Assembly: GCF_007754155.1 (NCBI RefSeq)
Contig: NZ_CP037423.1
Location: forward strand, 6,630,938 to 6,694,937
DNA from: Stieleria neptunia
Lineage (GTDB): Bacteria > Planctomycetota > Planctomycetia > Pirellulales > Pirellulaceae
DNA length: 64,000 nt
Direction of reading: 5' to 3'
Translations under genes and position numbers: made by a program
Shown: positions 1 to 64,000 of the stretch, one piece after another
Position numbering within the stretch: the stretch's first letter is position 1
Layout: every line of letters begins with the position of its first letter
Notes under the pieces: generated by a model
The model's database searches: none
What the model was told of the DNA's origin: nothing
The model's input: the letters and a program-made list of their open reading frames with translations, nothing else

Positions 1-1
1 A

Positions 2-955
2 CGTATTTCGGCGCCCGAAGCGATGCGGCTGCAACGTGGGCGACACGAAGTCAAATTGATGGTCCGGTACCCGCAAGAGGAACGTCGCTCGTTGGTGAAT
101 TTTCGCGAGATTCGTGTCCGCGACCCTGCCGGAAACGAGCACCCGATCGAAGAACTTGCCGAAGTCACGCTGAAACGAGGCTTTTCGGAGATCAACCGAG
201 TCGACCAGATGCGTTCGGTCACCGTCAGCGCGGATTTGGATTGGAAAACCGCCAACTCGTCGCTGATCATCGCGGACTTGCAAGCGAATTATTTGCCCGA
301 GATGACGAAGCAGTTTCCTGGGGTTGAAGTGCGTTGGGAAGGCCAGGCGGAACAGAGTCGCGAGTCGGTCGGCAGCCTGATGGTGGGTTTTGGAATCGCC
401 ATCATCGCGATGTACGTGTTGCTCGTTTTGCAATTCCGCTCCTATGTTCAGCCGATTTTGATCCTGATGATCGTGCCCTTCGGGATGATCGGTGCGGTCT
501 GGGGGCACGCGATTTTGGGGCTTCCGCTGACGCTGTTCAGTATGTTTGGCCTGGTCGCGCTGTCGGGGGTCGTGATCAACGACTCGATCGTGCTGATCGA
601 TTTCATCAACGTTCGGGTGCGCGAAGGCCATCCGCCGATGGAGGCGCTCGCCGATGCGGGGCAACGTCGCTTTCGGCCGATTTTGCTGACCAGTCTGACG
701 ACGATCGCGGGGTTGATCCCCTTGATGCTCGAACGCTCGTTCCAGGCCCAACTGCTGATCCCGATGGCCGCGTCGCTGGCGTTCGGACTGAGCCTGGCGA
801 CGTTCTTGGTGTTGTTCCTCGTCCCGGTGTTCTACGCCCTGTACTTGCGAGGCTACAACTCCGCGGCGGCGCTCCTGCATCACCTGCACATCACCCGAGA
901 AAAGAACCCCGATCCCCTCGATTTCCCCGCCGAATCAAGCCCCACCGTGGGGTAA
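2..955 (+). CDS. RND-family efflux transporter, C-terminal part (5' end outside window)
   Basis: This is the 3' part of an inner-membrane RND (AcrB/MexB-like) proton-driven efflux pump. The frame is open from base 2, and the residues before the first ATG (base 23) already fit the family, so the gene starts upstream of the window. The visible part begins in the periplasmic porter region (LQRGRHEVKLMVRY) and continues into the second membrane bundle: hydrophobic helices follow at about residues 120-140, 145-165 and 170-195, with the family motif around GVVINDSIVLIDFIN, then RPILLTSLTTIAGLIPL and a last pair of helices. The stop TAA (953-955) lies in the first unit of a tandem repeat, so the last residues are probably repeat-derived. 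Partner periplasmic adaptor genes would be expected upstream. Confidence 0.9.
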   Translation, partial: RISAPEAMRLQRGRHEVKLMVRYPQEERRSLVNFREIRVRDPAGNEHPIEELAEVTLKRGFSEINRVDQMRSVTVSADLDWKTANSSLIIADLQANYLPEMTKQFPGVEVRWEGQAEQSRESVGSLMVGFGIAIIAMYVLLVLQFRSYVQPILILMIVPFGMIGAVWGHAILGLPLTLFSMFGLVALSGVVINDSIVLIDFINVRVREGHPPMEALADAGQRRFRPILLTSLTTIAGLIPLMLERSFQAQLLIPMAASLAFGLSLATFLVLFLVPVFYALYLRGYNSAAALLHHLHITREKNPDPLDFPAESSPTVG

Positions 956-1063
956 GCATCCTGCTTGCCATCCCCGTGGAGCAAGCATCCTGCTTGCCAT
1001 CCCCGTGGGGTAAGCATCCTGCTTGCCAATCCCTGTGGGGTAAGCATCCTGCTTGCCATCCCC
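946..1063. repeat. Four tandem 29-30 bp units with internal hairpin
   Basis: Four units start near 946, 975, 1004 and 1034. Each contains the core ggtaagcatcctgcttgcca with small changes (the second unit has gagcaagc) and can form a short stem (aagca/tgctt). The first unit supplies the stop codon of the RND gene. The minus-strand frames that read through it (SRMLTPRGWQAGC-like strings) are repeat translations, not genes. Bases 1064-1316, up to the tRNA, hold no gene I can support. Confidence 0.85.
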
Positions 1064-1316
1064 GGTTCTGCCTCCACCTGAGGCCGTATCCCGCCACCTT
1101 TCCTGGGGGCTCCCGCCGACGCCCCAGTGCTTGAGAAACCCGTCGGTTAGTGGACGGCCAGCCCAAATTGCCCGCGCGCGGAACAATTTCATGCCAGTGG
1201 AGGCCCCGGAGTCGAAACTGCGACAAATTTTCCGTCGCGAACCTGCAAAGATCTTGCCGACTCCTATTCATCAGATGGAAATCAGTTGCTAAACTTCCGC
1301 CTCAGACGCAAGTCAC

Positions 1317-1388
1317 TACCCCGTGGTGTAATTGGCAACACAGCTGGTTTTGGTCCAGCCATTCTAGGTTCAAGTCCTAGCGGGGTAG
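1317..1388 (+). tRNA. tRNA-Gln (anticodon TTG)
   Basis: A full cloverleaf can be drawn. The acceptor stem is taccccg (1317-1323) with cggggta (1381-1387) and discriminator g1388. The D stem is gtgt/acac, the anticodon stem gctgg/ccagc (1343-1347/1355-1359) with loop ttttggt giving TTG at 1350-1352, and the T stem ctagg/cctag (1364-1368/1376-1380). CCA is not encoded. The 3' end from 1376 is the attachment core of the integrative element, so the T-stem 3' strand and acceptor 3' strand are rebuilt from element-borne sequence after integration. Confidence 0.97.
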
Positions 1389-2743
1389 CTTAACGGCAAG
1401 ACACTGATAGCCGATGCGAGACAAACCCAGTTATTTACGGGTTTTTTAGCATCGGCTTTTTTTGTGTCTCGATTTAGCGGCGGATTTCCTGCACCGTCGG
1501 TGGTGGATTCGGTGGTGTTTTTTGAATCCACCACTTCCGCGTCGGTGCCCGTTTTGGGCTTCGCGTCCGGCGGCGTGGTCGTCACGCCCACGATCTTGGC
1601 ACCGTCGGTGACGGCACGGTCGAAACTTGCCTGCATCGTCATCGCGTAGTGCTTGTTGGCCACGTCCGGCGAATTCCCCAGCCAGCTGGTCACGTCCTTT
1701 GCCGGATAGTGGGCGAGCAATTCGGTTTCGCGTGTGGCGCGAAGATTCTGCATCGGCTTTTCCCACGGGACCAACTTGGCGCGGGTGATGATCTTTTCCA
1801 GGGTGGTCAAGATGTTGTCGCTGTGACCGTATCGCGTCTGGACGTACACGGCACCCTCGGGGGCCATTTCGCGGGCGCGGAGAAGGTGGGGACGCAGTTC
1901 GGGGAAAATCGGACAGCGGCGGACGGGCGGGGTCTTGTGGCTTCGCACCATCATCACGTTGTTTGCCAGGTCGATGTCGGCCCACTTTTGGATTCGGGTT
2001 TCGTGGCTTCGCATTCCAGCGTAGCGGGCAAACGCCAAGATGATCCGCCAATCTTCGCAGGGAGCTTTGCGGATGCACGCTTCGATCCAATCGGCCGGGA
2101 CCATGACCAGACGGTCGGAATTACCGGTCGTCGCGGATGCTTCACCGGCAAACGGATTGCGGGTGATGATCTCGTGCTTGATCGCCGCGTTGAAAAACTG
2201 CTTGCTGCGACCGATCCGCCGGCGGACAGTCCCTTCGGCCAAGCCGGTCTTAAACTTCTTCCGCTCGTTGCCCCTGGATTGAAGCCACTTCCGGTAAACC
2301 TCAGCATCGCCGGCGTTGATGTCGTCGATGCGTCGATCGTCGCCAAACTTCTTTCGCAGGCTTCTGGCCGTGATCTCCAATTGCTCAATTGTGCCCGCCT
2401 TACCGGGGTGCTCTTCGATGTAACGGTCGGTCCACTCCTTCAACGTCGGTGCCAGTTCCGGCTCGGGCGTGGGCTCAGGCTCATCGGGTCGTCGCGGCGC
2501 GGCAAGCCCCTTTGCGACCAGTTTGTTGTGAAGCTTGGCGGGAAGGTCAGCGAGCCATTGAGCAATGTCGCGGTCGGGATCGGCACCAACTATTTGCCGG
2601 CCAACAATGTGGTCGATCTTGCTGCCGATGGATTCGGCGGTACGTTTCGCGATCTTGCCGGGATACAGACTTCGTTTCTCGCCATCGGCATCGACGTAAC
2701 GGATTTCGATGCTCTTGTTTGGTTTCTGAATGATCGTTGCCAT
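1370..2743 (-). CDS. int: Tyrosine recombinase / integrase (planctomycete-type)
   Basis: This site-specific recombinase should integrate and excise the surrounding element at tRNA-Gln. I chose the ATG at 2743 (457 aa) because a ggagat ribosome-binding site lies about 9 bases upstream; in-frame starts up to 2758 are possible. The N-terminal part (1-95) is an arm-type region, the core-binding domain is about 100-200, and the catalytic domain about 215-380. Catalytic residues are Arg245 (GMRSHE), Lys270 (SHKTP), Arg335 (NLRATRE) and Tyr366 (ANKHY). The two usual histidines are replaced by Gln332 and Asn357 (WLGNS), as in other planctomycete integrases I recall. The C-terminus runs antisense through the tRNA 3' end (SYPART, stop 1370-1372). 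In the circular form the frame would continue differently (see 9701-9862). Confidence 0.93.
   Translation of the reverse strand: MATIIQKPNKSIEIRYVDADGEKRSLYPGKIAKRTAESIGSKIDHIVGRQIVGADPDRDIAQWLADLPAKLHNKLVAKGLAAPRRPDEPEPTPEPELAPTLKEWTDRYIEEHPGKAGTIEQLEITARSLRKKFGDDRRIDDINAGDAEVYRKWLQSRGNERKKFKTGLAEGTVRRRIGRSKQFFNAAIKHEIITRNPFAGEASATTGNSDRLVMVPADWIEACIRKAPCEDWRIILAFARYAGMRSHETRIQKWADIDLANNVMMVRSHKTPPVRRCPIFPELRPHLLRAREMAPEGAVYVQTRYGHSDNILTTLEKIITRAKLVPWEKPMQNLRATRETELLAHYPAKDVTSWLGNSPDVANKHYAMTMQASFDRAVTDGAKIVGVTTTPPDAKPKTGTDAEVVDSKNTTESTTDGAGNPPLNRDTKKADAKKPVNNWVCLASAISVLPLSYPART
1376..1391. other. attL core
   Basis: This is the 16-bp sequence cctagcggggtagctt, identical to 9863-9878. Identity stops on both sides (t1375 versus c9862, a1392 versus g9879). 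It covers the 3' strands of the T and acceptor stems, the discriminator and three downstream bases. The integrase gene ends just beyond it, so the core is also coding sequence. Confidence 0.9.
1410..1463 (+). terminator. Element-supplied terminator for tRNA-Gln, inside the integrase gene
   Basis: The stem gccgatgc (1410-1417) / gcatcggc (1449-1456) is followed by seven T residues (1457-1463). Inside it, aaaccc/gggttt (1423-1446) can form a second stem. It reads in the tRNA direction and replaces the terminator moved 8.5 kb away by integration. On the other strand the same bases encode the last residues of the integrase (around KKADAKKPVNNW). Confidence 0.7.
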
Positions 2744-2822
2744 CGTGTTCATCTCCACGATTCATCAAAGGATTGAAGGAGCAACGGCGGGCCGGTGATG
2801 AAGCCGGCTTTCGGGAGCGACC

Positions 2823-3218
2823 CTAGCCGTTGCGGTTGCCAGTGTAACGGATCGCGGCGGCACTCCGCAGCAATCTTTCGGTTCGTCGTCGTCGATGCTC
2901 TGCGAGCGGATCGCAGTGCGAACAATGCCAGCGGTCATCGAGCGTTTGCACGTCGCACAATCCGCCGCATGACTTACAGGTCGGCACCCCGGCCGGGTCC
3001 ACTTCGTCCAACGCCAGCGTCGCGGCGGCGTCATCATCCACAGGCAAGCCGTCAGCGAGTCTCAATAGCCGGATGATGTCCGGTTTAGATTCCCGCAGGG
3101 CCACCACGTCATCGTCGGTTAGGGCGTCCGCAGGGGCGTCCAGTTCGATCGCATCGCCGGCGACCGTGACGATAACGCCACGGGCCGACAAATCCGTCAG
3201 CAGGGCCAGGAGCGTCAT
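2823..3218 (-). CDS. Small TubC_N-like / zinc-ribbon protein of the element
   Basis: A 131-aa protein. Residues 1-55 (LLTDLSARGVIVTVAGDAIEL to about KPDIIRLL) resemble the TubC N-terminal docking fold, a small beta-alpha module known from docking in nonribosomal peptide/polyketide enzymes and also seen in replication-linked genes of mobile elements. Residues 80-103 hold two Cys-x2-Cys pairs (CKSCGG and CSHC), a probable zinc ribbon, followed by an Arg-rich tail. Its ATG overlaps the stop of the upstream DUF3987 gene by four bases (3215-3218), so it is translationally coupled to the replication module. A role as adaptor or DNA-binding accessory to the primase/helicase is inference. Confidence 0.75.
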   Translation of the reverse strand: MTLLALLTDLSARGVIVTVAGDAIELDAPADALTDDDVVALRESKPDIIRLLRLADGLPVDDDAAATLALDEVDPAGVPTCKSCGGLCDVQTLDDRWHCSHCDPLAEHRRRRTERLLRSAAAIRYTGNRNG

Positions 3219-5056
3219 AGCGTCACCTTTACCCTTTCGGTTTCGGATTCCGTAGAACCCGGTGCCAATGGTGCCAATGGCGGGGTGGTCGGTGGCTTGG
3301 GTGCCCGACTGTCACCATTGGCACCACTGCCCACCGATTCGCTTTTTAGGTGGGGTGACACCTCGTAGGTGATGCGTCCGCCAACCTTCGGTCGGTCCAG
3401 CTTGGCGATGTGATGGGTTTCTTCGAGCAATCCCAATACAGCATCCAATCGCTCGGGCTCGCCAGTGAATCGACGATGACCGTGTTTGTAGGCGTCGCGA
3501 CGGTCAAATGTGCGTTCATTCGCTCGATCGTTTCGCAACCATCGAAGGAGGTACTCCGCATCGTCACGAGCTTCGTCTGGTGATGCTGCGAGCAGATCCA
3601 ATGCGACGGCGGCGTGCGGGATGGCCCACCGCGCGATTCGTTCAGCCGACTCGATCGTTGCAACGTCGATGTCGAGCGACAAACCGGCGTCACCATGATG
3701 CTGGGCACAATGAAGAACCGCAGCGATGCGCAGGGTTGCCCCGGCCAGCTTTCCGCCCCAATCTTTCATCGGTTCCAATGACCCCGACCCCAACTCCACT
3801 TCGATCGACTCGCAGAACGCTTTGAACGCGACCACTGCGTCCGGCGAGAGTTTCAACCGATGGGGGCATCCATCTTCATCCGGCTCGATCATCGCTAGCA
3901 TCTTGACTGCGTGCGAGTAGGCCAGCGCCACCACGTCGGAGACCGGTGGCGTTGCGATCTTGCGGCGACCAATCCACGATTTCGGAATCGCGTACAGGAA
4001 TCGGCCAAGCAATCCACGGCCACGAAACGCAGGGGTGTCAGCAATGCCTCGAATCACCTCGGGTTGAATCGCCAACGCCATGGTCAGTGCGGGCGATTCA
4101 AGCTTGACCGGTGGACGCCCCATCCGTTGGACGGAGACCGCGTCGCCGCTATGTCCCATCAAATAGACGTTGATGTCGGTGGCTCCGCTTTTTGAATACT
4201 TGCCTGCCATCAAATCGAAAACGCCACCCTCGGCGGACATACTCGCAAGCCGTTCCCCGTTGGCTTCCAACAGAACCGCCAACCGTTCCGATGTGGCATC
4301 GTCGACAATCATCGTCGGCAGTTGGGGCACGCCCCACGTCGCCAGATGCTTGGCGATTTCACGGGCTTCTTGCTTTGCATTTTCCCGTTTGGTCGCGTCC
4401 GCATTTTCAGCTGCCGTCTTCTCCAACTTCGCCAAACGCTTTTCAGCTTGGCGACGGTCGCTCAGTTCCTCTGCCACCGTTTCGGCCAAGTCGGCTTGCA
4501 GCTTCGATTCCACTCCGCGCAGTGGTTTGGTCGCGTCTGCAAAAACTGCACTCTTGCGGTTTGCGGGGTCCAGGATCGCAGCGACGTACAGATTGCACGG
4601 TTCAGACCAGCCGGGCCACGCCTGCACCTCGATACGCTTCGCCAGACAAGCCGAACAAACAGCCAACGCTAAGAGCGCAGCCATATCCGCCGGCGTTTGG
4701 GTCGCTTCGGATTCTTCGGCTACCCAGTTCGCCAGCACAGGCGGTAACGCATCGACCGGGAACACCGGTAGCGGTGGGAGTCCGATCGGTTCCAATTCGG
4801 GCCAATCCCTCGGCGGTGGTGCTTTCGCTGCCAGTGCCAACAACTCTTGCTCAATCGACTCGGGTGATACTTCGGCACCCTCGGTGATCGCGGGCAACTT
4901 CGTGACCACCGCGTCGATGAAACGACGGCGGTCGTCGGCACGGTCGACGAAGAGTCCATCGCGGTGGATTTCCTTTTCGTCAAGGGTAACAACAACGATG
5001 TGGCATCCGTCATATCCGATCGACGGGACGGTCAAAGTCAATTCTGATTCGTTCAT
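3215..5056 (-). CDS. DUF3987 (YfjI-like) replication-associated protein
   Basis: A 613-aa protein of the DUF3987 family, common on plasmids, phages and integrative elements next to primases and thought to be helicase/primase-like. Residues 95-165 match the family entry region (PLPVFPVDALPPVLANWV, then SEPCNLYVAAILDP). The P-loop position reads ANRKSAVF (166-172), a degenerate Walker A of the RKS kind found in part of this family. Residues 180-238 form a charged coiled coil. The middle (AFRGRGLLGRFLYAIPKSWIG) is typical. Start and stop overlap neighbours by four bases each (5053-5056 and 3215-3218), giving a coupled operon. The C-terminal 40 residues are low complexity (Pro/Thr/Ala). Biochemical activity is unproven for the family. 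Confidence 0.85.
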   Translation of the reverse strand: MNESELTLTVPSIGYDGCHIVVVTLDEKEIHRDGLFVDRADDRRRFIDAVVTKLPAITEGAEVSPESIEQELLALAAKAPPPRDWPELEPIGLPPLPVFPVDALPPVLANWVAEESEATQTPADMAALLALAVCSACLAKRIEVQAWPGWSEPCNLYVAAILDPANRKSAVFADATKPLRGVESKLQADLAETVAEELSDRRQAEKRLAKLEKTAAENADATKRENAKQEAREIAKHLATWGVPQLPTMIVDDATSERLAVLLEANGERLASMSAEGGVFDLMAGKYSKSGATDINVYLMGHSGDAVSVQRMGRPPVKLESPALTMALAIQPEVIRGIADTPAFRGRGLLGRFLYAIPKSWIGRRKIATPPVSDVVALAYSHAVKMLAMIEPDEDGCPHRLKLSPDAVVAFKAFCESIEVELGSGSLEPMKDWGGKLAGATLRIAAVLHCAQHHGDAGLSLDIDVATIESAERIARWAIPHAAVALDLLAASPDEARDDAEYLLRWLRNDRANERTFDRRDAYKHGHRRFTGEPERLDAVLGLLEETHHIAKLDRPKVGGRITYEVSPHLKSESVGSGANGDSRAPKPPTTPPLAPLAPGSTESETERVKVTL

Positions 5057-6126
5057 CGTGCGTCCCCCTTCAATGTCAGGGATCGAGCAACAGTGGCGTT
5101 GACGATCGACAGCACGTCATCGGCGGAAGCGCCAGACCGAACCCAATCACGGGCATCGTTGTGACCGTCGGGCGGATAGATAATCCGCACCGATGGGCAA
5201 ACTGTAACCAGTGACGCGGCCAATGACTCCGCACCTCGTTTTCCTGCTTTGTTGGTGTCGTCATCAGCGACGATAACGCACTCGCTCGGGTGCAACCGCT
5301 TTATCAACTTCGTCGTGAACGCGACCGCACCGTTGCAACTGGGGCGACCAACGCAGTCAAAGCCGATTGATAAGATCGCCGCGCAGTCCGTAGGTCCTTC
5401 GGTGATAAAAAGCCGTTCGATGTCCACGGGCAATTGCGACGGCACGAACAAACCAGCCTTGCCACCGGAAACACTCCACTTGCGTCCAGTGTTCATACAC
5501 CGCAACCGCACGCCCACCACGTCGTCGTCGTGATCCCTCATTGGCCACGTCGTCGCGTTGTACTGCCAGGACCAGCCAACATGTAAACGCTTCAACTCCG
5601 TTGCCGGCAACGCCAAGTGATTAGCAAGCCGTGTCCACCACGTCGAGCGCATCGCATGATGACAGTCAATGGCCAAGCGATCCATATCGCCATCGCGCCT
5701 ACTCGATGCCCTCAGCGGCACCGTACGACGCATCGGTGGCGGGGCCGGTCGGTCAACCGCATCGTCTAGTCCCAGCCAGCCAGCGAGCCACCGACAGGCC
5801 GTGGCGGTATCACACGCCATCAACCATCGAAGGGTCGCGAGACCGTCACCCGGTCGCGGCTCAGTGCCAGAATGAAAACAAGACCGGCAGTGCACACTGC
5901 CACGCTGGGCAATGTCGGGAAAGGCGGAAAATCGATCGCGACCACCGCAGCGGGGACAAGGGTGCCCACGTCCGTCCAGCAAATCAGCCGACAGGCCGGC
6001 ATCGTGAAGAACGCTCGACCATTGGCCCATCGAAGCCGTTTTGAGTTCATCGATTGAAGGTCCTCGGTTAGAATGTTGGCGACGGGTCGCACTGTCACCA
6101 AAACTCGGGGGGCGTCGGTTACTCAT
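5053..6126 (-). CDS. Zinc-finger / TOPRIM primase of the element
   Basis: A 357-aa DNA primase-like protein. The ATG at 6126 overlaps the upstream stop in the sequence atgagtaa; a much longer in-frame extension to 6390 lies over that gene and is rejected. Residues 57-83 form a CHC2-like zinc finger (CPRC...HCRSC: Cys57, Cys60, Cys80, Cys83). Residues 238-330 form a TOPRIM domain with Glu243 (ITEGPTD) and the acidic triplet Asp288-290 (VIVADDD). It lies between a DUF3987 gene and a winged-helix-like gene and probably primes replication of the excised element. No helicase domain is fused; the DUF3987 protein may supply that role. Confidence 0.85.
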   Translation of the reverse strand: MSNRRPPSFGDSATRRQHSNRGPSIDELKTASMGQWSSVLHDAGLSADLLDGRGHPCPRCGGRDRFSAFPDIAQRGSVHCRSCFHSGTEPRPGDGLATLRWLMACDTATACRWLAGWLGLDDAVDRPAPPPMRRTVPLRASSRRDGDMDRLAIDCHHAMRSTWWTRLANHLALPATELKRLHVGWSWQYNATTWPMRDHDDDVVGVRLRCMNTGRKWSVSGGKAGLFVPSQLPVDIERLFITEGPTDCAAILSIGFDCVGRPSCNGAVAFTTKLIKRLHPSECVIVADDDTNKAGKRGAESLAASLVTVCPSVRIIYPPDGHNDARDWVRSGASADDVLSIVNATVARSLTLKGDAR

Positions 6127-6406
6127 GACCGGCACCCCCGTTTTTGTTGGTGCCAGCGAGAACCCAAAGCCGTTTCGGATTCGAGTGGTGCTTGGCATTC
6201 CCGCTTTCTCGAAAACCCGCGTACTCAATTTCGCCGTCGCGCCGCATTTGCGCGACATAGGGGCCAAATCCCCGACGGTCGAATCCCTCGGACGTCTTGA
6301 CTGCTTTCGCCGCATCTTCGGCGGCGACTTTCCTGCCGGTCGAAAGCATCCGGCGAAACACGGCCAAGAATTGCCGGATCGCATTTGCATCGTTTGAATC
6401 GCTCAT
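6119..6406 (-). CDS. Small winged-helix-like protein of the element
   Basis: A 95-aa protein I cannot name. The sequence (KVAAEDAAKAVKTSEGFDRRGFGPYVAQMRRDGEIEY-like arrangement, residues 27-62) looks like a small winged helix: a helix pair, then a recognition-type helix and a beta wing. It starts one base after the stop of the excisionase-like gene (6408) and its 3' end overlaps the primase start by eight bases, so it belongs to the coupled module. A DNA-binding or replication-initiation accessory role is inference. Confidence 0.7.
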   Translation of the reverse strand: MSDSNDANAIRQFLAVFRRMLSTGRKVAAEDAAKAVKTSEGFDRRGFGPYVAQMRRDGEIEYAGFRESGNAKHHSNPKRLWVLAGTNKNGGAGHE

Positions 6407-6407
6407 C

Positions 6408-6632
6408 TCAGCAGCCCTCCGATGATTCGGTGGTGCTGCCGTTGATGTGATCCATCAAAACGGCGGTTCGGAATCGAACACTGCCCCCGATGACGACTTT
6501 GGCGTCGGCCGGAAGGGTTCCTTCGAGCAACCAGCGGTCAATCGTCCGCGTCGTGGTCGCATAAAATTCTGCCGTCTGTTTTTTGGTCAACAGCGGCGGA
6601 TACGCTTGGGGCATCGATGCTGATGCGGCCAT
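6408..6632 (-). CDS. AlpA/excisionase-type helix-turn-helix protein
   Basis: A 74-aa MerR-like helix-turn-helix protein of the AlpA/excisionase type. Residues 13-60 carry the pattern (LLTKKQTAEFYATTTRTIDR, then WLLEGTLP and VRFR) in which the first helix pair reads DNA and the RF pair ends the wing. Such proteins act as recombination directionality factors or as transcription activators of element genes. A good ribosome-binding site (gagga) lies about 9 bases before the ATG. It is the first gene of the five-gene module and is preceded by a spacer with a TGTGA/TCACA dyad. Confidence 0.85.
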   Translation of the reverse strand: MAASASMPQAYPPLLTKKQTAEFYATTTRTIDRWLLEGTLPADAKVVIGGSVRFRTAVLMDHINGSTTESSEGC

Positions 6633-6728
6633 GTGGCAAATCCTCGTAAAAAGTCACGAATGACTCGCACGTCGACAAACGCAGTCGGGTGCGACGAGGG
6701 TCTTTATCCAGACGGTTTCTGTGATGGC

Positions 6729-6742
6729 TGTGAGTAATCACA
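6729..6742. promoter_or_regulatory. TGTGA-N4-TCACA dyad upstream of the excisionase-like gene
   Basis: The sequence tgtgagtaatcaca is an inverted repeat about 97 bases upstream of the excisionase-like start. A second, perfect dyad (ctgtgaatcttcacag, 6825-6840) lies inside the last codons of the 733-aa gene. The spacing and shape suggest operators for one regulator, but no promoter boxes are clear. Confidence 0.35.
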
Positions 6743-6818
6743 ACCAACCGACCAGACGGCCAAACCGGACGCTAACAGACAAGCGAAAACACCAAAAGAA
6801 AATTTCAGAAATCGAATT

Positions 6819-9020
6819 TCAAAACTGTGAATCTTCACAGTCGCCGGGGGCGTCGATGTCAACTTCCAGCTTTTTTGCGTATTCTAAGAGTTTGCGGACC
6901 CAATCGTTGTGTGTCCGATCGCTAAACCCGAACTTTTTAAGACGTTGCCGTTCGGTCGATCGGAGTTTTTCCCATTCGCGCTCAGTGCCCGAATAATCGA
7001 TGTCGTCGAGAAACCAGCGTAAGCGATCGCCAGTTTTGCCTTTTCCGCCTTCCCGCCACTTCGCGTACAGCCTTGCGTCGCGGATGTATCGCGGTAAGTC
7101 CCAACGTTTTATGTCGGTGATCGGTGCGGGCACGTGATCAGCTTTGTCTTTCGTTGCGGTATTCTTAATATTGCCCGCGTGCGGCGTTGCAGCCGAATCA
7201 GCAGTGCCGATGTTGGGCGTCGGTACGGAATCGGCGCAACTCGCTTCCAAGTCGCGTGCCCGCAATTCGTCTGCCCGCTTTTCTCGCCATGCTCGCAACG
7301 CACTTAGTACTTCTTCGCCACCAACTTCGTCGCGGGAATAACTATCGCGATGATGACGACAGAACGCTTCGCCACCGCCAACCCGAAGTACCTTCAATCC
7401 TTCTTCATGGGAAAACACAAACGGCGTCCAGCCAGCTTCGTCGGCCAGCTGATTGATGTTTTTTAGATACTTTGCGTCCGAATTGGTCCCGATCTTCCAT
7501 TTAGAAATCAGCCCGTACGCCCCGCCCTTAACGGTTTCCATTGCCCGGATGCAAACGTCAAGTTGTAACCATAGGTCATCGTCGCAGACTTCTGGTCGCA
7601 ACGGTTGCTGAATGCTTGTGATCGTATTCACCGGCCCGGTTCGTCGCTCAATCTCGCTTTGGTAGATGTCTTGCTCGCGAGCGAGTGCCGTGGCGTGTGA
7701 GCCGTGGATCTCTCCACAACTCTGTTTTCGCCTGACCGCTCGCAGCAACGGATTTACGACTCGCCAACGTTCAAAAAATTGATTCACGTCGTGTTCGGCT
7801 GCCATCACGATTCCGTAGATAGGCTCGGATGGCTTGCCAACGCTCTCCACAATTGCAGCGACGTCGTCGGCCAGCGATTGAAGTGAGTTCCTAACCCGTC
7901 GGCGACTCCGGCCAAATTCAGACACTACATCTGTTGCTATTTCAAAGGCTTCATCGCTAAGAATCTCCCAGTTCGTTGATCGGTCTTTTGCAATTTCCTG
8001 TTGGCGCAGATCGATAAACTTTTCGCATTCGACCAAGAAAGCGCTCACAGGATCGACTTCGCGATATTCGCCAGTCGGGTTAGGGTCCGCATAGCTTGCG
8101 CCAGACCCTCTATGGTCGGAAAAGTAAGACGAACGGTCGTCGGAACTGACTGCCTCGGTCGTGGTATCGATTGACGAATCAATGGTTAACTTGCCATTGA
8201 CGATGTCAGCGAGTATCCCAGCTGCGATTGAAGAGGAACGCAAATACTTATCAACGGTCCAGGTGAATCCAGCATGGTGGATGCTCCCAATCGAGTGGGC
8301 ATGACGTGCACCGTCGATCGCATCTTCCGATCGTTCGGCGTCTGGCACAAGCATTCGATGCACGGCATCGTCGGCTATTGCAGATTCGCGCCCTACTCCG
8401 TGAAATATGCCTGAGCTTTCGAGCAAGTGCAAAACACCCAGCCAGCGCCGCAACCCGGTAATGCCCTCAGTGGCTCCAATGCCGAGACTCGATAGACGAA
8501 TTCCCTCGCACGATTTCCCGGCTACTTCGCCAAACCTCAATGCATCTTGGGTGGGCGGGCGATATGTGCTAACCGCCGGAACCGGCACGACAATCGACCA
8601 ATTGTTTGTCGGCAGGTCGGTCCCCCAATTCTTCCCTTTTACTTCGACCAGCCTTTCAGATGATTCGAGTAGTCGGTTTGTTTCTTTTTCGGTCCGTAAG
8701 TTTTCAATACTGAGATAGCAAGATACGATTGTGTTGGGCGTACCCGTGATCGACATAACGCTCAACGACTCGGGCATGTTGGTCATTGATGCGATGCCTC
8801 CACCCAGCGGTCGCCACAATTCATCACAATTATATCTGTCGGAATGTCCGTCATCACTGCGACGTATTTTGTCAGGCTGAACAACCAACCGTAACGCTAC
8901 TTCTCCCTCATTCCGTAGTTGCTCAAAATCTTGTTGTAGGGTTTCAAATTGACGCGCTGTTGTCTTCGGCAAAACGCTTTGCAAATACTTGATCGCTCGA
9001 ATCCGAATCGTTGCCGGCAT
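6819..9020 (-). CDS. 733-aa protein of unknown function (element cargo)
   Basis: I do not recognise this protein. The ATG at 9020 has a good ribosome-binding site (aggag, about 9 bases upstream). No signal peptide or membrane segment is visible, so it is probably cytoplasmic. The N-terminal third has short beta-like stretches (LSVMSITGTPNTIVSCYLSIENL). The middle is helical and charged; residues about 350-420 look like a long helical region. The C-terminal 130 residues begin with a variable, Thr/Ala-rich linker and end in a basic helical block (KWREGGKGKTGDRLRWFLDD, then TERQRLKKFGFSDRTHNDWV) that could bind nucleic acid. It is the only large gene not tied to replication or integration, so it is the cargo candidate. 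Its composition seems more AT-rich than the flanking chromosome. Confidence 0.75.
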   Translation of the reverse strand: MPATIRIRAIKYLQSVLPKTTARQFETLQQDFEQLRNEGEVALRLVVQPDKIRRSDDGHSDRYNCDELWRPLGGGIASMTNMPESLSVMSITGTPNTIVSCYLSIENLRTEKETNRLLESSERLVEVKGKNWGTDLPTNNWSIVVPVPAVSTYRPPTQDALRFGEVAGKSCEGIRLSSLGIGATEGITGLRRWLGVLHLLESSGIFHGVGRESAIADDAVHRMLVPDAERSEDAIDGARHAHSIGSIHHAGFTWTVDKYLRSSSIAAGILADIVNGKLTIDSSIDTTTEAVSSDDRSSYFSDHRGSGASYADPNPTGEYREVDPVSAFLVECEKFIDLRQQEIAKDRSTNWEILSDEAFEIATDVVSEFGRSRRRVRNSLQSLADDVAAIVESVGKPSEPIYGIVMAAEHDVNQFFERWRVVNPLLRAVRRKQSCGEIHGSHATALAREQDIYQSEIERRTGPVNTITSIQQPLRPEVCDDDLWLQLDVCIRAMETVKGGAYGLISKWKIGTNSDAKYLKNINQLADEAGWTPFVFSHEEGLKVLRVGGGEAFCRHHRDSYSRDEVGGEEVLSALRAWREKRADELRARDLEASCADSVPTPNIGTADSAATPHAGNIKNTATKDKADHVPAPITDIKRWDLPRYIRDARLYAKWREGGKGKTGDRLRWFLDDIDYSGTEREWEKLRSTERQRLKKFGFSDRTHNDWVRKLLEYAKKLEVDIDAPGDCEDSQF

Positions 9021-9700
9021 TGGCGAGACTCCTATTCATCAGTGAATCGGGCGGACCCAGCCGCCGGCGTCGAATAGGAAACGGCGACGGCGGGGTCCAG
9101 CAGCGGTAGCAAACCGCCTACCCGTCAATGATCGCGGGACCAACCGCGACCGGTTCAATGCCGGGAGGTGAATCCGGCATACGTATTGTCGGGGGCATAA
9201 CGCGACAGGGCAATAACACAGACCCTGCTTATTCGGTTGGCTTGGACCCTGTCCGACTTCACGATGACGTTGTAGATGCTTCGCCGTATTTTTCGCCAAC
9301 AATCAACCCACCCACCTCGGATTTACATCGCGGGTGTTTGTAAGAATGCTCCGATGACTGGGCGAAGCCCGGCACAGGGGCCCTTTCGCGAGGACCCGCT
9401 CAATGTCCGCAAAGTGATTTTGCAGCACAGACTAACTAAACCGGGCAACGGTGGTCGTGACTGCTCGCGCGCCAGGAAAACACCGGCCCCCCCATACCTA
9501 CGTGGTGGTGGTGGCTATGATGCCGCGTTGTAAGTTCGGCGAGATTCGTTCGGAGACAAACCCCCGCGACCCCCTCCCGTCCACTGGAAGGACCCAAAAC
9601 ACTGCGGGTCCTTTCCGTTGTTTGCGACAGCGGTTTCCAACTGTCATTGCCGCAACAAATCCAACCATCCATCCATCGCATGATCGTGATGACCGCAGGG
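9021..9700. other. 680-bp gene-free region of the element with hairpins
   Basis: No convincing reading frame is present. Several short inverted repeats are visible: atgccgg/ccggcat near 9160-9182 and ggaaggaccc/gggtcctttcc at 9586-9595/9606-9616. The region lies upstream of the 733-aa gene and next to the right attachment arm. It could hold the promoter of that gene, a replication origin or a small RNA; none is shown. Confidence 0.5.
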
Positions 9701-9862
9701 CTATGTCGATCGCACTCTCAGTTGTTCCAGCAGATCATCTAGCTGGGCATCGTCCAAGTGTTCGCGAATGCATTCGCTTACCATCGCGGCGGGAGTGGTG
9801 GATTCGGTGGTGTTTTCATCGCCACCACGATTCTGCCCCGTGTTTTCCGCAGCCGGGGAAAC
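9701..9862 (-). other. Alternative integrase C-terminal tail, used only when the element is circular
   Basis: Reading leftwards from the attR core, the frame that is in phase with the integrase at attL stays open for 53 codons and ends at 9701. The tail is protein-like: a Asn/Gly/Thr stretch (with NTTESTT), then an amphipathic acidic helix (MVSECIREHLDDAQLDDLLE). In the integrated state nothing starts it. After excision the integrase frame would pass through the identical core and continue here, giving about 509 aa instead of 457. The phase match is exact: 1376 and 9863 are the same codon position. Confidence 0.6.
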
Positions 9863-9878
9863 CCTAGCGGGGTAGCTT
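9863..9878. other. attR core
   Basis: This is the second copy of cctagcggggtagctt. It is followed by gaaaggccttttgcattgagcagaaggcttttttt-type sequence, probably the original downstream terminator of the tRNA before integration. Only the last 13 bases of the tRNA are present, so this is not a second tRNA gene. Confidence 0.9.
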
Positions 9879-9881
9879 GAA

Positions 9882-9913
9882 AGGCCTTTTGCATTGAGCA
9901 GAAGGCTTTTTTT
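9882..9913 (+). terminator. Probable original tRNA-Gln terminator
   Basis: The stem (gcctt ... aaggc) is followed by a run of seven T residues and lies directly downstream of attR. A closely similar hairpin lies at 15536-15566, downstream of another gene, as part of a dispersed repeat. Confidence 0.5.
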
Positions 9914-10207
9914 GTTGGCAGGGCGGTCCCGATCAGTCTCGGCGGAGACGGTAAGCGCCCAGGAGCACCATGGGTTAGGTGGGCCAGCGGGGCGACGCCG
10001 TGGCCATGTTTCAGGGAAAGAGCTATCGCCCGATTCTTGGATCCACTGGCCGTAGATGATCCGCGATCCGCCGGGACAAGCGTCTTGTCTCATGGGGCCC
10101 AACGCGGGCTTAGCAGGCGCGTGACTCCCTCGTGACGCGCGAGGTGTGTCCTGCGTCGGTTTTCCTTTTATCGAAAGACAGTCCTGAATACTGCCTTGCA
10201 GTGCCAG

Positions 10208-12046
10208 CTACTGATCCAGGCGGGCGAGGCGGCGGCGAAGCCGATCTCGCTCTCGACGGATGTTGTCAGCTTCACGCTCCTTTTGCCGGTGGGCCCGGAT
10301 CGACTCCGGATGCGCTGTCCCCCATGCGTCAGGACGCAGCGCGGCATAGTCGCGACTGCCTGCGAGAAGCTGGTCGAGTACGTCTTCCAAGTACGCCGCC
10401 ACATCCAGGTCGTTTCGTATCGCGCTGCTGACGACCGTCATCAATGTCGCCGTACGATAACCCGATGCAAGACTGCCAAGAAAAAGCCAGTTCTTGCGAC
10501 CCAGTGCTACTTGCTTCATCAGCTGCTCGCATGAGTTGTTGTCGATCGGGATTTCCCCGTCTTCAAGGTGAGCCGTCAGTCCTTGCCATTGATTCAAGAT
10601 GTAACTTCGCGCATCGCTGATCTTGTCACTACTCAGCACGTCCATCATCTTCATCTGGAGGTACTCGCGCATCTGGCCCCAAAGGGGAGCCGATTGCTTT
10701 CGGCGAAGTGTCAAGCGTTCTGCTGGCGACAACTCTCGAGCTTCGTCTTCGACATCATAAATCAATCGAAACAATCCAAGTAAATGCTTTGCATGCTCCG
10801 CGTGATTGTCTAGCGCAGCTTCCACCTTCCGACGCGCATGGGCCGCGCAAGCGGCATGAACGATCAATCCGTTTGATCGTATGTAAATCCCCGTGTTCGC
10901 TCCGTAGCAGTCTCCCAATAGAGTTCCCGTATACTCGCTATCGACTAAAAATTGGTCCGGCCCATCACGGTGACGACTGACCGTAAAGTCAAACACGTTG
11001 ATTGGAATTTGAACGCCTCGGTAGGCCCACATCTTTGCCGTGATGCTTTTGAGCCCTTTCGACTTGGCTGCTGCAAAAACTTCCGCAGCACGCCGACCCT
11101 TCGGATCGTCCTCGCGTGCTTCGGGAATGTCTTGCGGCAACAGTAAGCGGATCGACGTGTCGTCACTTCCGATGCAGCTGTCGGTGCGAACCAAGTCAGC
11201 AAGCCACTGCACGAACGGCCGGAGCACGCGTTCGGCAGCTTCTTGAAGGTTTAGTAGCGTACTGCGTGAAAGGTAAAGGCCGCACTCGGCGAACATGTCC
11301 TCTTGACGATAGATCGGCAGATGGTAGCCAAGTCGATTGGCAATGACCGAGGCAGCGAATGAGGTGTCGTAGCGATCGCCTTGAATCAGCGCCGCGGGGC
11401 GTGGGGCCTGCAAAATACCGGCGCGGGGATCCTCCGGGTGAACGTACTTGGGGAAGATCTTTCGAATGATATAGGCCGCACCCCGGGTGAAGTGTGCCGA
11501 TTCGACCACGTCTTCTCCGATCCGCACCAAGCCTTCTTTTTCTTCGTCGCTTAAGTCGACAATCACTTCCTTGCGCGGCAGGCTGTCGGGAAAACGCTCT
11601 TCACGCTTGCGTCGCTTGGGCGGCTTGTTGCGTTTGCCGGCTCGATCATTTTCTTCGATCGCCTGCTTGATGCCTTCACGAGCGTCGTCGATTTCTGCTT
11701 GACTGGCGAATTCGAACTTCAGCTGGTCGTCGTCTTCAAAGCGTTCGCTCTGGCGGCCAAAGATGCGACGGATCAAAGCGTCGAGTTCGTCTTGCTTTTT
11801 GGAGAGTTGCTTTCGTAAGTCCTCGTTCTTCGATTCAAGGTCCTCTTTGGCCGCAGCGAGTGACTTGGCGTCTTGGACGAGAGACTCGTTGGTGGTAGCA
11901 AGCGATTGGTTGTTTACAGCGAGTGAATCGACTTTGTTGGTGAGTGACGCATTGGTGGCAGCAAGCGATTCATTGACGGACTCAAGCGTGCTGTTTTTCG
12001 CACGCAGGGCTTCGATTTCGCGTTGAAGTTGCTTGAGCTTGTCCAT
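10208..12046 (-). CDS. tnpC: IS66 transposase TnpC
   Basis: The 612-aa DDE transposase of the IS66 element. The first 90 residues are an extended coiled coil built on near-repeats of SLAATNESL. Then come the IS66 zinc-binding/linker region and the basic stretch AGKRNKPPKRRKREE (about 132-146). The catalytic core carries the DDE residues in GSDDTSIRLL, LLGDCYGANTG and DNNSCEQLMK, followed by the family ending VALGRKNWLFLGS. The frame is intact. About 257 bp separate its stop from the left inverted repeat. A hairpin with a U-run lies between tnpB and tnpC and may limit expression. Confidence 0.96.
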   Translation of the reverse strand: MDKLKQLQREIEALRAKNSTLESVNESLAATNASLTNKVDSLAVNNQSLATTNESLVQDAKSLAAAKEDLESKNEDLRKQLSKKQDELDALIRRIFGRQSERFEDDDQLKFEFASQAEIDDAREGIKQAIEENDRAGKRNKPPKRRKREERFPDSLPRKEVIVDLSDEEKEGLVRIGEDVVESAHFTRGAAYIIRKIFPKYVHPEDPRAGILQAPRPAALIQGDRYDTSFAASVIANRLGYHLPIYRQEDMFAECGLYLSRSTLLNLQEAAERVLRPFVQWLADLVRTDSCIGSDDTSIRLLLPQDIPEAREDDPKGRRAAEVFAAAKSKGLKSITAKMWAYRGVQIPINVFDFTVSRHRDGPDQFLVDSEYTGTLLGDCYGANTGIYIRSNGLIVHAACAAHARRKVEAALDNHAEHAKHLLGLFRLIYDVEDEARELSPAERLTLRRKQSAPLWGQMREYLQMKMMDVLSSDKISDARSYILNQWQGLTAHLEDGEIPIDNNSCEQLMKQVALGRKNWLFLGSLASGYRTATLMTVVSSAIRNDLDVAAYLEDVLDQLLAGSRDYAALRPDAWGTAHPESIRAHRQKEREADNIRRERDRLRRRLARLDQ

Positions 12047-12104
12047 GTACAGAAGACTAAAAGCTTCTCGAAATCGCGCAATAGCAAATCACCGTCTGGG
12101 CAAG

Positions 12105-12140
12105 AAAAAAAGCAAGTTTTCTTCGCCGAAGAAAACTTGC
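12105..12140 (-). terminator. Hairpin plus U-run between tnpB and tnpC
   Basis: A 13-bp perfect stem (gcaagttttcttc / gaagaaaacttgc, 12112-12124 with 12128-12140) and a 3-base loop are followed on the minus strand by seven T residues (12105-12111). This looks like a rho-independent terminator inside the transposase operon and would attenuate tnpC transcription. Confidence 0.7.
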
Positions 12141-12178
12141 TCCCAAGTGTGGTCCGTCGTCACTGCTTCCGCGGCAGC

Positions 12179-12526
12179 TTACGCTGCCTTGAGCCGTTTA
12201 CGTCTCTTGGCATTTTCGATTGAGATTCCACCAAGCAGCATCGCCAAGTCGGCTGCGTCGAGCTTGACGCTCGCCTCGCCATCTTGCCTGATTCTTTCAA
12301 AGGTGCCTTGCTCCAGACTTTTGTACCACACCGCCATTCCATCGCGGTCCCAATAGAGAGCTTTGAGTTTGTCCTGGCGTCGATTGATAAACAGGAACAA
12401 GCTTCCGTCGTTTGGCGTTTTGCCTAGCTCGTTTCGCACGATGCCGGCCAGGCCCGAAAAACTCTTTCGCATGTCGGTCGGCTTGGCGTAGAGAAAAATG
12501 CCGCCAGTGGTTGGTAGTGCGATCAT
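12179..12526 (-). CDS. tnpB: IS66 accessory protein TnpB
   Basis: A 115-aa IS66 Orf2 protein. The ATG at 12526 overlaps the tnpA stop (atga, 12523-12526). Family motifs are visible: IFLYAKPTDMRKSFSGL near the N-terminus, then LFLFINRRQDKLKALYWDRDG and a C-terminal Lys/Arg-rich tail. Its exact function in transposition is not established, although IS66 elements usually need it. Confidence 0.94.
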   Translation of the reverse strand: MIALPTTGGIFLYAKPTDMRKSFSGLAGIVRNELGKTPNDGSLFLFINRRQDKLKALYWDRDGMAVWYKSLEQGTFERIRQDGEASVKLDAADLAMLLGGISIENAKRRKRLKAA

Positions 12527-12852
12527 TGCTGCAACTCGCTTGGTTGTGGTGCCAACCGGTCGACGATGATCATCAAGCTGTTGGCGTCGCAGCAATCAAG
12601 CTCGATCTGCGTGCCACAGGGAAAGCGGACAGTGGTGCCGCCAATTTGGGGGCGCGGCTGTTCGATTTGCACGGCAAGAAACGCGTCGCTCTGATCTGCG
12701 TCGCCCTGCAGCCTTTGTCGCCATCGATAAAACGATGCGGTGGAGACTCCGTGCAAATCGCAAAAGTCGGAGACCGCAAGATCGGACTGTTCGTGAAGTT
12801 GGATCAGCCGCGACCAACGTTGGCGAACGGCGGGGTCTGGCAAGCGAACCAT
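12523..12852 (-). CDS. tnpA: IS66 accessory protein TnpA (helix-turn-helix)
   Basis: A 109-aa IS66 Orf1-type protein. The ATG at 12852 is preceded by aggaggt at ideal spacing; an in-frame start at 12885 is less likely. Residues 5-50 form a helix-turn-helix (RQRWSRLIQLHEQSDLAVSD, then FCDLHGVSTASFYRWRQRL) like other IS66/IS3 OrfA proteins. The C-terminal half is variable, as is usual. It is the first gene of the IS66 operon. Confidence 0.92.
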   Translation of the reverse strand: MVRLPDPAVRQRWSRLIQLHEQSDLAVSDFCDLHGVSTASFYRWRQRLQGDADQSDAFLAVQIEQPRPQIGGTTVRFPCGTQIELDCCDANSLMIIVDRLAPQPSELQQ

Positions 12853-12936
12853 GGAAACCTCCTGGTTACGTGAGTGAAAACCCACCAGCCTACGCCACGC
12901 GCCAAGAATGGTTTCCTCGGGCGCTTACCGGAGACG

Positions 12937-13290
12937 CACGGTCTTGAGCAATTCCTTCCAATCGTTCTGCCCCGTATGATTCTGCCTTCTCTCTCCATGA
13001 TGCCCGCTTGGAACGGGGAATGAAGAGGTAAGACAGTGTGGGCAGGAAAAAAGAAGCCCCGTGCTCAATGGCGGAGCCGCGCCGTGTGTACGGCTGCTTT
13101 CTCTTACCCTAAGTTTTCTTACCTTTCATCACGGACCGTCCCGGAAGCCAGAACCCGAGACCGGAGCGGTTGGCAGAATGATGGCTGGCAGAATGATGTT
13201 CTGCGTGGACGCACCGAGGTCGACATCGAACTCCGATCGTCAATGGCAGCCGTCTTGAGCAGGCTCTCCAAATCATTCTGTCTCCTGTCT
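12937..13290. repeat. Dispersed repeat family R6, copy A (split by the IS66 element)
   Basis: Bases 9880-9950 plus 12937-13290 match 15531-15900 in order: the cattgagcagaaggc hairpin, a cggtcttgagcaa segment, attctgcc strings, atgcccgcttgga, an AG-rich segment, then ccggaagcca and two copies of tggcagaatgatg. The right boundary coincides with the stop codon of the DUF421 gene. No gene is visible. Confidence 0.75.
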
Positions 13291-13869
13291 TTAACCGCCG
13301 TGGCCGCACTGATCAAAAAGACGCTCATGGTCGATGACGTCGCGGAAGATCCGCTGATCGAGTTGGGCATCAGCATCCGACGCATGGATCACCGAGACGT
13401 CACCGGTGATCTCGAACACAACGGCTTTGACCTGGTCAAAGTTCATGGCGTTCGATTCGCGCAATTTCCCGAACAGATCCTCTTCGGTGATGTTGGCCAT
13501 TCGCATATTCTCATGCAAGATCTCAGAGCCGGCCATCAGTAAGAGTGGTTGATTATCGACCACATTGGCGAGCGTTCTGGACTGAACTCGCAGCTTGGCG
13601 ACCGCCCACTGGGCAACGAAGACACAGAAAATTGCGAATAGCCCCATGAACAGAGACGGTGATGGCGATGAGATGGTTGCGCCGAACAGCGATCCGGTCG
13701 CGATCGTCATTGCGAAGTCGGCAGCGGACATCTTTGAAAAGCTGCGGAGCCCGACGGTGCGCGTATAAATCAATATCGCGATGTAAACGACGACCGCGGA
13801 AATCAGGATCATCGCGAGCTCGCTGAGCGAAACGAAAATCCATTTGTCTATCAAAGTAGTTGCAATCAT
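13291..13869 (-). CDS. DUF421 (YetF/YcaP-like) membrane protein
   Basis: A 192-aa protein from the ATG at 13869; an upstream ATG at 13917 is possible, and a longer open frame to 14277 is not protein-like. Three membrane helices lie near residues 12-32 (LSELAMILISAVVVYIAIL), 45-60 and 65-85. They are followed by the DUF421 cytoplasmic domain with SRTLANVVDNQPLLLMAGS and the helix EEDLFGKLRESNAMNFDQVK. The conserved YTRTVGLRSFSKMSAADFA stretch after helix 1 is diagnostic. The function is unknown; relatives influence spore and envelope properties in Bacillus. The 3' end touches a dispersed repeat. Confidence 0.88.
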   Translation of the reverse strand: MIATTLIDKWIFVSLSELAMILISAVVVYIAILIYTRTVGLRSFSKMSAADFAMTIATGSLFGATISSPSPSLFMGLFAIFCVFVAQWAVAKLRVQSRTLANVVDNQPLLLMAGSEILHENMRMANITEEDLFGKLRESNAMNFDQVKAVVFEITGDVSVIHASDADAQLDQRIFRDVIDHERLFDQCGHGG

Positions 13870-14221
13870 GCCGGGAGGATGAGCTTTGCGGTAGCCAACG
13901 ACCAGCTCAAAGAACATCTCGATTTCGACACCGGTTGAGCGTCGGCTAGAAGACGTTCGATGCGCGAAAAACGCGAGGTTTTGAGATCGATCTTGGATCG
14001 ATGGTCGGAAATGTTTTGGTGATGGGGTCAAGAGCAAAGCGCGTACCGAATCATCCGCAGCTGCTCGATGCCCCCCTGGATCGAAGGCGTTCAGTACAGA
14101 AGCAAAACCGACGCCCCTCGCGGCGACAGAGGGAGCCGAAAGCCTGCACAGCAGCGTTGCGGCCCGCGCGATACGGGGCGGGGGGCACTGGGGCTTTGAT
14201 TGGATTGGACCATGGTGATTG
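13870..14221. other. 352-bp spacer, no gene seen
   Basis: The spacer lies between the DUF421 start and the end of the next minus-strand gene. It holds a small inverted repeat around 13987-14002 (gatcgatcttggatcgat) and otherwise nothing I can assign. The promoter of the DUF421 gene should be here. Confidence 0.5.
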
Positions 14222-15073
14222 CTATTTCGCTTGCGGCGCCGACAGATTGCTTCGCTGATCGTCAATCGTGTAGGCATCTCCCATGTACGGCGATGTCCAT
14301 GAGCTCACGATTTCATCCATCGCCGGTTTCGTCCAGACGATTCGGCCGTCAAAGGTCGCCTGGGGAGCGGCACCACACAGCCGAGCGAATCCGAATTGCC
14401 AGCCGTTGTCCGTCGCTTCCAACAGCAACAAAACCTCTGGATTCGTTCCGTGAGCAAACGCAAAAACCGCCCCATCCAACCCCGCTCGGCCGTCAACCAC
14501 GTATTGATCAATCGGCTGGGGCATGAGGCGCAATCGATAGTTCTGTCCAACATAGACCTCTGAAGCTTCGAAACGTCTGGCGAGCTGTTTCAGTTGCCGA
14601 AGACGGGTTTGTTTCGAAAGGGAGGGCGCCGGCACGCCATTGAGAGGTTTCATCGTCAGCGCCGACGCGCTCGGTTTCCAACTCCAACCGGGTCTGGCAA
14701 CCATCTCAAACTTCTGCTCGGTCAGACAGAGGAACTCATAGTTTACGTCTTTGTGATCCGCTTTGTGAACGATTTCCATCGCCACAACCGCAAGTGGTCG
14801 GTTGCGGCCGATCTTCCAGATCACGCCGTCAGAGGTCTCTCGCGTCGCGTCGCCAAAACGGAGGACCGGTGTCGTTTCGGCGAATTCGGTGACGTCGGCG
14901 GCGCCTCCGGCAGGACGGATCTTGATGGCGTCAGCCAGTTGTCGCAGGTATTCAAAATTCGAATCGGTTTTCTCGCGTTCGGCCCCTTGCGCAAGACAGG
15001 TCCCAAAACTCAGAAGAAACACCGCGATCGATGCCGCATGGGCGAGGGCAATGGATTGGGAGATTCGTTTCAT
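14222..15073 (-). CDS. Secreted hypothetical protein
   Basis: A 283-aa protein of unknown function. The ATG at 15073 gives a classical signal peptide (MKRISQS, then a hydrophobic stretch to FLLSFGTCLAQGAE), with cleavage probably after residue 28. The mature part shows alternating beta strands and no motif I recognise. Two strands mention features typical of planctomycete periplasmic hypotheticals (GVIWKIGRNRPLAVVAMEIV; PSASALTMKPLNGVPAPSLS). It stands alone, with the next gene divergent. Confidence is for it being a real gene, not for a function. Confidence 0.75.
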   Translation of the reverse strand: MKRISQSIALAHAASIAVFLLSFGTCLAQGAEREKTDSNFEYLRQLADAIKIRPAGGAADVTEFAETTPVLRFGDATRETSDGVIWKIGRNRPLAVVAMEIVHKADHKDVNYEFLCLTEQKFEMVARPGWSWKPSASALTMKPLNGVPAPSLSKQTRLRQLKQLARRFEASEVYVGQNYRLRLMPQPIDQYVVDGRAGLDGAVFAFAHGTNPEVLLLLEATDNGWQFGFARLCGAAPQATFDGRIVWTKPAMDEIVSSWTSPYMGDAYTIDDQRSNLSAPQAK

Positions 15074-15140
15074 TGGGTCGCACACGATTTGTCATGGACA
15101 TTCACTGTTCACAAACAAGACGCCGCGTCTATCATAACAG

Positions 15141-15497
15141 GTGCTAATCCTTCCGGTTGCTGTTCTTCTTTGCGTTTTCGCGAACTTCGACGCCTTCAAT
15201 CAGGAGCCATCTTCATTTGCGTGGGCGATGGGCTCCGGCCTCGCACTCGCCCTACTAGCCGAGCTTGCTGTCTGGGCTGGCTTGTCGAACCTTTCTTGGT
15301 GGACGAGATATTCGACACTCGTCGGATTCACGCTTGTGGTCGCTTGGCTTCTCAGCCGATTCCAGTGGGTGGAGGGAGGCTACGAGTTCCCACTTCTGCA
15401 GGGGAGCGTGTTTGCGATTGTTGGTACGTCCATCGCAGGCGTCATCGTCTACACCGCATGGCTGTATCGAGGTGCGTTCGCCGCTTGTGCGAAATGA
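15141..15497 (+). CDS. Small membrane protein
   Basis: A 118-aa hydrophobic protein starting at GTG 15141, divergent from the secreted protein with a 67-bp gap. Four membrane helices are likely: LILPVAVLLCVFA (1-14), MGSGLALALLAELAVWAGL (30-48), WWTRYSTLVGFTLVVAWLL (53-71) and FAIVGTSIAGVIVYTAWLY (90-109). No family is recognised. A terminator-like hairpin of the dispersed repeat family follows about 40 bp after the stop. Confidence 0.65.
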   Translation: MLILPVAVLLCVFANFDAFNQEPSSFAWAMGSGLALALLAELAVWAGLSNLSWWTRYSTLVGFTLVVAWLLSRFQWVEGGYEFPLLQGSVFAIVGTSIAGVIVYTAWLYRGAFAACAK

Positions 15498-15530
15498 CTA
15501 AGTCATCGTGAGGGTCTTTGTGGGGGAGCC

Positions 15531-15900
15531 CGAATGGCCTTTCCCATTGAGCAGAAGGCCTTTTTCGTTGGGGAGTGGCGATGGCGACGGTCTTGAGCAA
15601 GTCTTCTCAATCATTCTGCCCCGAATCATTCTGCCTCCTCTCTCTCCACGATGCCCGCTTGGAATAGGGGGAAGGAAGAGGTAGGAAAATTGTGGGTAGG
15701 AAAAGAAGCCCTGTGCAATATGGCGGAGTCACGCTCGTGACTGCGGCCGTCCCTTTCCTACTCATCATTTTGCTACCTCTCACAACGGATTGTGCCGGAA
15801 GCCAGCGACCGGAGTGGCTGGCAGAATGATGGCTGGCAGAATGATGTTCAGCGCGGAAGTGACGCGATCGACATCGAACTGAGAATGTCGAGTGTCTTGC
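15531..15900. repeat. Dispersed repeat family R6, copy B
   Basis: This is the uninterrupted counterpart of copy A. It holds the hairpin with cattgagcagaaggcc and a T-run (15536-15566), tcttgagcaagtcttctcaa, two attctgcc strings, atgcccgcttggaa, then ccggaagccagcgaccggag and a tandem tggcagaatgatg. It ends where a gene fragment begins. Confidence 0.75.
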
Positions 15901-16007
15901 CTCTCATGGAACGCCACCGCAATCCCGCCGACAATCATGTCTTCAACGCTGTGGGATCCGATTAATCTTAAGACCTCTTTCCAATCTTCTGTCAACGCCA
16001 TTGCCAT
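15893..16007 (-). pseudogene. 5' fragment of a nucleotidyltransferase-like gene
   Basis: The first 38 or so residues from ATG 16007 (LTEDWKEVLRLIGSHSVEDM followed by IVGGIAVAFHERQ) match the start of MNT/AbiEii-type nucleotidyltransferases, in which the pattern LLNxHxVEYLVVGGYAVAFHG precedes the catalytic Asp pair. The catalytic region is absent: after residue 38 the frame enters repeat family R6 and runs on to 15780 as repeat-derived sequence. It is therefore a relic truncated by the repeat. The parent gene was probably a toxin-antitoxin or DNA-modifying nucleotidyltransferase. Confidence 0.6.
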
Positions 16008-16150
16008 CGTTCAATATTCCTTCGTCTCGGCTCTCGCCTGATCGTGCGTGGTGAATTTCATTGGCTCAGATCAAAAACGTGTTCGACACATCCGACAAAT
16101 GATGTCAAACGTTGGTCGCACAGGAAACAGGGAATAACGGGTGGCAGACG

Positions 16151-16555
16151 CTAGTCTTGCGGGGATCGCGTGACTTTTGGAAATCCCCAGGAATCGGCCA
16201 GGGCGTCAGCCGCTTGCTCTGGATCGGTATGGTCCCCCCAACCGCCGTTGTGAAGATGGGCGTGGGCGAATTCATGTGCGATGACGTAGTGGGCAAAGTC
16301 TTCGTCACAGTCGTTGAGCCGTCTGCGAAGCACGACGACGCGACTGCCGCTTCGATTCGGCCCCGGCATCGCCATCCACAGTGACCAACCTTGGCCGGGA
16401 ACGAAATTTTCAAGCGTGACGCGAAAGCGTTCGTCCTGCAAAAAATCCTCCACAACAGGCGTGGGCAACCGCTCCAGCACTGCCCGCACGCGGTCGCGCA
16501 GCACGGTCAATCGCTCAAATGGAACGAGGAACTCGCAAAAAACATCAGCAGTCAT
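16151..16555 (-). CDS. HExxH-type zinc peptidase-like protein
   Basis: A 134-aa protein. The C-terminal half contains HEFAHAHLHNGG (about residues 94-105), a HExxH zinc motif, followed by DPEQAADALADSWGF with the downstream acidic helix typical of small M78/SprT-like or zincin folds. The N-terminal half is helical. I chose the ATG at 16555; a start at 16597 would overlap the divergent globin gene start in the shared CATG. No signal peptide is seen. Similar proteins occur as uncharacterised or toxin-linked peptidases; substrate and role are unknown. Confidence 0.65.
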   Translation of the reverse strand: MTADVFCEFLVPFERLTVLRDRVRAVLERLPTPVVEDFLQDERFRVTLENFVPGQGWSLWMAMPGPNRSGSRVVVLRRRLNDCDEDFAHYVIAHEFAHAHLHNGGWGDHTDPEQAADALADSWGFPKVTRSPQD

Positions 16556-16595
16556 CAGGTATCCGGTAGTAACGCATTGGAGTATTTTTATTGCC

Positions 16596-16985
<390 letters not shown>

Positions 16986-17095
16986 CCCATCTACCAAATT
17001 CCTAGCAGGCATGCCGCCCTGCTATTGCAGGGAATCTTTGCTGAGTGCACCAATTTGTCCGTGGACCCCGTCTCCAATTGGAAGCTTGGGATAGT

Positions 17096-17473
17096 TCAGA
17101 TCCAGGCGTATTCGGCCAAGTGATGGATCGTCGTCAGAAGAGTGTCGAGCTGGTCGTGAAATTGACTCGACTGCTCTCCGGTAATGGTTTCATCGCTCCG
17201 CAGTCCGAAAACCGCGCCTCGTGCGTAGGCATGGCCGGTGAGGGCGCGTTTGAGTTGGGTGATCGCGAGGGCACGATGGGTAAACGTCTCTTGGCCTGGT
17301 CCCATCTCGATCGTCACGCCGCGCACCACTCGCTGGCAATCGTGATCGGCAAACGAACGCCAGATCGCGGCCCGTCCGCCAAGCGAAAGGGCCAGGTCAA
17401 GGATGCGGTCTTCCATCGTTTCGACTTGTCGGAGATCGTCGATGGTTCCGCGATAGTGAATTGTGATTCCCAT
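17096..17473 (-). CDS. Conserved planctomycete hypothetical protein (divergent C-terminus)
   Basis: A 125-aa cytoplasmic protein. Residues 1-66 (MGITIHYRGTIDDLRQVETM, then EDRILDLALSLGG and VVRGVTIEMGPGQET) resemble the N-terminus of a family that I recall from planctomycetes, in which the protein continues for about 150 residues with a conserved PEGWLI...WCFVKTQFG block. That block is missing here; the second half is instead a short helical sequence. It may be a shorter paralogue or an eroded gene. Function is unknown. Confidence 0.55.
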   Translation of the reverse strand: MGITIHYRGTIDDLRQVETMEDRILDLALSLGGRAAIWRSFADHDCQRVVRGVTIEMGPGQETFTHRALAITQLKRALTGHAYARGAVFGLRSDETITGEQSSQFHDQLDTLLTTIHHLAEYAWI

Positions 17474-17789
17474 GGACTTCGCCCGTGCTCCAAACGACTT
17501 CGATCCTCACCCTGAATACGCCGGATTGCCCCGAGACGGCATTCTCGAGATTCACGTAGACGAGTATCTGCATTGCGGTGCTGACGCCCAATCTACTCGA
17601 TCGGAATACTGTTTCGAACATTTGGTGGATGGCACCAATTTGAACCTGAAGTCACGTGAGTCACGTCGTTCTCTGCCTCCCGTCTTTCAACCGCGGACAG
17701 CTGGTGTGTTTCCGTCTTTAGGCGTCGAGTCCGTTCTTGGTTTGGAGGGTGCACCACGTTGCCATTTTAGGCGGATTACGAATGCTTGT
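17474..17789. other. Spacer with possible gene fragment and repeat pieces
   Basis: From ATG 17472 on the plus strand a frame encodes about 60 protein-like residues (DFDPHPEYAGLPRDGILEI, then HVDEYLHCGADAQST) before running into a repeat segment (tctgcctcccgtctttcaac, 17673-17693) shared with other R6 copies. It may be the truncated 5' end of a lost gene, or chance. Nothing else is visible. Confidence 0.3.
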
Positions 17790-19985
17790 TCATAGGCTTT
17801 GACGGAATGCCGGTCCACCCAGCTGTGACTGCCGAACCACGCTTTGGAGGCCTTGGTCGCCGAGTGTCGCGCCGATCGGAGAGGTTTGATACACTGTCCC
17901 TCGCTCGCTGGACATCGGCGCCGGAAGCGGTTGCGATTCGGTCCCGTCGGAGTCGGGGAGCTCCGGCGGCAACTCCGGTGGCAGCGGCGTACCGACCAGC
18001 ATCTCGTTGACGCGGGTCGATTTCTGTACCTTTCCGGTTCGCATCGCCAGCATGAACAGCATGCGATGGTTTTCGCCGACGTCACCGGAAGCCACTTGGC
18101 GATATCCATATTGATACTCCACACCCACTCCGATTCGATCGCCGAGGAAGTGAACGTAGTTGGCCCAACAGTGGTGAAGCTTGCCGTCGGTGGTCGCCGC
18201 AAGTGTTGCGGGTGTCTCCATGTACCCATAGCCATAAGCGAAATTCAATTCGGAGATGGGGTTGTTGCACTGATCCATAAAGACATGGTGCCGACCGACG
18301 AAGGCACCGATACCGTTGAGCACGTCAATCGAATTGGTATCGCCCACCGCAGAGGCGGAGACGCCACGGATGTAGTCGCCGACGCCGTTTCCGCCTGCGA
18401 CTCCGATGAAATTGGATCCCGTTCCGCTATTCACCTTGAGGATTGCCGACAGCCCCCATCCGGTTTCAAATTCTTCGCGGCCGGTCGCATTGACTTGGTA
18501 GCCGAGGTTGCGCACCAAGCCGCCAAGAACGAACTGGTCGTCGGTTTCAGGGGCTTTCCAAGTGAGATTGGACGCCAGCGTTGGCCAACGCTCCAACTTG
18601 GTAAAGGTCGGGCCGCTGACAAATTTCAAGTCCTGTTGATCGGGATCCTCGACCGCCATTTTCAACATCCAGTTGTTCGTCAAGGGCGCGTGGATCGCGA
18701 CCTGTGCACGCTGACGTTGACCGTTTCGGCCGTCCACGGTTCCCGCGAGCACCCGATTGTTTTCCAAACCCTGAGGAGCTAGTTCGACCGCGCCGAAAAG
18801 AGTCTGCTTCGCACCGGCGACCAGTGACCACCCCTCGAAAAATGATCCGCGGCGACGGTTGTAAGCACGAACGCCGAGCGTCTCGACGTCCAGGACGCTT
18901 AGATCTCGATCGTTGTTAGCCGTGATAAAGAACTGTCCCGTCGTGCCACCGCCTAGATCGAGGATCTGGGCGTTCAGCCCCAAGTCGACGGGAAGCGTCA
19001 AGTCGCCTTCTTGAACAAACGATGTCTGCCCTGCCCCAGGCGCGCGACGGCTATTCAAATCAACACGCTCGGCAAAACTTGTCGTTCCATCGGCCACGAT
19101 GCCTGTGTCGTATTGGTAGCCGAATCGGGGAGCCCCGAGCATCTGGACGACCGGGTTCGATGCCTTGTCGTCGCTCAGCATGATCATCACCCCGTCCGGT
19201 GTCCGCTGCGAGCCGGCGCTGAACAGCGGGCTGTAAAAAACATCGTTCGGGTCGACCGGCAGCTGAAGCAGATACTCCGACGGGACATAGGTCCATCCAA
19301 ATCCTCCGGTCTGCGAAATGCTGGTGATCGCATAACCGAGATTGTCAGTGTTGGAGGTCCCAATCGCGTCCAGGAGTACGTAGTGCGTCGACTGGCGCCG
19401 GTTCGATCCGGTCGACGTGACCGACGCCACCTTCGCCCCATTGAATCCGTAATTCCAGAGTGTGTCTTCAAATGCCTGTGCGGCCGACTGTTGAGCCACT
19501 TGCGCTTCGCTGACGGCTAGGCCCATCGCATCGGCTTTTTGTGGTGATGGAGCGGTCTGCTGTTGGAATTCCACTTGTTGGCGTTGCAGCGTGCGGGCTT
19601 CGAAGATCTGATAGGACCGCGCCAACTCCGGCGTTTTCCGGACCGCGTGATCCAACACTCCGGATGCGCGAAAGGCTTCATTGGAGATCTCGATCGTGGT
19701 GTCGCCCCGTCGCAGTTGAGCGACTCGTCGTTGAGGCGAAAAACGACTCACCGCATTGGGAATCACCGGCGCAGTGGGCAGCGTTAGAAGCGAGGGAGTG
19801 CCGTCGGCGACAACAGCCGCATTCGCAATGGCGGCATCGATCATGAAAGGGTCCGTCAGCGGCTGCAGCGACGCCTCCGGCGAAGGCAATGAGAACAAGG
19901 TTTCCTGGCCTGGGGCAACGGACACCAGGCCTAGCGAAGCGCAACACCCCAGTACGAGAGACAACACACGGGCTCTGGTCTTCAT
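17790..19985 (-). CDS. Outer-membrane beta-barrel protein, DcaP-like
   Basis: A 731-aa exported protein. The ATG at 19985 has a strong ribosome-binding site (ggaggg) and opens a signal peptide (MKTRARVLSLVLGCCASLGL, cleaved near VAPGQE). Residues about 90-170 contain a helical, Gln-rich segment (RQQVEFQQQTAPSPQKAD). The remainder is beta-strand rich. The C-terminal 150 residues (SIDVLNGIGAFVGRHHVFMD, then GVGVEYQYGYRQ) follow the DcaP porin pattern of barrel strands ending with an envelope-embedded Tyr/Gly-rich stretch, but the protein ends with a 70-residue Pro/Glu-rich tail instead of a terminal aromatic strand. A porin or outer-membrane structural role is likely. Confidence 0.6.
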   Translation of the reverse strand: MKTRARVLSLVLGCCASLGLVSVAPGQETLFSLPSPEASLQPLTDPFMIDAAIANAAVVADGTPSLLTLPTAPVIPNAVSRFSPQRRVAQLRRGDTTIEISNEAFRASGVLDHAVRKTPELARSYQIFEARTLQRQQVEFQQQTAPSPQKADAMGLAVSEAQVAQQSAAQAFEDTLWNYGFNGAKVASVTSTGSNRRQSTHYVLLDAIGTSNTDNLGYAITSISQTGGFGWTYVPSEYLLQLPVDPNDVFYSPLFSAGSQRTPDGVMIMLSDDKASNPVVQMLGAPRFGYQYDTGIVADGTTSFAERVDLNSRRAPGAGQTSFVQEGDLTLPVDLGLNAQILDLGGGTTGQFFITANNDRDLSVLDVETLGVRAYNRRRGSFFEGWSLVAGAKQTLFGAVELAPQGLENNRVLAGTVDGRNGQRQRAQVAIHAPLTNNWMLKMAVEDPDQQDLKFVSGPTFTKLERWPTLASNLTWKAPETDDQFVLGGLVRNLGYQVNATGREEFETGWGLSAILKVNSGTGSNFIGVAGGNGVGDYIRGVSASAVGDTNSIDVLNGIGAFVGRHHVFMDQCNNPISELNFAYGYGYMETPATLAATTDGKLHHCWANYVHFLGDRIGVGVEYQYGYRQVASGDVGENHRMLFMLAMRTGKVQKSTRVNEMLVGTPLPPELPPELPDSDGTESQPLPAPMSSERGTVYQTSPIGATLGDQGLQSVVRQSQLGGPAFRQSL

Positions 19986-20279
19986 TCGACTCCCTCCTTG
20001 CGAACTAGATTGGCACCACCACGTCAGTGAGGGGTATCGGTCAGCACGGGAGAGGAACTTCAATCATTTGAATTCCGCTTCGCATCATTGGGATGCATGG
20101 ACGATCATCGCCAACGCCACGCTGTTTGCTAGCGTTTACAACGGATGGTGCCGGAAGCCAGCGACCGGATTCGTGGGCAGTCCGTTCTTGCTTCGAGGAA
20201 TGGTCAAAAGATTGGTTGGTCAAAAAATGTTGGTGACGGATGAGTCGTCGCTGCGAGGTGGACCCAATTTGGCTGTGCT
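19986..20279. repeat. Dispersed repeat pieces (family R6, copy C)
   Basis: Bases 20134-20177 (caacggatggtgccggaagc and following) match 15783-15815. Bases 20199-20262 (gaatggtcaaaagattggt through tgacggatgagtcgtcgctg) match 24945-25010. The upstream part of this spacer holds the promoter region of the barrel gene; no other feature is seen. Confidence 0.6.
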
Positions 20280-21932
20280 TCAAAACGGAAGATCGCGATC
20301 GCCTTTGTTCGTTTGTTCGCCACGCATCGCTTCGTCAATCCGGCTTTGAAGGTCGGCAGATTTTGAAACAAGTATCGGATAACGATCGGCGAGTGACTCC
20401 AGAACCGCCTTCAGTTCGCTTGCCCGCAGCGCCAATTGTTCGTCTTTGCTGTTGCGGTAATCGGCAAAGGCCTGGTTCAGGTTTCGAATTTCATCGCGAG
20501 TCGTTTGATCGGTTTCAAGGTCCGAGACGATTTCACCCACCATGAACGCCATCTTCAGTTGGCCGCCCAGCTTTCCCGAGAACGGCGAGTTTTCGGGATT
20601 GAGATTGTCTTCGTTGATACCCGACCAGACGGAGGCGAAGGGATCGTCCGTTTCGCCACTGGATTTCCGTTCCGCCCATTGACGATCCATCTCCGCATGG
20701 AACTCGGCGTTTTCTCGCTGTTGCGTTTCCCAGGCTTGACGGCTTTCGATCATGGAAAAAGCAAACTCGTCGTCGAGTTCCAAGTGATGGCCGTCAATAC
20801 TGGTGAAACTGACGCCGAACATTCCCTCGGCCATCATCTCGCAAATCGGACAGTCGCAATCAGCGAGATGTTGTTCGGATTGCACTGCGTCGATTCCTTC
20901 GATCGCAACCCCCGCTCCCCGAGGGACGCGCCGGCGATCACACTCGAGGATGAAACTCGGTGGCGAGCCGCCTTCGAAGGGTCGATGAAGCCAATCGTCT
21001 TTGACGTCGCGCAAAAACTCAATCAGTTCTTCAATCTCACACGACGTCTCGCGTTGCTCCGCTAAGAAATGCCAGGTTGCACCAATCACTTCTCGGCACA
21101 AATCGAAATACAGACACATCTCTTGGCTGCCCATCGGGGCCGTCTCAAATCCGGCCCAGTCGCAGGGAGCTGCAACCATGGGGCCGCCGTCCTCAAAACG
21201 GAGCCGTTGTCCCCACGTGACATGGTCACTCCACCCGATGGCGCCGTGCAACAACTGCCGCGGCATGCGACCGTTCAAGTCGTCTCGCGGCGTCATCAAC
21301 CAATCGCGATGGACCGCAATCGTCAGCGGATCGCGAGCCGTCTGGTCGTCGGCCGCGTCGCTTTCCTGCCAGGCACCGCTGGCGACCGCCGTCAAAGCCC
21401 GCGTTGCGATGTCCGTCAGGAATGCATCGCCGTAAAGCACCTCTCGATCCACGTGAGGTTTGTCGATGGGTGACAGACGACGCCCGCTGACCTCGCGGGC
21501 TGCGACACCTTCGTGTAGCTCCCACCATGGCGGCAAGTGGACGCTGAGCGGGCAATGCTGGTTGCCCGATTCGTCGACCACCATCGCGAAGGCGGCATTG
21601 CGGCCAACCGGATCAAACTGACCGCCTGTGAAAATGCGTTTGTCACGAAAGTCAATCGCCACCCATGCGTCCGACGACGAGAGGGCGTTCATCGCGTCGC
21701 CTCTCCCGGTTTCTTCGAGCGGTAGACTACTGACGAATTCGCAAACAGCTGGCGTGCGATAGCGCGGCCAGGCAGTCATTGCTTCGTCCCAATTGGACGG
21801 ATCTTCGGATGCCAACGCGATCAACGTCGTTGCCGTGTCAACATCGATGTCCAATGCCATCAGGCAGCTGGATGCGTCGATGACGATGATCGTCACCGGT
21901 TCGTCACTCTGGTCCACCGTTCGCTCCACCAT
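20280..21932 (-). CDS. 550-aa protein of unknown function, coupled to the lipoprotein gene
   Basis: I do not recognise this protein. It seems cytoplasmic: no signal peptide or membrane helix. The N-terminal 130 residues look like an alpha/beta domain (VTIIVIDASSCLMALDIDVD). The middle contains a short Cys cluster (CDCPICEMM, about 375-383). The last 130 residues are helical and charged (KDEQLALRASELKAVLESLA). The start is uncertain: 21932 overlaps the upstream lipoprotein stop by 29 bases, and an internal ATG at 21860 would avoid overlap. The overlap suggests that both are translated from one transcript. Its 3' end runs to a repeat-rich spacer. Confidence 0.65.
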   Translation of the reverse strand: MVERTVDQSDEPVTIIVIDASSCLMALDIDVDTATTLIALASEDPSNWDEAMTAWPRYRTPAVCEFVSSLPLEETGRGDAMNALSSSDAWVAIDFRDKRIFTGGQFDPVGRNAAFAMVVDESGNQHCPLSVHLPPWWELHEGVAAREVSGRRLSPIDKPHVDREVLYGDAFLTDIATRALTAVASGAWQESDAADDQTARDPLTIAVHRDWLMTPRDDLNGRMPRQLLHGAIGWSDHVTWGQRLRFEDGGPMVAAPCDWAGFETAPMGSQEMCLYFDLCREVIGATWHFLAEQRETSCEIEELIEFLRDVKDDWLHRPFEGGSPPSFILECDRRRVPRGAGVAIEGIDAVQSEQHLADCDCPICEMMAEGMFGVSFTSIDGHHLELDDEFAFSMIESRQAWETQQRENAEFHAEMDRQWAERKSSGETDDPFASVWSGINEDNLNPENSPFSGKLGGQLKMAFMVGEIVSDLETDQTTRDEIRNLNQAFADYRNSKDEQLALRASELKAVLESLADRYPILVSKSADLQSRIDEAMRGEQTNKGDRDLPF

Positions 21933-24459
21933 GCGACAAGGAAAATTGGTCAAGGAAGTCGGTGCCGTGTTGCTGATACCACTGGGCCACCGTTTCCAAA
22001 TCGCTGCAATTGATCAGCATGTCGGCTCCCGGTGCCTGCTCGGCGACCAGCATTTGTGAGAGCCACGCAGCGACCGTTTCCTCTTCCCACCAGTATTCGC
22101 TCTGCTGATACTCCGTCGCCCACTTCAAACCGTGTGCCCCACGCGTATCCATGACCACGCGAACGGCGGCCAACTGAAGGGCCACGTTGGTTTCCTTGAG
22201 GCGGAAATGGCTCGGCTTGAGTTTCTGGTGGTCGCCCAACATCGCGAGCGCCACTTCATACATCGGCGAGGTTTCCGTCTTCTGCGAAATGACCCGTGCT
22301 GCCGGAGTGTGGTGCAGGTAACCCAGCGCCAACGCGGCAACCTCCGGCTCCGATCGCTTTCCCGCCACATTGTCAAAGCCTTCATTCACGTCAACTGTTT
22401 CGTCATCGGGAACATTGGGCAGGCCCTCTCGTGCAGTCGCTTCACCGCGCAGCACGCGCATGAGGTGATCGGCGACACTGTCCAGCCCCAGTGCACCTGC
22501 CGTCAACATTGCCGATCTTCGCACACTCGGATGTTGATCAACGAGTCCCCGTTTGACGATTTCCAAGCATGCCCCGTCACTGAAATCGTTGCGAAAAGAT
22601 TGAACGTACCGTTGTGCGTCTTGTCGCAGCGGGTAGTAGTGCGAATCCTGCATCACATCAACGACGGCGTGACGCAGATCGTTCGCGTTTTCGGGGGTCC
22701 AAGTCTCTAACGCTGATCTCCATGATCGCCAGTAGCGTGCCGCACCACGTCTCGCCCGCCGATCCTCTCCCCGCAGAGCCGACTCGACCGCCAGGGCCAA
22801 CTCGTCCTTGTCATACTGATTGAGTTCGGCGTCCGCGAATTGCTCGATCCAATCCAGCTGAGTCCAGCTGTTGTTGTCCGTCCCCAAGATCCGCAGCAAG
22901 GCGTTGATCTGGTCCGCGGTGGAGGGGAAATTCGTTCGCAACCGTTCCCCGAAGTTTTCACTCCGCTCTGCAAATGCCTGGGCCAAGTCCTCTGGCAAAC
23001 CCGACACCGCACGTTCGATCTTGCGGTTCGCCGCCCGTTGCTGTTGCTGTGCTTGCCGGATCTCATCTGCCGGCCCGCTGACGCCGTGGTCGTCCAACCA
23101 TTCCACCAAGAATTGCCCACTGCGATCGGTCAGCATGCCGTCGCCCCACCATCCCTGACGCCAACGCAGGCTTCGGCCATGGTGAAAACCCACCGTCGTC
23201 AACTTTTCGTCATTTAAAGAGAAGTCCAGAAAGGGATCTCCCCCGCACATGCAATGGAATCCGCTCTGCGATTCGTCGATCCTGATCCCTTCGACCAACT
23301 CTCGAATCTCAGCGGGATCGTGGGATTCGAACAGAATTTTTGGAGAACTCGTGTTGCTGTCAGCCGCAAAGTGATGGGTGCGGATGACCAGCCGCGTCGC
23401 GTCCCCGACCATGTTGCGCAGAGAATCACCCCAACGATGCATGATCAAGCACTGCGGGTTTGCCTTGGCGAATTCGGAAACCTGTTGATCTGAAAGTCGG
23501 GTCGACTGAACGCGAAGCACTCGCAGTGCAAGTTTCTCCGGCAGTCGTTCGACCCACGTCGCATCGGCATTGACCCATTTCAGGTGTTCCAAACCGGCAA
23601 GCGAATCCAAATTCGCAACGGCACTCATTGAAACATCGAGCGTCTCCAGGCGGTCTAAGTTTGCGACGAACCCCACGTCACGAAGGTGTTCGCGCTGGTC
23701 GGAAAGATCCAGGTGCCGCAACGCACTGAGGGAGGACAGCGATCCTGTGTTCGCAAGCTGGTGGCCGCGGACGGTCAGGGATTCCAGTTTCTGGCAATTG
23801 GAGACCAAGTTGAAATCGAAGGTCAGCTTCGGATAGCCGTTGAGTTCGAAATAGCGTAGGTCCGTGAGTGACTTCAATCGCCCCATCTCGGTGATCTGAC
23901 CTTCCGAAGAATTGAAGAGGACACGTAAATAGCGGAGATGCCGGGGAAGCGGTGGTAGCGGATTTGTTGTTCCTCGGCGCCAATCCTGGGCGACGGTGAG
24001 CAACGCTTTTTCACAGTCGATTGCCGTCAGTTGTTGTTCAATCTCCTCGGACCAGGCGTCCAGCAGGACACCCCACAACCCTGCGATCTCCTGCGCTGAC
24101 ATCGACGAAAGGGGATTCTGAAGTTTGGCTTGGTCACCGCTGCCGGTCCAGTTGACCCGGACTGCGATCACCTGGGTTCGATCCCCGAGTTCGGCGAGCA
24201 ATCTGCCGTCGTCAGTCCAAGATGCCTTGATCGGCAATGGCTGCCCCGCGGGAACGCGTACCGAACGCGAGATCCACCCAGAATCTGACGCCTCTCTGTT
24301 GCTGGACAACAGCACCGCAGCGGCAGGATTGTCGATGGAGACGGTCCGCTGATCACGAGGCGGCCAGGGCAATGAACCGACATCGGGTTCCGCCGTCCAG
24401 GATGATGGCTGGCACCCGATCAAAAACAACAGCCCCAGGAGGAAGGATCGAAAACGCAT
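21904..24459 (-). CDS. Lipoprotein with leucine-rich and HEAT-like repeats
   Basis: An 851-aa secreted lipoprotein. From ATG 24459 the signal is MRFRSFLLGLLFLIGC with a lipobox Cys at residue 16. Residues about 160-330 are leucine-rich repeats (LKSLTDLRYFELNGYPKL, LSALRHLDLSDQ, LDRLETLDVSMSAVANLDSL). A middle region has CMCGGDPFLDFS. The C-terminal 300 residues contain HEAT-like helical pairs (VDQHPSVRRSAMLTAGALGL). LRR and HEAT repeats both mediate protein contacts, so an envelope-anchored scaffold is likely. The 3' end overlaps the next gene. Confidence 0.8.
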   Translation of the reverse strand: MRFRSFLLGLLFLIGCQPSSWTAEPDVGSLPWPPRDQRTVSIDNPAAAVLLSSNREASDSGWISRSVRVPAGQPLPIKASWTDDGRLLAELGDRTQVIAVRVNWTGSGDQAKLQNPLSSMSAQEIAGLWGVLLDAWSEEIEQQLTAIDCEKALLTVAQDWRRGTTNPLPPLPRHLRYLRVLFNSSEGQITEMGRLKSLTDLRYFELNGYPKLTFDFNLVSNCQKLESLTVRGHQLANTGSLSSLSALRHLDLSDQREHLRDVGFVANLDRLETLDVSMSAVANLDSLAGLEHLKWVNADATWVERLPEKLALRVLRVQSTRLSDQQVSEFAKANPQCLIMHRWGDSLRNMVGDATRLVIRTHHFAADSNTSSPKILFESHDPAEIRELVEGIRIDESQSGFHCMCGGDPFLDFSLNDEKLTTVGFHHGRSLRWRQGWWGDGMLTDRSGQFLVEWLDDHGVSGPADEIRQAQQQQRAANRKIERAVSGLPEDLAQAFAERSENFGERLRTNFPSTADQINALLRILGTDNNSWTQLDWIEQFADAELNQYDKDELALAVESALRGEDRRARRGAARYWRSWRSALETWTPENANDLRHAVVDVMQDSHYYPLRQDAQRYVQSFRNDFSDGACLEIVKRGLVDQHPSVRRSAMLTAGALGLDSVADHLMRVLRGEATAREGLPNVPDDETVDVNEGFDNVAGKRSEPEVAALALGYLHHTPAARVISQKTETSPMYEVALAMLGDHQKLKPSHFRLKETNVALQLAAVRVVMDTRGAHGLKWATEYQQSEYWWEEETVAAWLSQMLVAEQAPGADMLINCSDLETVAQWYQQHGTDFLDQFSLSHGGANGGPE

Positions 24460-25085
24460 ACGACACTCTCTTGGTTTCGCAATTGGCACGCGGGCAGAAG
24501 GATCGCTGGGAACCGTGGTGCGGAACGGACAACAAGCCCTAGTGTACCGAACACGCTTGCCAGCGAGGGGACTGCACGTATCCGACGCGAATTGTTGCCC
24601 GCCCCGTCGGCCTGCCGACTTCGCAACGCACGCGAAATAAGTGGGAGAGGCTTCCAGCCTGTCGATGCTGGAATGACAGGCTGGAAGCCTATCCCACTCA
24701 CAGGATCCGACACTTATTTTCGGTTCGATCCTAAGGCTAGTCCGGCGGTGTCGGCAGAATGATGGGTGGCAGCATCATGTCCAGCGCGAAAGGAACGGAA
24801 CGGGGTACAAGTCTGGGGTAACACGCACGCCAGCGATCGGCCGGTACCCGATTGTTCTGCCCCGTATCATTCTGCCTTCTCTCTTCCAACCGCGGTCGCC
24901 TAGCCTTCTCCCGTCTTTCGGCCTCGAGTCCGTTTTGGGTTCCGAGAATGGTCAAAAGATCGGGTGGTCGAAAAATGTTGACGACGGAAGAGTCGTTGCT
25001 GCGTGGTGGCTGCATTTTTTGACCACCCCATGTTTTTGCCCCCCTTCCCCTTTTTCTCTGTGTCCGGTCTCACGGTGCGACCTAA
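24460..25085. other. Repeat-rich spacer
   Basis: It holds a palindromic element (24631-24723) and R6 copy D (about 24750-25010), with tcggcagaatgatgggtggc, gttctgccccgtatcattct, ctcttccaaccgcgg and the gaatggtcaaaag segment shared with 20199-20262. No gene is visible. The segment 24460-24630 is the upstream region of the lipoprotein. Confidence 0.65.
24631..24723. repeat. Palindromic MITE-like element, copy 1
   Basis: A ~92-bp element with ends gaaataagtg and cacttatttt and a long internal palindrome (aggcttccagcctgtc / gacaggctggaagcct). The second copy is at 35911-36002. Both are preceded by gcaacgc. Confidence 0.75.
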
Positions 25086-26504
25086 TCAGCACTCGCTTAG
25101 GTTGACGGGAATCTGACTGGCCAAGCCGCCTTCGGATGTTTCCTTGTACTTGGAATTCATGTCCTGGGCGGTCTCCCACATCGTGTGGACCACGTCGTCG
25201 AGTGAGACGCGGGCATCATCGGGGTTGCGATCCAGTGCGATTTGCGACGCGGTGATGGCTTTGATCGCGCCGAAGGCGTTCCGTTCAATGCAGGGGATTT
25301 GAACCAGCCCGCCGATCGGATCACAGGTCATGCCGAGGTGGTGTTCCATGGCAATTTCGGCAGCCATCGTTGCTTGACGCGGTGATCCGCCGAGTCCTTC
25401 GGTGAGCGCGGCGGCGGCCATTGCCGAGGAGACTCCGATTTCGGCTTGGCAACCCCCCATGGCTGCCGAGATCGTTGCCCCCTTTTTGAAGATGCAACCG
25501 ATTTCCGCCGCCGTCAGCAGAAAGTCGACGAAGGCGTCGGATGGCGTGTCACAGAAACATTCGAAATACAGCAACACGGCAGGGATGACGCCCGCGGCAC
25601 CATTGGTCGGCGCCGTGACGACTCGCCCGAAGGCCGCGTTCTCTTCGTTCACCGCCAAGGCGAAACAACTGACCCAGGCCATGACGCGCTGGAAGTCTCG
25701 CGGCTGTTGGTGAACAGCGGCGAGAAACTCGTTTCGATCTGGTGGGCACTCGCGACCGAGTAGACGGCGGACCGTCGCTGCGGCGCGTCGGTGAACACGG
25801 ATGCCGCCGGGAAGGATGCCACCGGTCAAACATCCGCGATGGATGCAGTCCAGCATCGTGTTTCGAATCGCGACCAGGCCGTCTTGAATCGAAGTGTCAT
25901 CTCGCCATGCCCGCTCGTTCTGCATCACGACCTCGCTGATGCGAAGCGATTGACGATCACAGTGTCCAATCAGGTCACATGCCGAGCCGATGGGAAACGG
26001 TAGGCTCACCGAGCGATTCGTCGACGCTTCGTCGTCCGCCTTGACGATGAATCCACCACCGATCGAATAGAAAACAGCCTGCTGGCGTTCGCCATCAGCC
26101 AGCACCGCCGTGAAACGCATCCCGTTGGGGTGTTCGGGAAGCTGTTCGGCAGAGTGAAATCGAATGTCGGTTGCGGGATCAAACGCAACGTCGTCAACGC
26201 CCAGGCGGATCGTCTGGCGGGATGCGATCTCTCGGATAGACGGGGTGATCAAATCCACGTCGATGGTCGTTGGGTCATGGCCAGACAAGCCCAATTGCAC
26301 CGCGACATCGGTTCCATGCCCTTTACCGGTCTTGGCCAACGAGCCGTAAAGGTCGACGGCGATCCGTTTGACAGAGCCCGTTTTCGAGCCCAGTTCATCG
26401 ACGAACTGACGAGCCGCACGCCACGGCCCCATCGTGTGCGAACTCGACGGCCCCACCCCGATCTTGAACATGTCGAAAACGCTCAGCGATTCCTGATTCA
26501 TCAT
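25086..26504 (-). CDS. sdaA: L-serine ammonia-lyase (iron-sulfur serine dehydratase)
   Basis: A 472-aa single-chain L-serine dehydratase that converts L-serine to pyruvate and ammonia with a [4Fe-4S] cluster. The N-terminal domain opens with [20 protein letters not shown], the signature of the family. The catalytic domain has the cluster cysteines in [20 protein letters not shown], and [19 protein letters not shown] near residue 410. The length is typical. I use the ATG at 26504; the ATG at 26531 would add nine residues before the conserved start. It is monocistronic, flanked by repeat-rich spacers. Confidence 0.95.
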
Positions 26505-27103
26505 CTCGGTACCGTCGTGGCCCAGTTCCATCCCGCCTCAACCCTTGAGTGCATGCTCGCCCGAAATCATACCGTCAATCTCGAATCAGGCCATGATCTC
26601 GGATGTACCGATGGAGGGGAGCTGGTGCCAGGGGACCCATCTTTGGTCGCAAGGATCGCGTCATCCCCGTAAGCGGGCTGTCGATTGAAGCCCGCCTCCT
26701 TTTTCCTCCCCCTCATTTTCTTACCTGCGATGCAGGACAGTACCGGAAGCTAAAACCCGAGACCGGAGTGGGTGGCAGAATGATGGGTGGCAGGACGATG
26801 GGGGCAGGAGGGTGGTGTTTGGGGTGACGGGTTTACGCTCGTTGGGTGATCGGGGATGATTCGATCCAGTTCCCCCCAACCAAGAGGTCGTGCCGTTTTG
26901 AAGCGGTTGATTTCAAAGAGTTTTCGTCACTCTCCCTCTGGGGGCGTCGCGAGGCGAGGGTTCTCTTTGCTGCTTGGGACGCGACCCTGGCAGGTGAAGA
27001 AAAACTCGCGATTCACCGTTCGACCTCCCCTCGCTTCGCTCGACCCTCCTGCCAGGAGGGTTGCTTTGAAAACTGCACGACCTCCCAACAGAGAAACGCA
27101 CGC
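26505..27103. other. Repeat-rich spacer before the methyltransferase
   Basis: It contains a hairpin gcgggct/agcccgc (26673-26695) followed by a T-rich stretch, R6 copy E (about 26695-26810: ccggaagctaaaacccgaga, tggcagaatgatgggtggca) and the first copy of family R5 (27010-27083). An open frame continues through these repeats into the methyltransferase, but its residues (HRSTSPRFARPSCQEG) are repeat translations. Confidence 0.65.
27010..27083. repeat. Dispersed repeat R5, copy 1
   Basis: The core cgacctcccctcgcttcgct, then cgaccctcctgccaggaggg and a ctttgaaa...ctgcacgacctc tail, recurs at 53169-53235. It contains a palindrome (ccctcctgccaggaggg). It lies in frame with, and just upstream of, the methyltransferase. 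Confidence 0.75.
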
Positions 27104-27682
27104 TTGCGAGAATCAATCACGTTCTTGAAGGAATTCGCCAAGCATCCCACTAAGGTCGGCGCAATTGCCCCGAGCAGTCCGGGCTTGGTTTCGGCGATGG
27201 TGGATTGGTTTGACTGGAATTCGATCCGCAACGTCGTCGAATTCGGCCCCGGCACGGGGGTGTTTACCGAAGCGATTGTTGAGCGATTGCATCCGGACGC
27301 CAAGTTTTTTGCGATCGAACGCAGCGATGAATTGGCTGCGATGACACGGGCGCGATGCCCGGCGGCGAAGGTGATCGAAGACAGTGCGACCAACTTGGGA
27401 GCGATCTGTGACGCCGAGGGAATGGGCCAAATCGACGCGGTGATCTGTGGATTGCCGTGGGCGTCGTTCCCCGAATCGCTGCAAGCGGAAATCATGGAGG
27501 CGATGATCGATCGGATGCGCCAGGGCGGCCGATTCGCGACGTTTGCGTACTGGCAGGGCGTCGTGCTGCCCGCCGGCCGGCGTTTTTCTGGGCGGTTGAA
27601 GGCCAGCTTTGCGGAAGTCGGGCGGAGCCACACCGTCTGGCGGAATCTGCCTCCGGCGTTCGTTTATCGCTGTGTGAAATAG
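27104..27682 (+). CDS. SAM-dependent methyltransferase (phospholipid N-methyltransferase-like)
   Basis: A 192-aa class I methyltransferase. The opening ITFLKEFAKHPTKVGAIAPSSP is typical of the PmtA-like/RsmA-like group acting on phospholipids or related substrates. The SAM-binding motif I is VVEFGPGTGVF (about 42-52), the acidic residue after strand 2 is in FFAIERSDEL, and motif IV is DAVICGLPWASFP. The frame is open upstream to 26846, but that part is repeat-derived. I place the start at TTG 27104 with an agagaaa ribosome-binding site; the repeat may have replaced the original 5' end. The substrate is not certain. Confidence 0.8.
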   Translation: MRESITFLKEFAKHPTKVGAIAPSSPGLVSAMVDWFDWNSIRNVVEFGPGTGVFTEAIVERLHPDAKFFAIERSDELAAMTRARCPAAKVIEDSATNLGAICDAEGMGQIDAVICGLPWASFPESLQAEIMEAMIDRMRQGGRFATFAYWQGVVLPAGRRFSGRLKASFAEVGRSHTVWRNLPPAFVYRCVK

Positions 27683-27689
27683 GGTGGGT

Positions 27690-27761
27690 GGCAAGCTGGA
27701 AGCTTATCCCACGTCGGCAAGCTGAAGCTTTTACCGGATGGCAAGCTGGAAGCTTACCCCA
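27690..27761. repeat. Three tandem copies of a ggcaagctggaagctta-type unit
   Basis: Units lie near 27690, 27715 and 27740 between the methyltransferase stop and the tsaD stop. Each forms a short stem (aagct/agctt). The design is like the 946-1063 array, with a different core word. Confidence 0.75.
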
Positions 27762-28784
27762 CTAGAAGCCGCGTTGGAGGCCGGCGGTGATGTCGAGGTC
27801 GAGGGGGGCGAACTGGCCGCGACGGATTTTTTCCAGCGCGATCGCTCCCATCACGGCGTTGTCGGTGCACAGGTTCATCGGGGCGATCACCAGATCGAAT
27901 CCGTTTTTTTCCGCGGCCGTTTGCAGGCCCGTGCGGAGGACCGGATTCGCCGCGACTCCGCCGCCGACGATCAGGTGCCCGGCGTCGTACGCTTTGACCG
28001 CGCGGACGGATTTGGCGACCAACACGTCCACGACGGCGGCCTGAAACGAGGCACAGATATCGGCTTTGGCTTGATCGCTGAGCTGGATATTTGAAAAATC
28101 CTTCACGCCGGGCGGGGCGATGCTGTAGCGGACCGCGGTTTTTAGCCCGCTAAAACTGAAGCGGTACCCGGGTTCTTTGAGCATCGATCGCGGGTAGGCG
28201 TGTGCCTTCGGATCCCCCTGGGCGGCCAGGCGCGAGACCGCCGGGCCGCCGGGAAAGCCGAGATTGAGCATCGCGCCGACTTTGTCGAACGCCTCCCCGG
28301 CCGCATCGTCGATCGTTCCGCCCAGGTATTCCAGGTCCAGCGGGCTGGTGCAGTGATACAGGCTGGTGTGTCCGCCACTGACGACCAGCCCGATACAGGG
28401 ATAGACGGACACATCGGACGCCATTTGACAGGCGTACAAGTGGGCGTGCAGGTGATTGATCGCCACCAACGGCTTTTTCCAGGCCACGGCCAGAGTTTTC
28501 GCGGCGACGACCCCGACCAGCAGCGATCCGGCCAACCCGGGTCGGTCGGCGACGGCGATCGCGTCCAAATCGGCCCCTCGGACCCCCGCTTTTTGCAGCG
28601 CGGTGTCGATCACGGGCAAAATTCGCTCGACGTGGGCCCGGGCGGCGACTTCGGGGACCACGCCGCCGAACCGTTCGTGCAGGGTTTCCTGGGTGGCGAC
28701 GCAATCGCCGAGCACGTTGCCGTCGTCGGAAATCACCGCCGCAGCGGTCTCGTCACAGGTCGATTCGATGGTCAAAATGGGCAT
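27762..28784 (-). CDS. tsaD: tRNA N6-adenosine threonylcarbamoyltransferase
   Basis: A 340-aa TsaD/Kae1/Qri7 protein that transfers the threonylcarbamoyl group to A37 of ANN-decoding tRNAs, with TsaB and TsaE. The ASKHA-fold motifs are present: LTIESTCDETAAAV at the N-terminus, the metal-binding histidines in AINHLHAHLYA, GLVVSGGHTSLY, the loop DDAAGEAFDKVG, and HLIVGGGVAANPVLR near the C-terminus. The length is typical. The ATG at 28784 is used. It is divergent from rpsL across 106 bp. Confidence 0.97.
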   Translation of the reverse strand: MPILTIESTCDETAAAVISDDGNVLGDCVATQETLHERFGGVVPEVAARAHVERILPVIDTALQKAGVRGADLDAIAVADRPGLAGSLLVGVVAAKTLAVAWKKPLVAINHLHAHLYACQMASDVSVYPCIGLVVSGGHTSLYHCTSPLDLEYLGGTIDDAAGEAFDKVGAMLNLGFPGGPAVSRLAAQGDPKAHAYPRSMLKEPGYRFSFSGLKTAVRYSIAPPGVKDFSNIQLSDQAKADICASFQAAVVDVLVAKSVRAVKAYDAGHLIVGGGVAANPVLRTGLQTAAEKNGFDLVIAPMNLCTDNAVMGAIALEKIRRGQFAPLDLDITAGLQRGF

Positions 28785-28810
28785 CGCCAAATCTTACTGC
28801 TGATCAGCCC

Positions 28811-28838
28811 TTGACACCAACCGGTAGGGCACGATACT
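28811..28838 (+). promoter_or_regulatory. Promoter for rpsL-rpsG
   Basis: A perfect -35 box ttgaca (28811-28816), 16 bp of spacing and a -10-like gatact (28833-28838) lie about 50 bases before the rpsL start. It is the only good sigma-70-type pair in the tsaD/rpsL spacer. Confidence 0.55.
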
Positions 28839-28890
28839 TGCACGCTTCCAAATACGGCAAACAACGGATAAACGCCAGAACGACGACTCT

Positions 28891-29256
28891 ATGCCCACCA
28901 TCAATCAACTCGTCCGCAAGCGACGCAAACTGAAAAAACGCCAAAGTAAGTCTCCCGTCCTGGAGAAATGCCCGCAGAAGCAGGGCGTTTGTCTGCAGGT
29001 TCGTACAATGACCCCCAAGAAGCCGAACTCGGCACTTCGAAAGATTTCGCGGGTCAAGTTGAGCAACGGCAAAGAAGTCACCGTTTACATTCCCGGCGAA
29101 GGTCACAACCTGCAGGAGCACTCGATCGTGCTCGTTCGCGGTGGCCGGATCCGTGACTTGCCCGGTGTTCGCTACCAGGTCGTTCGCGGCAGCCGTGACG
29201 CGTTGGGCGTCGAAGGCCGTAAGCGATCTCGCAGCCGTTACGGTGCCAAGAAATAG
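28891..29256 (+). CDS. rpsL: 30S ribosomal protein S12
   Basis: A 121-aa S12 protein, part of the decoding centre of the small subunit. It begins [17 protein letters not shown]. The conserved decoding loop is [19 protein letters not shown] and the C-terminal loop [21 protein letters not shown]. The lysine at the usual streptomycin-resistance position is wild type (TPKKPN). No strong ribosome-binding site is seen before the ATG, as is common for such genes here. It is first in a str-like cluster with rpsG and an EF-G gene. Confidence 0.98.
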
Positions 29257-29326
29257 CATCGGCCGCTCGGCCGCTTGTAACACGCATTATTCAGAACGAA
29301 CATCACTCGACATTTGAAAGTTTGAA

Positions 29327-29803
<477 letters not shown>

Positions 29804-29851
29804 TCGGTTTTCCGATCACTTCCCAAAACCGACAACGCAATCAAATTTTTC

Positions 29852-29892
29852 AAACCGCGACACGGCCACCATGCCGTGATCGCGGTTTTTTG
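29852..29892 (+). terminator. Rho-independent terminator after rpsG
   Basis: The stem aaaccgcga-cacggc / gccgtg-a-tcgcggttt (29852-29866 with 29873-29888) is followed by T residues to 29892. It separates rpsL-rpsG from the EF-G gene, which therefore needs its own promoter or read-through. Confidence 0.85.
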
Positions 29893-30069
29893 TTCCCCAC
29901 GGATCCAGCCCAGCGTCTCGGATCGAGCCCGGCGCCCTCCGATCCGGCCATCTGCTCCGGATCCGACCCGGTGCGGTCTAGCGGAAATCGTTAAGACGTT
30001 AGAAAATCCTTCGCATCGACGTTGCCCTTGGCGGACGTCCGCTACCACTTCCCCTCGCCCCGATCAATC

Positions 30070-32166
30070 ATGTCTGCCGACATCAATTTACTGCGCAACA
30101 TTGGAATCATCGCTCATATCGATGCCGGTAAAACGACGGTCACCGAACGCATGCTGTACCTCAGCGGTGCAAAGCACCGCGTCGGGCGCGTCGACCACGG
30201 GACGACCGACACCGATGACGACCCCGAAGAACAGGAACGCGGGATCACGATCTTTAGCGCCTGTGTGAAGTATCGTTGGGACAAGTACCACATCAACTTG
30301 CTCGACACGCCCGGGCACGTCGACTTTACCGCCGAAGTGGAACGATGCTTGCGCGTGCTGGACGGCGCGGTCGTCGTGTTTTCGGCTCGGGAAGGCGTCG
30401 AGGCGCAAAGTGAAACGGTGTGGCGCCAAGCGGATCGCTACAACGTGCCGCGAATCGTGTTCATCAACAAGATGGATCGCGAAGGCGCCGATTTCGATTC
30501 CGTCTTCAACGACATCGGCCCCCGGCTGGGAGGCCGACCGGTTGCGGTCGAACTGCCCGTCGGCCAAGGGCCGACGCACGTCAATAACCCGTTCCGCGGG
30601 GTGATCGATCTGGTCGACCTGAAGTTTCTGCAATTCGACCCCGAGACCGAAGGCAAGGAGGTCAGGCAAACGGATATCCCCGACGAGTTGATGGACGACG
30701 CATTGCTGTGGCGCGAACAGCTATTGGAAACGGTTTGCGAGATCGATGAAGACGCGATGGCGTTGGTGATGGAGGACCAAGAGGTCCCCGTCGACGTGAT
30801 CCGCAAAGCGTTGCGCAAGGGCTGTATCGAGCAAACGATCCAGCCCGTGCTGTGCGGGTCGGCGCTGCACGGCATCGGCGTCCAACCGCTGATGACCGCC
30901 GTCGGACACTATTTGCCCAGCCCGCTCGATCGCCCGCCGGTCGAGGGTTTCAACCCGAAAAAGCCGGACCAGCAACTGATCCGAAAGCCGGACCCGACCG
31001 AGCCGTTTAGCGCATTGGTGTTCAAAATTCTGCCGGCCAAGACGGGCGACAATTATTGGATTCGAATTTACAGCGGACAACTGAAACAGAACTCACGGGT
31101 CTATTGCCCCAACCGTGACAAGAAAGAAAACGTCGCCCAGTTGTGGCAGATCCACGCGTCCAAAAAAGAACGCGACGGGCAAACCGAAACGCTGGCCGCC
31201 GGCGACATCTGCTGCGTCATCGGCCCCCGGTTTGCCATCACGGGCGACACCCTGTGCGACACCCAGAACCAGATCGAATTGCCCAGCATCACGTTCGCCG
31301 ACACGGTGTTGTCGATGGCGATCGAACCGGAAAACACGGGAGACCGCAAGAAGCTGGATGACACCCTGGACATGCTGCGTCGCCAAGACCCGACGTTTCG
31401 CGCGGTCGACAACGAGGAACTGGGGCAGACGATCATCAGCGGCATGGGCGAGCTGCACCTGGAAGTGATCCAGCACCGGCTGACTCGCGACTTCGGATTG
31501 AACGTCAAATTCTACAAGCCGCGGGTCAACTACCGCGAAACGATCGGCGGCACGGCCGACGTCATCGGCGTCTGCAACCGCCAGATGGGCGCGACGCAGA
31601 TGTTTGCCCGATTGAGTGTCCGGGTGTCGCCACTGGAAGACAGCTCGGCGACGCCGATCGTGTTCGATCGCTTGCCGCCGGACACGCTGCTGCAAGGCGA
31701 TGTGCGGCACGCCGCGATTCAAGAGCTTCGCGACCGCGCCGAGGGCGGTGGTGTGCTGGCTGGTTTTCCGCTGTCGGGAATCAAGCTGGAAGCCTATGAC
31801 GCCGAAGTCAGCGAAGAAGGTGGCATCGAAGAGGTGGCGTTTCGAATCGCCGCCGGCGACGCCTTTGACAAGGCACTTGAAAAAGCCGGCCCCGTGCTGC
31901 TGGAACCGATCATGAAGGTGGAAGTCACGACGCCGGAAGACTACATGGGCGAATTGGTCGGCGACTTGCAACAACGCCGCGCCTTGATCGCCGCCACCGA
32001 AACACGCGGCGCGATGACGGTGATCACCGCCCATGCGCCGCTGAAAGAGCTGTTCGGCTATTCGAGCGCCGTCCGCAGCCTCAGCCAAGGCCGCGCCGGA
32101 AGCAGCATGGAACCGCTCGGCTACCAACCGGCCCCCAAAGAAGACGCGCACAGTTTCCAGTTTTGA
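30070..32166 (+). CDS. fusA: Translation elongation factor G
   Basis: A 698-aa EF-G, the GTPase that drives ribosomal translocation. The ATG at 30070 starts MSADINLLRNIGIIAHIDAG. GTPase motifs are G1 AHIDAGKTT, G3 DTPGHVDF and G4 NKMD. Domain IV and V residues are present (GMGELHLEVIQHRL). The switch-I region reads GTTDTDDDPEEQERGITIFS, unlike the usual GAATMDWMEQEQERGITI, which points to a planctomycete/spirochaete-type or paralogous EF-G. It follows rpsL and rpsG, the classical str position, but no tuf follows. The orthodox EF-G, if separate, would be elsewhere. Confidence 0.93.
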   Translation: MSADINLLRNIGIIAHIDAGKTTVTERMLYLSGAKHRVGRVDHGTTDTDDDPEEQERGITIFSACVKYRWDKYHINLLDTPGHVDFTAEVERCLRVLDGAVVVFSAREGVEAQSETVWRQADRYNVPRIVFINKMDREGADFDSVFNDIGPRLGGRPVAVELPVGQGPTHVNNPFRGVIDLVDLKFLQFDPETEGKEVRQTDIPDELMDDALLWREQLLETVCEIDEDAMALVMEDQEVPVDVIRKALRKGCIEQTIQPVLCGSALHGIGVQPLMTAVGHYLPSPLDRPPVEGFNPKKPDQQLIRKPDPTEPFSALVFKILPAKTGDNYWIRIYSGQLKQNSRVYCPNRDKKENVAQLWQIHASKKERDGQTETLAAGDICCVIGPRFAITGDTLCDTQNQIELPSITFADTVLSMAIEPENTGDRKKLDDTLDMLRRQDPTFRAVDNEELGQTIISGMGELHLEVIQHRLTRDFGLNVKFYKPRVNYRETIGGTADVIGVCNRQMGATQMFARLSVRVSPLEDSSATPIVFDRLPPDTLLQGDVRHAAIQELRDRAEGGGVLAGFPLSGIKLEAYDAEVSEEGGIEEVAFRIAAGDAFDKALEKAGPVLLEPIMKVEVTTPEDYMGELVGDLQQRRALIAATETRGAMTVITAHAPLKELFGYSSAVRSLSQGRAGSSMEPLGYQPAPKEDAHSFQF

Positions 32167-32190
32167 TGGTGGCCGGATCTCTGAAGGTGA

Positions 32191-32270
32191 TAGCGGCACG
32201 GCGCGCGCCGTTCGGTTTCAGGGTTGGAAACGCGTTGAAAGACCGGAGGGCTCGCGCCCTGCCGCTAACA
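32191..32270. repeat. Dispersed repeat R4, copy 1
   Basis: The unit contains a ggcacggcgcg block, ggaaacgcgttgaaagaccg and the short palindrome gagggctcgcgccct, ending gccgctaa. Copies are also at 32650-32727 and, partly, 35858-35902. Confidence 0.75.
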
Positions 32271-32649
32271 ATCACAATTCGTATGGTGCCGACGGAGAGC
32301 GCCAGCGAGCCGGGTATCCCGAAGGGATTCCTGCGAGTAGCCGGAGGTCAGCGCAGCGCCACCTCCGGGAAGGATGCTCTCGCAAATCCCCTCGACCCCG
32401 GACGGGTTCGCAGCGCATCAATCTGCGGGCGGAGGGGCAGTCCGCGTTTCTGAAAGAGTAGACCGTGGCGGTTGCGTGCGCGGGTGGCGGACCGGGCGCG
32501 AGGGCTCGTACGCAAATTGCTTCGACACCCTTCGGGGTCGCGACACGCTGGTGGCCGAATGCCCGGAGGTGTCGCTGCGCTCACCTCCGGCTAATGGCTT
32601 TGACCCCGTCCGGGGTCATGCCACCGGCATCGGCACAGAAGGTGATAAC

Positions 32650-32727
32650 GGCACGGCGCGAGTCGTCCGGTTTCAGGATTGGAAACGCGTTGACGGGCCG
32701 GAGGGCTCACGCCCGGCCGCTTACGCG
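32650..32727. repeat. Dispersed repeat R4, copy 2
   Basis: The same order of blocks as copy 1, with point differences (gggccggagggctcacgccc), ending ggccgcttac. Confidence 0.75.
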
Positions 32728-32749
32728 TCGCGGCTCACAAAAACGGCAA

Positions 32750-34612
32750 TCAATTGTCGTTGTCACGCGTCAGGTGGCCGCTGCGGGCGATCGCCAGCAG
32801 CAACCACAACATCACCGAGATGCTTCCGACCATGCCGACCAGCCCGAACAGGCTGATCGGTTCCAGCGTGGTGACGTACAGCGGAATGGAGATCAGCGGC
32901 GAGACCTTTTGCGCGAGCAACAGCGACGATCCGAGAAACACGGCGCTGGCCATCACGCCGAGGACCAGTCGATTGACGGACGGTCCCAATCGCTGATGCT
33001 CCAGTGTGAACCGCGTTTCGCCACGGCGAAGCATCTGCATCAACGAAACCAGTTCGTCGGGCGCCGATTCGAGAAAGCTTTCCGCTTCCAAATAAATGCG
33101 ACGGGCCTGGCGGAAACGACGCTGGGGGCTTAGACGGCGAAGCATCGTCTTGTGCGCAAGCGATCGAATCACTTTCAGCGAGTCAAAACTGGCGCCCAAT
33201 TCGCTCAGGGTGCCTTCGAGCGAGATCAACATCTTCAGCAGCAAGGCCGATTGGTTGGGCAACTTGATCGAATGCTTGTGCAGCAGTTCGGTCAGCGCGG
33301 TCAGCGCCCCGGCCAGATCGAATTCGTCCATCGATTGCTGGCCATAAGTGCCGATAAAATCGGCGACGTCGATCGACAGCGCGGACTCGTCGAGGGTGGG
33401 AGGCGTTTCACCGACGCGGCGGATCAGCCGGGTCAAGCGATTTTGATCGCCGCCTGAAATGGCGACCAACATGTCTTCGATGTTCTCTCGCAACCGCTCA
33501 TCGATCCGGCCGGTCATCCCGAAATCCAAGATCCCCAGCCGGCCATCCTCGAGCAAAAACAGGTTGTCGGTGTGGGGATCGGCGTGAAACAGGCCTTCTT
33601 CAAAGATCATCGCCAGATAGACATCGGCGATCGCATGCCCGATCGTTTCGCAGCGATCAGCGTCCAGGGTGATCTTGGACAACTGCTCGCGCCGACCGTT
33701 GTCGCGCGACGGCTTGGTCGCGGCGCCGTTGCCTTGGGAGGTCGATTCCCCGGTGCGCTTCGATGTGGTGCGCTTCGATGTGGCGCCGGTCGAATTGGCG
33801 CCAGTCGGTGCGGTCGATGCGGGCGAGCGTTCCGAATCACGCAAGCATTCGGCCAGGGATCGCCCCATCAGTTCGTCCATGACCAAGACGCGGCGGGTGC
33901 ACAGCGGGGCGACCGGATTGGGCACGACGACGTCGGCGCTGTGTTTGGCGATCCAGGCGGAAAAGTGCTCCAACGATTGCCGCTCCCGGCTGAAATCCAG
34001 CTCGCGGGTGATGATCGGGGCGAGCTGGCGAACGACATCGCCCGGTCGCCAGGCCGCCACGGTTTCGACCCGTTCGGCCAGCACCGCCAATCCGCTCAAG
34101 ACCTCGATGTCCTGCTTGACCGTTTTTTCGATTCCCGCCCGCTGGACCTTCAAAACCACCCGCCGCCCGTCGTTGAGCACCGCGCGGTGGACCTGGCCGA
34201 TCGAGGCACTGGCCAGCGGCTGGGCATCGATGCTGGCGAAGTGGGATTCGTAATGGTCGCCCAATTCGCCGGCGAGCGTTTTCCGCACCTTCGCGATGTC
34301 GTCGGGCCGGACATTGGCCCGCAACCCCTTCAATTCTTCACTCAGGGCGATGCCGACCAGATCGGGGCGTGCGGCGAGGATTTGGCCGAGTTTGATGAAC
34401 GTGGGACCGAGGTCCGTCAGCGCCATCCGCACCCGTTGTTCCCGCGTGTACTCAGCCAACGGTGTGCCACGATGGTCCTTGAACCAGCCCTGGAAGGGGA
34501 GCCGCCGGTGCTGGCTGAGCCAATCGGCCAAGCCATAGCGGCGCAGCACGGCCAGGATCTCGCGCCAGCGGCGCAGATTCCGGTAAAGCTGGGGGATGGC
34601 GGTGATTTTCAT
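32750..34612 (-). CDS. ABC1/UbiB/AarF-family atypical kinase
   Basis: A 620-aa membrane-anchored protein-kinase-like ATPase of the ABC1/UbiB family, which supports ubiquinone or other isoprenoid-lipid homeostasis. The KxGQ motif is in FIKLGQILAARPDL (about 73-86), the Ala-rich loop is ASASIGQVH, the ATP lysine is in RRVVLKVQR and the metal site is GILDFGMTG. Residues about 258-305 are a low-complexity Ser/Thr/Arg insertion with two SKRT repeats, absent from ordinary members. Two membrane helices end the protein (LGVMASAVFLGSSLLLA and a last one near residue 600). It is transcribed away from the MoxR gene. Confidence 0.92.
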   Translation of the reverse strand: MKITAIPQLYRNLRRWREILAVLRRYGLADWLSQHRRLPFQGWFKDHRGTPLAEYTREQRVRMALTDLGPTFIKLGQILAARPDLVGIALSEELKGLRANVRPDDIAKVRKTLAGELGDHYESHFASIDAQPLASASIGQVHRAVLNDGRRVVLKVQRAGIEKTVKQDIEVLSGLAVLAERVETVAAWRPGDVVRQLAPIITRELDFSRERQSLEHFSAWIAKHSADVVVPNPVAPLCTRRVLVMDELMGRSLAECLRDSERSPASTAPTGANSTGATSKRTTSKRTGESTSQGNGAATKPSRDNGRREQLSKITLDADRCETIGHAIADVYLAMIFEEGLFHADPHTDNLFLLEDGRLGILDFGMTGRIDERLRENIEDMLVAISGGDQNRLTRLIRRVGETPPTLDESALSIDVADFIGTYGQQSMDEFDLAGALTALTELLHKHSIKLPNQSALLLKMLISLEGTLSELGASFDSLKVIRSLAHKTMLRRLSPQRRFRQARRIYLEAESFLESAPDELVSLMQMLRRGETRFTLEHQRLGPSVNRLVLGVMASAVFLGSSLLLAQKVSPLISIPLYVTTLEPISLFGLVGMVGSISVMLWLLLAIARSGHLTRDNDN

Positions 34613-34792
34613 GCGAAAAGAATCAAGAGAGCGGTCGTCGGGCCATTGTAGCTGGGGGGAAGAAATTCAAGCCGTTGGCCGGTGTGGCAAAAAGAATTAG
34701 ACAAAGAAACCAAACGAATTGATCAGTTAAACTGGTGGTCAGCCTTCGCCGCCGCTCCAGTTCCAGCTCGACTTTCCCGCGATTTGTTTCTT

Positions 34793-35815
34793 ATGACCGA
34801 AGCCCCACCCGTCGTCGACCCGTCTGCCCACGCAGGAGCCACGGCCGGCAGTGCCGGCGAAGTCGCCAATGTCGCGGCGGTCTCCGAATTCGCCAAACGG
34901 GTGATCGCCAATGTCGAGCACGCGATCGTCGGCAAGCGAAAGCAACTGGTGCTGTCCCTGGTCGCCTGGTTCAGCGGCGGCCACCTGTTGCTCGAAGACG
35001 TGCCGGGTGTGGCCAAGACGATGCTGGCACGGGCGTTGGCCAAAAGCATTGGCTGCAAGTTCAAACGGGTCCAGTGCACGCCGGACTTGTTGCCGACCGA
35101 CGTGACGGGGACGTCGATTTTCAACCAGAAAGAAGCCGAGTTTGAGTTTCGTGCCGGACCGGTCTTCACCCAGATTTTGCTGGCCGACGAAATCAACCGC
35201 GCGACGCCGCGAACCCAGGCCTCGCTGCTGGAGGCGATGGCCGAGGGTTGTGTCACCGTCGACGGCACCACGCATGTTCTGGAAAAACCATTTCTGGTGA
35301 TCGCGACCCAAAACCCGGTCGATCACGAAGGCACGTTCCCGCTGCCCGAGGCACAACTGGATCGGTTTCTGATGCGTTTCAGTTTGGGCTATCCGTCGAT
35401 GGAGGAAGAGATGCGGATGCTGGAACTGCTGCAGCACACGCATCCGATCGACCGTTTGCCGGCCGTCGCGACGGCCAAAGAATTGATCGCGGCGCAAGCG
35501 GAGATTCGCAAGGTCCACGTCGATCCGCGGGTGCGGCAGTACTTTTTGCAGATCATCGAGCAGACGCGCCGTCACAATGATTTGGCACTCGGCGGCAGCC
35601 CGCGGGCGACGATCGCGTTGTTTCGTTGCGGCCAGGCGATGGCGGCGATTCGGGGGCGTGGATTTGTCACGCCCGATGATATCAAACGCGTGCTCTCCCC
35701 GGTGATGAATCACCGCCTGATCCTGCGGCCGGAAAGTCGGCTTCGCAAAGTCACCACGGAAAGCGTGCTGCAGGAGATCGTCAGCGAAATCGCCGTGCCG
35801 ACGGTGCAGGCGTAA
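34793..35815 (+). CDS. MoxR-family AAA+ ATPase
   Basis: A 340-aa MoxR/RavA-like AAA+ ATPase, a chaperone-like remodelling protein usually paired with DUF58 or von Willebrand factor A partners. The ATG at 34793 is chosen over an upstream frame start (34682) that is not protein-like. The Walker A is EDVPGVAKTM, with Asp in place of the first Gly as in this family; Walker B is ILLADEINRATP; sensor 1 is VIATQNPVDHEGTFPLPEAQLDRF. The usual partner genes do not follow; a repeat-rich spacer does. The nearest von Willebrand protein is at 56-61 kb. Confidence 0.93.
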   Translation: MTEAPPVVDPSAHAGATAGSAGEVANVAAVSEFAKRVIANVEHAIVGKRKQLVLSLVAWFSGGHLLLEDVPGVAKTMLARALAKSIGCKFKRVQCTPDLLPTDVTGTSIFNQKEAEFEFRAGPVFTQILLADEINRATPRTQASLLEAMAEGCVTVDGTTHVLEKPFLVIATQNPVDHEGTFPLPEAQLDRFLMRFSLGYPSMEEEMRMLELLQHTHPIDRLPAVATAKELIAAQAEIRKVHVDPRVRQYFLQIIEQTRRHNDLALGGSPRATIALFRCGQAMAAIRGRGFVTPDDIKRVLSPVMNHRLILRPESRLRKVTTESVLQEIVSEIAVPTVQA

Positions 35816-36160
35816 CGGACAACGCCCATTGCCGCTTAGCCTGGGGCTGAAGGTGTGAGCGGAACGGCGTGAAAGACCGGAGGGCTCGCGCCCTGCCGCT
35901 AAGCAACGCTCGGAAAATAAGTGAGATAGGCTTCCAGCCTGTCGACGCTGGAATGACAGGCTGGAAGCCTATCCCACTGCTAGATCCGACACTTATTTTC
36001 CGTGCGCCGCTAACACGAACACCCCCTTTGGTGCCAACGAACGTGGTATTGGGACAACGCCGTCCGGTGGGCGGCGTGTGGGCTGGTCAGGAGGGGGCCG
36101 CGGACCCTAGGCTGTAGGCCGATTTCGTCCACATCGCCATCTCTGGCAGCGGGGTGCAGG
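35816..36160. other. Spacer with repeat R4 interrupted by a palindromic element
   Basis: An R4 piece (35858-35902) is followed by the palindromic element (35911-36002), then gcgccgctaac. No gene is visible. The plus-strand lipase gene starts at the end of this spacer, next to two copies of gggtgcttga. Confidence 0.65.
35911..36002. repeat. Palindromic MITE-like element, copy 2
   Basis: Ends cggaaaataagtg and cacttattttccg form 13-bp terminal inverted repeats. The interior is a long palindrome almost identical to 24631-24723 (ggcttccagcctgtcg and gacaggctggaagcct). Confidence 0.78.
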
Positions 36161-37087
36161 GTGCTTGAAGACAGGGTGCTTGAAAACGTCGTCAAATCCG
36201 TCGAATCGATCAACGGGGTTCAGGATCCGGGTGAAGTCCCGTTGGTCATCCATTCGGCGGTCCGGGGGCCGATCGCGGAAATGAGTTTTCTGCGTCGTTC
36301 GTTGTTGTTTGCGGAATTATCGATGATTTCCTACAACGACGACGCCGAGGCCCGGGCGGCGGCGGCAATCGCCGGGTTTGACGACGTGACCTTTTTCGAT
36401 CGGGATGGATCCCAAGCGTATCGTTTCCGCAACGGCCACGATTGCGTGATCGCGTGCCGGGGCACCGAACCGAACGAATGGAACGACATCCGCGCCGATG
36501 CCAACGCGGCCAGCGTGCTTGCCGAGACGGTCGGACGGGTGCACCGCGGATTCAAGACCGAAGTCGACGATCTATGGCCGATGGTCGAAACGGCGCTACT
36601 GGACAACGAGCACTCGCTTTATTTCTGTGGACATTCGCTCGGCGGGGCGATGGCAACCATCTGTGCCGGTCGCTGCCATCTGTCGCACATCCCCAGCAAC
36701 CCGATGGAGCTGTTTACGTTCGGTAGCCCACGGGTGGGTGACAAGCGTTACATCAACTACGTTAAACTGGACCACTACCGCTTCGTCCACAACAACGACA
36801 TCGTCACGCGAGTGCCGCCTTCGTTTTTGGGTTACCGACACAGCGGCAGCGAAGTCTACTTTGATCGAAATGGCCGCATCCGCAAACTCGGGCGTGTCTC
36901 CAAACGTCGTGACAAGTGGCACGGATTTCTCCGCGGGCTGCGACGGTGGAAAATCGATCACTTCGCGGATCATTCGATCCACCAATACATCGATTCGATT
37001 GTGGCGGCCGTTCGTGACGAAGAACAACGGCTCCGATCGGGCGGTCTGGCAAAACCCGCCTCCGCCTACGCCGACACGGACGAATGA
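36161..37087 (+). CDS. Lipase (class 3 family)
   Basis: A 308-aa alpha/beta-hydrolase of the fungal-type class 3 lipase family. The nucleophile is in [12 protein letters not shown], the acid is probably the Asp in [11 protein letters not shown], and the base is the His in FADHSIHQY. No signal peptide is seen, so it may act inside the cell. The start is uncertain: GTG at 36161 or ATG at 36281 ([10 protein letters not shown]); the first 40 residues overlap a repeat of the word gggtgcttga. The stop overlaps the next gene start by four bases (atga). Confidence 0.85.
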
Positions 37088-38145
37088 GTACGATTCCTAA
37101 TGGCCAACCTGGCACGGCACCAACACGAAAGATGAGTCCCACGAAAGACGCGATGACGAACTCCGACGAAAATGACGCGTTGCGATCGACGCACGTTGAA
37201 ATCGAAGGCGTTCGATTAAAACTGGCCAAGCCCTATGTCGATCCCGGCCGCTGGATCGGCCAAGCGGAGATCTTGCAGCAACTGTTGGCGTGCTGGATTT
37301 CCCTCGACGAAGCCGATTTGCCGCTGACGCCACGGTTGGTCGGGGCGCCGGGCGTGGGCAAGACCCAACTGGCGATCGCGGCGGCCAAAGCACAAGGGCG
37401 GCCGCTGTACATCTATCAGTGCACCGCCGACACGCGCCCCGAAGATCTGTTGGTCACCCCGGTGCTCAGCCAAAACGGCGAGATCGCCTACCACGCGTCC
37501 CCGTTGGTCACGGCGATGGTCCGTGGCGGCGTGTGCGTGCTGGACGAAGGCAACCGGATGAACGAAAAATCATGGGCATCCCTGGCACCGTTGTTCGACA
37601 ACCGACGCTACGTCGAATCGATCGTCGCGGGGATCACGATCGACGCGCACAGCGAATTCCGCGCCGCGGTGACGATGAACCAAGACGAGTCGACGTTCGA
37701 GATTCCCGATTACATCATGAGCCGATTGCAGCCCACGTTGCCGGTCGGATTTCCCAACAAGCAGGACGAAATGGCGATCCTGCAATACCACCTGCCCTTT
37801 GCCGAAGCGGAGATGTTGGCGATGACGGTGGAATTTCTGCAACGCTCGCATCAATTGAAACTGGAATTCTCACCGCGCGACGGAATCAATTTGCTTCGTT
37901 ACGCCCTGAAACGCATCTCGCAGAATCCGGATCACCCGGTCAGCCGAGATGTCGCTTGGCAGGAAGCGCTCAAGAGTTGCTTGGGCGATGAAGCGTTTGA
38001 TCTGGAGCAACTGTCGCAGCGGAAGAGTCGAACCCTGGGCGGTGACGCCGTGCCGTTGGGGCTGGCCGATCTGTTCTTTGACCCCGACGATCCCATGCAC
38101 CCGGATCGTGAAGACGATGAAGAGGATGAAGATTTCAATGTCTAG
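37084..38145 (+). CDS. AAA+ ATPase (AAA_5/MoxR-like)
   Basis: A 353-aa AAA+ ATPase. Walker A is [12 protein letters not shown] (about 81-92), Walker B is [12 protein letters not shown], and sensor 1 is [10 protein letters not shown]. It lacks the C-terminal part of a classical MoxR and ends in a very acidic tail ([20 protein letters not shown]). It is coupled to the lipase upstream (atga) and to the Ppx/GppA-HD gene downstream (8-bp overlap). The trio suggests a common task, such as membrane or phosphate stress; this is inference. Confidence 0.88.
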
Positions 38146-39736
38146 TTCGCCTGTCAAGGAAGCCGCTGCGGAACGCATCGAAACCTCGCCGTCGACGATG
38201 CAGCGGATCGTTGCGGTCATCGATATCGGAGCCACCGCGATGCGAATGGCCGTCGCGGAGATCCATGACGGCGCCAAGGTTCGCGTGCTGGACCAGTTGG
38301 TGCAGCCGGTGCAATTGGGAAAGGAAGCGTTTGAGACGCGTCGACTGTCGCGAAAAAGCACCGAACGTGTCGTTTCCGTCCTGTCCCAATACCAGCGTGT
38401 TCTGCGTGAATACGGCATCGAAGGAACATCGGACATTCGCGTGGTGGGGACCAGCGCCGTCCGCGAAGCCTCCAACCGGCTCGCCTTCGCCGATCGCGTC
38501 TACACCGCGACCGGGCTGCACGTCGAACCGATCGACGAAGCGGAAGTCAATCGGATCACGTACATGGGCATCACGCCCCAGTTACTGGCCAACGCCGAGC
38601 TTTCCAACGGCAAGGCGATGGTGTTGGAGGTCGGTGGCGGCAGCACGGAAGTCCTGATCGTGCGGAGCGGCAACGTGCTGGCCAGCAACTCCTTTCGACT
38701 CGGGTCGCTACGGATGTTGCAGGCGATCGATCTGGCCCGCGCCGGGGTCGATCGTCGCCGCGCCCTGCTGGAAAATCACATCAACCGGACGCTGAACCAG
38801 TTGAACGAATTTGTCCGCGGCGATTCACAATTGAATTTGGTGGCCGTCGGCGGCGACATCCGATTGGCCACGCGGCTGATCGTCGATGACTGGCAACCCG
38901 GTGAATTGGCCGTCCTGCCGACCAAATCGCTGGCCGAATTGACCGACACCGTCTTGAAGATGGGCGATGACGAAATCGTCAAACGGTTCGACGCCTCGTT
39001 CATCGAAGCCGAAACGATGGGCCCCGCGTTGCTGGCCTATTCGATGTTGGCCAAACAATTTCATCTGGAACACGTCTACGTCAGCGACACCAATCTGCGC
39101 GAAGGACTGCTCAAAGACATCGCGGTCGGCGGAAGCTGGACGGCCGAGTTTCGCAACCAGATCGTGCGGTCGGCGTTGTCGCTGGGACGGCGATTCCATT
39201 TCGACGAGATGCACGCCCGCAGCGTCGCCGAATTGGCGCGAAAACTGTTCGACCAGCTTCGATCGGAACATATGCTGGACAACCGCCATGAGGTGATCCT
39301 GCACGTCGCGGCGCTCCTGCACGAAATCGGCATGCAGATCAACGTCCGCAGCCACCACAAGCACTCCCTGTACATCATCAAATACAGCGAACTGTTTGGA
39401 CTTTCCAGAAGCGAGCTGTTACAGGTCGGGTTGATCGCGCGTTACTATCGTCGGGCCCCACCGCAACCGTCACACACCGATTACATGTCCCTGGACCGCG
39501 AGACGCGGGTGATTGTCAACAAACTGGCTTCGATCCTTCGGCTGGCAACGGCCCTCGATGACACGCGGACCAGTCGCATTCGCGAGATCGAATGCCAGAC
39601 CGATGGGAAACGCTTGATGATCCACGTCCCGGGCGTTCGGGACGTTTCGTTGGAACAGATTGCGATGAAACAACAAGCCGGTCTGTTCCGTGACGTGTTC
39701 GGCTTGTCCGTCATGCTGCGGGCCGGAGAGACGTAA
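38138..39736 (+). CDS. Ppx/GppA phosphatase with HD domain
   Basis: A 532-aa exopolyphosphatase/guanosine pentaphosphatase. The first 300 residues are the ASKHA-fold Ppx/GppA domain ([20 protein letters not shown], then [14 protein letters not shown]). Residues about 320-470 form an HD-type domain with [15 protein letters not shown] and the downstream [13 protein letters not shown]. This matches the Ppx/GppA-HD proteins of many bacteria that hydrolyse polyphosphate or pppGpp. It starts inside the AAA+ gene (ATG 38138, stop of AAA+ at 38145). It is tail-to-tail with the YTV gene, only three bases apart. Confidence 0.93.
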
Positions 39737-39739
39737 GTC

Positions 39740-40579
39740 TCAGCTGCCGCAACCGCAGCTGCACGCACAGGTTTGCTGAACCGTCTTCATGACGGTGCAG
39801 GGGACCTGTTTTTCGACCGTGTAGGGAACCTTGACGGTGCAGGTGCGGGTTTCTTCGACGTTCACGGTTTCCGGCACGCAAGCGGTGACCATCTTGGTCT
39901 TCTTGCGATATTCCATCGTCTTGTAGGGATGCTTGATGGTCTTGGTTTCCGTCTTGGTGAAGTACTCTTTCACCTTGCGCGTTTTCTTGATCGGCACAGA
40001 GATGCAGACTTCGCAGGTGTAGGGTTCTTCGACACAGACTTCCTTCATCACCGTGACTTCTTTGCTGACTTCGACCGGGTTGGGGCACCAGACTTTCTTT
40101 TCGGTGCACTTGCATCCGCCGCAGGAATCGGTGGCCACCATTTGCACTTCCCAATGCCCCTGGTCTTCGATGCAGGTTTGGGTTTCGGTCACGGGCACGC
40201 ACTCGGTCCGCTTGCGAATCTTCGTGACGGTGTCCTTTCCGGGAACCATGATCGTGTATTCTTGATCGACCCAACGGAACTTGGGCGTTTTGACTTCGAT
40301 GACTTGCTCGTCCACTTTGTCGACACAGACCAGCGCGTTGTACTCGTAGGGCACTTGTTTTTCGACCGTGATCGTCTTGGGAACCAGCACGGTTTCGACG
40401 CGTTGTTCTTCGCGATAACAGGTTTGCGTGACGGTCTTCATCACGGTGCAGGGCACTTGGACCGTTTTGGTGCAGACACCGGTCCCCTTGCATTTGGCAC
40501 AATCGTCACAGGCGTTTGCGGTTCCGACCAGTAAGGCGGTTGCGGCGACCAGTCCGCCCCAGAATTTTGCGGCTAACAT
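39740..40579 (-). CDS. Secreted Cys-rich YTV-repeat protein
   Basis: A 279-aa secreted protein of the planctomycete YTV family, described from Rhodopirellula and linked to the proteinaceous cell wall. A signal peptide (MLAAKFWGGLVAATALLVGT, cleaved near NACDD) is followed by a Cys-rich N-terminus (CDDCAKCKGTGVC). The body holds many Thr/Val/Lys-rich strands with repeated motifs: VPCTVMKTVTQTCYREE near the start and again VPCTVMKTVQQTC at the end, plus VPYTVEKQ. It has 18 or more cysteines, so disulfide cross-linking is likely. It ends CACSCGCGS. Confidence 0.88.
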   Translation of the reverse strand: MLAAKFWGGLVAATALLVGTANACDDCAKCKGTGVCTKTVQVPCTVMKTVTQTCYREEQRVETVLVPKTITVEKQVPYEYNALVCVDKVDEQVIEVKTPKFRWVDQEYTIMVPGKDTVTKIRKRTECVPVTETQTCIEDQGHWEVQMVATDSCGGCKCTEKKVWCPNPVEVSKEVTVMKEVCVEEPYTCEVCISVPIKKTRKVKEYFTKTETKTIKHPYKTMEYRKKTKMVTACVPETVNVEETRTCTVKVPYTVEKQVPCTVMKTVQQTCACSCGCGS

Positions 40580-40727
40580 TTCGGTTGAACTCCCCCGAGT
40601 CTTCGATCTTGTGGATTCAATGCCGCACCCGGATACGTTGGATTGTGCGGATTCGAAGTAAACCTAGGTCGACCGTGGGGGGAGTCAAATCAACAATGTT
40701 GACTTTTGGCAACATTGTTGCGATTGG

Positions 40728-43700
40728 TCACAGCGTGCCGATTCCCAACAACAGGTCGTCCAGGAAACGCTCTTCATCGTCGGCGTCGGCAAAGACACTG
40801 TCAACGGCCGGGATCCAGTCGGACGCCGCACCCGCCTCGCCTTCGCCGCTGGAATAATCGCTTTTGGCGATTTGGTTGATCACCATCAGCGCATCCGACG
40901 GTTCAATCACACCGTTTCCGTTGACGTCCTTGCTGCGGTCGGCCTCGCTCAGGACTTGCTCGCCCGATGCGGTGCTGTTTTGAGTCCGGGCGATATGGTT
41001 GATGATGATCAAGGCGTCTCTGGCCGAGGCAACGCCGTCCTGATTGACATCCGCAGCAGCAAACGTTTGGGGCTGGGGTGGCGGCTGCGTCATGTTGGTG
41101 GTGGCGACCAACGACGGAATCTGGCTGGGTTCGGTCACCAGCAACAACGGGGCCGGATTGGTTCGGACGGGAACAAAGGGCAACAAGAACGGGTTGTTGG
41201 GGTCGGAGAAATTCACCGAACCCTGCGGGATGATCACCCCGCGAAGCCACGTCAGGACATCCTTGATGCCACCGCCGTCTTCAAACGCCTCGCAGCTGCT
41301 AAACGTATCGACACCGAGCTGAACACAGATGTCACCGGGGCTGAGATTGTCTTCGCTGCCCCCGTTGAGCAGCTCGCCGTCGGTGATGAACGCGGCGTCG
41401 CTGCCGAAGTCCTGGTCACTGATCAGCACATCGTTTCCGGAGTTGCCGAACAGGAAATCGACCCCCGGACCGCCGGTCAGCAAGTCTTGATTGAATCCGC
41501 CATAAAGCGTGTCGTTGCCGGCGCCACCGTTGAGTGTTCCCAGCGTCGACGTTTGAGTTGAGATCTGGTCATCGCCGCCGTTTCCGTCAATCCGGACCAA
41601 TTCGACGTTGGCGATTCCGAACGGTTCCAGTTGTGCGTCGCCGGATGGAGCGACGGTGATCAAGTCCGCATCGCTGCCACCGATGACTTCGAATTTGTCG
41701 GTTCCGTTGCCGCCGTCAAAGGTCAACAGCTGCGCGGTCGCGGTGATCTCGATCGGGATGTCACTGGTGACGGTGAAAATGTCATCTTGCGTACCGGTGA
41801 CAACATCGACCGATTCGATGCCCAGTGTTTCGAACACTTCATTGCCCGTGGTGGCTCGGGGTGTGCCGGGCGTCGTGGTTGCCAAGACGCCTTGAGAGGC
41901 CGCGGTGATGACGTACCGCAAATCCAGAGACTCGGTGGCGCTGCCGGCCAGCAGGTTGACGCGGTCACCGGTGGCGATGCCGGATTCGCTATCCTGCACC
42001 GGGAATCCGCCGACGTTGGTCACGCCTTGGGTCACCGTACTGCCGCCCAGCGAGTTGTCTCCACCGTCCAGGAACAACTGACGGGTCGCTGCGACCGCAT
42101 CGCTGCCCAGCGGGTCGTTGTTGATTCGCCCAAGGTAGCCGGCCGTATCGGCACCGGACGCGTTCAGATTGATCGTGTCATCGCCCATGTCTCCATTCAA
42201 GTCAACGATCGTGTTCAGGAAGACTTCGTTGACGTTGAGCGTGTCGTCGCCGCTGCCGGCCGCAACATTCACGACCGCGAATCCGGTGCGAACCGGCGCG
42301 GCGGTTTCGACCAACAAGTCGACGCTGTCGATGTCGTCCCCGGAATTCACTTGCAACCCGGCCTGGTCACCAAGCGATTCGATGGAAACCGCATCGGAGC
42401 CCGCTGCGGTATCGACCACCGTGACGCTTGTGTCGCCGGTCGAAGCGACACTCACGGTATCACCATTGTCGTCGGTCGAAATCTGGCTGATCGAACCCGC
42501 CCCGGTCGTTGTGATCGTCACCGTGTCGGAGCCGACATAGCTGGTCAGATTGAATGACGTGGCATCGGCCGTCGAGACGACGGCGACGGTGGCGTCACCC
42601 TGAGTGGTTCGCAGATTCAATGTCTCGGTCGTTTCGTAAGCGACATTGCCACCGCCGGATCGCTCGACGGAAGTCGCTGTGACCGTGTAGCTGTGAGCCC
42701 CCGCGGAGAGTTGGTCAGAGACGTTCAGCGTGTCACCGGTGTCGACGGTGGCGGTTCGCGTCACGTCCGATCCGATCGTTTGCCGACCCGTCACCGACTC
42801 ACTGATCGAAGGCCCGTCGTGGCCTTCGCCAAACACGCAGATGTCACCCAAGATGCCATCCAAATCGCCGTTCAAATTCCCATTCGGCGTGCCGAGCGAA
42901 CCGTCGGCGGTGGAAGTGATGTTGACGGTGTCGTTGTCACTGCCCCCGTTGACGACCACCACGCTGTCGGCGGCAGTTGCACGGATGTTGGTGATGTCGT
43001 CGCCAGCACCGAGCGAGATGGCGGTCGCTGAAGTGGCACCGGTGCCGAGCAGTGTCACCGTGTCGTCGCCGCTGCCCGCATCGATCGCCAATCCACTTTC
43101 GGCACCGGTGGTGGTGACCGTCACCTCGTCATCGCCGTCACCGGTCGTCACCCGTGTGACGCTGGCATCGACGACACCCGGTGTTCCCGTCGTTCCGGTG
43201 CTATCAATGGTCACGCTGTCGTTGTCGATTCCCGAATCGATCAGCAGCACACTTTCAAGGCCCGTCGTCATGACGTCGATCGTGTCCGCACCGCCGTCGG
43301 TGTTGACCGTCGTCCGAGTCCGGTCACCGGTCGTGGTGATCGTGACGTCGTCGGCTGCAGAACCGGTTTCCAGGTTCAGCGTTTCGATCGTGTCGTAAAT
43401 CAGCGGCACGGTGAAAGCAGTCGACGTCAACGTCGTTGCGTCGAGGGTGTAGGTGTTGGCCGCAGCGCTGCCTTCGTTGCTGATGTTCAGCTCGTCACCC
43501 AGGTCGTAACTCTGCTCGACCGTGATCGTTTTGGCAGTCACCGTTTCAGTGACTCCGGGGCTGACCGCGGCGGGATCTTCACCGTAGACGCAAATGTCCC
43601 CGAAGATCCCGTCCAGCACGCCCGTCGGATTGCCCCGCATCACGGCGCGATCGGCGCTGCGTGTGCCCGCGGCGTCGGAGGAAATATTGATCGTGTCGAC

Positions 43701-46700
43701 GTCTGCACCGGCGAAGATGTCGGTGGCGCTGCCCGTCGCGGTGCCGCGTACGTTGATGACGTCGGAGCCCGTGTCAGTGTCAATCAAGGTTGCCGAGTCG
43801 GCACCGGTGTTGATCAACGTGACCACGTCGGCACCGCTGCCCGCATCGATCGCCAATCCGCTTTCGGCACCGGTGGTGGTGACCGTCACGTCGTCGTCGC
43901 CGTCCCCCGTGGTCACCCGTGTGACACTGGCGTCGACGACACCCGGTGTTCCCGTCGTTCCCGTGTTCTGGATCGTCACGCTATCGTTGTCGATTCCCGA
44001 ATCGATAGAAAGCACACTTTCAAGGCCCGTCGTCATGACGTCAATCGTGTCGATGCCGCCGTCGGTGTTGACCGTCGTCCGCGTTCGGTCACCGGTCGTG
44101 GTGATTGTGACGTCGTCGGCTGCAGAACCGGTTTCCAGGTTCAGCGTTTCGATCGTGTCGTAAATCAGCGGGGCGGTGAAAGCAGTCGACGTCAACGTCG
44201 TTGCGTCGAGGGTGTATGTGTTGGCCGCCGCGCTGCCTTCGTTGCTGATGTTCAGCTCGTCACCCAGGTCGTAACTCTGCTCGACCGTGATCGTTTTGGC
44301 AGTCACCGTTTCAGTGACTCCGGGGCTGACCGCGGCGGGATCTTCACCGTAGACGCAAATGTCCCCCAGAATCCCGTCCAGCACGCCCGCCGGATTGCCC
44401 CGCATCACGGCGCGATCGGCGCTGCGTGTGCCCGCGGCGTCGGAGGAAATGTTGATCGTGTCGACGTCTGCACCGGCGAAGATGTCGGTGGCGCTGCCCG
44501 TCGCGGTGGCACGTACGTTGATGACGTCAGAGCCCGTGTCGGTGTCGATGACGGTTGCCGAGTCGGCACCGGTGTTGATCAGCGTGACGACGTCGTCGCC
44601 GCTGCCCGCTTCGATCGCCAATCCGCTTTCGGCACCGGTCGTGGTGACCGTCACATCGTCGTCGCCGTCCCCCGTGGTCACCTGTGTGACGCTGGCGTCG
44701 ACGACACCCGGTGTTCCCGTCGTCCCCGTGTTTTCGATCGTCACGCTATCGTTGTCGATTCCCGAATCGATCAGTAGCACGCTCTCAAGGCCGGTCGTCG
44801 TGACGTCAATCGTGTCGATGCCGCTGTAGGTGTTGACCGTCGTCCGAGTCCGGTCACCGGTCGTGGTGATCGTGACGTCGTCGGCCGCAGAACCGGTTTC
44901 CAGGTTCAGCGTTTCGATCGTGTCGTAAATCAGCGGGGCGGCCAATGCAGTCGACGTCAACGTCGTTGCGTCGAGGGTGTAGGTGTTGGCCGCGGCGCTG
45001 CCTTCGCTGCTGATGTTCAGCTCGTCACCCAGATCGTAACTCTGCTCGACCGTGATCGTTTTGGCAGTCACCGTTTCGGTGACTCCGGGGCTGACCACGG
45101 CGGGGTCTTCACCGTAGACGCAAATCGCGCCCAAAATGCCGTCCAGCACGCCCGCCGGATTACCCCGCATCACGGCGCGATCGGCGCTGCGTGTGCCAGC
45201 GGCGTCGGAGGAAACGTTGATCGTGTCGACGTCTGCACCGGCAAAGATGTCGGTGGCGCTGCCCGTCGCGGTGCCGCGTACGTTGATGACGTCGGAGCCC
45301 GTGTCGGTGTCGATGACGGTTGCCGAGTCGGCACCGGTGTTGATCAGCGTGACGACGTCGTCGCCGCTGCCCGCATCGATCGCCAAACCGCTTGCGGCAC
45401 CGGTCGACGTAACGACCAGATCATCGTCCTGATCGCCGCTGGCGACTCGCGTGACGCTGCCGGCACCCGTGTTGGTGATGGAAACGGAATCGGCACCGCC
45501 GAGCGTGTTGATCGAAACGATGCCTCCGGCGCCCGTGCTGGTGATCGTCACGGTATCGTCACCGTCGCCGGAATCCACCGACGTGGAGCCTGCGGCGAGG
45601 GTACTGGTGATGGCGACGATGTCGTTGTCGCTGCCCGTTTCTAGCGACACCGATTCGACACCGGCGTAAGTCAGGCTGCCGGCCAATCCGGTGGAGGCCA
45701 AGGTGGAGTCGGTCAACGTGTAGGTTTCCGCCGTCACGCTGGAACTGTCGGAAACATTGAGTTGGTCGCCGATCGGGAGGGTCAGGTCAACCGTGGTGGT
45801 CTTTGCCGTGACGCTGTCGCTGGTCGTCGGTGCAGCATCGTGCGCGTCACCGCCGACGACGACGGCACCGAGAATTCCGTCCAACGAGGTTAAACCGACG
45901 TTGAAAGTGTCGTTGCCGACGCCGCCGTTCAAATTAGCCGTCCGCATCGCCGGAACCCTGGCGATGTTGATCGTGTCGTTGGCGTCGTCACCGTTGACCG
46001 TCAGGGTGGGGAACGATGTCAGGGAGTCCAAATCGAGAACATCAATTTGGTCGTCGCCCGTTCCGGCGTTGATGGTCAGCGAAGTCGTGGGATTCAGGAA
46101 GTCGACCAGTTCGCCCAGGGTCGAATCGATTCGATTGACGTCATCACCGCCGACCGGATCGTCCGAAAGCGTGATCGTTTCGCTGCCACCGGTGAAGGTA
46201 AACACGCGGTCCGTGGCACTTAAATTGTCAACGATCGGTTCGAGACCGGTGTACTGAATCGTCCCGGAATCGAGGGCGTTGAACTGGATCGAAATCGTAC
46301 CGCCCATCTGATCATTGACCGGCGGGGCAAACTGATGCTCGACCACCAGCGCGTTACCGTTGACCAACCGCAGCGCGTCGCCGGGGATCCCGGGATTGTT
46401 GGGGTCATTCAACGGATCGTTGCCGTCGAAGGAGATCGGCGTCACGATCACTCCGCCGGAGTAGTCGATCGTCAGGGTATCCTGGTCCGAGCTTCCTTGA
46501 ACCGCGATGTTGGTGATCGTCCCGATCGGGACACGGCTCAGCAGCGTGCCGTTGTTGCTGTCATTGACCTGGAGATCGGCGCCGGCGATTTCGATCGTGT
46601 ATTGGTCGGCGACGTTATCCGAAACCGCGGGGAAGATAAACAGATCACTGATGTCGACGCTTGCCTGGGCGCTGGAGGTCAGCCCATCGGCATCGCTGAC

Positions 46701-47363
46701 GACCAAATCGATCGTGTGCGAGCCGACGCCGATGTGATCGATCACGGTCATCCACGGAATCGTGGCGACGGCGTCGTTGGTGATGAAATCGGGGACGCTG
46801 TCTTGGTCCAGGTCCCAGTTGAAGGTCAGCGTGTCGCCGGCATCGACATCGGTGGTCCCGCTGGCGTCGACCGTGATCGTCAGTCCGGCATCGATCGCAT
46901 AGGGACCACCCGCATCCGCCACCGGGGCTTCGTTCACGTTGGCGACGGTGATTTGAATTGGTTGTGAGTCGGAGTTCGAGTCGCTGTCGGTGACCACCAC
47001 GGTGACGTCATAGACATTGTCGAGGCCGTCGTCGGCGGGCTGTTCAAAATCAGGGGCGGAATTGAATTGCAATACGCCCGTGTTGGGATCGATGTTGAAC
47101 AGACTCTGATCGGCGCCTCCCCCAAACGAATACGTCAATCCGCTGCCTTCGGAATCGAGATCGTCGGTGGACTGGACATCGATCGCGAACACTTGGTTTT
47201 CATCGACCGTCGCGGTGTCGGACGACGTGATGACGGCGAGAAGACGGCGGTTCTCGAGCGATTCGACCAAAATGCGGCGCCGCTGGGTCCGCTTTCGAGC
47301 GTTCTTTCGGGGCTGGCGTTTGGAGATCGAGCCGAGCAGACGGTGTGGCCAGTTTCGCGGCAT
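40728..47363 (-). CDS. Giant surface protein with 255-residue repeats and dockerin-like C-terminus
   Basis: A 2211-aa secreted protein. The N-terminus carries the planctomycete LEPR-XLL motif (RRRILVESLENRRLLAV, about 28-44), then a cadherin-like region (ENQVFAIDVQ) and a PKD-like region (APVADAGGPYAIDAG). The middle is beta-solenoid-like with Gly/Asp turns (DSGDGDDTVTI). Three repeat units of exactly 255 residues (765 bp) recur; corresponding bases lie at 43591, 44356 and 45121 (caaat words), with a divergent unit beyond. RTX-like GGAGNDTLYGG turns follow near residue 2000. The C-terminus has two dockerin-type repeats (DVNQDGVASARDALIIIN; DVNGNGVIEPSDALMVIN). A Ca2+-stabilised surface or extracellular role is likely. 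Confidence 0.88.
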   Translation of the reverse strand: MPRNWPHRLLGSISKRQPRKNARKRTQRRRILVESLENRRLLAVITSSDTATVDENQVFAIDVQSTDDLDSEGSGLTYSFGGGADQSLFNIDPNTGVLQFNSAPDFEQPADDGLDNVYDVTVVVTDSDSNSDSQPIQITVANVNEAPVADAGGPYAIDAGLTITVDASGTTDVDAGDTLTFNWDLDQDSVPDFITNDAVATIPWMTVIDHIGVGSHTIDLVVSDADGLTSSAQASVDISDLFIFPAVSDNVADQYTIEIAGADLQVNDSNNGTLLSRVPIGTITNIAVQGSSDQDTLTIDYSGGVIVTPISFDGNDPLNDPNNPGIPGDALRLVNGNALVVEHQFAPPVNDQMGGTISIQFNALDSGTIQYTGLEPIVDNLSATDRVFTFTGGSETITLSDDPVGGDDVNRIDSTLGELVDFLNPTTSLTINAGTGDDQIDVLDLDSLTSFPTLTVNGDDANDTINIARVPAMRTANLNGGVGNDTFNVGLTSLDGILGAVVVGGDAHDAAPTTSDSVTAKTTTVDLTLPIGDQLNVSDSSSVTAETYTLTDSTLASTGLAGSLTYAGVESVSLETGSDNDIVAITSTLAAGSTSVDSGDGDDTVTITSTGAGGIVSINTLGGADSVSITNTGAGSVTRVASGDQDDDLVVTSTGAASGLAIDAGSGDDVVTLINTGADSATVIDTDTGSDVINVRGTATGSATDIFAGADVDTINVSSDAAGTRSADRAVMRGNPAGVLDGILGAICVYGEDPAVVSPGVTETVTAKTITVEQSYDLGDELNISSEGSAAANTYTLDATTLTSTALAAPLIYDTIETLNLETGSAADDVTITTTGDRTRTTVNTYSGIDTIDVTTTGLESVLLIDSGIDNDSVTIENTGTTGTPGVVDASVTQVTTGDGDDDVTVTTTGAESGLAIEAGSGDDVVTLINTGADSATVIDTDTGSDVINVRATATGSATDIFAGADVDTINISSDAAGTRSADRAVMRGNPAGVLDGILGDICVYGEDPAAVSPGVTETVTAKTITVEQSYDLGDELNISNEGSAAANTYTLDATTLTSTAFTAPLIYDTIETLNLETGSAADDVTITTTGDRTRTTVNTDGGIDTIDVMTTGLESVLSIDSGIDNDSVTIQNTGTTGTPGVVDASVTRVTTGDGDDDVTVTTTGAESGLAIDAGSGADVVTLINTGADSATLIDTDTGSDVINVRGTATGSATDIFAGADVDTINISSDAAGTRSADRAVMRGNPTGVLDGIFGDICVYGEDPAAVSPGVTETVTAKTITVEQSYDLGDELNISNEGSAAANTYTLDATTLTSTAFTVPLIYDTIETLNLETGSAADDVTITTTGDRTRTTVNTDGGADTIDVMTTGLESVLLIDSGIDNDSVTIDSTGTTGTPGVVDASVTRVTTGDGDDEVTVTTTGAESGLAIDAGSGDDTVTLLGTGATSATAISLGAGDDITNIRATAADSVVVVNGGSDNDTVNITSTADGSLGTPNGNLNGDLDGILGDICVFGEGHDGPSISESVTGRQTIGSDVTRTATVDTGDTLNVSDQLSAGAHSYTVTATSVERSGGGNVAYETTETLNLRTTQGDATVAVVSTADATSFNLTSYVGSDTVTITTTGAGSISQISTDDNGDTVSVASTGDTSVTVVDTAAGSDAVSIESLGDQAGLQVNSGDDIDSVDLLVETAAPVRTGFAVVNVAAGSGDDTLNVNEVFLNTIVDLNGDMGDDTINLNASGADTAGYLGRINNDPLGSDAVAATRQLFLDGGDNSLGGSTVTQGVTNVGGFPVQDSESGIATGDRVNLLAGSATESLDLRYVITAASQGVLATTTPGTPRATTGNEVFETLGIESVDVVTGTQDDIFTVTSDIPIEITATAQLLTFDGGNGTDKFEVIGGSDADLITVAPSGDAQLEPFGIANVELVRIDGNGGDDQISTQTSTLGTLNGGAGNDTLYGGFNQDLLTGGPGVDFLFGNSGNDVLISDQDFGSDAAFITDGELLNGGSEDNLSPGDICVQLGVDTFSSCEAFEDGGGIKDVLTWLRGVIIPQGSVNFSDPNNPFLLPFVPVRTNPAPLLLVTEPSQIPSLVATTNMTQPPPQPQTFAAADVNQDGVASARDALIIINHIARTQNSTASGEQVLSEADRSKDVNGNGVIEPSDALMVINQIAKSDYSSGEGEAGAASDWIPAVDSVFADADDEERFLDDLLLGIGTL

Positions 47364-47728
47364 AACAGAACCTGGATACCCTGATGGCGTGTAGGTGAAT
47401 TAATGTCGATCACTCGGAAGCGGGTTGACTTTCACTTTCGTCGACAGATTTTGACCGAGAGTTCGGTGGGTTTGCTGCAAAACCAGCCCCTAGGATCACC
47501 GATGCTCTCACCCCCGAGTAAAGTCACCCAGCTGCGAAAAACAAGCCAACAGTCACAAAAGGACCAACTTGCCTGGTTTCCGCTCTTTCACGGCGGTTCC
47601 ATCCATCCAAACGCCTAAAATCAATTGTCACGTTTGGTGGCTCAAAACAACGCTTGAAAGCACACGCTAAGCTGGTATGACAGGGTTGGCCCCCGATTCG
47701 ATCTTCCCGCCGGACACACCCCCCTCTA
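47364..47728. other. Divergent spacer, nothing identified
   Basis: The region separates the surface protein (minus) from the giant kinase (plus). It must hold both promoters, but no convincing boxes, dyads or small genes are seen. Confidence 0.5.
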
Positions 47729-50700
47729 ATGAGTAACGCCCCTCCCGTCGAATTCCATCCCGGTATGGAAGTTGTTCCGGGCTACACCCTGATCAGCCCC
47801 CTAGGAAGCGGGATGGCGGGGGATGTTTGGCAGGCTCAGGCCGCCGGTGGCATCAAGGTGGCGCTGAAGGTCGTCCGTAATTTGAAGGACCTCGGCGGTC
47901 GCAAGGAGCTCAAGGCACTCAAGACCATTCGCGATGTGCACCATCCGAATCTGTGCCCCCTGTTTGGGTTTTGGACGAAAGACGCCGATGGTCGAATCTT
48001 GGCCGATGGTGAAACGGAGGATCTGACCTTTGATTCGGTCAGTGCCGCCGGAGTCGGCATGCCTCCGCCCCCCGCCTCCGGCTCTCCAGCCTCGGCGGCC
48101 GACAGCGGCCGGGTCGGCGAAGTGGGCGGCACGATGGCGATCGGCACCGGGATGCATTTCCCCGACCCCACTGCAGGGCCAGGCACTGACGGACCGGAAG
48201 GGGAGAATCGCGGTCCCCAGCAACAGCCGTCGAAACCGAAGGTCACCGCCGAGCAGTTGATCGTCGTCATGGGGCTCGGTGATTGCACCCTCTACGATCG
48301 GCTGAAATTCGTACGTCAGGAAGCCGGGCTGCCCCCCGATGCCCACGACACACCCTATGGATTGGACGCCGCCGAAACGATTCGTTATCTCCGCGCGTCG
48401 GCCAGCGCGATCGATCTGCTCAATCAAGAGCACCAGATTTATCACTGTGACATCAAACCCCAGAATATCTTGCTGGTCGGTGGTGAAGCCCAGGTGTGTG
48501 ACTTCGGGCTGGCCAAGCAGATGGAAGGCGACATGCGTCAGACGCAACAAGCCTTTGCGACACCGGCATATGCACCGCCGGAGGTGCTGCACAACGAGGG
48601 GTACAGTCGGCAAGTCGATCAATACTCGCTGGCGGTGACGTATTACGAGCTGCGAACCGGTCTGCTGCCCTTTGACATCACCACGCACGCCAGCATGCTG
48701 GTGGCCAAGTCGACGGGCAAGCTCAATCTCGACGCGCTTTCCCCGGCGGAGCGCAAGGTGTTGCAAAAAGCCCTGCGCCGGGTGCCCAGCGAGCGATACG
48801 GATCGTGCACCGAATTCATCAACGCGATCGCCGTCGCATCGGGTGTCGAGAAAAGTGGCGGCATCACGATCGGTCGAATCATCACCGCCGTCGCCGTGTT
48901 GCTGGTGACCGCGGGATTAGGAATCGGTGTCTGGAGCGTCGTCCATCCGGAAAGTTTCAATTCCATCTTCCGTCGCAGCGAAATCGAAGTCGCGAAAGAT
49001 CTGCAAAAAGTCAAAGCCAGCTATGAGCGCACCGACCCGTTGCAGTTTGAGGAATCGCACGTCACGTTGACCGAGGTGATGAGCCGGTCGGCGGAAATCG
49101 GCGCGCAATCCGAAGGGGAATTGAAAGAAAAGGCCGATGCGCTTTTCGCGGATGCGGCGGCCCGGCTGATCAACAAGATTCACGCCGCATTAAAACAGTA
49201 TGAAGACCGGCCCGGTTCTGCGATCGCGCAAAAGGAAGTCAATTCCATGGCGAGCTGTTTGGACCAACTGGAACTGGAACCCGACAAGCCCGACTCGGTG
49301 ATCTGGCAGGGGTTACAACATTGGCAAACGTCCGGCAATGAGTCTCTCAACAACGCCTGCGCCGAATACCTTTCGCTCTATCACGCCGCCGCCGTTCGGT
49401 TCGACCTGTTGCTCGGCGCCCGGCCGTTGCCCGATCGATTGCAAGCACTTCGCCAAGCGTTGCCGCAGCACCTGCAATCGCTGCGTCAGTCGCTCGATCA
49501 GCGTCCCGGTGATTTCTCGCAGCAGTCGATCGACTTGACGCTGGCATCGCTGCTGCCGGTGCTGGCGACCATGCCGGCACAAGAGATCAAGACGTGGACG
49601 GCGGAGCAATGGCTGGAAGAGACGCGTTTAAACGATCTGATCCGCGCCGAGTCGGTGGTTCGCCAGTTCGGCCCCCACCCGTTGTACTCGCAACGTTGGT
49701 CGGAGATTCGCGAGACGTTCACGTTGGCGGTCGAGCCCGCGGTCACCGAAACCGTCGCAACCGATGCGACGATCAGCCAGCCAACCAAGCAACGCGTGTT
49801 GGACGGATTTCCAGACTTAAAAACCGAAAAGCGATTCGCCGAACTGAGAACCGCGGTCCAACAATCCGGCTGGAGCGAGGTGGATCGTTTGCTCGGGGAA
49901 TTGCGTCTGGCGAGTTCGATCAACGCCGAACAGAAAGCGGTTTTGGCCGTCATCGGTGCCATGGCGGAACATCGCTCCGACGACCATGCAGCTGAGAAAA
50001 CGTTGGCATCGATCAACGCTGCCGACATCTCCCCGATCCAGTTGCGTGAGATGCGCGCAGAACCCTTGCTGGCCAGCTTCATGCGTGCGATCGGCCAACG
50101 CATCCTCGACAATCCCGATCGATCGGCAACACGCTTTTATACGCAAGTCAGTGCTGCCCGCTGGATTGAGCGTGAACTTGACACGCCGGTGCCGGAAGAG
50201 TTCTTGTCGGCCGCGGCGATTTCCCTGCTTCGTGAAAGTCCCCAATTGATCTTCGATCCGGCGGGACGATCCGAATTGGATCTGGACGGATGGTTGGGTC
50301 TGCTCGATGACCGGCCGCAGTCGGCGGTGTTGGCGGCGGCGATCCGAATGGAACAACAAATCGCGGCCCCGTCGGCCGACCAGACGGTCGTTGCAGCGGC
50401 GAGCCAAATTCTCAAGTCGTCGGCCCCCGGATACTTGGAGCAAATCTCAAACGGATACGCCAACTATTTGTTAGCCTGTGCCGCCTGTTTGCAGAACCAA
50501 GACCTCGGTCCACTCGGCGAGCAGTTGGCCACCACGGCGCGGGAATCGATTGCAGCCCTGGGGCCGACGCGACTGTACAAGGGCACCGAGATGATTGTCC
50601 GCCAATCCGTCGCGTCCTCGGGCATTGCCGATGACGAAATCACCTCACTGCGTTATTCCAATGGATCGGCAAACGCCGCCGACATCCGTCGTGCCCGTTC

Positions 50701-52999
50701 GTACTTGGGGCTGGCCGAGACCCTGGTGCGATCGACCGATCAAGGGTTGCCGACGGTGCTGGAAAACGAATTGTTTCTTCAGTCGGTGGCTAGCGGCGGT
50801 GCGGGCGCGACCGCCATCGTCATCCCACGACTGATCGACGACCGTTTGGACAGCCCCGCAACGACGGCGGAACTGTCCACCCAATTGCTCAAGGCCGTGC
50901 ATCGGATCGGCCTGGAACAATGGGAACAGACGCGGGAGGCCAAAGCCAAAAGCGAGGTTGCGCTGCGTCTGCTGCTTCGCCCCACACGAACGCTGCTGGA
51001 ACGATTCGGTCGTGATCGATTCGGCCCGCGAACCCTGGCATCGAATCCGAAGGGTGTGTTGATTCGTATGGTGCTGCTGCCGACGGTCACCGATGTGGTC
51101 GACGAAGCGCTGCGATTCAACAAAGACCAGTTGCTGCCGTCCGGTTTTCAACCTGAATTTCAGTGGCCGATCGACGAGGTCAGCAAACTCTGTCAAGTCG
51201 CCGCGGTCGCGTACACCGATCCGATGACGCGGTCGGAGTTTCAAGATGCCGATTTGTATCGTCGTCAACAGATCGCGATTTCCGCCATCGCAGCCCAAGA
51301 CGCAACGCTGTCCGACGTCGAAGCCCGTCCCTACCTGTTCGAAGTTGCCATGGCTGCGGTGGATCTCCGCAACTGCGACAGCAACCAGTTGCAGACGCTG
51401 GCCGACAATTTGTCCCGAACGGGAAAGGCCCAGGATGTGATCCAGTTCCTCCGCAGCGAAGGCTATGAGCGGTTGGCAAACGCCAGCGTGACACGTGCCG
51501 AGCTTGGGGGCTTTCTCCGCCAAGCCTACGATGCCGCCGAATCCGTCCTCAGCGGGATTCCCTCGCAAGGCGACGTCAACCGACCGGACCAGCGACGACT
51601 GCTTTATGAAGTCTCGGCCAAAAGCGCCGACCTGGGCGTCCGCTTGGCGTTCCTGCAAAAGGCGATCCCGGACAAATTGCGTCTGCTGCAGCCCTCGTTG
51701 ACGCGGGCCGATCGGGCGTTGGACGTGTATGACGAACAATGGGAAGAAGACGTCCACTGTCCGCTCGTGGCTGCCTACATCACCAAAGGAAATGTTTGCG
51801 AAGACATCGCCCACTATTGCTCGATCGCTGACGACCAGGCAACGGTCCAACGACGCGAAGACCATTTCCGGCTCGCAATCGAAGCCTTCGCCCAGGCCAA
51901 GAACAAGAACGACCAAGATCTGAAGACACGTTTCTCGCTCGGGCGTTGTGAATACCGTTGGGCGCTGACGTTGCAAGGCAGTGCCAAAGACAACGCGCTG
52001 GCCGATGCAGCCAAATCGCTCGGCGCGCGTCCCGCGGACGTCGCCAATCTGGACGAAGTGGAAGCGAACAAGGCGGCCGAATGGTACGTTTGGAAGATCA
52101 GCGTCGAATGGGAACGCGGTAATCAAAACGACGCACTGCAGGCTTCCATCACCGCCGTCCAATTGGTCGCCGACGAACTGGTGCACCTGACGATTCGAAG
52201 CGATCTGGCACGCAAATGTGCCTGGGTGATGGCCAAGAGCGGTCGATTGTCCGAAGCGATCGAGTGCTTGCGGATCTTGGATGGACGTGGCGACACCCTC
52301 GACGTGATCATGCGAATGGGGCTGCTGTCGGATATCGCGTTTTTCCGCAATTGCCCCGACAAGACGCTGTTTACCGTTCCGCTTAGGATTCTGCAGCGAA
52401 CCGAGAAATTGCAGAAGCTCGCTGAGGATGATGACGCGACCTATGAATTGGCCAAAATCGCGACGCGCTGTGTCCGCGAACAACTCGCCAATCTGATTTC
52501 CACCGTGCAAAGCATCACCGCCAGCGAGCCCGAAGATCTATCGATCGGCCCCAAAGAACTCGAGTCGCAACTCGACCGCAATCGAGGCGGCGACTACTTG
52601 GAACTTTCCAAAGTCTTTCTGGAGGGCGACGCCGCGGCACGCAATAAAGATCCCGATGCCATCTTCCGCTTCGCGTGCGACCTCGCCGCGGTCAGCGACG
52701 CGATCCCCCAACCGCCGGAATATGTCGACGACCAAACGTACATCACCAACAACCTGTGTCTGATGGTGCTCTATTCCCTCAACTATTGGGTCGCCGAAAT
52801 CGCCAAACAAGATCCCCTGGCGAAACAACAAACCCAACTCAGCGCCAGTCAAGCATTGGCCGGCGGGAAACACGCGGAAGTCATCCGGTGCCTCGACTTC
52901 CTGAAAATCAGTTTCCAAAACGCCGGCAATCGCCGGTTGGAATCGGTCGTCGACGATGCCATCAAAATGGTCAACGAACTGAAGACGCCGCCCAATTGA
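47729..52999 (+). CDS. Giant Ser/Thr protein kinase with helical C-terminal part
   Basis: A 1756-aa membrane-anchored Hanks-type kinase. The kinase domain covers about 15-370: the glycine loop is LGSGMAGDVW (25-34), the ATP lysine is Lys47 (VALKVV), the catalytic loop HCDIKPQN has Asp241 (HRD to HCD), and DFG is at 258-260, with APPE after. Residues about 84-172 are a Pro/Gly-rich insert between the small lobe and hinge. A single membrane helix is at 383-405 (ITAVAVLLVTAGLGIGVW). The remaining 1350 residues lie outside and are almost all helical, TPR- or solenoid-like, without a motif I can name. The gene starts without a clear ribosome-binding site and stands alone, divergent from the surface-protein gene. 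Confidence 0.92.
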   Translation: MSNAPPVEFHPGMEVVPGYTLISPLGSGMAGDVWQAQAAGGIKVALKVVRNLKDLGGRKELKALKTIRDVHHPNLCPLFGFWTKDADGRILADGETEDLTFDSVSAAGVGMPPPPASGSPASAADSGRVGEVGGTMAIGTGMHFPDPTAGPGTDGPEGENRGPQQQPSKPKVTAEQLIVVMGLGDCTLYDRLKFVRQEAGLPPDAHDTPYGLDAAETIRYLRASASAIDLLNQEHQIYHCDIKPQNILLVGGEAQVCDFGLAKQMEGDMRQTQQAFATPAYAPPEVLHNEGYSRQVDQYSLAVTYYELRTGLLPFDITTHASMLVAKSTGKLNLDALSPAERKVLQKALRRVPSERYGSCTEFINAIAVASGVEKSGGITIGRIITAVAVLLVTAGLGIGVWSVVHPESFNSIFRRSEIEVAKDLQKVKASYERTDPLQFEESHVTLTEVMSRSAEIGAQSEGELKEKADALFADAAARLINKIHAALKQYEDRPGSAIAQKEVNSMASCLDQLELEPDKPDSVIWQGLQHWQTSGNESLNNACAEYLSLYHAAAVRFDLLLGARPLPDRLQALRQALPQHLQSLRQSLDQRPGDFSQQSIDLTLASLLPVLATMPAQEIKTWTAEQWLEETRLNDLIRAESVVRQFGPHPLYSQRWSEIRETFTLAVEPAVTETVATDATISQPTKQRVLDGFPDLKTEKRFAELRTAVQQSGWSEVDRLLGELRLASSINAEQKAVLAVIGAMAEHRSDDHAAEKTLASINAADISPIQLREMRAEPLLASFMRAIGQRILDNPDRSATRFYTQVSAARWIERELDTPVPEEFLSAAAISLLRESPQLIFDPAGRSELDLDGWLGLLDDRPQSAVLAAAIRMEQQIAAPSADQTVVAAASQILKSSAPGYLEQISNGYANYLLACAACLQNQDLGPLGEQLATTARESIAALGPTRLYKGTEMIVRQSVASSGIADDEITSLRYSNGSANAADIRRARSYLGLAETLVRSTDQGLPTVLENELFLQSVASGGAGATAIVIPRLIDDRLDSPATTAELSTQLLKAVHRIGLEQWEQTREAKAKSEVALRLLLRPTRTLLERFGRDRFGPRTLASNPKGVLIRMVLLPTVTDVVDEALRFNKDQLLPSGFQPEFQWPIDEVSKLCQVAAVAYTDPMTRSEFQDADLYRRQQIAISAIAAQDATLSDVEARPYLFEVAMAAVDLRNCDSNQLQTLADNLSRTGKAQDVIQFLRSEGYERLANASVTRAELGGFLRQAYDAAESVLSGIPSQGDVNRPDQRRLLYEVSAKSADLGVRLAFLQKAIPDKLRLLQPSLTRADRALDVYDEQWEEDVHCPLVAAYITKGNVCEDIAHYCSIADDQATVQRREDHFRLAIEAFAQAKNKNDQDLKTRFSLGRCEYRWALTLQGSAKDNALADAAKSLGARPADVANLDEVEANKAAEWYVWKISVEWERGNQNDALQASITAVQLVADELVHLTIRSDLARKCAWVMAKSGRLSEAIECLRILDGRGDTLDVIMRMGLLSDIAFFRNCPDKTLFTVPLRILQRTEKLQKLAEDDDATYELAKIATRCVREQLANLISTVQSITASEPEDLSIGPKELESQLDRNRGGDYLELSKVFLEGDAAARNKDPDAIFRFACDLAAVSDAIPQPPEYVDDQTYITNNLCLMVLYSLNYWVAEIAKQDPLAKQQTQLSASQALAGGKHAEVIRCLDFLKISFQNAGNRRLESVVDDAIKMVNELKTPPN

Positions 53000-53465
53000 C
53001 CCCGTCACGGTGTTGCGGTGTAACACTCACCGGTGGAGGCCATGCGGATTTGAAGCGTCCCTCCGAGGTCGAGAAGTGTTCAAGGTCACCCTCCCCTTGG
53101 GAGGGTCGGACGCGGGGTACGAGCGGCCGGGGAGGGTTCGTTGTGGCTCGAAATCACTCCGGCATAACCGATCGACCTCCCCTCGCTTCGCTCGACCCTC
53201 CTGCCAGGAGGGTGACTTTGAAACTGCACGACCTCGCCAGGGAAAGTGGCATCGAGAGTGACACGCTCCTCCCAAACTGGGGAACAACCGAACAAACGAA
53301 AGCTTAGGCAATTTGGGCAGTTTCGCATCTTTGCCCAACATTTGCTTTAGGCATTCGGGGGTGTCCGTCGATCTACCCATCATATCGGGTAGTGCGGACG
53401 GTTCACGGATGAGGCGTCAGGGGCGATCGGTCTCCCACCAAAACTGATAGTTGACAGGGAAAGCA
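53000..53465. other. Spacer with dispersed repeat R5, copy 2
   Basis: It contains the R5 core at 53169-53235 (cgacctcccctcgcttcgct and ctgcacgacctc) and a ccctccccttgggagggtcgg palindrome near 53091-53110. No gene is visible. The TonB receptor's ribosome-binding site and ATG lie at its right end. Confidence 0.65.
53169..53235. repeat. Dispersed repeat R5, copy 2
   Basis: Same orientation and core as 27010-27083, including the ccctcctgccaggaggg palindrome and the ctttgaaactgcacgacctc ending. Confidence 0.75.
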
Positions 53466-56066
53466 ATGTTTCGAACAAGGCAAGGAAGCCTGCTACCGCT
53501 GGCGATCGTGGCGTTGATCTCTATGCCCGTGGTGATGGCCGAGGATCCGGAGCTCAGTGCCCCTGCAGCGAGTGAGCCTGCAGCGAGTGCCGCTGCAGCG
53601 AGTGAGCCTACCTCCGTTGAGCCCGAATTCCGACTGCTTCGCATCGCCGAGAATCTGGAGCAGATGGTGGCCACAGGCGTGATGCCGGCTCAATTTGAGG
53701 AGGAGGACCTGTTCGGTAGCCCCAACGCGGCCGTCGGACAACAGGGGATTCAGCCGATCGACGCAGGGCCTTCGGGCGGACTGGAATCGTTCGACACCGG
53801 CGAAATTTCGGAAGACTTCGGTTTCGGCGACTGGAGTCTGATCAGCCGGCCGGCACTCAGCACCGACACGTCGTCCCTGGTTGATTCGGCCAGCTTTATC
53901 GACGACCTGGAACAGGTTCAGGGGACCAGCGAGGTCGGCTTGAACGAGGCGCCCGCCGTCGACATTGTGACCGCCCAAACCTTTAACTTGACCGCCACAC
54001 CCGACATGGGTGAAACCCTGGTCAACAACCCGACGACCCAAACGGTTCGCGCCCGACAGCGTAGCCAAGTGGGTTTTGATCCGCGGATCCGTGGCTTCTA
54101 CAACGGCCAGATCTACACCACGCATGACGGATCCTATCAGTTTCCCGTTCGCAGCGATTTGGACGGCGTGTTTTCCAAGATCGATCAATCGCTGATCGGC
54201 AATGTTCAGGTCTACAGCGGCCCGTACACGGTGCGTTACGGCAGCGGATTCTCGTTCTTGAATGTCGATACGATTCCCGCACCGCGTTATCAGTGCGGTT
54301 GGGAAAACCACATCCGCTTGGGCACCAACGTCCGCACCAATGGCGGCCAGACCTACAACACGATGACCTTGTTCGGCGGTGGCGAAAGCTTGGGCTACTT
54401 TGCCAATGTCGGCTATCGCAAGGGTAGCGATTACGAAGCCGGCGACGGGCTGCTGGTTCCGTCCAGCTACGACGCCTTCAACCTGTTCAGCGGGATCGGC
54501 TACGACATCGACGACCAGACCCGCAGCGAACTTCGCTACACGCACATTGATCAGGGCAACACCGAATACGCCGGCCAATTCTTCGACGTTGACGACTTGA
54601 AGAGCGATGGGCTGACACACAGCTTGATTCACCGGGACGAGCGCGCCGGGTTTGCCTATCGCGTTGACAGCTGGGTCAACTACACGGAGTTCAACGGTGA
54701 CACGAGCAACGGCAGTAAACGCCGCATTGATTTCCCGGTCTTGCAGCGCGTTGACGACGCCTTGGCTGCGATCGGTCGGCCGGGTAACACCGGGCCGCCG
54801 ACCACTCCGGTGATCGCAGCCCCCGGCGACGAATTCTTCGGAACCGTCAACGGTGACCTGATCAGCGCCGGGATGCGAGCGGGCGTGACGCAGGAGATCG
54901 ACCGTGATTCGACGCTGGGTGCCGGGTTTGACGTGCGATACGTTCGGCAAGAGATCGACGAATCCTTCGACCTGTCCGACTTCAATGACCAGTTCGGTAA
55001 TCCCCTGCTCGGCTTTAACACGGGGCTGCCGGCGGCTGAAGTGTTTGAACCCGGACTCTACACCGAGTATTCCTTCAAACCAAAACCGTTTTTGCAAACC
55101 GCCGTCGGAGCGCGGGTTTCATTCGCACACACCGAAGCCGATCCGCGTGACGTGGATCTGGGCCGATCCAATTTCCGCGACGTGGGAACAGGTGCGATCA
55201 ACACTGACCTGGATGTTTCCGACGTGTTGAGCTCGTTCTTCATCACCAACGACATCGACCTGGCGCCGGCGTGGAAGGCTCGCCTCGGCTTCGGCTATGC
55301 CGAACGCCTGCCGAACTTGGAACAACGCTACAGCGACGGACTGTTTCTCGCGATCATCCAGAACGGGTTCAGCCGCATCATCGGTGACCCGACGCTGAGC
55401 AAGGAACGCAACTGGCAAGTCGATGCACGCGTCAACATGGAATATGACTATCTACGTGCCCGGCTGAGCGGATTTCACAGCTGGATCGTGGACTACGTCA
55501 CCTACCAAGCCAATGAGGTCAGTGATCCAACCGGCGCCCAATTGCTGCGTGCGATCAATACCGAATACGCGACGCTGACAGGGTTCGAGTACTATTGCGA
55601 AGCCGATCTGGTCGACGGCTGGCAAGTGTTCGGAAGCCTGGCCTACCTGGACGGGCGAGACCGAGAAATCAATCAGCCGTTGTCTGGCATCAATCCGCTC
55701 GAAGGACGACTGGGTCTGCGACTGACCGACACGCGGCCGCAAAACGCATGGGGTGTCGAATGGGGCCTTCGAATGGTCGACAATCAGGACCGGCTGGCAA
55801 CACTTCGCACCGTGCCTCCGGCGACGGGTGTAGTGACGTTGGAGTCGGCAACGCCAGGATTCACCACCAGCTACTTTCGCGCTTATTGCCGCCCGGCCAA
55901 TAACGTGAACATCACGATGGGTGTTGAGAACTTGTTCGACAACAATTACTACGAACACCTGAACTTGCGACTTCCGGCACAAACGGCTCCGCAGTCACCG
56001 TACGGCCAAACCGCCGTGCTGTCGCCCGGGTTCACGCCGTACTTCGGTGTCGAAGTCGACTACTAA
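53466..56066 (+). CDS. TonB-dependent outer-membrane receptor
   Basis: An 866-aa TonB-dependent receptor for energised uptake across the outer membrane. The ATG at 53466 has an acaggga ribosome-binding site. A signal peptide (MFRTRQGSLLPLAIVALISM, cleaved near VMAEDP) precedes an Ala/Ser repeat (ASEPAAS units) and a 110-residue acidic linker. The plug domain is about 185-300 (LVNNPTTQTVRARQRSQVGF, GNVQVYSGPYTVRYGSGF) and is shortened; a TonB box is not obvious. The barrel has the usual NITMGVENLFDNNYYEH near the C-terminus and ends in Tyr. No neighbour indicates the substrate. Its stop overlaps that of the convergent next gene. Confidence 0.88.
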   Translation: MFRTRQGSLLPLAIVALISMPVVMAEDPELSAPAASEPAASAAAASEPTSVEPEFRLLRIAENLEQMVATGVMPAQFEEEDLFGSPNAAVGQQGIQPIDAGPSGGLESFDTGEISEDFGFGDWSLISRPALSTDTSSLVDSASFIDDLEQVQGTSEVGLNEAPAVDIVTAQTFNLTATPDMGETLVNNPTTQTVRARQRSQVGFDPRIRGFYNGQIYTTHDGSYQFPVRSDLDGVFSKIDQSLIGNVQVYSGPYTVRYGSGFSFLNVDTIPAPRYQCGWENHIRLGTNVRTNGGQTYNTMTLFGGGESLGYFANVGYRKGSDYEAGDGLLVPSSYDAFNLFSGIGYDIDDQTRSELRYTHIDQGNTEYAGQFFDVDDLKSDGLTHSLIHRDERAGFAYRVDSWVNYTEFNGDTSNGSKRRIDFPVLQRVDDALAAIGRPGNTGPPTTPVIAAPGDEFFGTVNGDLISAGMRAGVTQEIDRDSTLGAGFDVRYVRQEIDESFDLSDFNDQFGNPLLGFNTGLPAAEVFEPGLYTEYSFKPKPFLQTAVGARVSFAHTEADPRDVDLGRSNFRDVGTGAINTDLDVSDVLSSFFITNDIDLAPAWKARLGFGYAERLPNLEQRYSDGLFLAIIQNGFSRIIGDPTLSKERNWQVDARVNMEYDYLRARLSGFHSWIVDYVTYQANEVSDPTGAQLLRAINTEYATLTGFEYYCEADLVDGWQVFGSLAYLDGRDREINQPLSGINPLEGRLGLRLTDTRPQNAWGVEWGLRMVDNQDRLATLRTVPPATGVVTLESATPGFTTSYFRAYCRPANNVNITMGVENLFDNNYYEHLNLRLPAQTAPQSPYGQTAVLSPGFTPYFGVEVDY

Positions 56067-59000
56067 CGGCTGTCAAAGTCGATCGGAACGGCCCCCTTGG
56101 CCGCCAGCGTGCTCTGTTTCTGAATCTCGCTGGCGGCGATCGCACTGAGCGACACCGATGCTTCGGCGTCGGCAAAGTCAAAGGTGCGTGTGACGACCCG
56201 CTTGTCACGATAAACGACCGTCGAGGCCTCGTCGGGAAGCGGCGAGGGCAGGACCCGAATGCTGTTCGGTTCGCGTTCGTCGGCGTATTGCTCGGTGACC
56301 GTGACGCGAATCCCGCCTCCGGAATTGGGTTCCCGTTGGGTTCGAAACGAGACGCCGGGCAAGTCGTCCAGCGTGATCAGATCCGGCCGATCCAACGGAA
56401 TCGGGGTGCCGGCCAGACGTTGATCGCCAAACCGCAGCCACGCTTTGACGGCGACTTGGTCATACCGTGCATCAAAATCATCGATGCGGCAGAGCAGAAT
56501 CGGAATCGGTTGACGCTCCAGAAACTCGGGCAGACTGAACGAATACGTCTCTTGGCGTCCGCCGCTTGCCGCACGACTGTCGATCCCCGTCAGTTCGACC
56601 CAGATATCTGAAGGCCGCGGCGTAAATTTTCCATTCCCCTGGTCACCGCTGGCGCTTTCGATCGCCACCTGAATCGTCAACTGGCGGTCGACGCGTCTGC
56701 TCATCGCACCGGCGCGCACTTGGAAACGGCTGGCATCGGTTAACTCCGTCGCGATCTTGCTGAACGGGCTGAACCGGAAATTGAACGGCTGGTGCGACAA
56801 CTGCTTGTCCGCCAAGATCAACTCAAACTGCTCGCCGCCTTCGACACGGACGTCCGTCGATTCGTCGACCGGGTCGCCATCATCGGGCAGCGTCGCCCGA
56901 ATGGAATAATTCTCCGCAGGCAAGACCGGATGCCCGCTCGGGGTCGCGACACCGCTGGGCGGCCACTGCGAAATGGAGACCACCGAATCGAAGTCGGCCT
57001 TGATGCTCGCCGTTTCGCGATTCCGCTCCCAAGAGACTTCCGGTTTGGAACGGATGGTTTGCAAGTGCCGCAGCAGAGCCTTGCCGTCGGCGGCATCGAG
57101 AAACTTTGCCCCGCGGAATTCGTCCTCGAGTTTCTTGGCGCTGATCAAGTAACGGACAAAGGTCAATTTGATCGTCTTCTGATTCTTGGCGTACAGGGCT
57201 TGTGCCTGGTCACTCAAATCGTCGACGTTGGTGCCTTCGGTGTGTACCGTCGCGGGCAACCCATCGGTCAGCACGATGATGTGACCGCGGCGGCGTCCGA
57301 GTTGCTTGTAGGCTTCGACGATCGCTCGATAGGTCGGCGTGGTGCCGATCGCGCCGAGGTTTGAGATCTTGCTCCTCAGATCACGGACTTGGCGGGCGTC
57401 GAGCGGCTTGATCGGTGCGGCGACGCGAACGTCAAAGTTCGGGTTGCTGGCGATCTGTTCGTTTCCGGCGACATGGCCGGCGTCGATGACTTGTCCCTGG
57501 ACGAGTTGCTCGACGCGAAATTTATACTGCCCGTTGACTTCGACCGGCCAGATTTTTGGTTTGCCGTCGCGACTCCGCTTGCCGGTCAACGGATTGATCA
57601 ACGTCTCCTTGAAACCGAATTGATCACCGAAGACGATCAGTCCGACTTCCACCTCCGGCGTCAGTCCGTTCAGGAACCCGGTGACCGCGGTCTTGGCGAC
57701 CTCCAGACGCGGCAACCCGGCATTGGTGCCGATGCCCATCGAACGCGAGCAATCCATCACCAGCAGCAACCGCTCGGGTTCTTTCTGGCGGCGGATGACG
57801 CGGGCCGCCGGTTCGGCATAGTTGGGCAGCCGAAACACCATCCGCGTCCCCCCGGTCAGCGTCTTAAACGCGATGCGTCCGGTGCGTCTCATGCCGCGGA
57901 AAAACACGCCGGTGACGATCGATGCTTCATCTGCCGCGGTATCCGCCGGGACCGACATCGGGACTGTAATGGCCGCCACGTCCGACGGCTGCGAGGATGC
58001 CCCCGCGGGCGGCTCCAACAACACGGTCTTGGACTGATCGCCCAGCCTGGACCAGACCGATGCGTACCCGACCGGGATGGAAGCCGGACGGTCGAGCACA
58101 AACTGCACCTCCGTTCCGAGCACAAATTTCAACAAGTTGCCCACGCGAAGGTCTTCCGCGGGTTGGGGCTGCAAGGATCGCTTTGCGACCGCTGCTGTGC
58201 CGGCCGCCGCCAAGCGGGCGCTCAAGTCCACCCCGTCCAAATTCAATTTGATCGTCGGAAACAGCGGATTCTGATTGCGTGATTGAAGCAACCGATTGGC
58301 GGCGTCGACGAAGAACGGTTGATCGCCCTCGCGTGCGCCACACCAAAATTCATCCATCGTCCGCGAGGCATGGTCGAACAGGAACAATTGCTGGTCGATG
58401 GCAAAACGCCCCTTGCCGATCTTTTCGACTTCCGGGGGAGCGTAGGTGAACAGGATCGTCCGGGCCCGCAGGTAGGTGTCCCAACCCTCGATTTTTCGTC
58501 GTGTCGTCGGCAACGACGCCTTTGCTTCGGAGCGTTGGATCGGATCTTGAATCACGTCGTCGGCCAGCGTCCGCTCGCCCAGGCGTCCCCCGGCGAGCTC
58601 GGCCACCTGTTTTCGAAAGGAAACGCCGGTGGCTTGAAACAGCTCGACCAAATTCGGGGCCGCGGCATCGCCGGCGGTCGGCGGAGCGGAGGTGGTCGGC
58701 GGAGCGGTGGCGGCCAGCAGTGCGGGGTCGCCGGCCACGCTCAGCCAATGGTCCCAGACGTGCTTGCGACCGATCGCCATCAGATCCAGCGTCGTCGCCG
58801 TCTCGCCACCGTCGGGAACCGGCTGATTGCTCTTGACGGTTCCCACGCCGGCGCTGACATCGGCGATCAGATCACACAGCCGCGTGTGGACGCGTTGTCG
58901 CAGTTCCGCACGATCGGTCCCCGACCCGGCCAGCAGCGCGAAATTCTGGCGTAAGCCCTTGGCATCCCCGGCTTTTTCCTTGGTCGCCAGATTCAATCGA

Positions 59001-61150
59001 TCGATGATCCGATCGGTCAGCGCGTCGAACGCCTTTTGCGCCTTCAAACGCGCCGCCTGAATCTGTGGCTCTCGCGCCGCGACGGGCTGGTTGTCGTCGT
59101 CTTGGGGAAGCTGCAAACTGGACACGAGCGTGCCGAGGCTATCGATCGCGCGTCCGACGATCGCGCGTGTTTGGCTGTCGGGAAACTGTTCTTGATAGTC
59201 GAACGCCTCCATATCAACCATCAACGTCTCCGCGATGCGTGGGATGGAATGCAGCATCTGGTCGCGCAGTTTGTAAGCTTGCGATATCTCGGATGCGGAT
59301 TGCGCCAGCGACTCGAACCCGTCACCGACCTCGCGCCAGCGACTGCGTCCGATCCCCTGTTCGCCACCATTGCGCGACAACATTCGATCCACGCATGCCA
59401 ATCGTTGCTGTTGCAGGTCATGGAAACGCTTTCGAATCCAAAACGACGCCCGCAGATCATCGCTGCACAGGGTCTGGCGACTCAGGTTTTGGCATTCAAA
59501 CAGCGTCGCAACGGATTGCGGTTCCAGGTGCGTCAGGTCGGGCGCCGAGCAAAGTCGCATCAGTTGAGACTCGATCAACGACGCCGGCTGGGCTCCGGTC
59601 ACCAAATTGGCACGCTCCAACAACTCCGAGGCAAGCGTCAGTGATTCCGCGTCATACTTTTTTTCCTCGATCCACGACAACAGAAACCGGATCGCTTGCG
59701 CCTCGCTCATCGGCACTTGAATGGCAGCGGCGACGTCAGGCTTCTTGCGCCAATTGCCGATCATCTCACGAAACGCCGCCCGCTCGTCCTCGTTCAAGTC
59801 GACCAGTTCGTGACCGTCGCCGCGAAAATAATCGCGCAGCGCCAGTTCCGGCAACGAGCTGACGTCGGGCATCGTATCGGGTCCGAGTTCGAACTGCGCC
59901 AAATCGCTTTCACAGCCCGAACGGATTGTGGCAAACCGGTCCCGGTATCCTTTTCCGGACAGCAGCAGGGCATCCAAGCGGGCGAGTTTCTTTTCCAGGG
60001 TCGCCCAGCCCAAGGGGTTGAACGCCAACGGCGGGTGCGTCATGCGGGCCAGTCGATTATGACGTTGCCACAGCTTGTCGACTTCGGCGAACTCGCTGCG
60101 GAGCTGGGCATGGTCGACGATCGGCAGCGACGGTGCCGGCTGGGGGCCCGGCTGGCTGATGAAATTCCAATCCGCCGCCTGGCGGCCGACGATCATCGGC
60201 GTCTGCGTCGCATCCCACGTCGCCTTGGCGTCTTCGTTCACCTGGCGTTTGAGATACTCGGCGATCTCGCCCACGGTGACCATTTCGTTTTGATCCAGGT
60301 CGCCTTTTCCGGTCAACGCTTCGACCAGGGCTTTGGTAAACAGCCCATGGCCTTTGCGTGGATCCCACCAACTGCGTTGCCCGGGGCTGGCCGACAGCAC
60401 GACGGCGATCCGGTCCGACGCGTTGCGGGTCACCCGCTGACAGGCTTCGGAAAACGATTCGGAAAACTGGCCCCAGTCCCATTGCGGACCGACACGCGCC
60501 GCATCGATGAAGATCACCGTCCTGACGTCCTTGGAATCGTTGCCGCGTTCCTCCAGGGTGCGGACGATTTCGTCGAACAAGTCCTGAAAGCGGATCCAGG
60601 TGTCTTCGCGATCGGCGCGGCTATCCCCGACGGCCAGATACGGCGTCCCCTTGTCGACGAACCCGTGGGCGCTCAGATAGATCGCGATCATGTCCCCGCC
60701 CGGGCCGCCGGGCTGGACGTTCGCCAGCGGCTTGGTGATCGCGGTGATCAAGCGGTTCGTTTCGTGGCCCATCACGCCCGACGCATCATTCGGATTGCCG
60801 ACGACGACGACATTTTCAGACGGATCGTTGACGCCGCCCCCGAACCAAGCCCACAACAATTCGACGTCTTCGAGCGCGAAGGGATTCGGTGCGGTGAACA
60901 AGGCCGAATGGTTCGCCCGCGCGCCCGATTGCGAGACCGCCGCGACGATCATCGGGACATCACGGTCGGGCGAACGACGCAACATATAAACCAGCAGCGC
61001 CAACAACAGCACGCCCAACGTGGATAGCATGCTGACGCGAAACAACAGTTTGCGGCTCTCGCGGCCGCGATGACCGAATTCCGTCGTCGTCGCGGCGACC
61101 ACGCGTTTGTTCGATTTGCGCCATCCGGCTCGTTGATTGGCTTTGGCCAT
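56063..61150 (-). CDS. Membrane protein with caspase-like and von Willebrand A domains
   Basis: A 1695-aa protein starting at ATG 61150; an in-frame extension to 61333 crosses a palindromic repeat and is rejected. A membrane helix lies at 36-57 (SMLSTLGVLLLALLVYML). Residues about 63-320 form a caspase-fold domain: the histidine is in IYLSAHGFVDKG (His162), but the position of the catalytic cysteine reads FIDAARVG (Ala218), where active relatives have DxC. A long helical middle follows. A von Willebrand A domain starts near 1130, with MIDAS DCSRSMG and VLTDGLPAT. The last 300 residues are beta-rich. The stop overlaps that of the TonB receptor. A scaffold or sensor role is inference. Confidence 0.85.
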   Translation of the reverse strand: MAKANQRAGWRKSNKRVVAATTTEFGHRGRESRKLLFRVSMLSTLGVLLLALLVYMLRRSPDRDVPMIVAAVSQSGARANHSALFTAPNPFALEDVELLWAWFGGGVNDPSENVVVVGNPNDASGVMGHETNRLITAITKPLANVQPGGPGGDMIAIYLSAHGFVDKGTPYLAVGDSRADREDTWIRFQDLFDEIVRTLEERGNDSKDVRTVIFIDAARVGPQWDWGQFSESFSEACQRVTRNASDRIAVVLSASPGQRSWWDPRKGHGLFTKALVEALTGKGDLDQNEMVTVGEIAEYLKRQVNEDAKATWDATQTPMIVGRQAADWNFISQPGPQPAPSLPIVDHAQLRSEFAEVDKLWQRHNRLARMTHPPLAFNPLGWATLEKKLARLDALLLSGKGYRDRFATIRSGCESDLAQFELGPDTMPDVSSLPELALRDYFRGDGHELVDLNEDERAAFREMIGNWRKKPDVAAAIQVPMSEAQAIRFLLSWIEEKKYDAESLTLASELLERANLVTGAQPASLIESQLMRLCSAPDLTHLEPQSVATLFECQNLSRQTLCSDDLRASFWIRKRFHDLQQQRLACVDRMLSRNGGEQGIGRSRWREVGDGFESLAQSASEISQAYKLRDQMLHSIPRIAETLMVDMEAFDYQEQFPDSQTRAIVGRAIDSLGTLVSSLQLPQDDDNQPVAAREPQIQAARLKAQKAFDALTDRIIDRLNLATKEKAGDAKGLRQNFALLAGSGTDRAELRQRVHTRLCDLIADVSAGVGTVKSNQPVPDGGETATTLDLMAIGRKHVWDHWLSVAGDPALLAATAPPTTSAPPTAGDAAAPNLVELFQATGVSFRKQVAELAGGRLGERTLADDVIQDPIQRSEAKASLPTTRRKIEGWDTYLRARTILFTYAPPEVEKIGKGRFAIDQQLFLFDHASRTMDEFWCGAREGDQPFFVDAANRLLQSRNQNPLFPTIKLNLDGVDLSARLAAAGTAAVAKRSLQPQPAEDLRVGNLLKFVLGTEVQFVLDRPASIPVGYASVWSRLGDQSKTVLLEPPAGASSQPSDVAAITVPMSVPADTAADEASIVTGVFFRGMRRTGRIAFKTLTGGTRMVFRLPNYAEPAARVIRRQKEPERLLLVMDCSRSMGIGTNAGLPRLEVAKTAVTGFLNGLTPEVEVGLIVFGDQFGFKETLINPLTGKRSRDGKPKIWPVEVNGQYKFRVEQLVQGQVIDAGHVAGNEQIASNPNFDVRVAAPIKPLDARQVRDLRSKISNLGAIGTTPTYRAIVEAYKQLGRRRGHIIVLTDGLPATVHTEGTNVDDLSDQAQALYAKNQKTIKLTFVRYLISAKKLEDEFRGAKFLDAADGKALLRHLQTIRSKPEVSWERNRETASIKADFDSVVSISQWPPSGVATPSGHPVLPAENYSIRATLPDDGDPVDESTDVRVEGGEQFELILADKQLSHQPFNFRFSPFSKIATELTDASRFQVRAGAMSRRVDRQLTIQVAIESASGDQGNGKFTPRPSDIWVELTGIDSRAASGGRQETYSFSLPEFLERQPIPILLCRIDDFDARYDQVAVKAWLRFGDQRLAGTPIPLDRPDLITLDDLPGVSFRTQREPNSGGGIRVTVTEQYADEREPNSIRVLPSPLPDEASTVVYRDKRVVTRTFDFADAEASVSLSAIAASEIQKQSTLAAKGAVPIDFDSR

Positions 61151-61250
61151 CGTACTGTCGTTAGGATTTCGATGCGTGCCGGCAAAGACTTGCCACGCGT
61201 GCGTCACGGGTGCTTTGTCAGCTAAAAATTTTCGAGCCTGCGTTTGTCGA

Positions 61251-61328
61251 GCGGAAAAGGGGTCAGGTACCAAAAACCAAATGGGCCGCAGGGTGCTTCG
61301 CATTTTTGGTACCTGCCCCCTTTTCCGC
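61251..61328. repeat. Palindromic repeat with ggtcaggtacc core
   Basis: Arms of about 26 bases (gcggaaaaggggtcaggtac and its complement) flank a 26-base loop, with one mismatch. Similar ggggtcaggtacc palindromes occur in many bacteria as REP-like elements mobilised by tyrosine transposases, but no transposase is nearby. Confidence 0.7.
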
Positions 61329-61378
61329 GGCACCCTCGATCTACTTTAGATTCTAGGGCACCGCTTGATGTGAATCGA

Positions 61379-61876
61379 TTACCCGTCTTCGTAACCCCGC
61401 AAGAATGCGGAAAAGCGTTCGGCACCGTCGGCCATCAACAACCACGTCCCCGGTGGCATCACCGCGACGAATCGCTCTCGGACCGACACTGCTTGCCCGG
61501 GCCAACAATAAACAAACACCACGTCGGTCGGCACCACCACATCGTGATAGCTGGCGTTGATCGTCTCGGCCGATAGATCAAATTGCCGGAACAGTTCGAC
61601 CGCACGCTGTGTCAATTCGGGGTTAATTTCAATGCCCGTCGCCTGGAAACCCAGCATCGCTGCGATGCCGGTGCCGATCCCCGGCCCGCTGCCCCACTCG
61701 CAATAACGTTTTCCAGGGATCACGCGCAAGTAGGCGTGCAGCAGTTCGGCGCTGCTGGGGATGTAATCAAAGCAATCCACGGACTTGCCGGCCCGGCGGC
61801 CCGCTTCGATCCATTGAGCCACACGTCGTGTGACGGGACCGGGGGCGGGATCGAGATCGATGGGCTGGAGACACAT
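61379..61876 (-). CDS. Small SAM-dependent methyltransferase
   Basis: A 165-aa class I methyltransferase-like protein. Motif I reads YCEWGSGPGIGTGIAAML (about 88-105), the strand-2 acid is in ATGIEINPELTQRA, and DVVFVYCWPGQ fits motif IV. The N-terminus (LDPAPGPVTRRVAQWIEAG) and FDYIPSSAELLHAYL are conserved-looking, but I do not know the family or substrate. It is divergent from the carrier gene across 77 bp. Confidence 0.78.
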   Translation of the reverse strand: MCLQPIDLDPAPGPVTRRVAQWIEAGRRAGKSVDCFDYIPSSAELLHAYLRVIPGKRYCEWGSGPGIGTGIAAMLGFQATGIEINPELTQRAVELFRQFDLSAETINASYHDVVVPTDVVFVYCWPGQAVSVRERFVAVMPPGTWLLMADGAERFSAFLRGYEDG

Positions 61877-61953
61877 GGGCAGACAGGGTTGGAAGACGGA
61901 TCGCAGAAAACGGGGTTTACCAGGGGTATTCGTCGCGTCGCCGCCAAAGTTTC

Positions 61954-63396
61954 GTGATTCCTTGTCGGAGCGAGCACGTTTCGTTACTTTCTGGCTACCG
62001 GTGGTGCATCTTCAACAGCCTACCATGCAAAACCACGCGACCAGCGGGCGAAGCGATTCATAGACCGACCGACAGTTTCGATTCTCAAGCACCAGCCGAG
62101 CAGCGCGTGGCGATTTGGGCGGCGGCTTGGTTCTTCTTTGTGTTGCTCAGCTACAGCGTCGTTCGTCCGGTGCGGGAGACGATGGGAGCGATCGGCGGCA
62201 CCAAGCAACTGCAAGGGCTGATGCTGGTGACGTTTGCCGCCATGCTGATTGCCGTTCCGATCTATGCGTCGCTGGTCAATCGGCTGCCGCGACGCTGGCT
62301 GGTCCGCGTCGTGTATCATTTTTTCAGCGTGTCGCTGCTGGTCTTCAGTGCCTCGCTCAGTTTCGGTGATGAATTCGTTCGCGTTTGGGCGGCCCGAACG
62401 TTCTTCATTTGGGTCAACGTTTTCGGCTTGTTTGCGACCAGCGTGTTTTGGTCCGTTCTGGCGGACCTGTTCAGCAGCGAGCAAGGGAAACGGCTGTTCG
62501 GTCGCATCGCCGCCGGCGGAACCGTCGGTGCGGTGACGGGATCGCTGTTGACCAGCCAGGTGGCGACCGCGTTGTCCACCGCCGGTTTGTTGCTGATCCC
62601 GATGGTCACGCTGCAGGCGGGACTGTGGTGCGCGTGGCGGCTGGAGAAGCGTGTCGCGATCGATCCCCAGTTCGCGGCGACACGACCGCAGCGTGATCCC
62701 GGCCCGGCGCCGACGGTGGGCGGGCTTTGGGAGGGCGTGACCCATGTCCTTCAATCCTCGTACCTGGCCTCGATCTGCGTGTTCCTGTTCTTCGTTCAAG
62801 CGGCCGGGACACAGTTGTATTTTCAGCAGGCCGAAATTGTCGGGGCGAGCGTTCCGGATGATCAATCCAAGACCCAGCTGTTCGCCTACATCGACTTTGC
62901 GACACAGATTTTGACGCTGACGGCCCAGCTGGTCTTGTCCGGCTGGATGCTGCGACGACTGGGGGTCGGTGTCTCGTTGATGGCGCTGCCGCTGATTTAT
63001 ATCGTTTCCTTTTCGGTCTTGTCGGTCTACGGCAGCCTGGCGGTCGTCGCCACGGCCATGGTCGTGACGCGGGCGACCGGCTATGGAATCACCGTGCCGG
63101 CCCGCGAGGTGTTGTTTACCGTCGTCAGCCGTAAAGACAAATACAAGTCGAAAAGCTTCATCGACACGGTCGTGCTACGCGGCGGTGACGCGATCTCCAG
63201 TCAAGTCCTGGGATCGCTGCGAAACCTCGCCGGCTTCGGGTTCGCGACGCTAAATTTTTGGACGCTGCCGATCCTGGCGGTTTGGTCCTACGCCGCCTTC
63301 CGCCTCGGCCGCCGCCAACAGCAACTCGCCGCCCAGCAACCCGACGGACAGGAGCCGCCTAACGAAAACGACGATAGCACCGACAATAAACGGTAG
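61954..63396 (+). CDS. Carrier of the ATP/ADP-exchanger-like / MFS type
   Basis: An about 480-aa integral membrane protein with 11-12 helices. The first block (FFFVLLSYSVVRPVRETMGA, then IGGTKQLQGLMLVTFAAMLI) matches the NTP/NDP antiporter-like proteins of non-parasitic bacteria, whose substrate is unclear. The middle block has RLFGRIAAGGTVGAVTGSLL and the C-terminal part DKYKSKSFIDTVVLRGGDAI, also family-typical. The start is uncertain: GTG 61954 gives an odd 45-residue leader, and a short alternative start lies near 62107 (VAIWAAAW). It ends with a Gln/Pro-rich tail. Confidence 0.85.
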   Translation: MIPCRSEHVSLLSGYRWCIFNSLPCKTTRPAGEAIHRPTDSFDSQAPAEQRVAIWAAAWFFFVLLSYSVVRPVRETMGAIGGTKQLQGLMLVTFAAMLIAVPIYASLVNRLPRRWLVRVVYHFFSVSLLVFSASLSFGDEFVRVWAARTFFIWVNVFGLFATSVFWSVLADLFSSEQGKRLFGRIAAGGTVGAVTGSLLTSQVATALSTAGLLLIPMVTLQAGLWCAWRLEKRVAIDPQFAATRPQRDPGPAPTVGGLWEGVTHVLQSSYLASICVFLFFVQAAGTQLYFQQAEIVGASVPDDQSKTQLFAYIDFATQILTLTAQLVLSGWMLRRLGVGVSLMALPLIYIVSFSVLSVYGSLAVVATAMVVTRATGYGITVPAREVLFTVVSRKDKYKSKSFIDTVVLRGGDAISSQVLGSLRNLAGFGFATLNFWTLPILAVWSYAAFRLGRRQQQLAAQQPDGQEPPNENDDSTDNKR

Positions 63397-63437
63397 AATC
63401 AAGGGCGTCCGGGCGGCCAATCGAGAGGGTGAATCGA

Positions 63438-64000
63438 GTGTCAAAACTGATCCGCGTCAACGACGAAGTCTTTACGATTCCGGACTTGTGTTCTGCTGAG
63501 GAATGCGATCACTGGATCGCGCACGGCGAGTCACTCGGGTACGAGCAGGCCACCGTGAATTCCGAGCGTGGGCCTCGGCGCATGCCCGACGTGCGCAACA
63601 ACGCCCGCGTGATTTTCGATGATCCAAAGCTGGCCGACCATCTCTGGCAGCGGATTGCGACGGACATCCCCTATTCGGCCAAAGGCCGCCAAGCGGTGGG
63701 GCTCAATGAGCGGCTGAGGTATTATCGGTACGATGTCGGTCAGAAATTTGATTGGCATGCCGACGGATGCGTCCGACTCGACGGCGGGGTGCAGAGTCTG
63801 CTCACCTTTCTGATTTATTTAAACGACGACTTTTCCGGTGGCGAAACTCGGTTCCGGCACGGCGTGAAGATCGAGCCCAAAAAAGGAATGGCGTTGCTGT
63901 TTTGCCATTGGCAAAAACACACCGGGAAGGAAGTGCTGCAAGGTCGCAAGTATGTGCTCCGATCGGACGTCATGTACAAGAAATCCGATCACGCCGAAGC
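63438..64000 (+). CDS. 2OG-Fe(II) oxygenase (prolyl 4-hydroxylase type), cut by the window edge
   Basis: The first 187 codons of a 2-oxoglutarate/Fe(II)-dependent dioxygenase. The GTG at 63438 has a gagagg ribosome-binding site at good spacing; GTG 63429 is an alternative. The iron ligands are the His and Asp in FDWHADG and the distal His in HWQKHTGKEVLQG; the 2-oxoglutarate Arg/Lys is probably in RKYVLRSDVMY. The frame GGETRFRHGVKIEPKKGMALL is typical of prolyl 4-hydroxylase-like enzymes. The gene remains open at base 64000 but should be nearly complete. It lies 41 bp after the carrier gene, possibly in the same transcript. Confidence 0.87.
   Translation, partial: MSKLIRVNDEVFTIPDLCSAEECDHWIAHGESLGYEQATVNSERGPRRMPDVRNNARVIFDDPKLADHLWQRIATDIPYSAKGRQAVGLNERLRYYRYDVGQKFDWHADGCVRLDGGVQSLLTFLIYLNDDFSGGETRFRHGVKIEPKKGMALLFCHWQKHTGKEVLQGRKYVLRSDVMYKKSDHAE

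Follow-up and report, generated by a model that had tools for sequence, protein, structure and literature searches.

A planctomycete element with the attachment site inside its integrase gene: a probable exchange of the integrase C-terminus between the free and the integrated state

Background

In the Myxococcus phage Mx8, attP lies within int and integration gives int a new 3' end; the Int of the integrated phage is described in a review (PMC6070905) as modified in its specificity and not inactivated, and the arrangement is termed there a molecular switch. For the archaeal suicidal integrases of the SSV1 type, a review (PMC8371274) treats int(N) and int(C), the two pieces of the split gene, as pseudogenes without activity, Int(C) containing the catalytic part. 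A third arrangement is that of mycobacteriophage BPs, in which attP is located in the repressor gene and the longer viral form of the repressor carries an ssrA-like tag (PMC4557955). Among the papers listed in searches of the open-licence literature, none described an integrase tail switch in planctomycetes. Here we set beside these systems an element from Stieleria neptunia, located in the window, by which we mean the whole stretch of 64,000 nucleotides that was analysed.

Results

The element, 8.5 kb in length, sits in a tRNA-Gln(ttg) gene (1317..1389, plus strand; ARAGORN), whose 3' end it restores, and is bounded by two exact copies of a 16-bp core, CCTAGCGGGGTAGCTT, at 1376..1391 (attL) and 9863..9878 (attR), with sequence identity breaking off at both ends of the repeat. 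The integrase gene (1370..2743, minus strand) reads through the attL core, which up to position 1389 is also part of the tRNA, and its C-terminus in the integrated form (...LSYPART) is encoded by the core and by the tRNA antisense. Its product is 457 aa long when counted from the ATG at 2743 and 462 aa from the GTG at 2758; the ATG gives the MAT... start that is common to the relatives. At attR, the core stands in the same codon phase and is followed by a tail frame of 53 codons and a stop (9701..9862, minus strand), which only circularisation would connect to the integrase, and which has homologues at other attR arms and in fused proteins. In-silico circularisation at the core yielded an integrase of 509 aa, with 53 residues beyond the core and its stop at 9701. 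The sequence-only reading of this locus was thereby reproduced in its coordinates, namely in that the integrase frame crosses attL and ends in the tRNA at 1370, that the attR core shares its phase and opens for 53 codons to 9701, and that the predicted free and integrated proteins measure 509 and 457 aa. No sequenced circle of the window element was found. Taken alone, the open tail of the window proves little, because 22% of Markov sequences stay open for 53 codons, and 7% when the phase is also required; relatives were therefore needed.

The host genome, a single contig of 10.98 Mb, contains one match to the window integrase (E up to 0.001). With a joined-flank query (14 genomes), the same tRNA followed directly by terminator-like sequence was recovered in 4 genomes of the genus, and three of these (G127, G156 and G172) gave no match to the window integrase, as expected for empty sites without the element. 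In the window, a terminator-like sequence lies to the right of attR (9879..9919, plus strand) and is probably the tRNA's own; a terminator-like sequence follows the tRNA directly, as judged by eye, in L184, L186, L189 and L190. Another terminator-like copy, near 15531, was without a clear core and was rejected.

The integrase is assigned to the tyrosine recombinases by its PHROG match (E 2.9e-27), its Arg...Arg...Tyr motifs and its predicted fold; its match to Pfam PF00589 was below the cut-off of that family. In a Foldseek search the best match to the predicted fold was lambda Int (E 8.6e-10), and Tn1549 Int was also matched. The core lies about 85 residues past the presumed catalytic Tyr 366. 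The integrated form was modelled with a mean pLDDT of 81: the body is mostly confident up to residue 380 or so, apart from a dip around 362-367, and beyond it the chain is predicted to be a largely disordered linker in which a single helix of low confidence (435-448) precedes the core. Between the cores lie seven ORFs, all on the minus strand, namely the integrase, a small ORF with a TubC_N-like match (2823..3218), a DUF3987 helicase-like protein (3215..5056; Pfam E 1.7e-90), a primase-like ORF with zinc ribbon and Toprim in the Pfam and PHROG scans (5053..6390), a small ORF with a weak match to an uncharacterised PHROG (6119..6406), a small helix-turn-helix protein that is a candidate excisionase (6408..6632; PHROG excisionase/regulator E 3.2e-05, Pfam HTH_17 below cut-off), and a 733-aa ORF without a family match (6819..9020). 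No phage structural gene was recognised among the element ORFs scanned with Pfam and PHROG, so that the element is not classed as a prophage and looks like a small integrative element or a satellite.

A search of the window's family covered 199 genomes (164 with a match), from which contexts were picked by hand with long contigs favoured, and 82 distinct integrase loci, some of them fragments, were examined; L031-L033, which yielded no att pair, fall outside the 82, and L034 outside the att-site analysis. The integrase crosses a tRNA in 62 of these loci, and in 37, the window included, a tRNA-anchored att pair is crossed by the frame; the other 45 showed no crossing att pair, a count to be read knowing that no pair can be seen when an element exceeds the 20 kb fetched or extends past the end of its contig. 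L053 has an att pair beyond these 37, and its integrase stops ahead of the core. At attR, the right phase was open for 43-107 codons and was the longest of the phases in 36/37 pairs, the exception (L093) being open for 21 codons. Frames of at least 40 codons occurred in the wrong phases in 14/74 cases, versus 36/37 for the right phase (Fisher 1.5e-16, a value that ignores shared ancestry). The target tRNAs of the family read Gln, Asn, Arg, Leu, Val, Met, Ser, Glu and Lys, and the arrangement is no peculiarity of one locus: homologous tails occur in many elements, whose tRNAs cover nine amino-acid identities.

We extended the analysis to other families of the class with a search by P0076 (297 genomes, 198 with a match), which gave 39 usable, hand-picked contexts from eight families other than that of the window. 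Of 42 class integrases, 15, in six families, had a crossing att pair and 27 had none. A tail of at least 40 codons was seen in 12/15 pairs, with wrong frames of that length in 10/30, and the right phase was the longest in 10/15; the failures were L158 (7 codons), L166 (0) and L174 (0). In L154 the integrase stops just ahead of the core, yet its attR does have a tail-like frame. The trend thus holds in the class, to judge from these loci, but is noisier than in the family. The phase statistics cover this class alone; an integrase control from another lineage was set aside, as most of the matches listed for it were short (about 300 aa) and XerC/XerD-like. For family and class together, the attR arm carries a long tail frame in 48/52 crossing att pairs, at many tRNAs; the sequence-only reading depended on the openness of related arms in this phase, and the pairs without a long frame (4/52; L093, L158, L166 and L174) form a minority that leaves that reading standing.

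The tails behave as one protein family. A profile built from 36 family tails scored 7.1-30.5 bits on all 12 of the 12 class tails, while wrong-phase peptides of the family set reached at most 3.5 bits, and a combined profile, trained on family and class tails, detected 7 more at loci for which no att pair had been counted. Near-kin tails read like ...ESTTPAAMFAECIRDHLDDTELAELLTRLQ and distant kin like ELHQLWDRLDESARRDLLAVARGL; four tails tried against Pfam gave no significant match. The tails are strongly diverged and dS is saturated in many pairs, but in the closest pairs synonymous change in the tail exceeds non-synonymous change: the window and L036 tails differ with dN 0.30 and dS 1.73 (17, 14 and 23 substitutions by codon position), and those of L066 and L067 with dN 0.23 and dS 0.54. 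The conservation sits in an internal two-helix stretch, past the arm repeat described below. AlphaFold predicted two helices (468-480 and 483-502) in the tail of P0034 (block pLDDT about 56-72, overall pTM low at 0.31), so that a two-helix hairpin is proposed with modest confidence. The tail of the window had been described as an acidic amphipathic helix: its acidity is evident (11 D/E versus 4 K/R) and helix is predicted, at that same modest confidence, for the homologous tail of P0034, while the amphipathic character was not upheld, the hydrophobic moment exceeding that of shuffles at p<0.05 in 5/48 tails (window p = 0.40).

Integrase, core-like stretch and tail were also found joined in one frame in natural proteins, in 15 of the 120 homologues listed (204 found): P0013, P0017, P0029, P0033, P0034, P0039, P0040, P0043, P0050, P0051, P0062, P0068, P0076, P0084 and P0114; 7 of these pass the tail profile (E up to 1) and 8 were judged by eye. 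The longest contigs encoding P0034, P0043 and P0040 measure 9-10 kb. Many other listed homologues end in a tRNA-antisense reading (SYPART, RQDSNL or GLEPA). These fused database proteins, together with the homologous tails at many elements, bear out at the level of sequence the proposition that the free and the integrated forms would differ in their C-termini. Tandem arrays with integrase remnants were observed in L146, L080 and L104. In L146, the tandem remnant integrase reads in frame through the middle core into its neighbour's tail, and tandem junctions are therefore a possible source of fused proteins. Searches for further fused forms by region gave 4 and 1 proteins (query included), none of them newly fused, and the fused P0076 was not refound among the 297 genomes searched with it. 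With tblastn at 1e-5, P0034 matched nothing in the plasmid and phage collections. An initial scan of viral contigs returned no relative and a second returned 16 loci; the five inspected (L114-L118) encode integrases of 386-400 aa without a tail, with no tRNA in the stretch, and a terminal repeat was absent from the whole contigs L115 and L116, the cut stretches L114, L117 and L118 being uninformative in this respect.

Both sides of the window core carry an exact 22-bp repeat, GTGGTGGATTCGGTGGTGTTTT, the left copy at 1500..1521 within the integrase frame and the right copy at 9795..9816 within the tail frame, each a candidate integrase arm site. A direct repeat flanking the core scored above ten shuffles in 31 of the 37 family elements, often in the form of a doublet (about 11 bp). 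Among the 24 strong cases, its distance from the core is about 90-135 bp towards the integrase (with one case at 49) and 34-63 bp on the opposite side. The reading frame of the repeat differs between the two sides in 19 of these 24 cases, so that it is the DNA that is repeated; the two window copies are read in the same frame. Arm-type integrase sites would be the natural reading of these repeats. The left arm of the window further holds a hairpin with a T-run (1409..1462, plus strand; -24.2 kcal/mol), lying antisense within the integrase frame and likely to act as a replacement terminator for the tRNA. Such a plus-strand hairpin and T-run is present in the left arm of 29/37 elements versus 3/37 control regions, and it probably replaces the tRNA's own terminator. 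A consensus terminator scan of the window (loops of at most 8) did not list the 1409..1462 hairpin and gave no terminator excess in the region.

Discussion

From the anatomy of the element, the shared phase of its cores, the homology of the tails and the natural fused proteins that we document here in sequence, we propose, with a probability of roughly 0.7, that the free element makes a tailed integrase and the integrated element a tail-less one. According to this scheme, (i) attP, made up of the core and the arm-type sites, would lie within the 3' region of the integrase gene, (ii) in the circle the gene would be intact and its product would bear a small helical C-terminal tail, (iii) strand exchange in the tRNA would break the gene at the core, so that the catalytic part remains at attL and finishes with a few codons read from the tRNA antisense, while the tail is left about 8 kb away at attR, and (iv) excision would give the tail back to the integrase. 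The tailed enzyme would most likely be the integration-proficient form, and loss of the tail would restrain re-excision until excisionase is made. We infer that the circle forms in the host, that both forms are translated and that activity changes in this direction; the state of the tail would then steer integration versus excision. A wider proposal, to which we give slightly less than an even chance, is that a Planctomycetia-wide clade of tRNA-integrating elements has an integrase that cuts off its own conserved C-terminal hairpin, as a state memory setting direction.

The most serious alternative, in our estimate an unlikely one, supposes no switch at all: attP once fell inside the integrase gene, the two forms are equivalent, and the frame is merely tolerated. 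Core and arms do constrain the DNA on their own, and a long tail is lacking in 4 of the 52 crossing att pairs; tolerance accounts poorly, however, for a tail that is conserved past the arm repeats, in phase and across families, and whose closest pairs show the excess of synonymous change given above. A more doubtful possibility is that the tail marks the protein for degradation, as happens with the BPs repressor, making the free enzyme unstable and the integrated one stable. The geometry parallels that of BPs, with attP in the repressor gene and a longer, ssrA-like-tagged viral form (PMC4557955), but no common motif was seen by eye in the final four residues of 37 tails, which renders this role less likely, and what is conserved is the internal two-helix stretch. 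It is very unlikely that openness of the frame was selected for DNA reasons alone, as arm sites free of stop codons: the arm repeats fall within the tail frame, yet the wrong phases of the same DNA reach at least 40 codons in just 14/74 cases, and the conserved helix pair lies past the repeat. Hardly credible is the view that the frame is open by chance or is a remnant of the integrase end of some earlier element, given a tail frame in 48/52 elements at many tRNAs and homologous tails found fused to integrases, even if chance would suffice in about 7% for the window alone and tandem arrays with integrase remnants (L146, L080, L104) do occur.

If the tail controls direction, these elements would store their own state in the protein that they make. 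The many natural pairs, in which related enzymes occur with and without the tail at various tRNAs, offer a way to test what the C-terminus contributes to directionality. The same arrangement calls for care in annotation: integrase C-termini taken from integrated copies are partly encoded by the tRNA, and the true 3' end of the integrase gene may sit at the other end of the element.

As regards known systems, the planctomycete element resembles the lambda-type heterobivalent integrases in its fold match, which includes lambda Int, and in its combination of a core with arm-type repeats. Lambda int is not known to be split by attP. With the SSV1-type integrases it shares an att site inside the integrase gene and the splitting of that gene on integration; it differs from them in that the catalytic domain stays whole with the N-terminal part and the tail alone is lost, and it is not assigned to that type. 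The likeness to BPs lies in an attP inside a coding gene and an integrated product that is shorter at its C-terminus, whereas the protein switched in BPs is a repressor, acting through a degradation tag, and here it is an integrase with no tag-like end seen. A parallel in mechanism exists with the Myxococcus phages Mx8 and Mx9, in which attP likewise lies inside the int frame and integration gives int a new 3' end; in the planctomycete element integration would likewise change the C-terminus, the catalytic domain being intact. In our own reading of Mx8 Int (AF396866), a GLEPV stretch resembling a tRNA-antisense reading is followed by about 110 residues. Homology of Mx8 Int to the planctomycete integrase or tail was not detected, the best blastp E being 0.068, the integrase profile scoring 3.4 bits and the tail profile giving no match. 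The principle is known from Mx8, but no relationship of the planctomycete integrases or their tail to those of Mx8 is detectable by sequence comparison. Mx8 is moreover a phage, whereas the element in the window is small and has replication-like genes, and none of its scanned ORFs was recognised as structural; unlike the situation in Mx8, the planctomycete tail recurs across a bacterial class.

Repeats and an insertion element in the window

The exact 16-bp repeat CTGATGAATAGGAGTC (minus-strand reading), present at positions 1259-1274 and 9027-9042 of the window, occurs only twice in the whole 11-Mb genome. One copy (1259-1274) lies in host DNA, upstream of the tRNA, while the other (9027-9042) is located at the probable ribosome-binding site of the 733-aa ORF carried by the element. 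The stretch that separates the tRNA from the ORF at 23-955 also holds a 29-bp tandem repeat in about four copies (945-1064).

In the DNA flanking attR on the right lies an IS66-type element (9951-12928) with ORFs at 10208-12046, 12179-12595 and 12523-12885, whose ends match each other and which is bordered by an 8-bp target duplication, CGGAGACG. Further along, at 15531-15570, the terminator that lies to the right of attR recurs in degenerate form, with no clear core; this copy may be the relic of an older insertion.

Integrase loci in related genomes

Among the loci of related integrases in other genomes, L053 carries an integrase (16873-18075, strand as fetched) that ends before the tRNA and the core, such that the integrase gene and the attP core do not overlap. 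Two loci hold tandem insertions: at L146 (11498-12418), where the insertion is in tRNA-Glu, a remnant integrase reads in frame through the middle core into the tail of the adjoining element, and at L075 (11968-13491) the second integrase of the array appears to run into the tail of its neighbour out of phase. At L080 (5153-5635, strand as fetched) and L104 (11207-11554), remnants of integrases close to the family of the window lie immediately at the attR of a different element, a case of one tRNA being used repeatedly.
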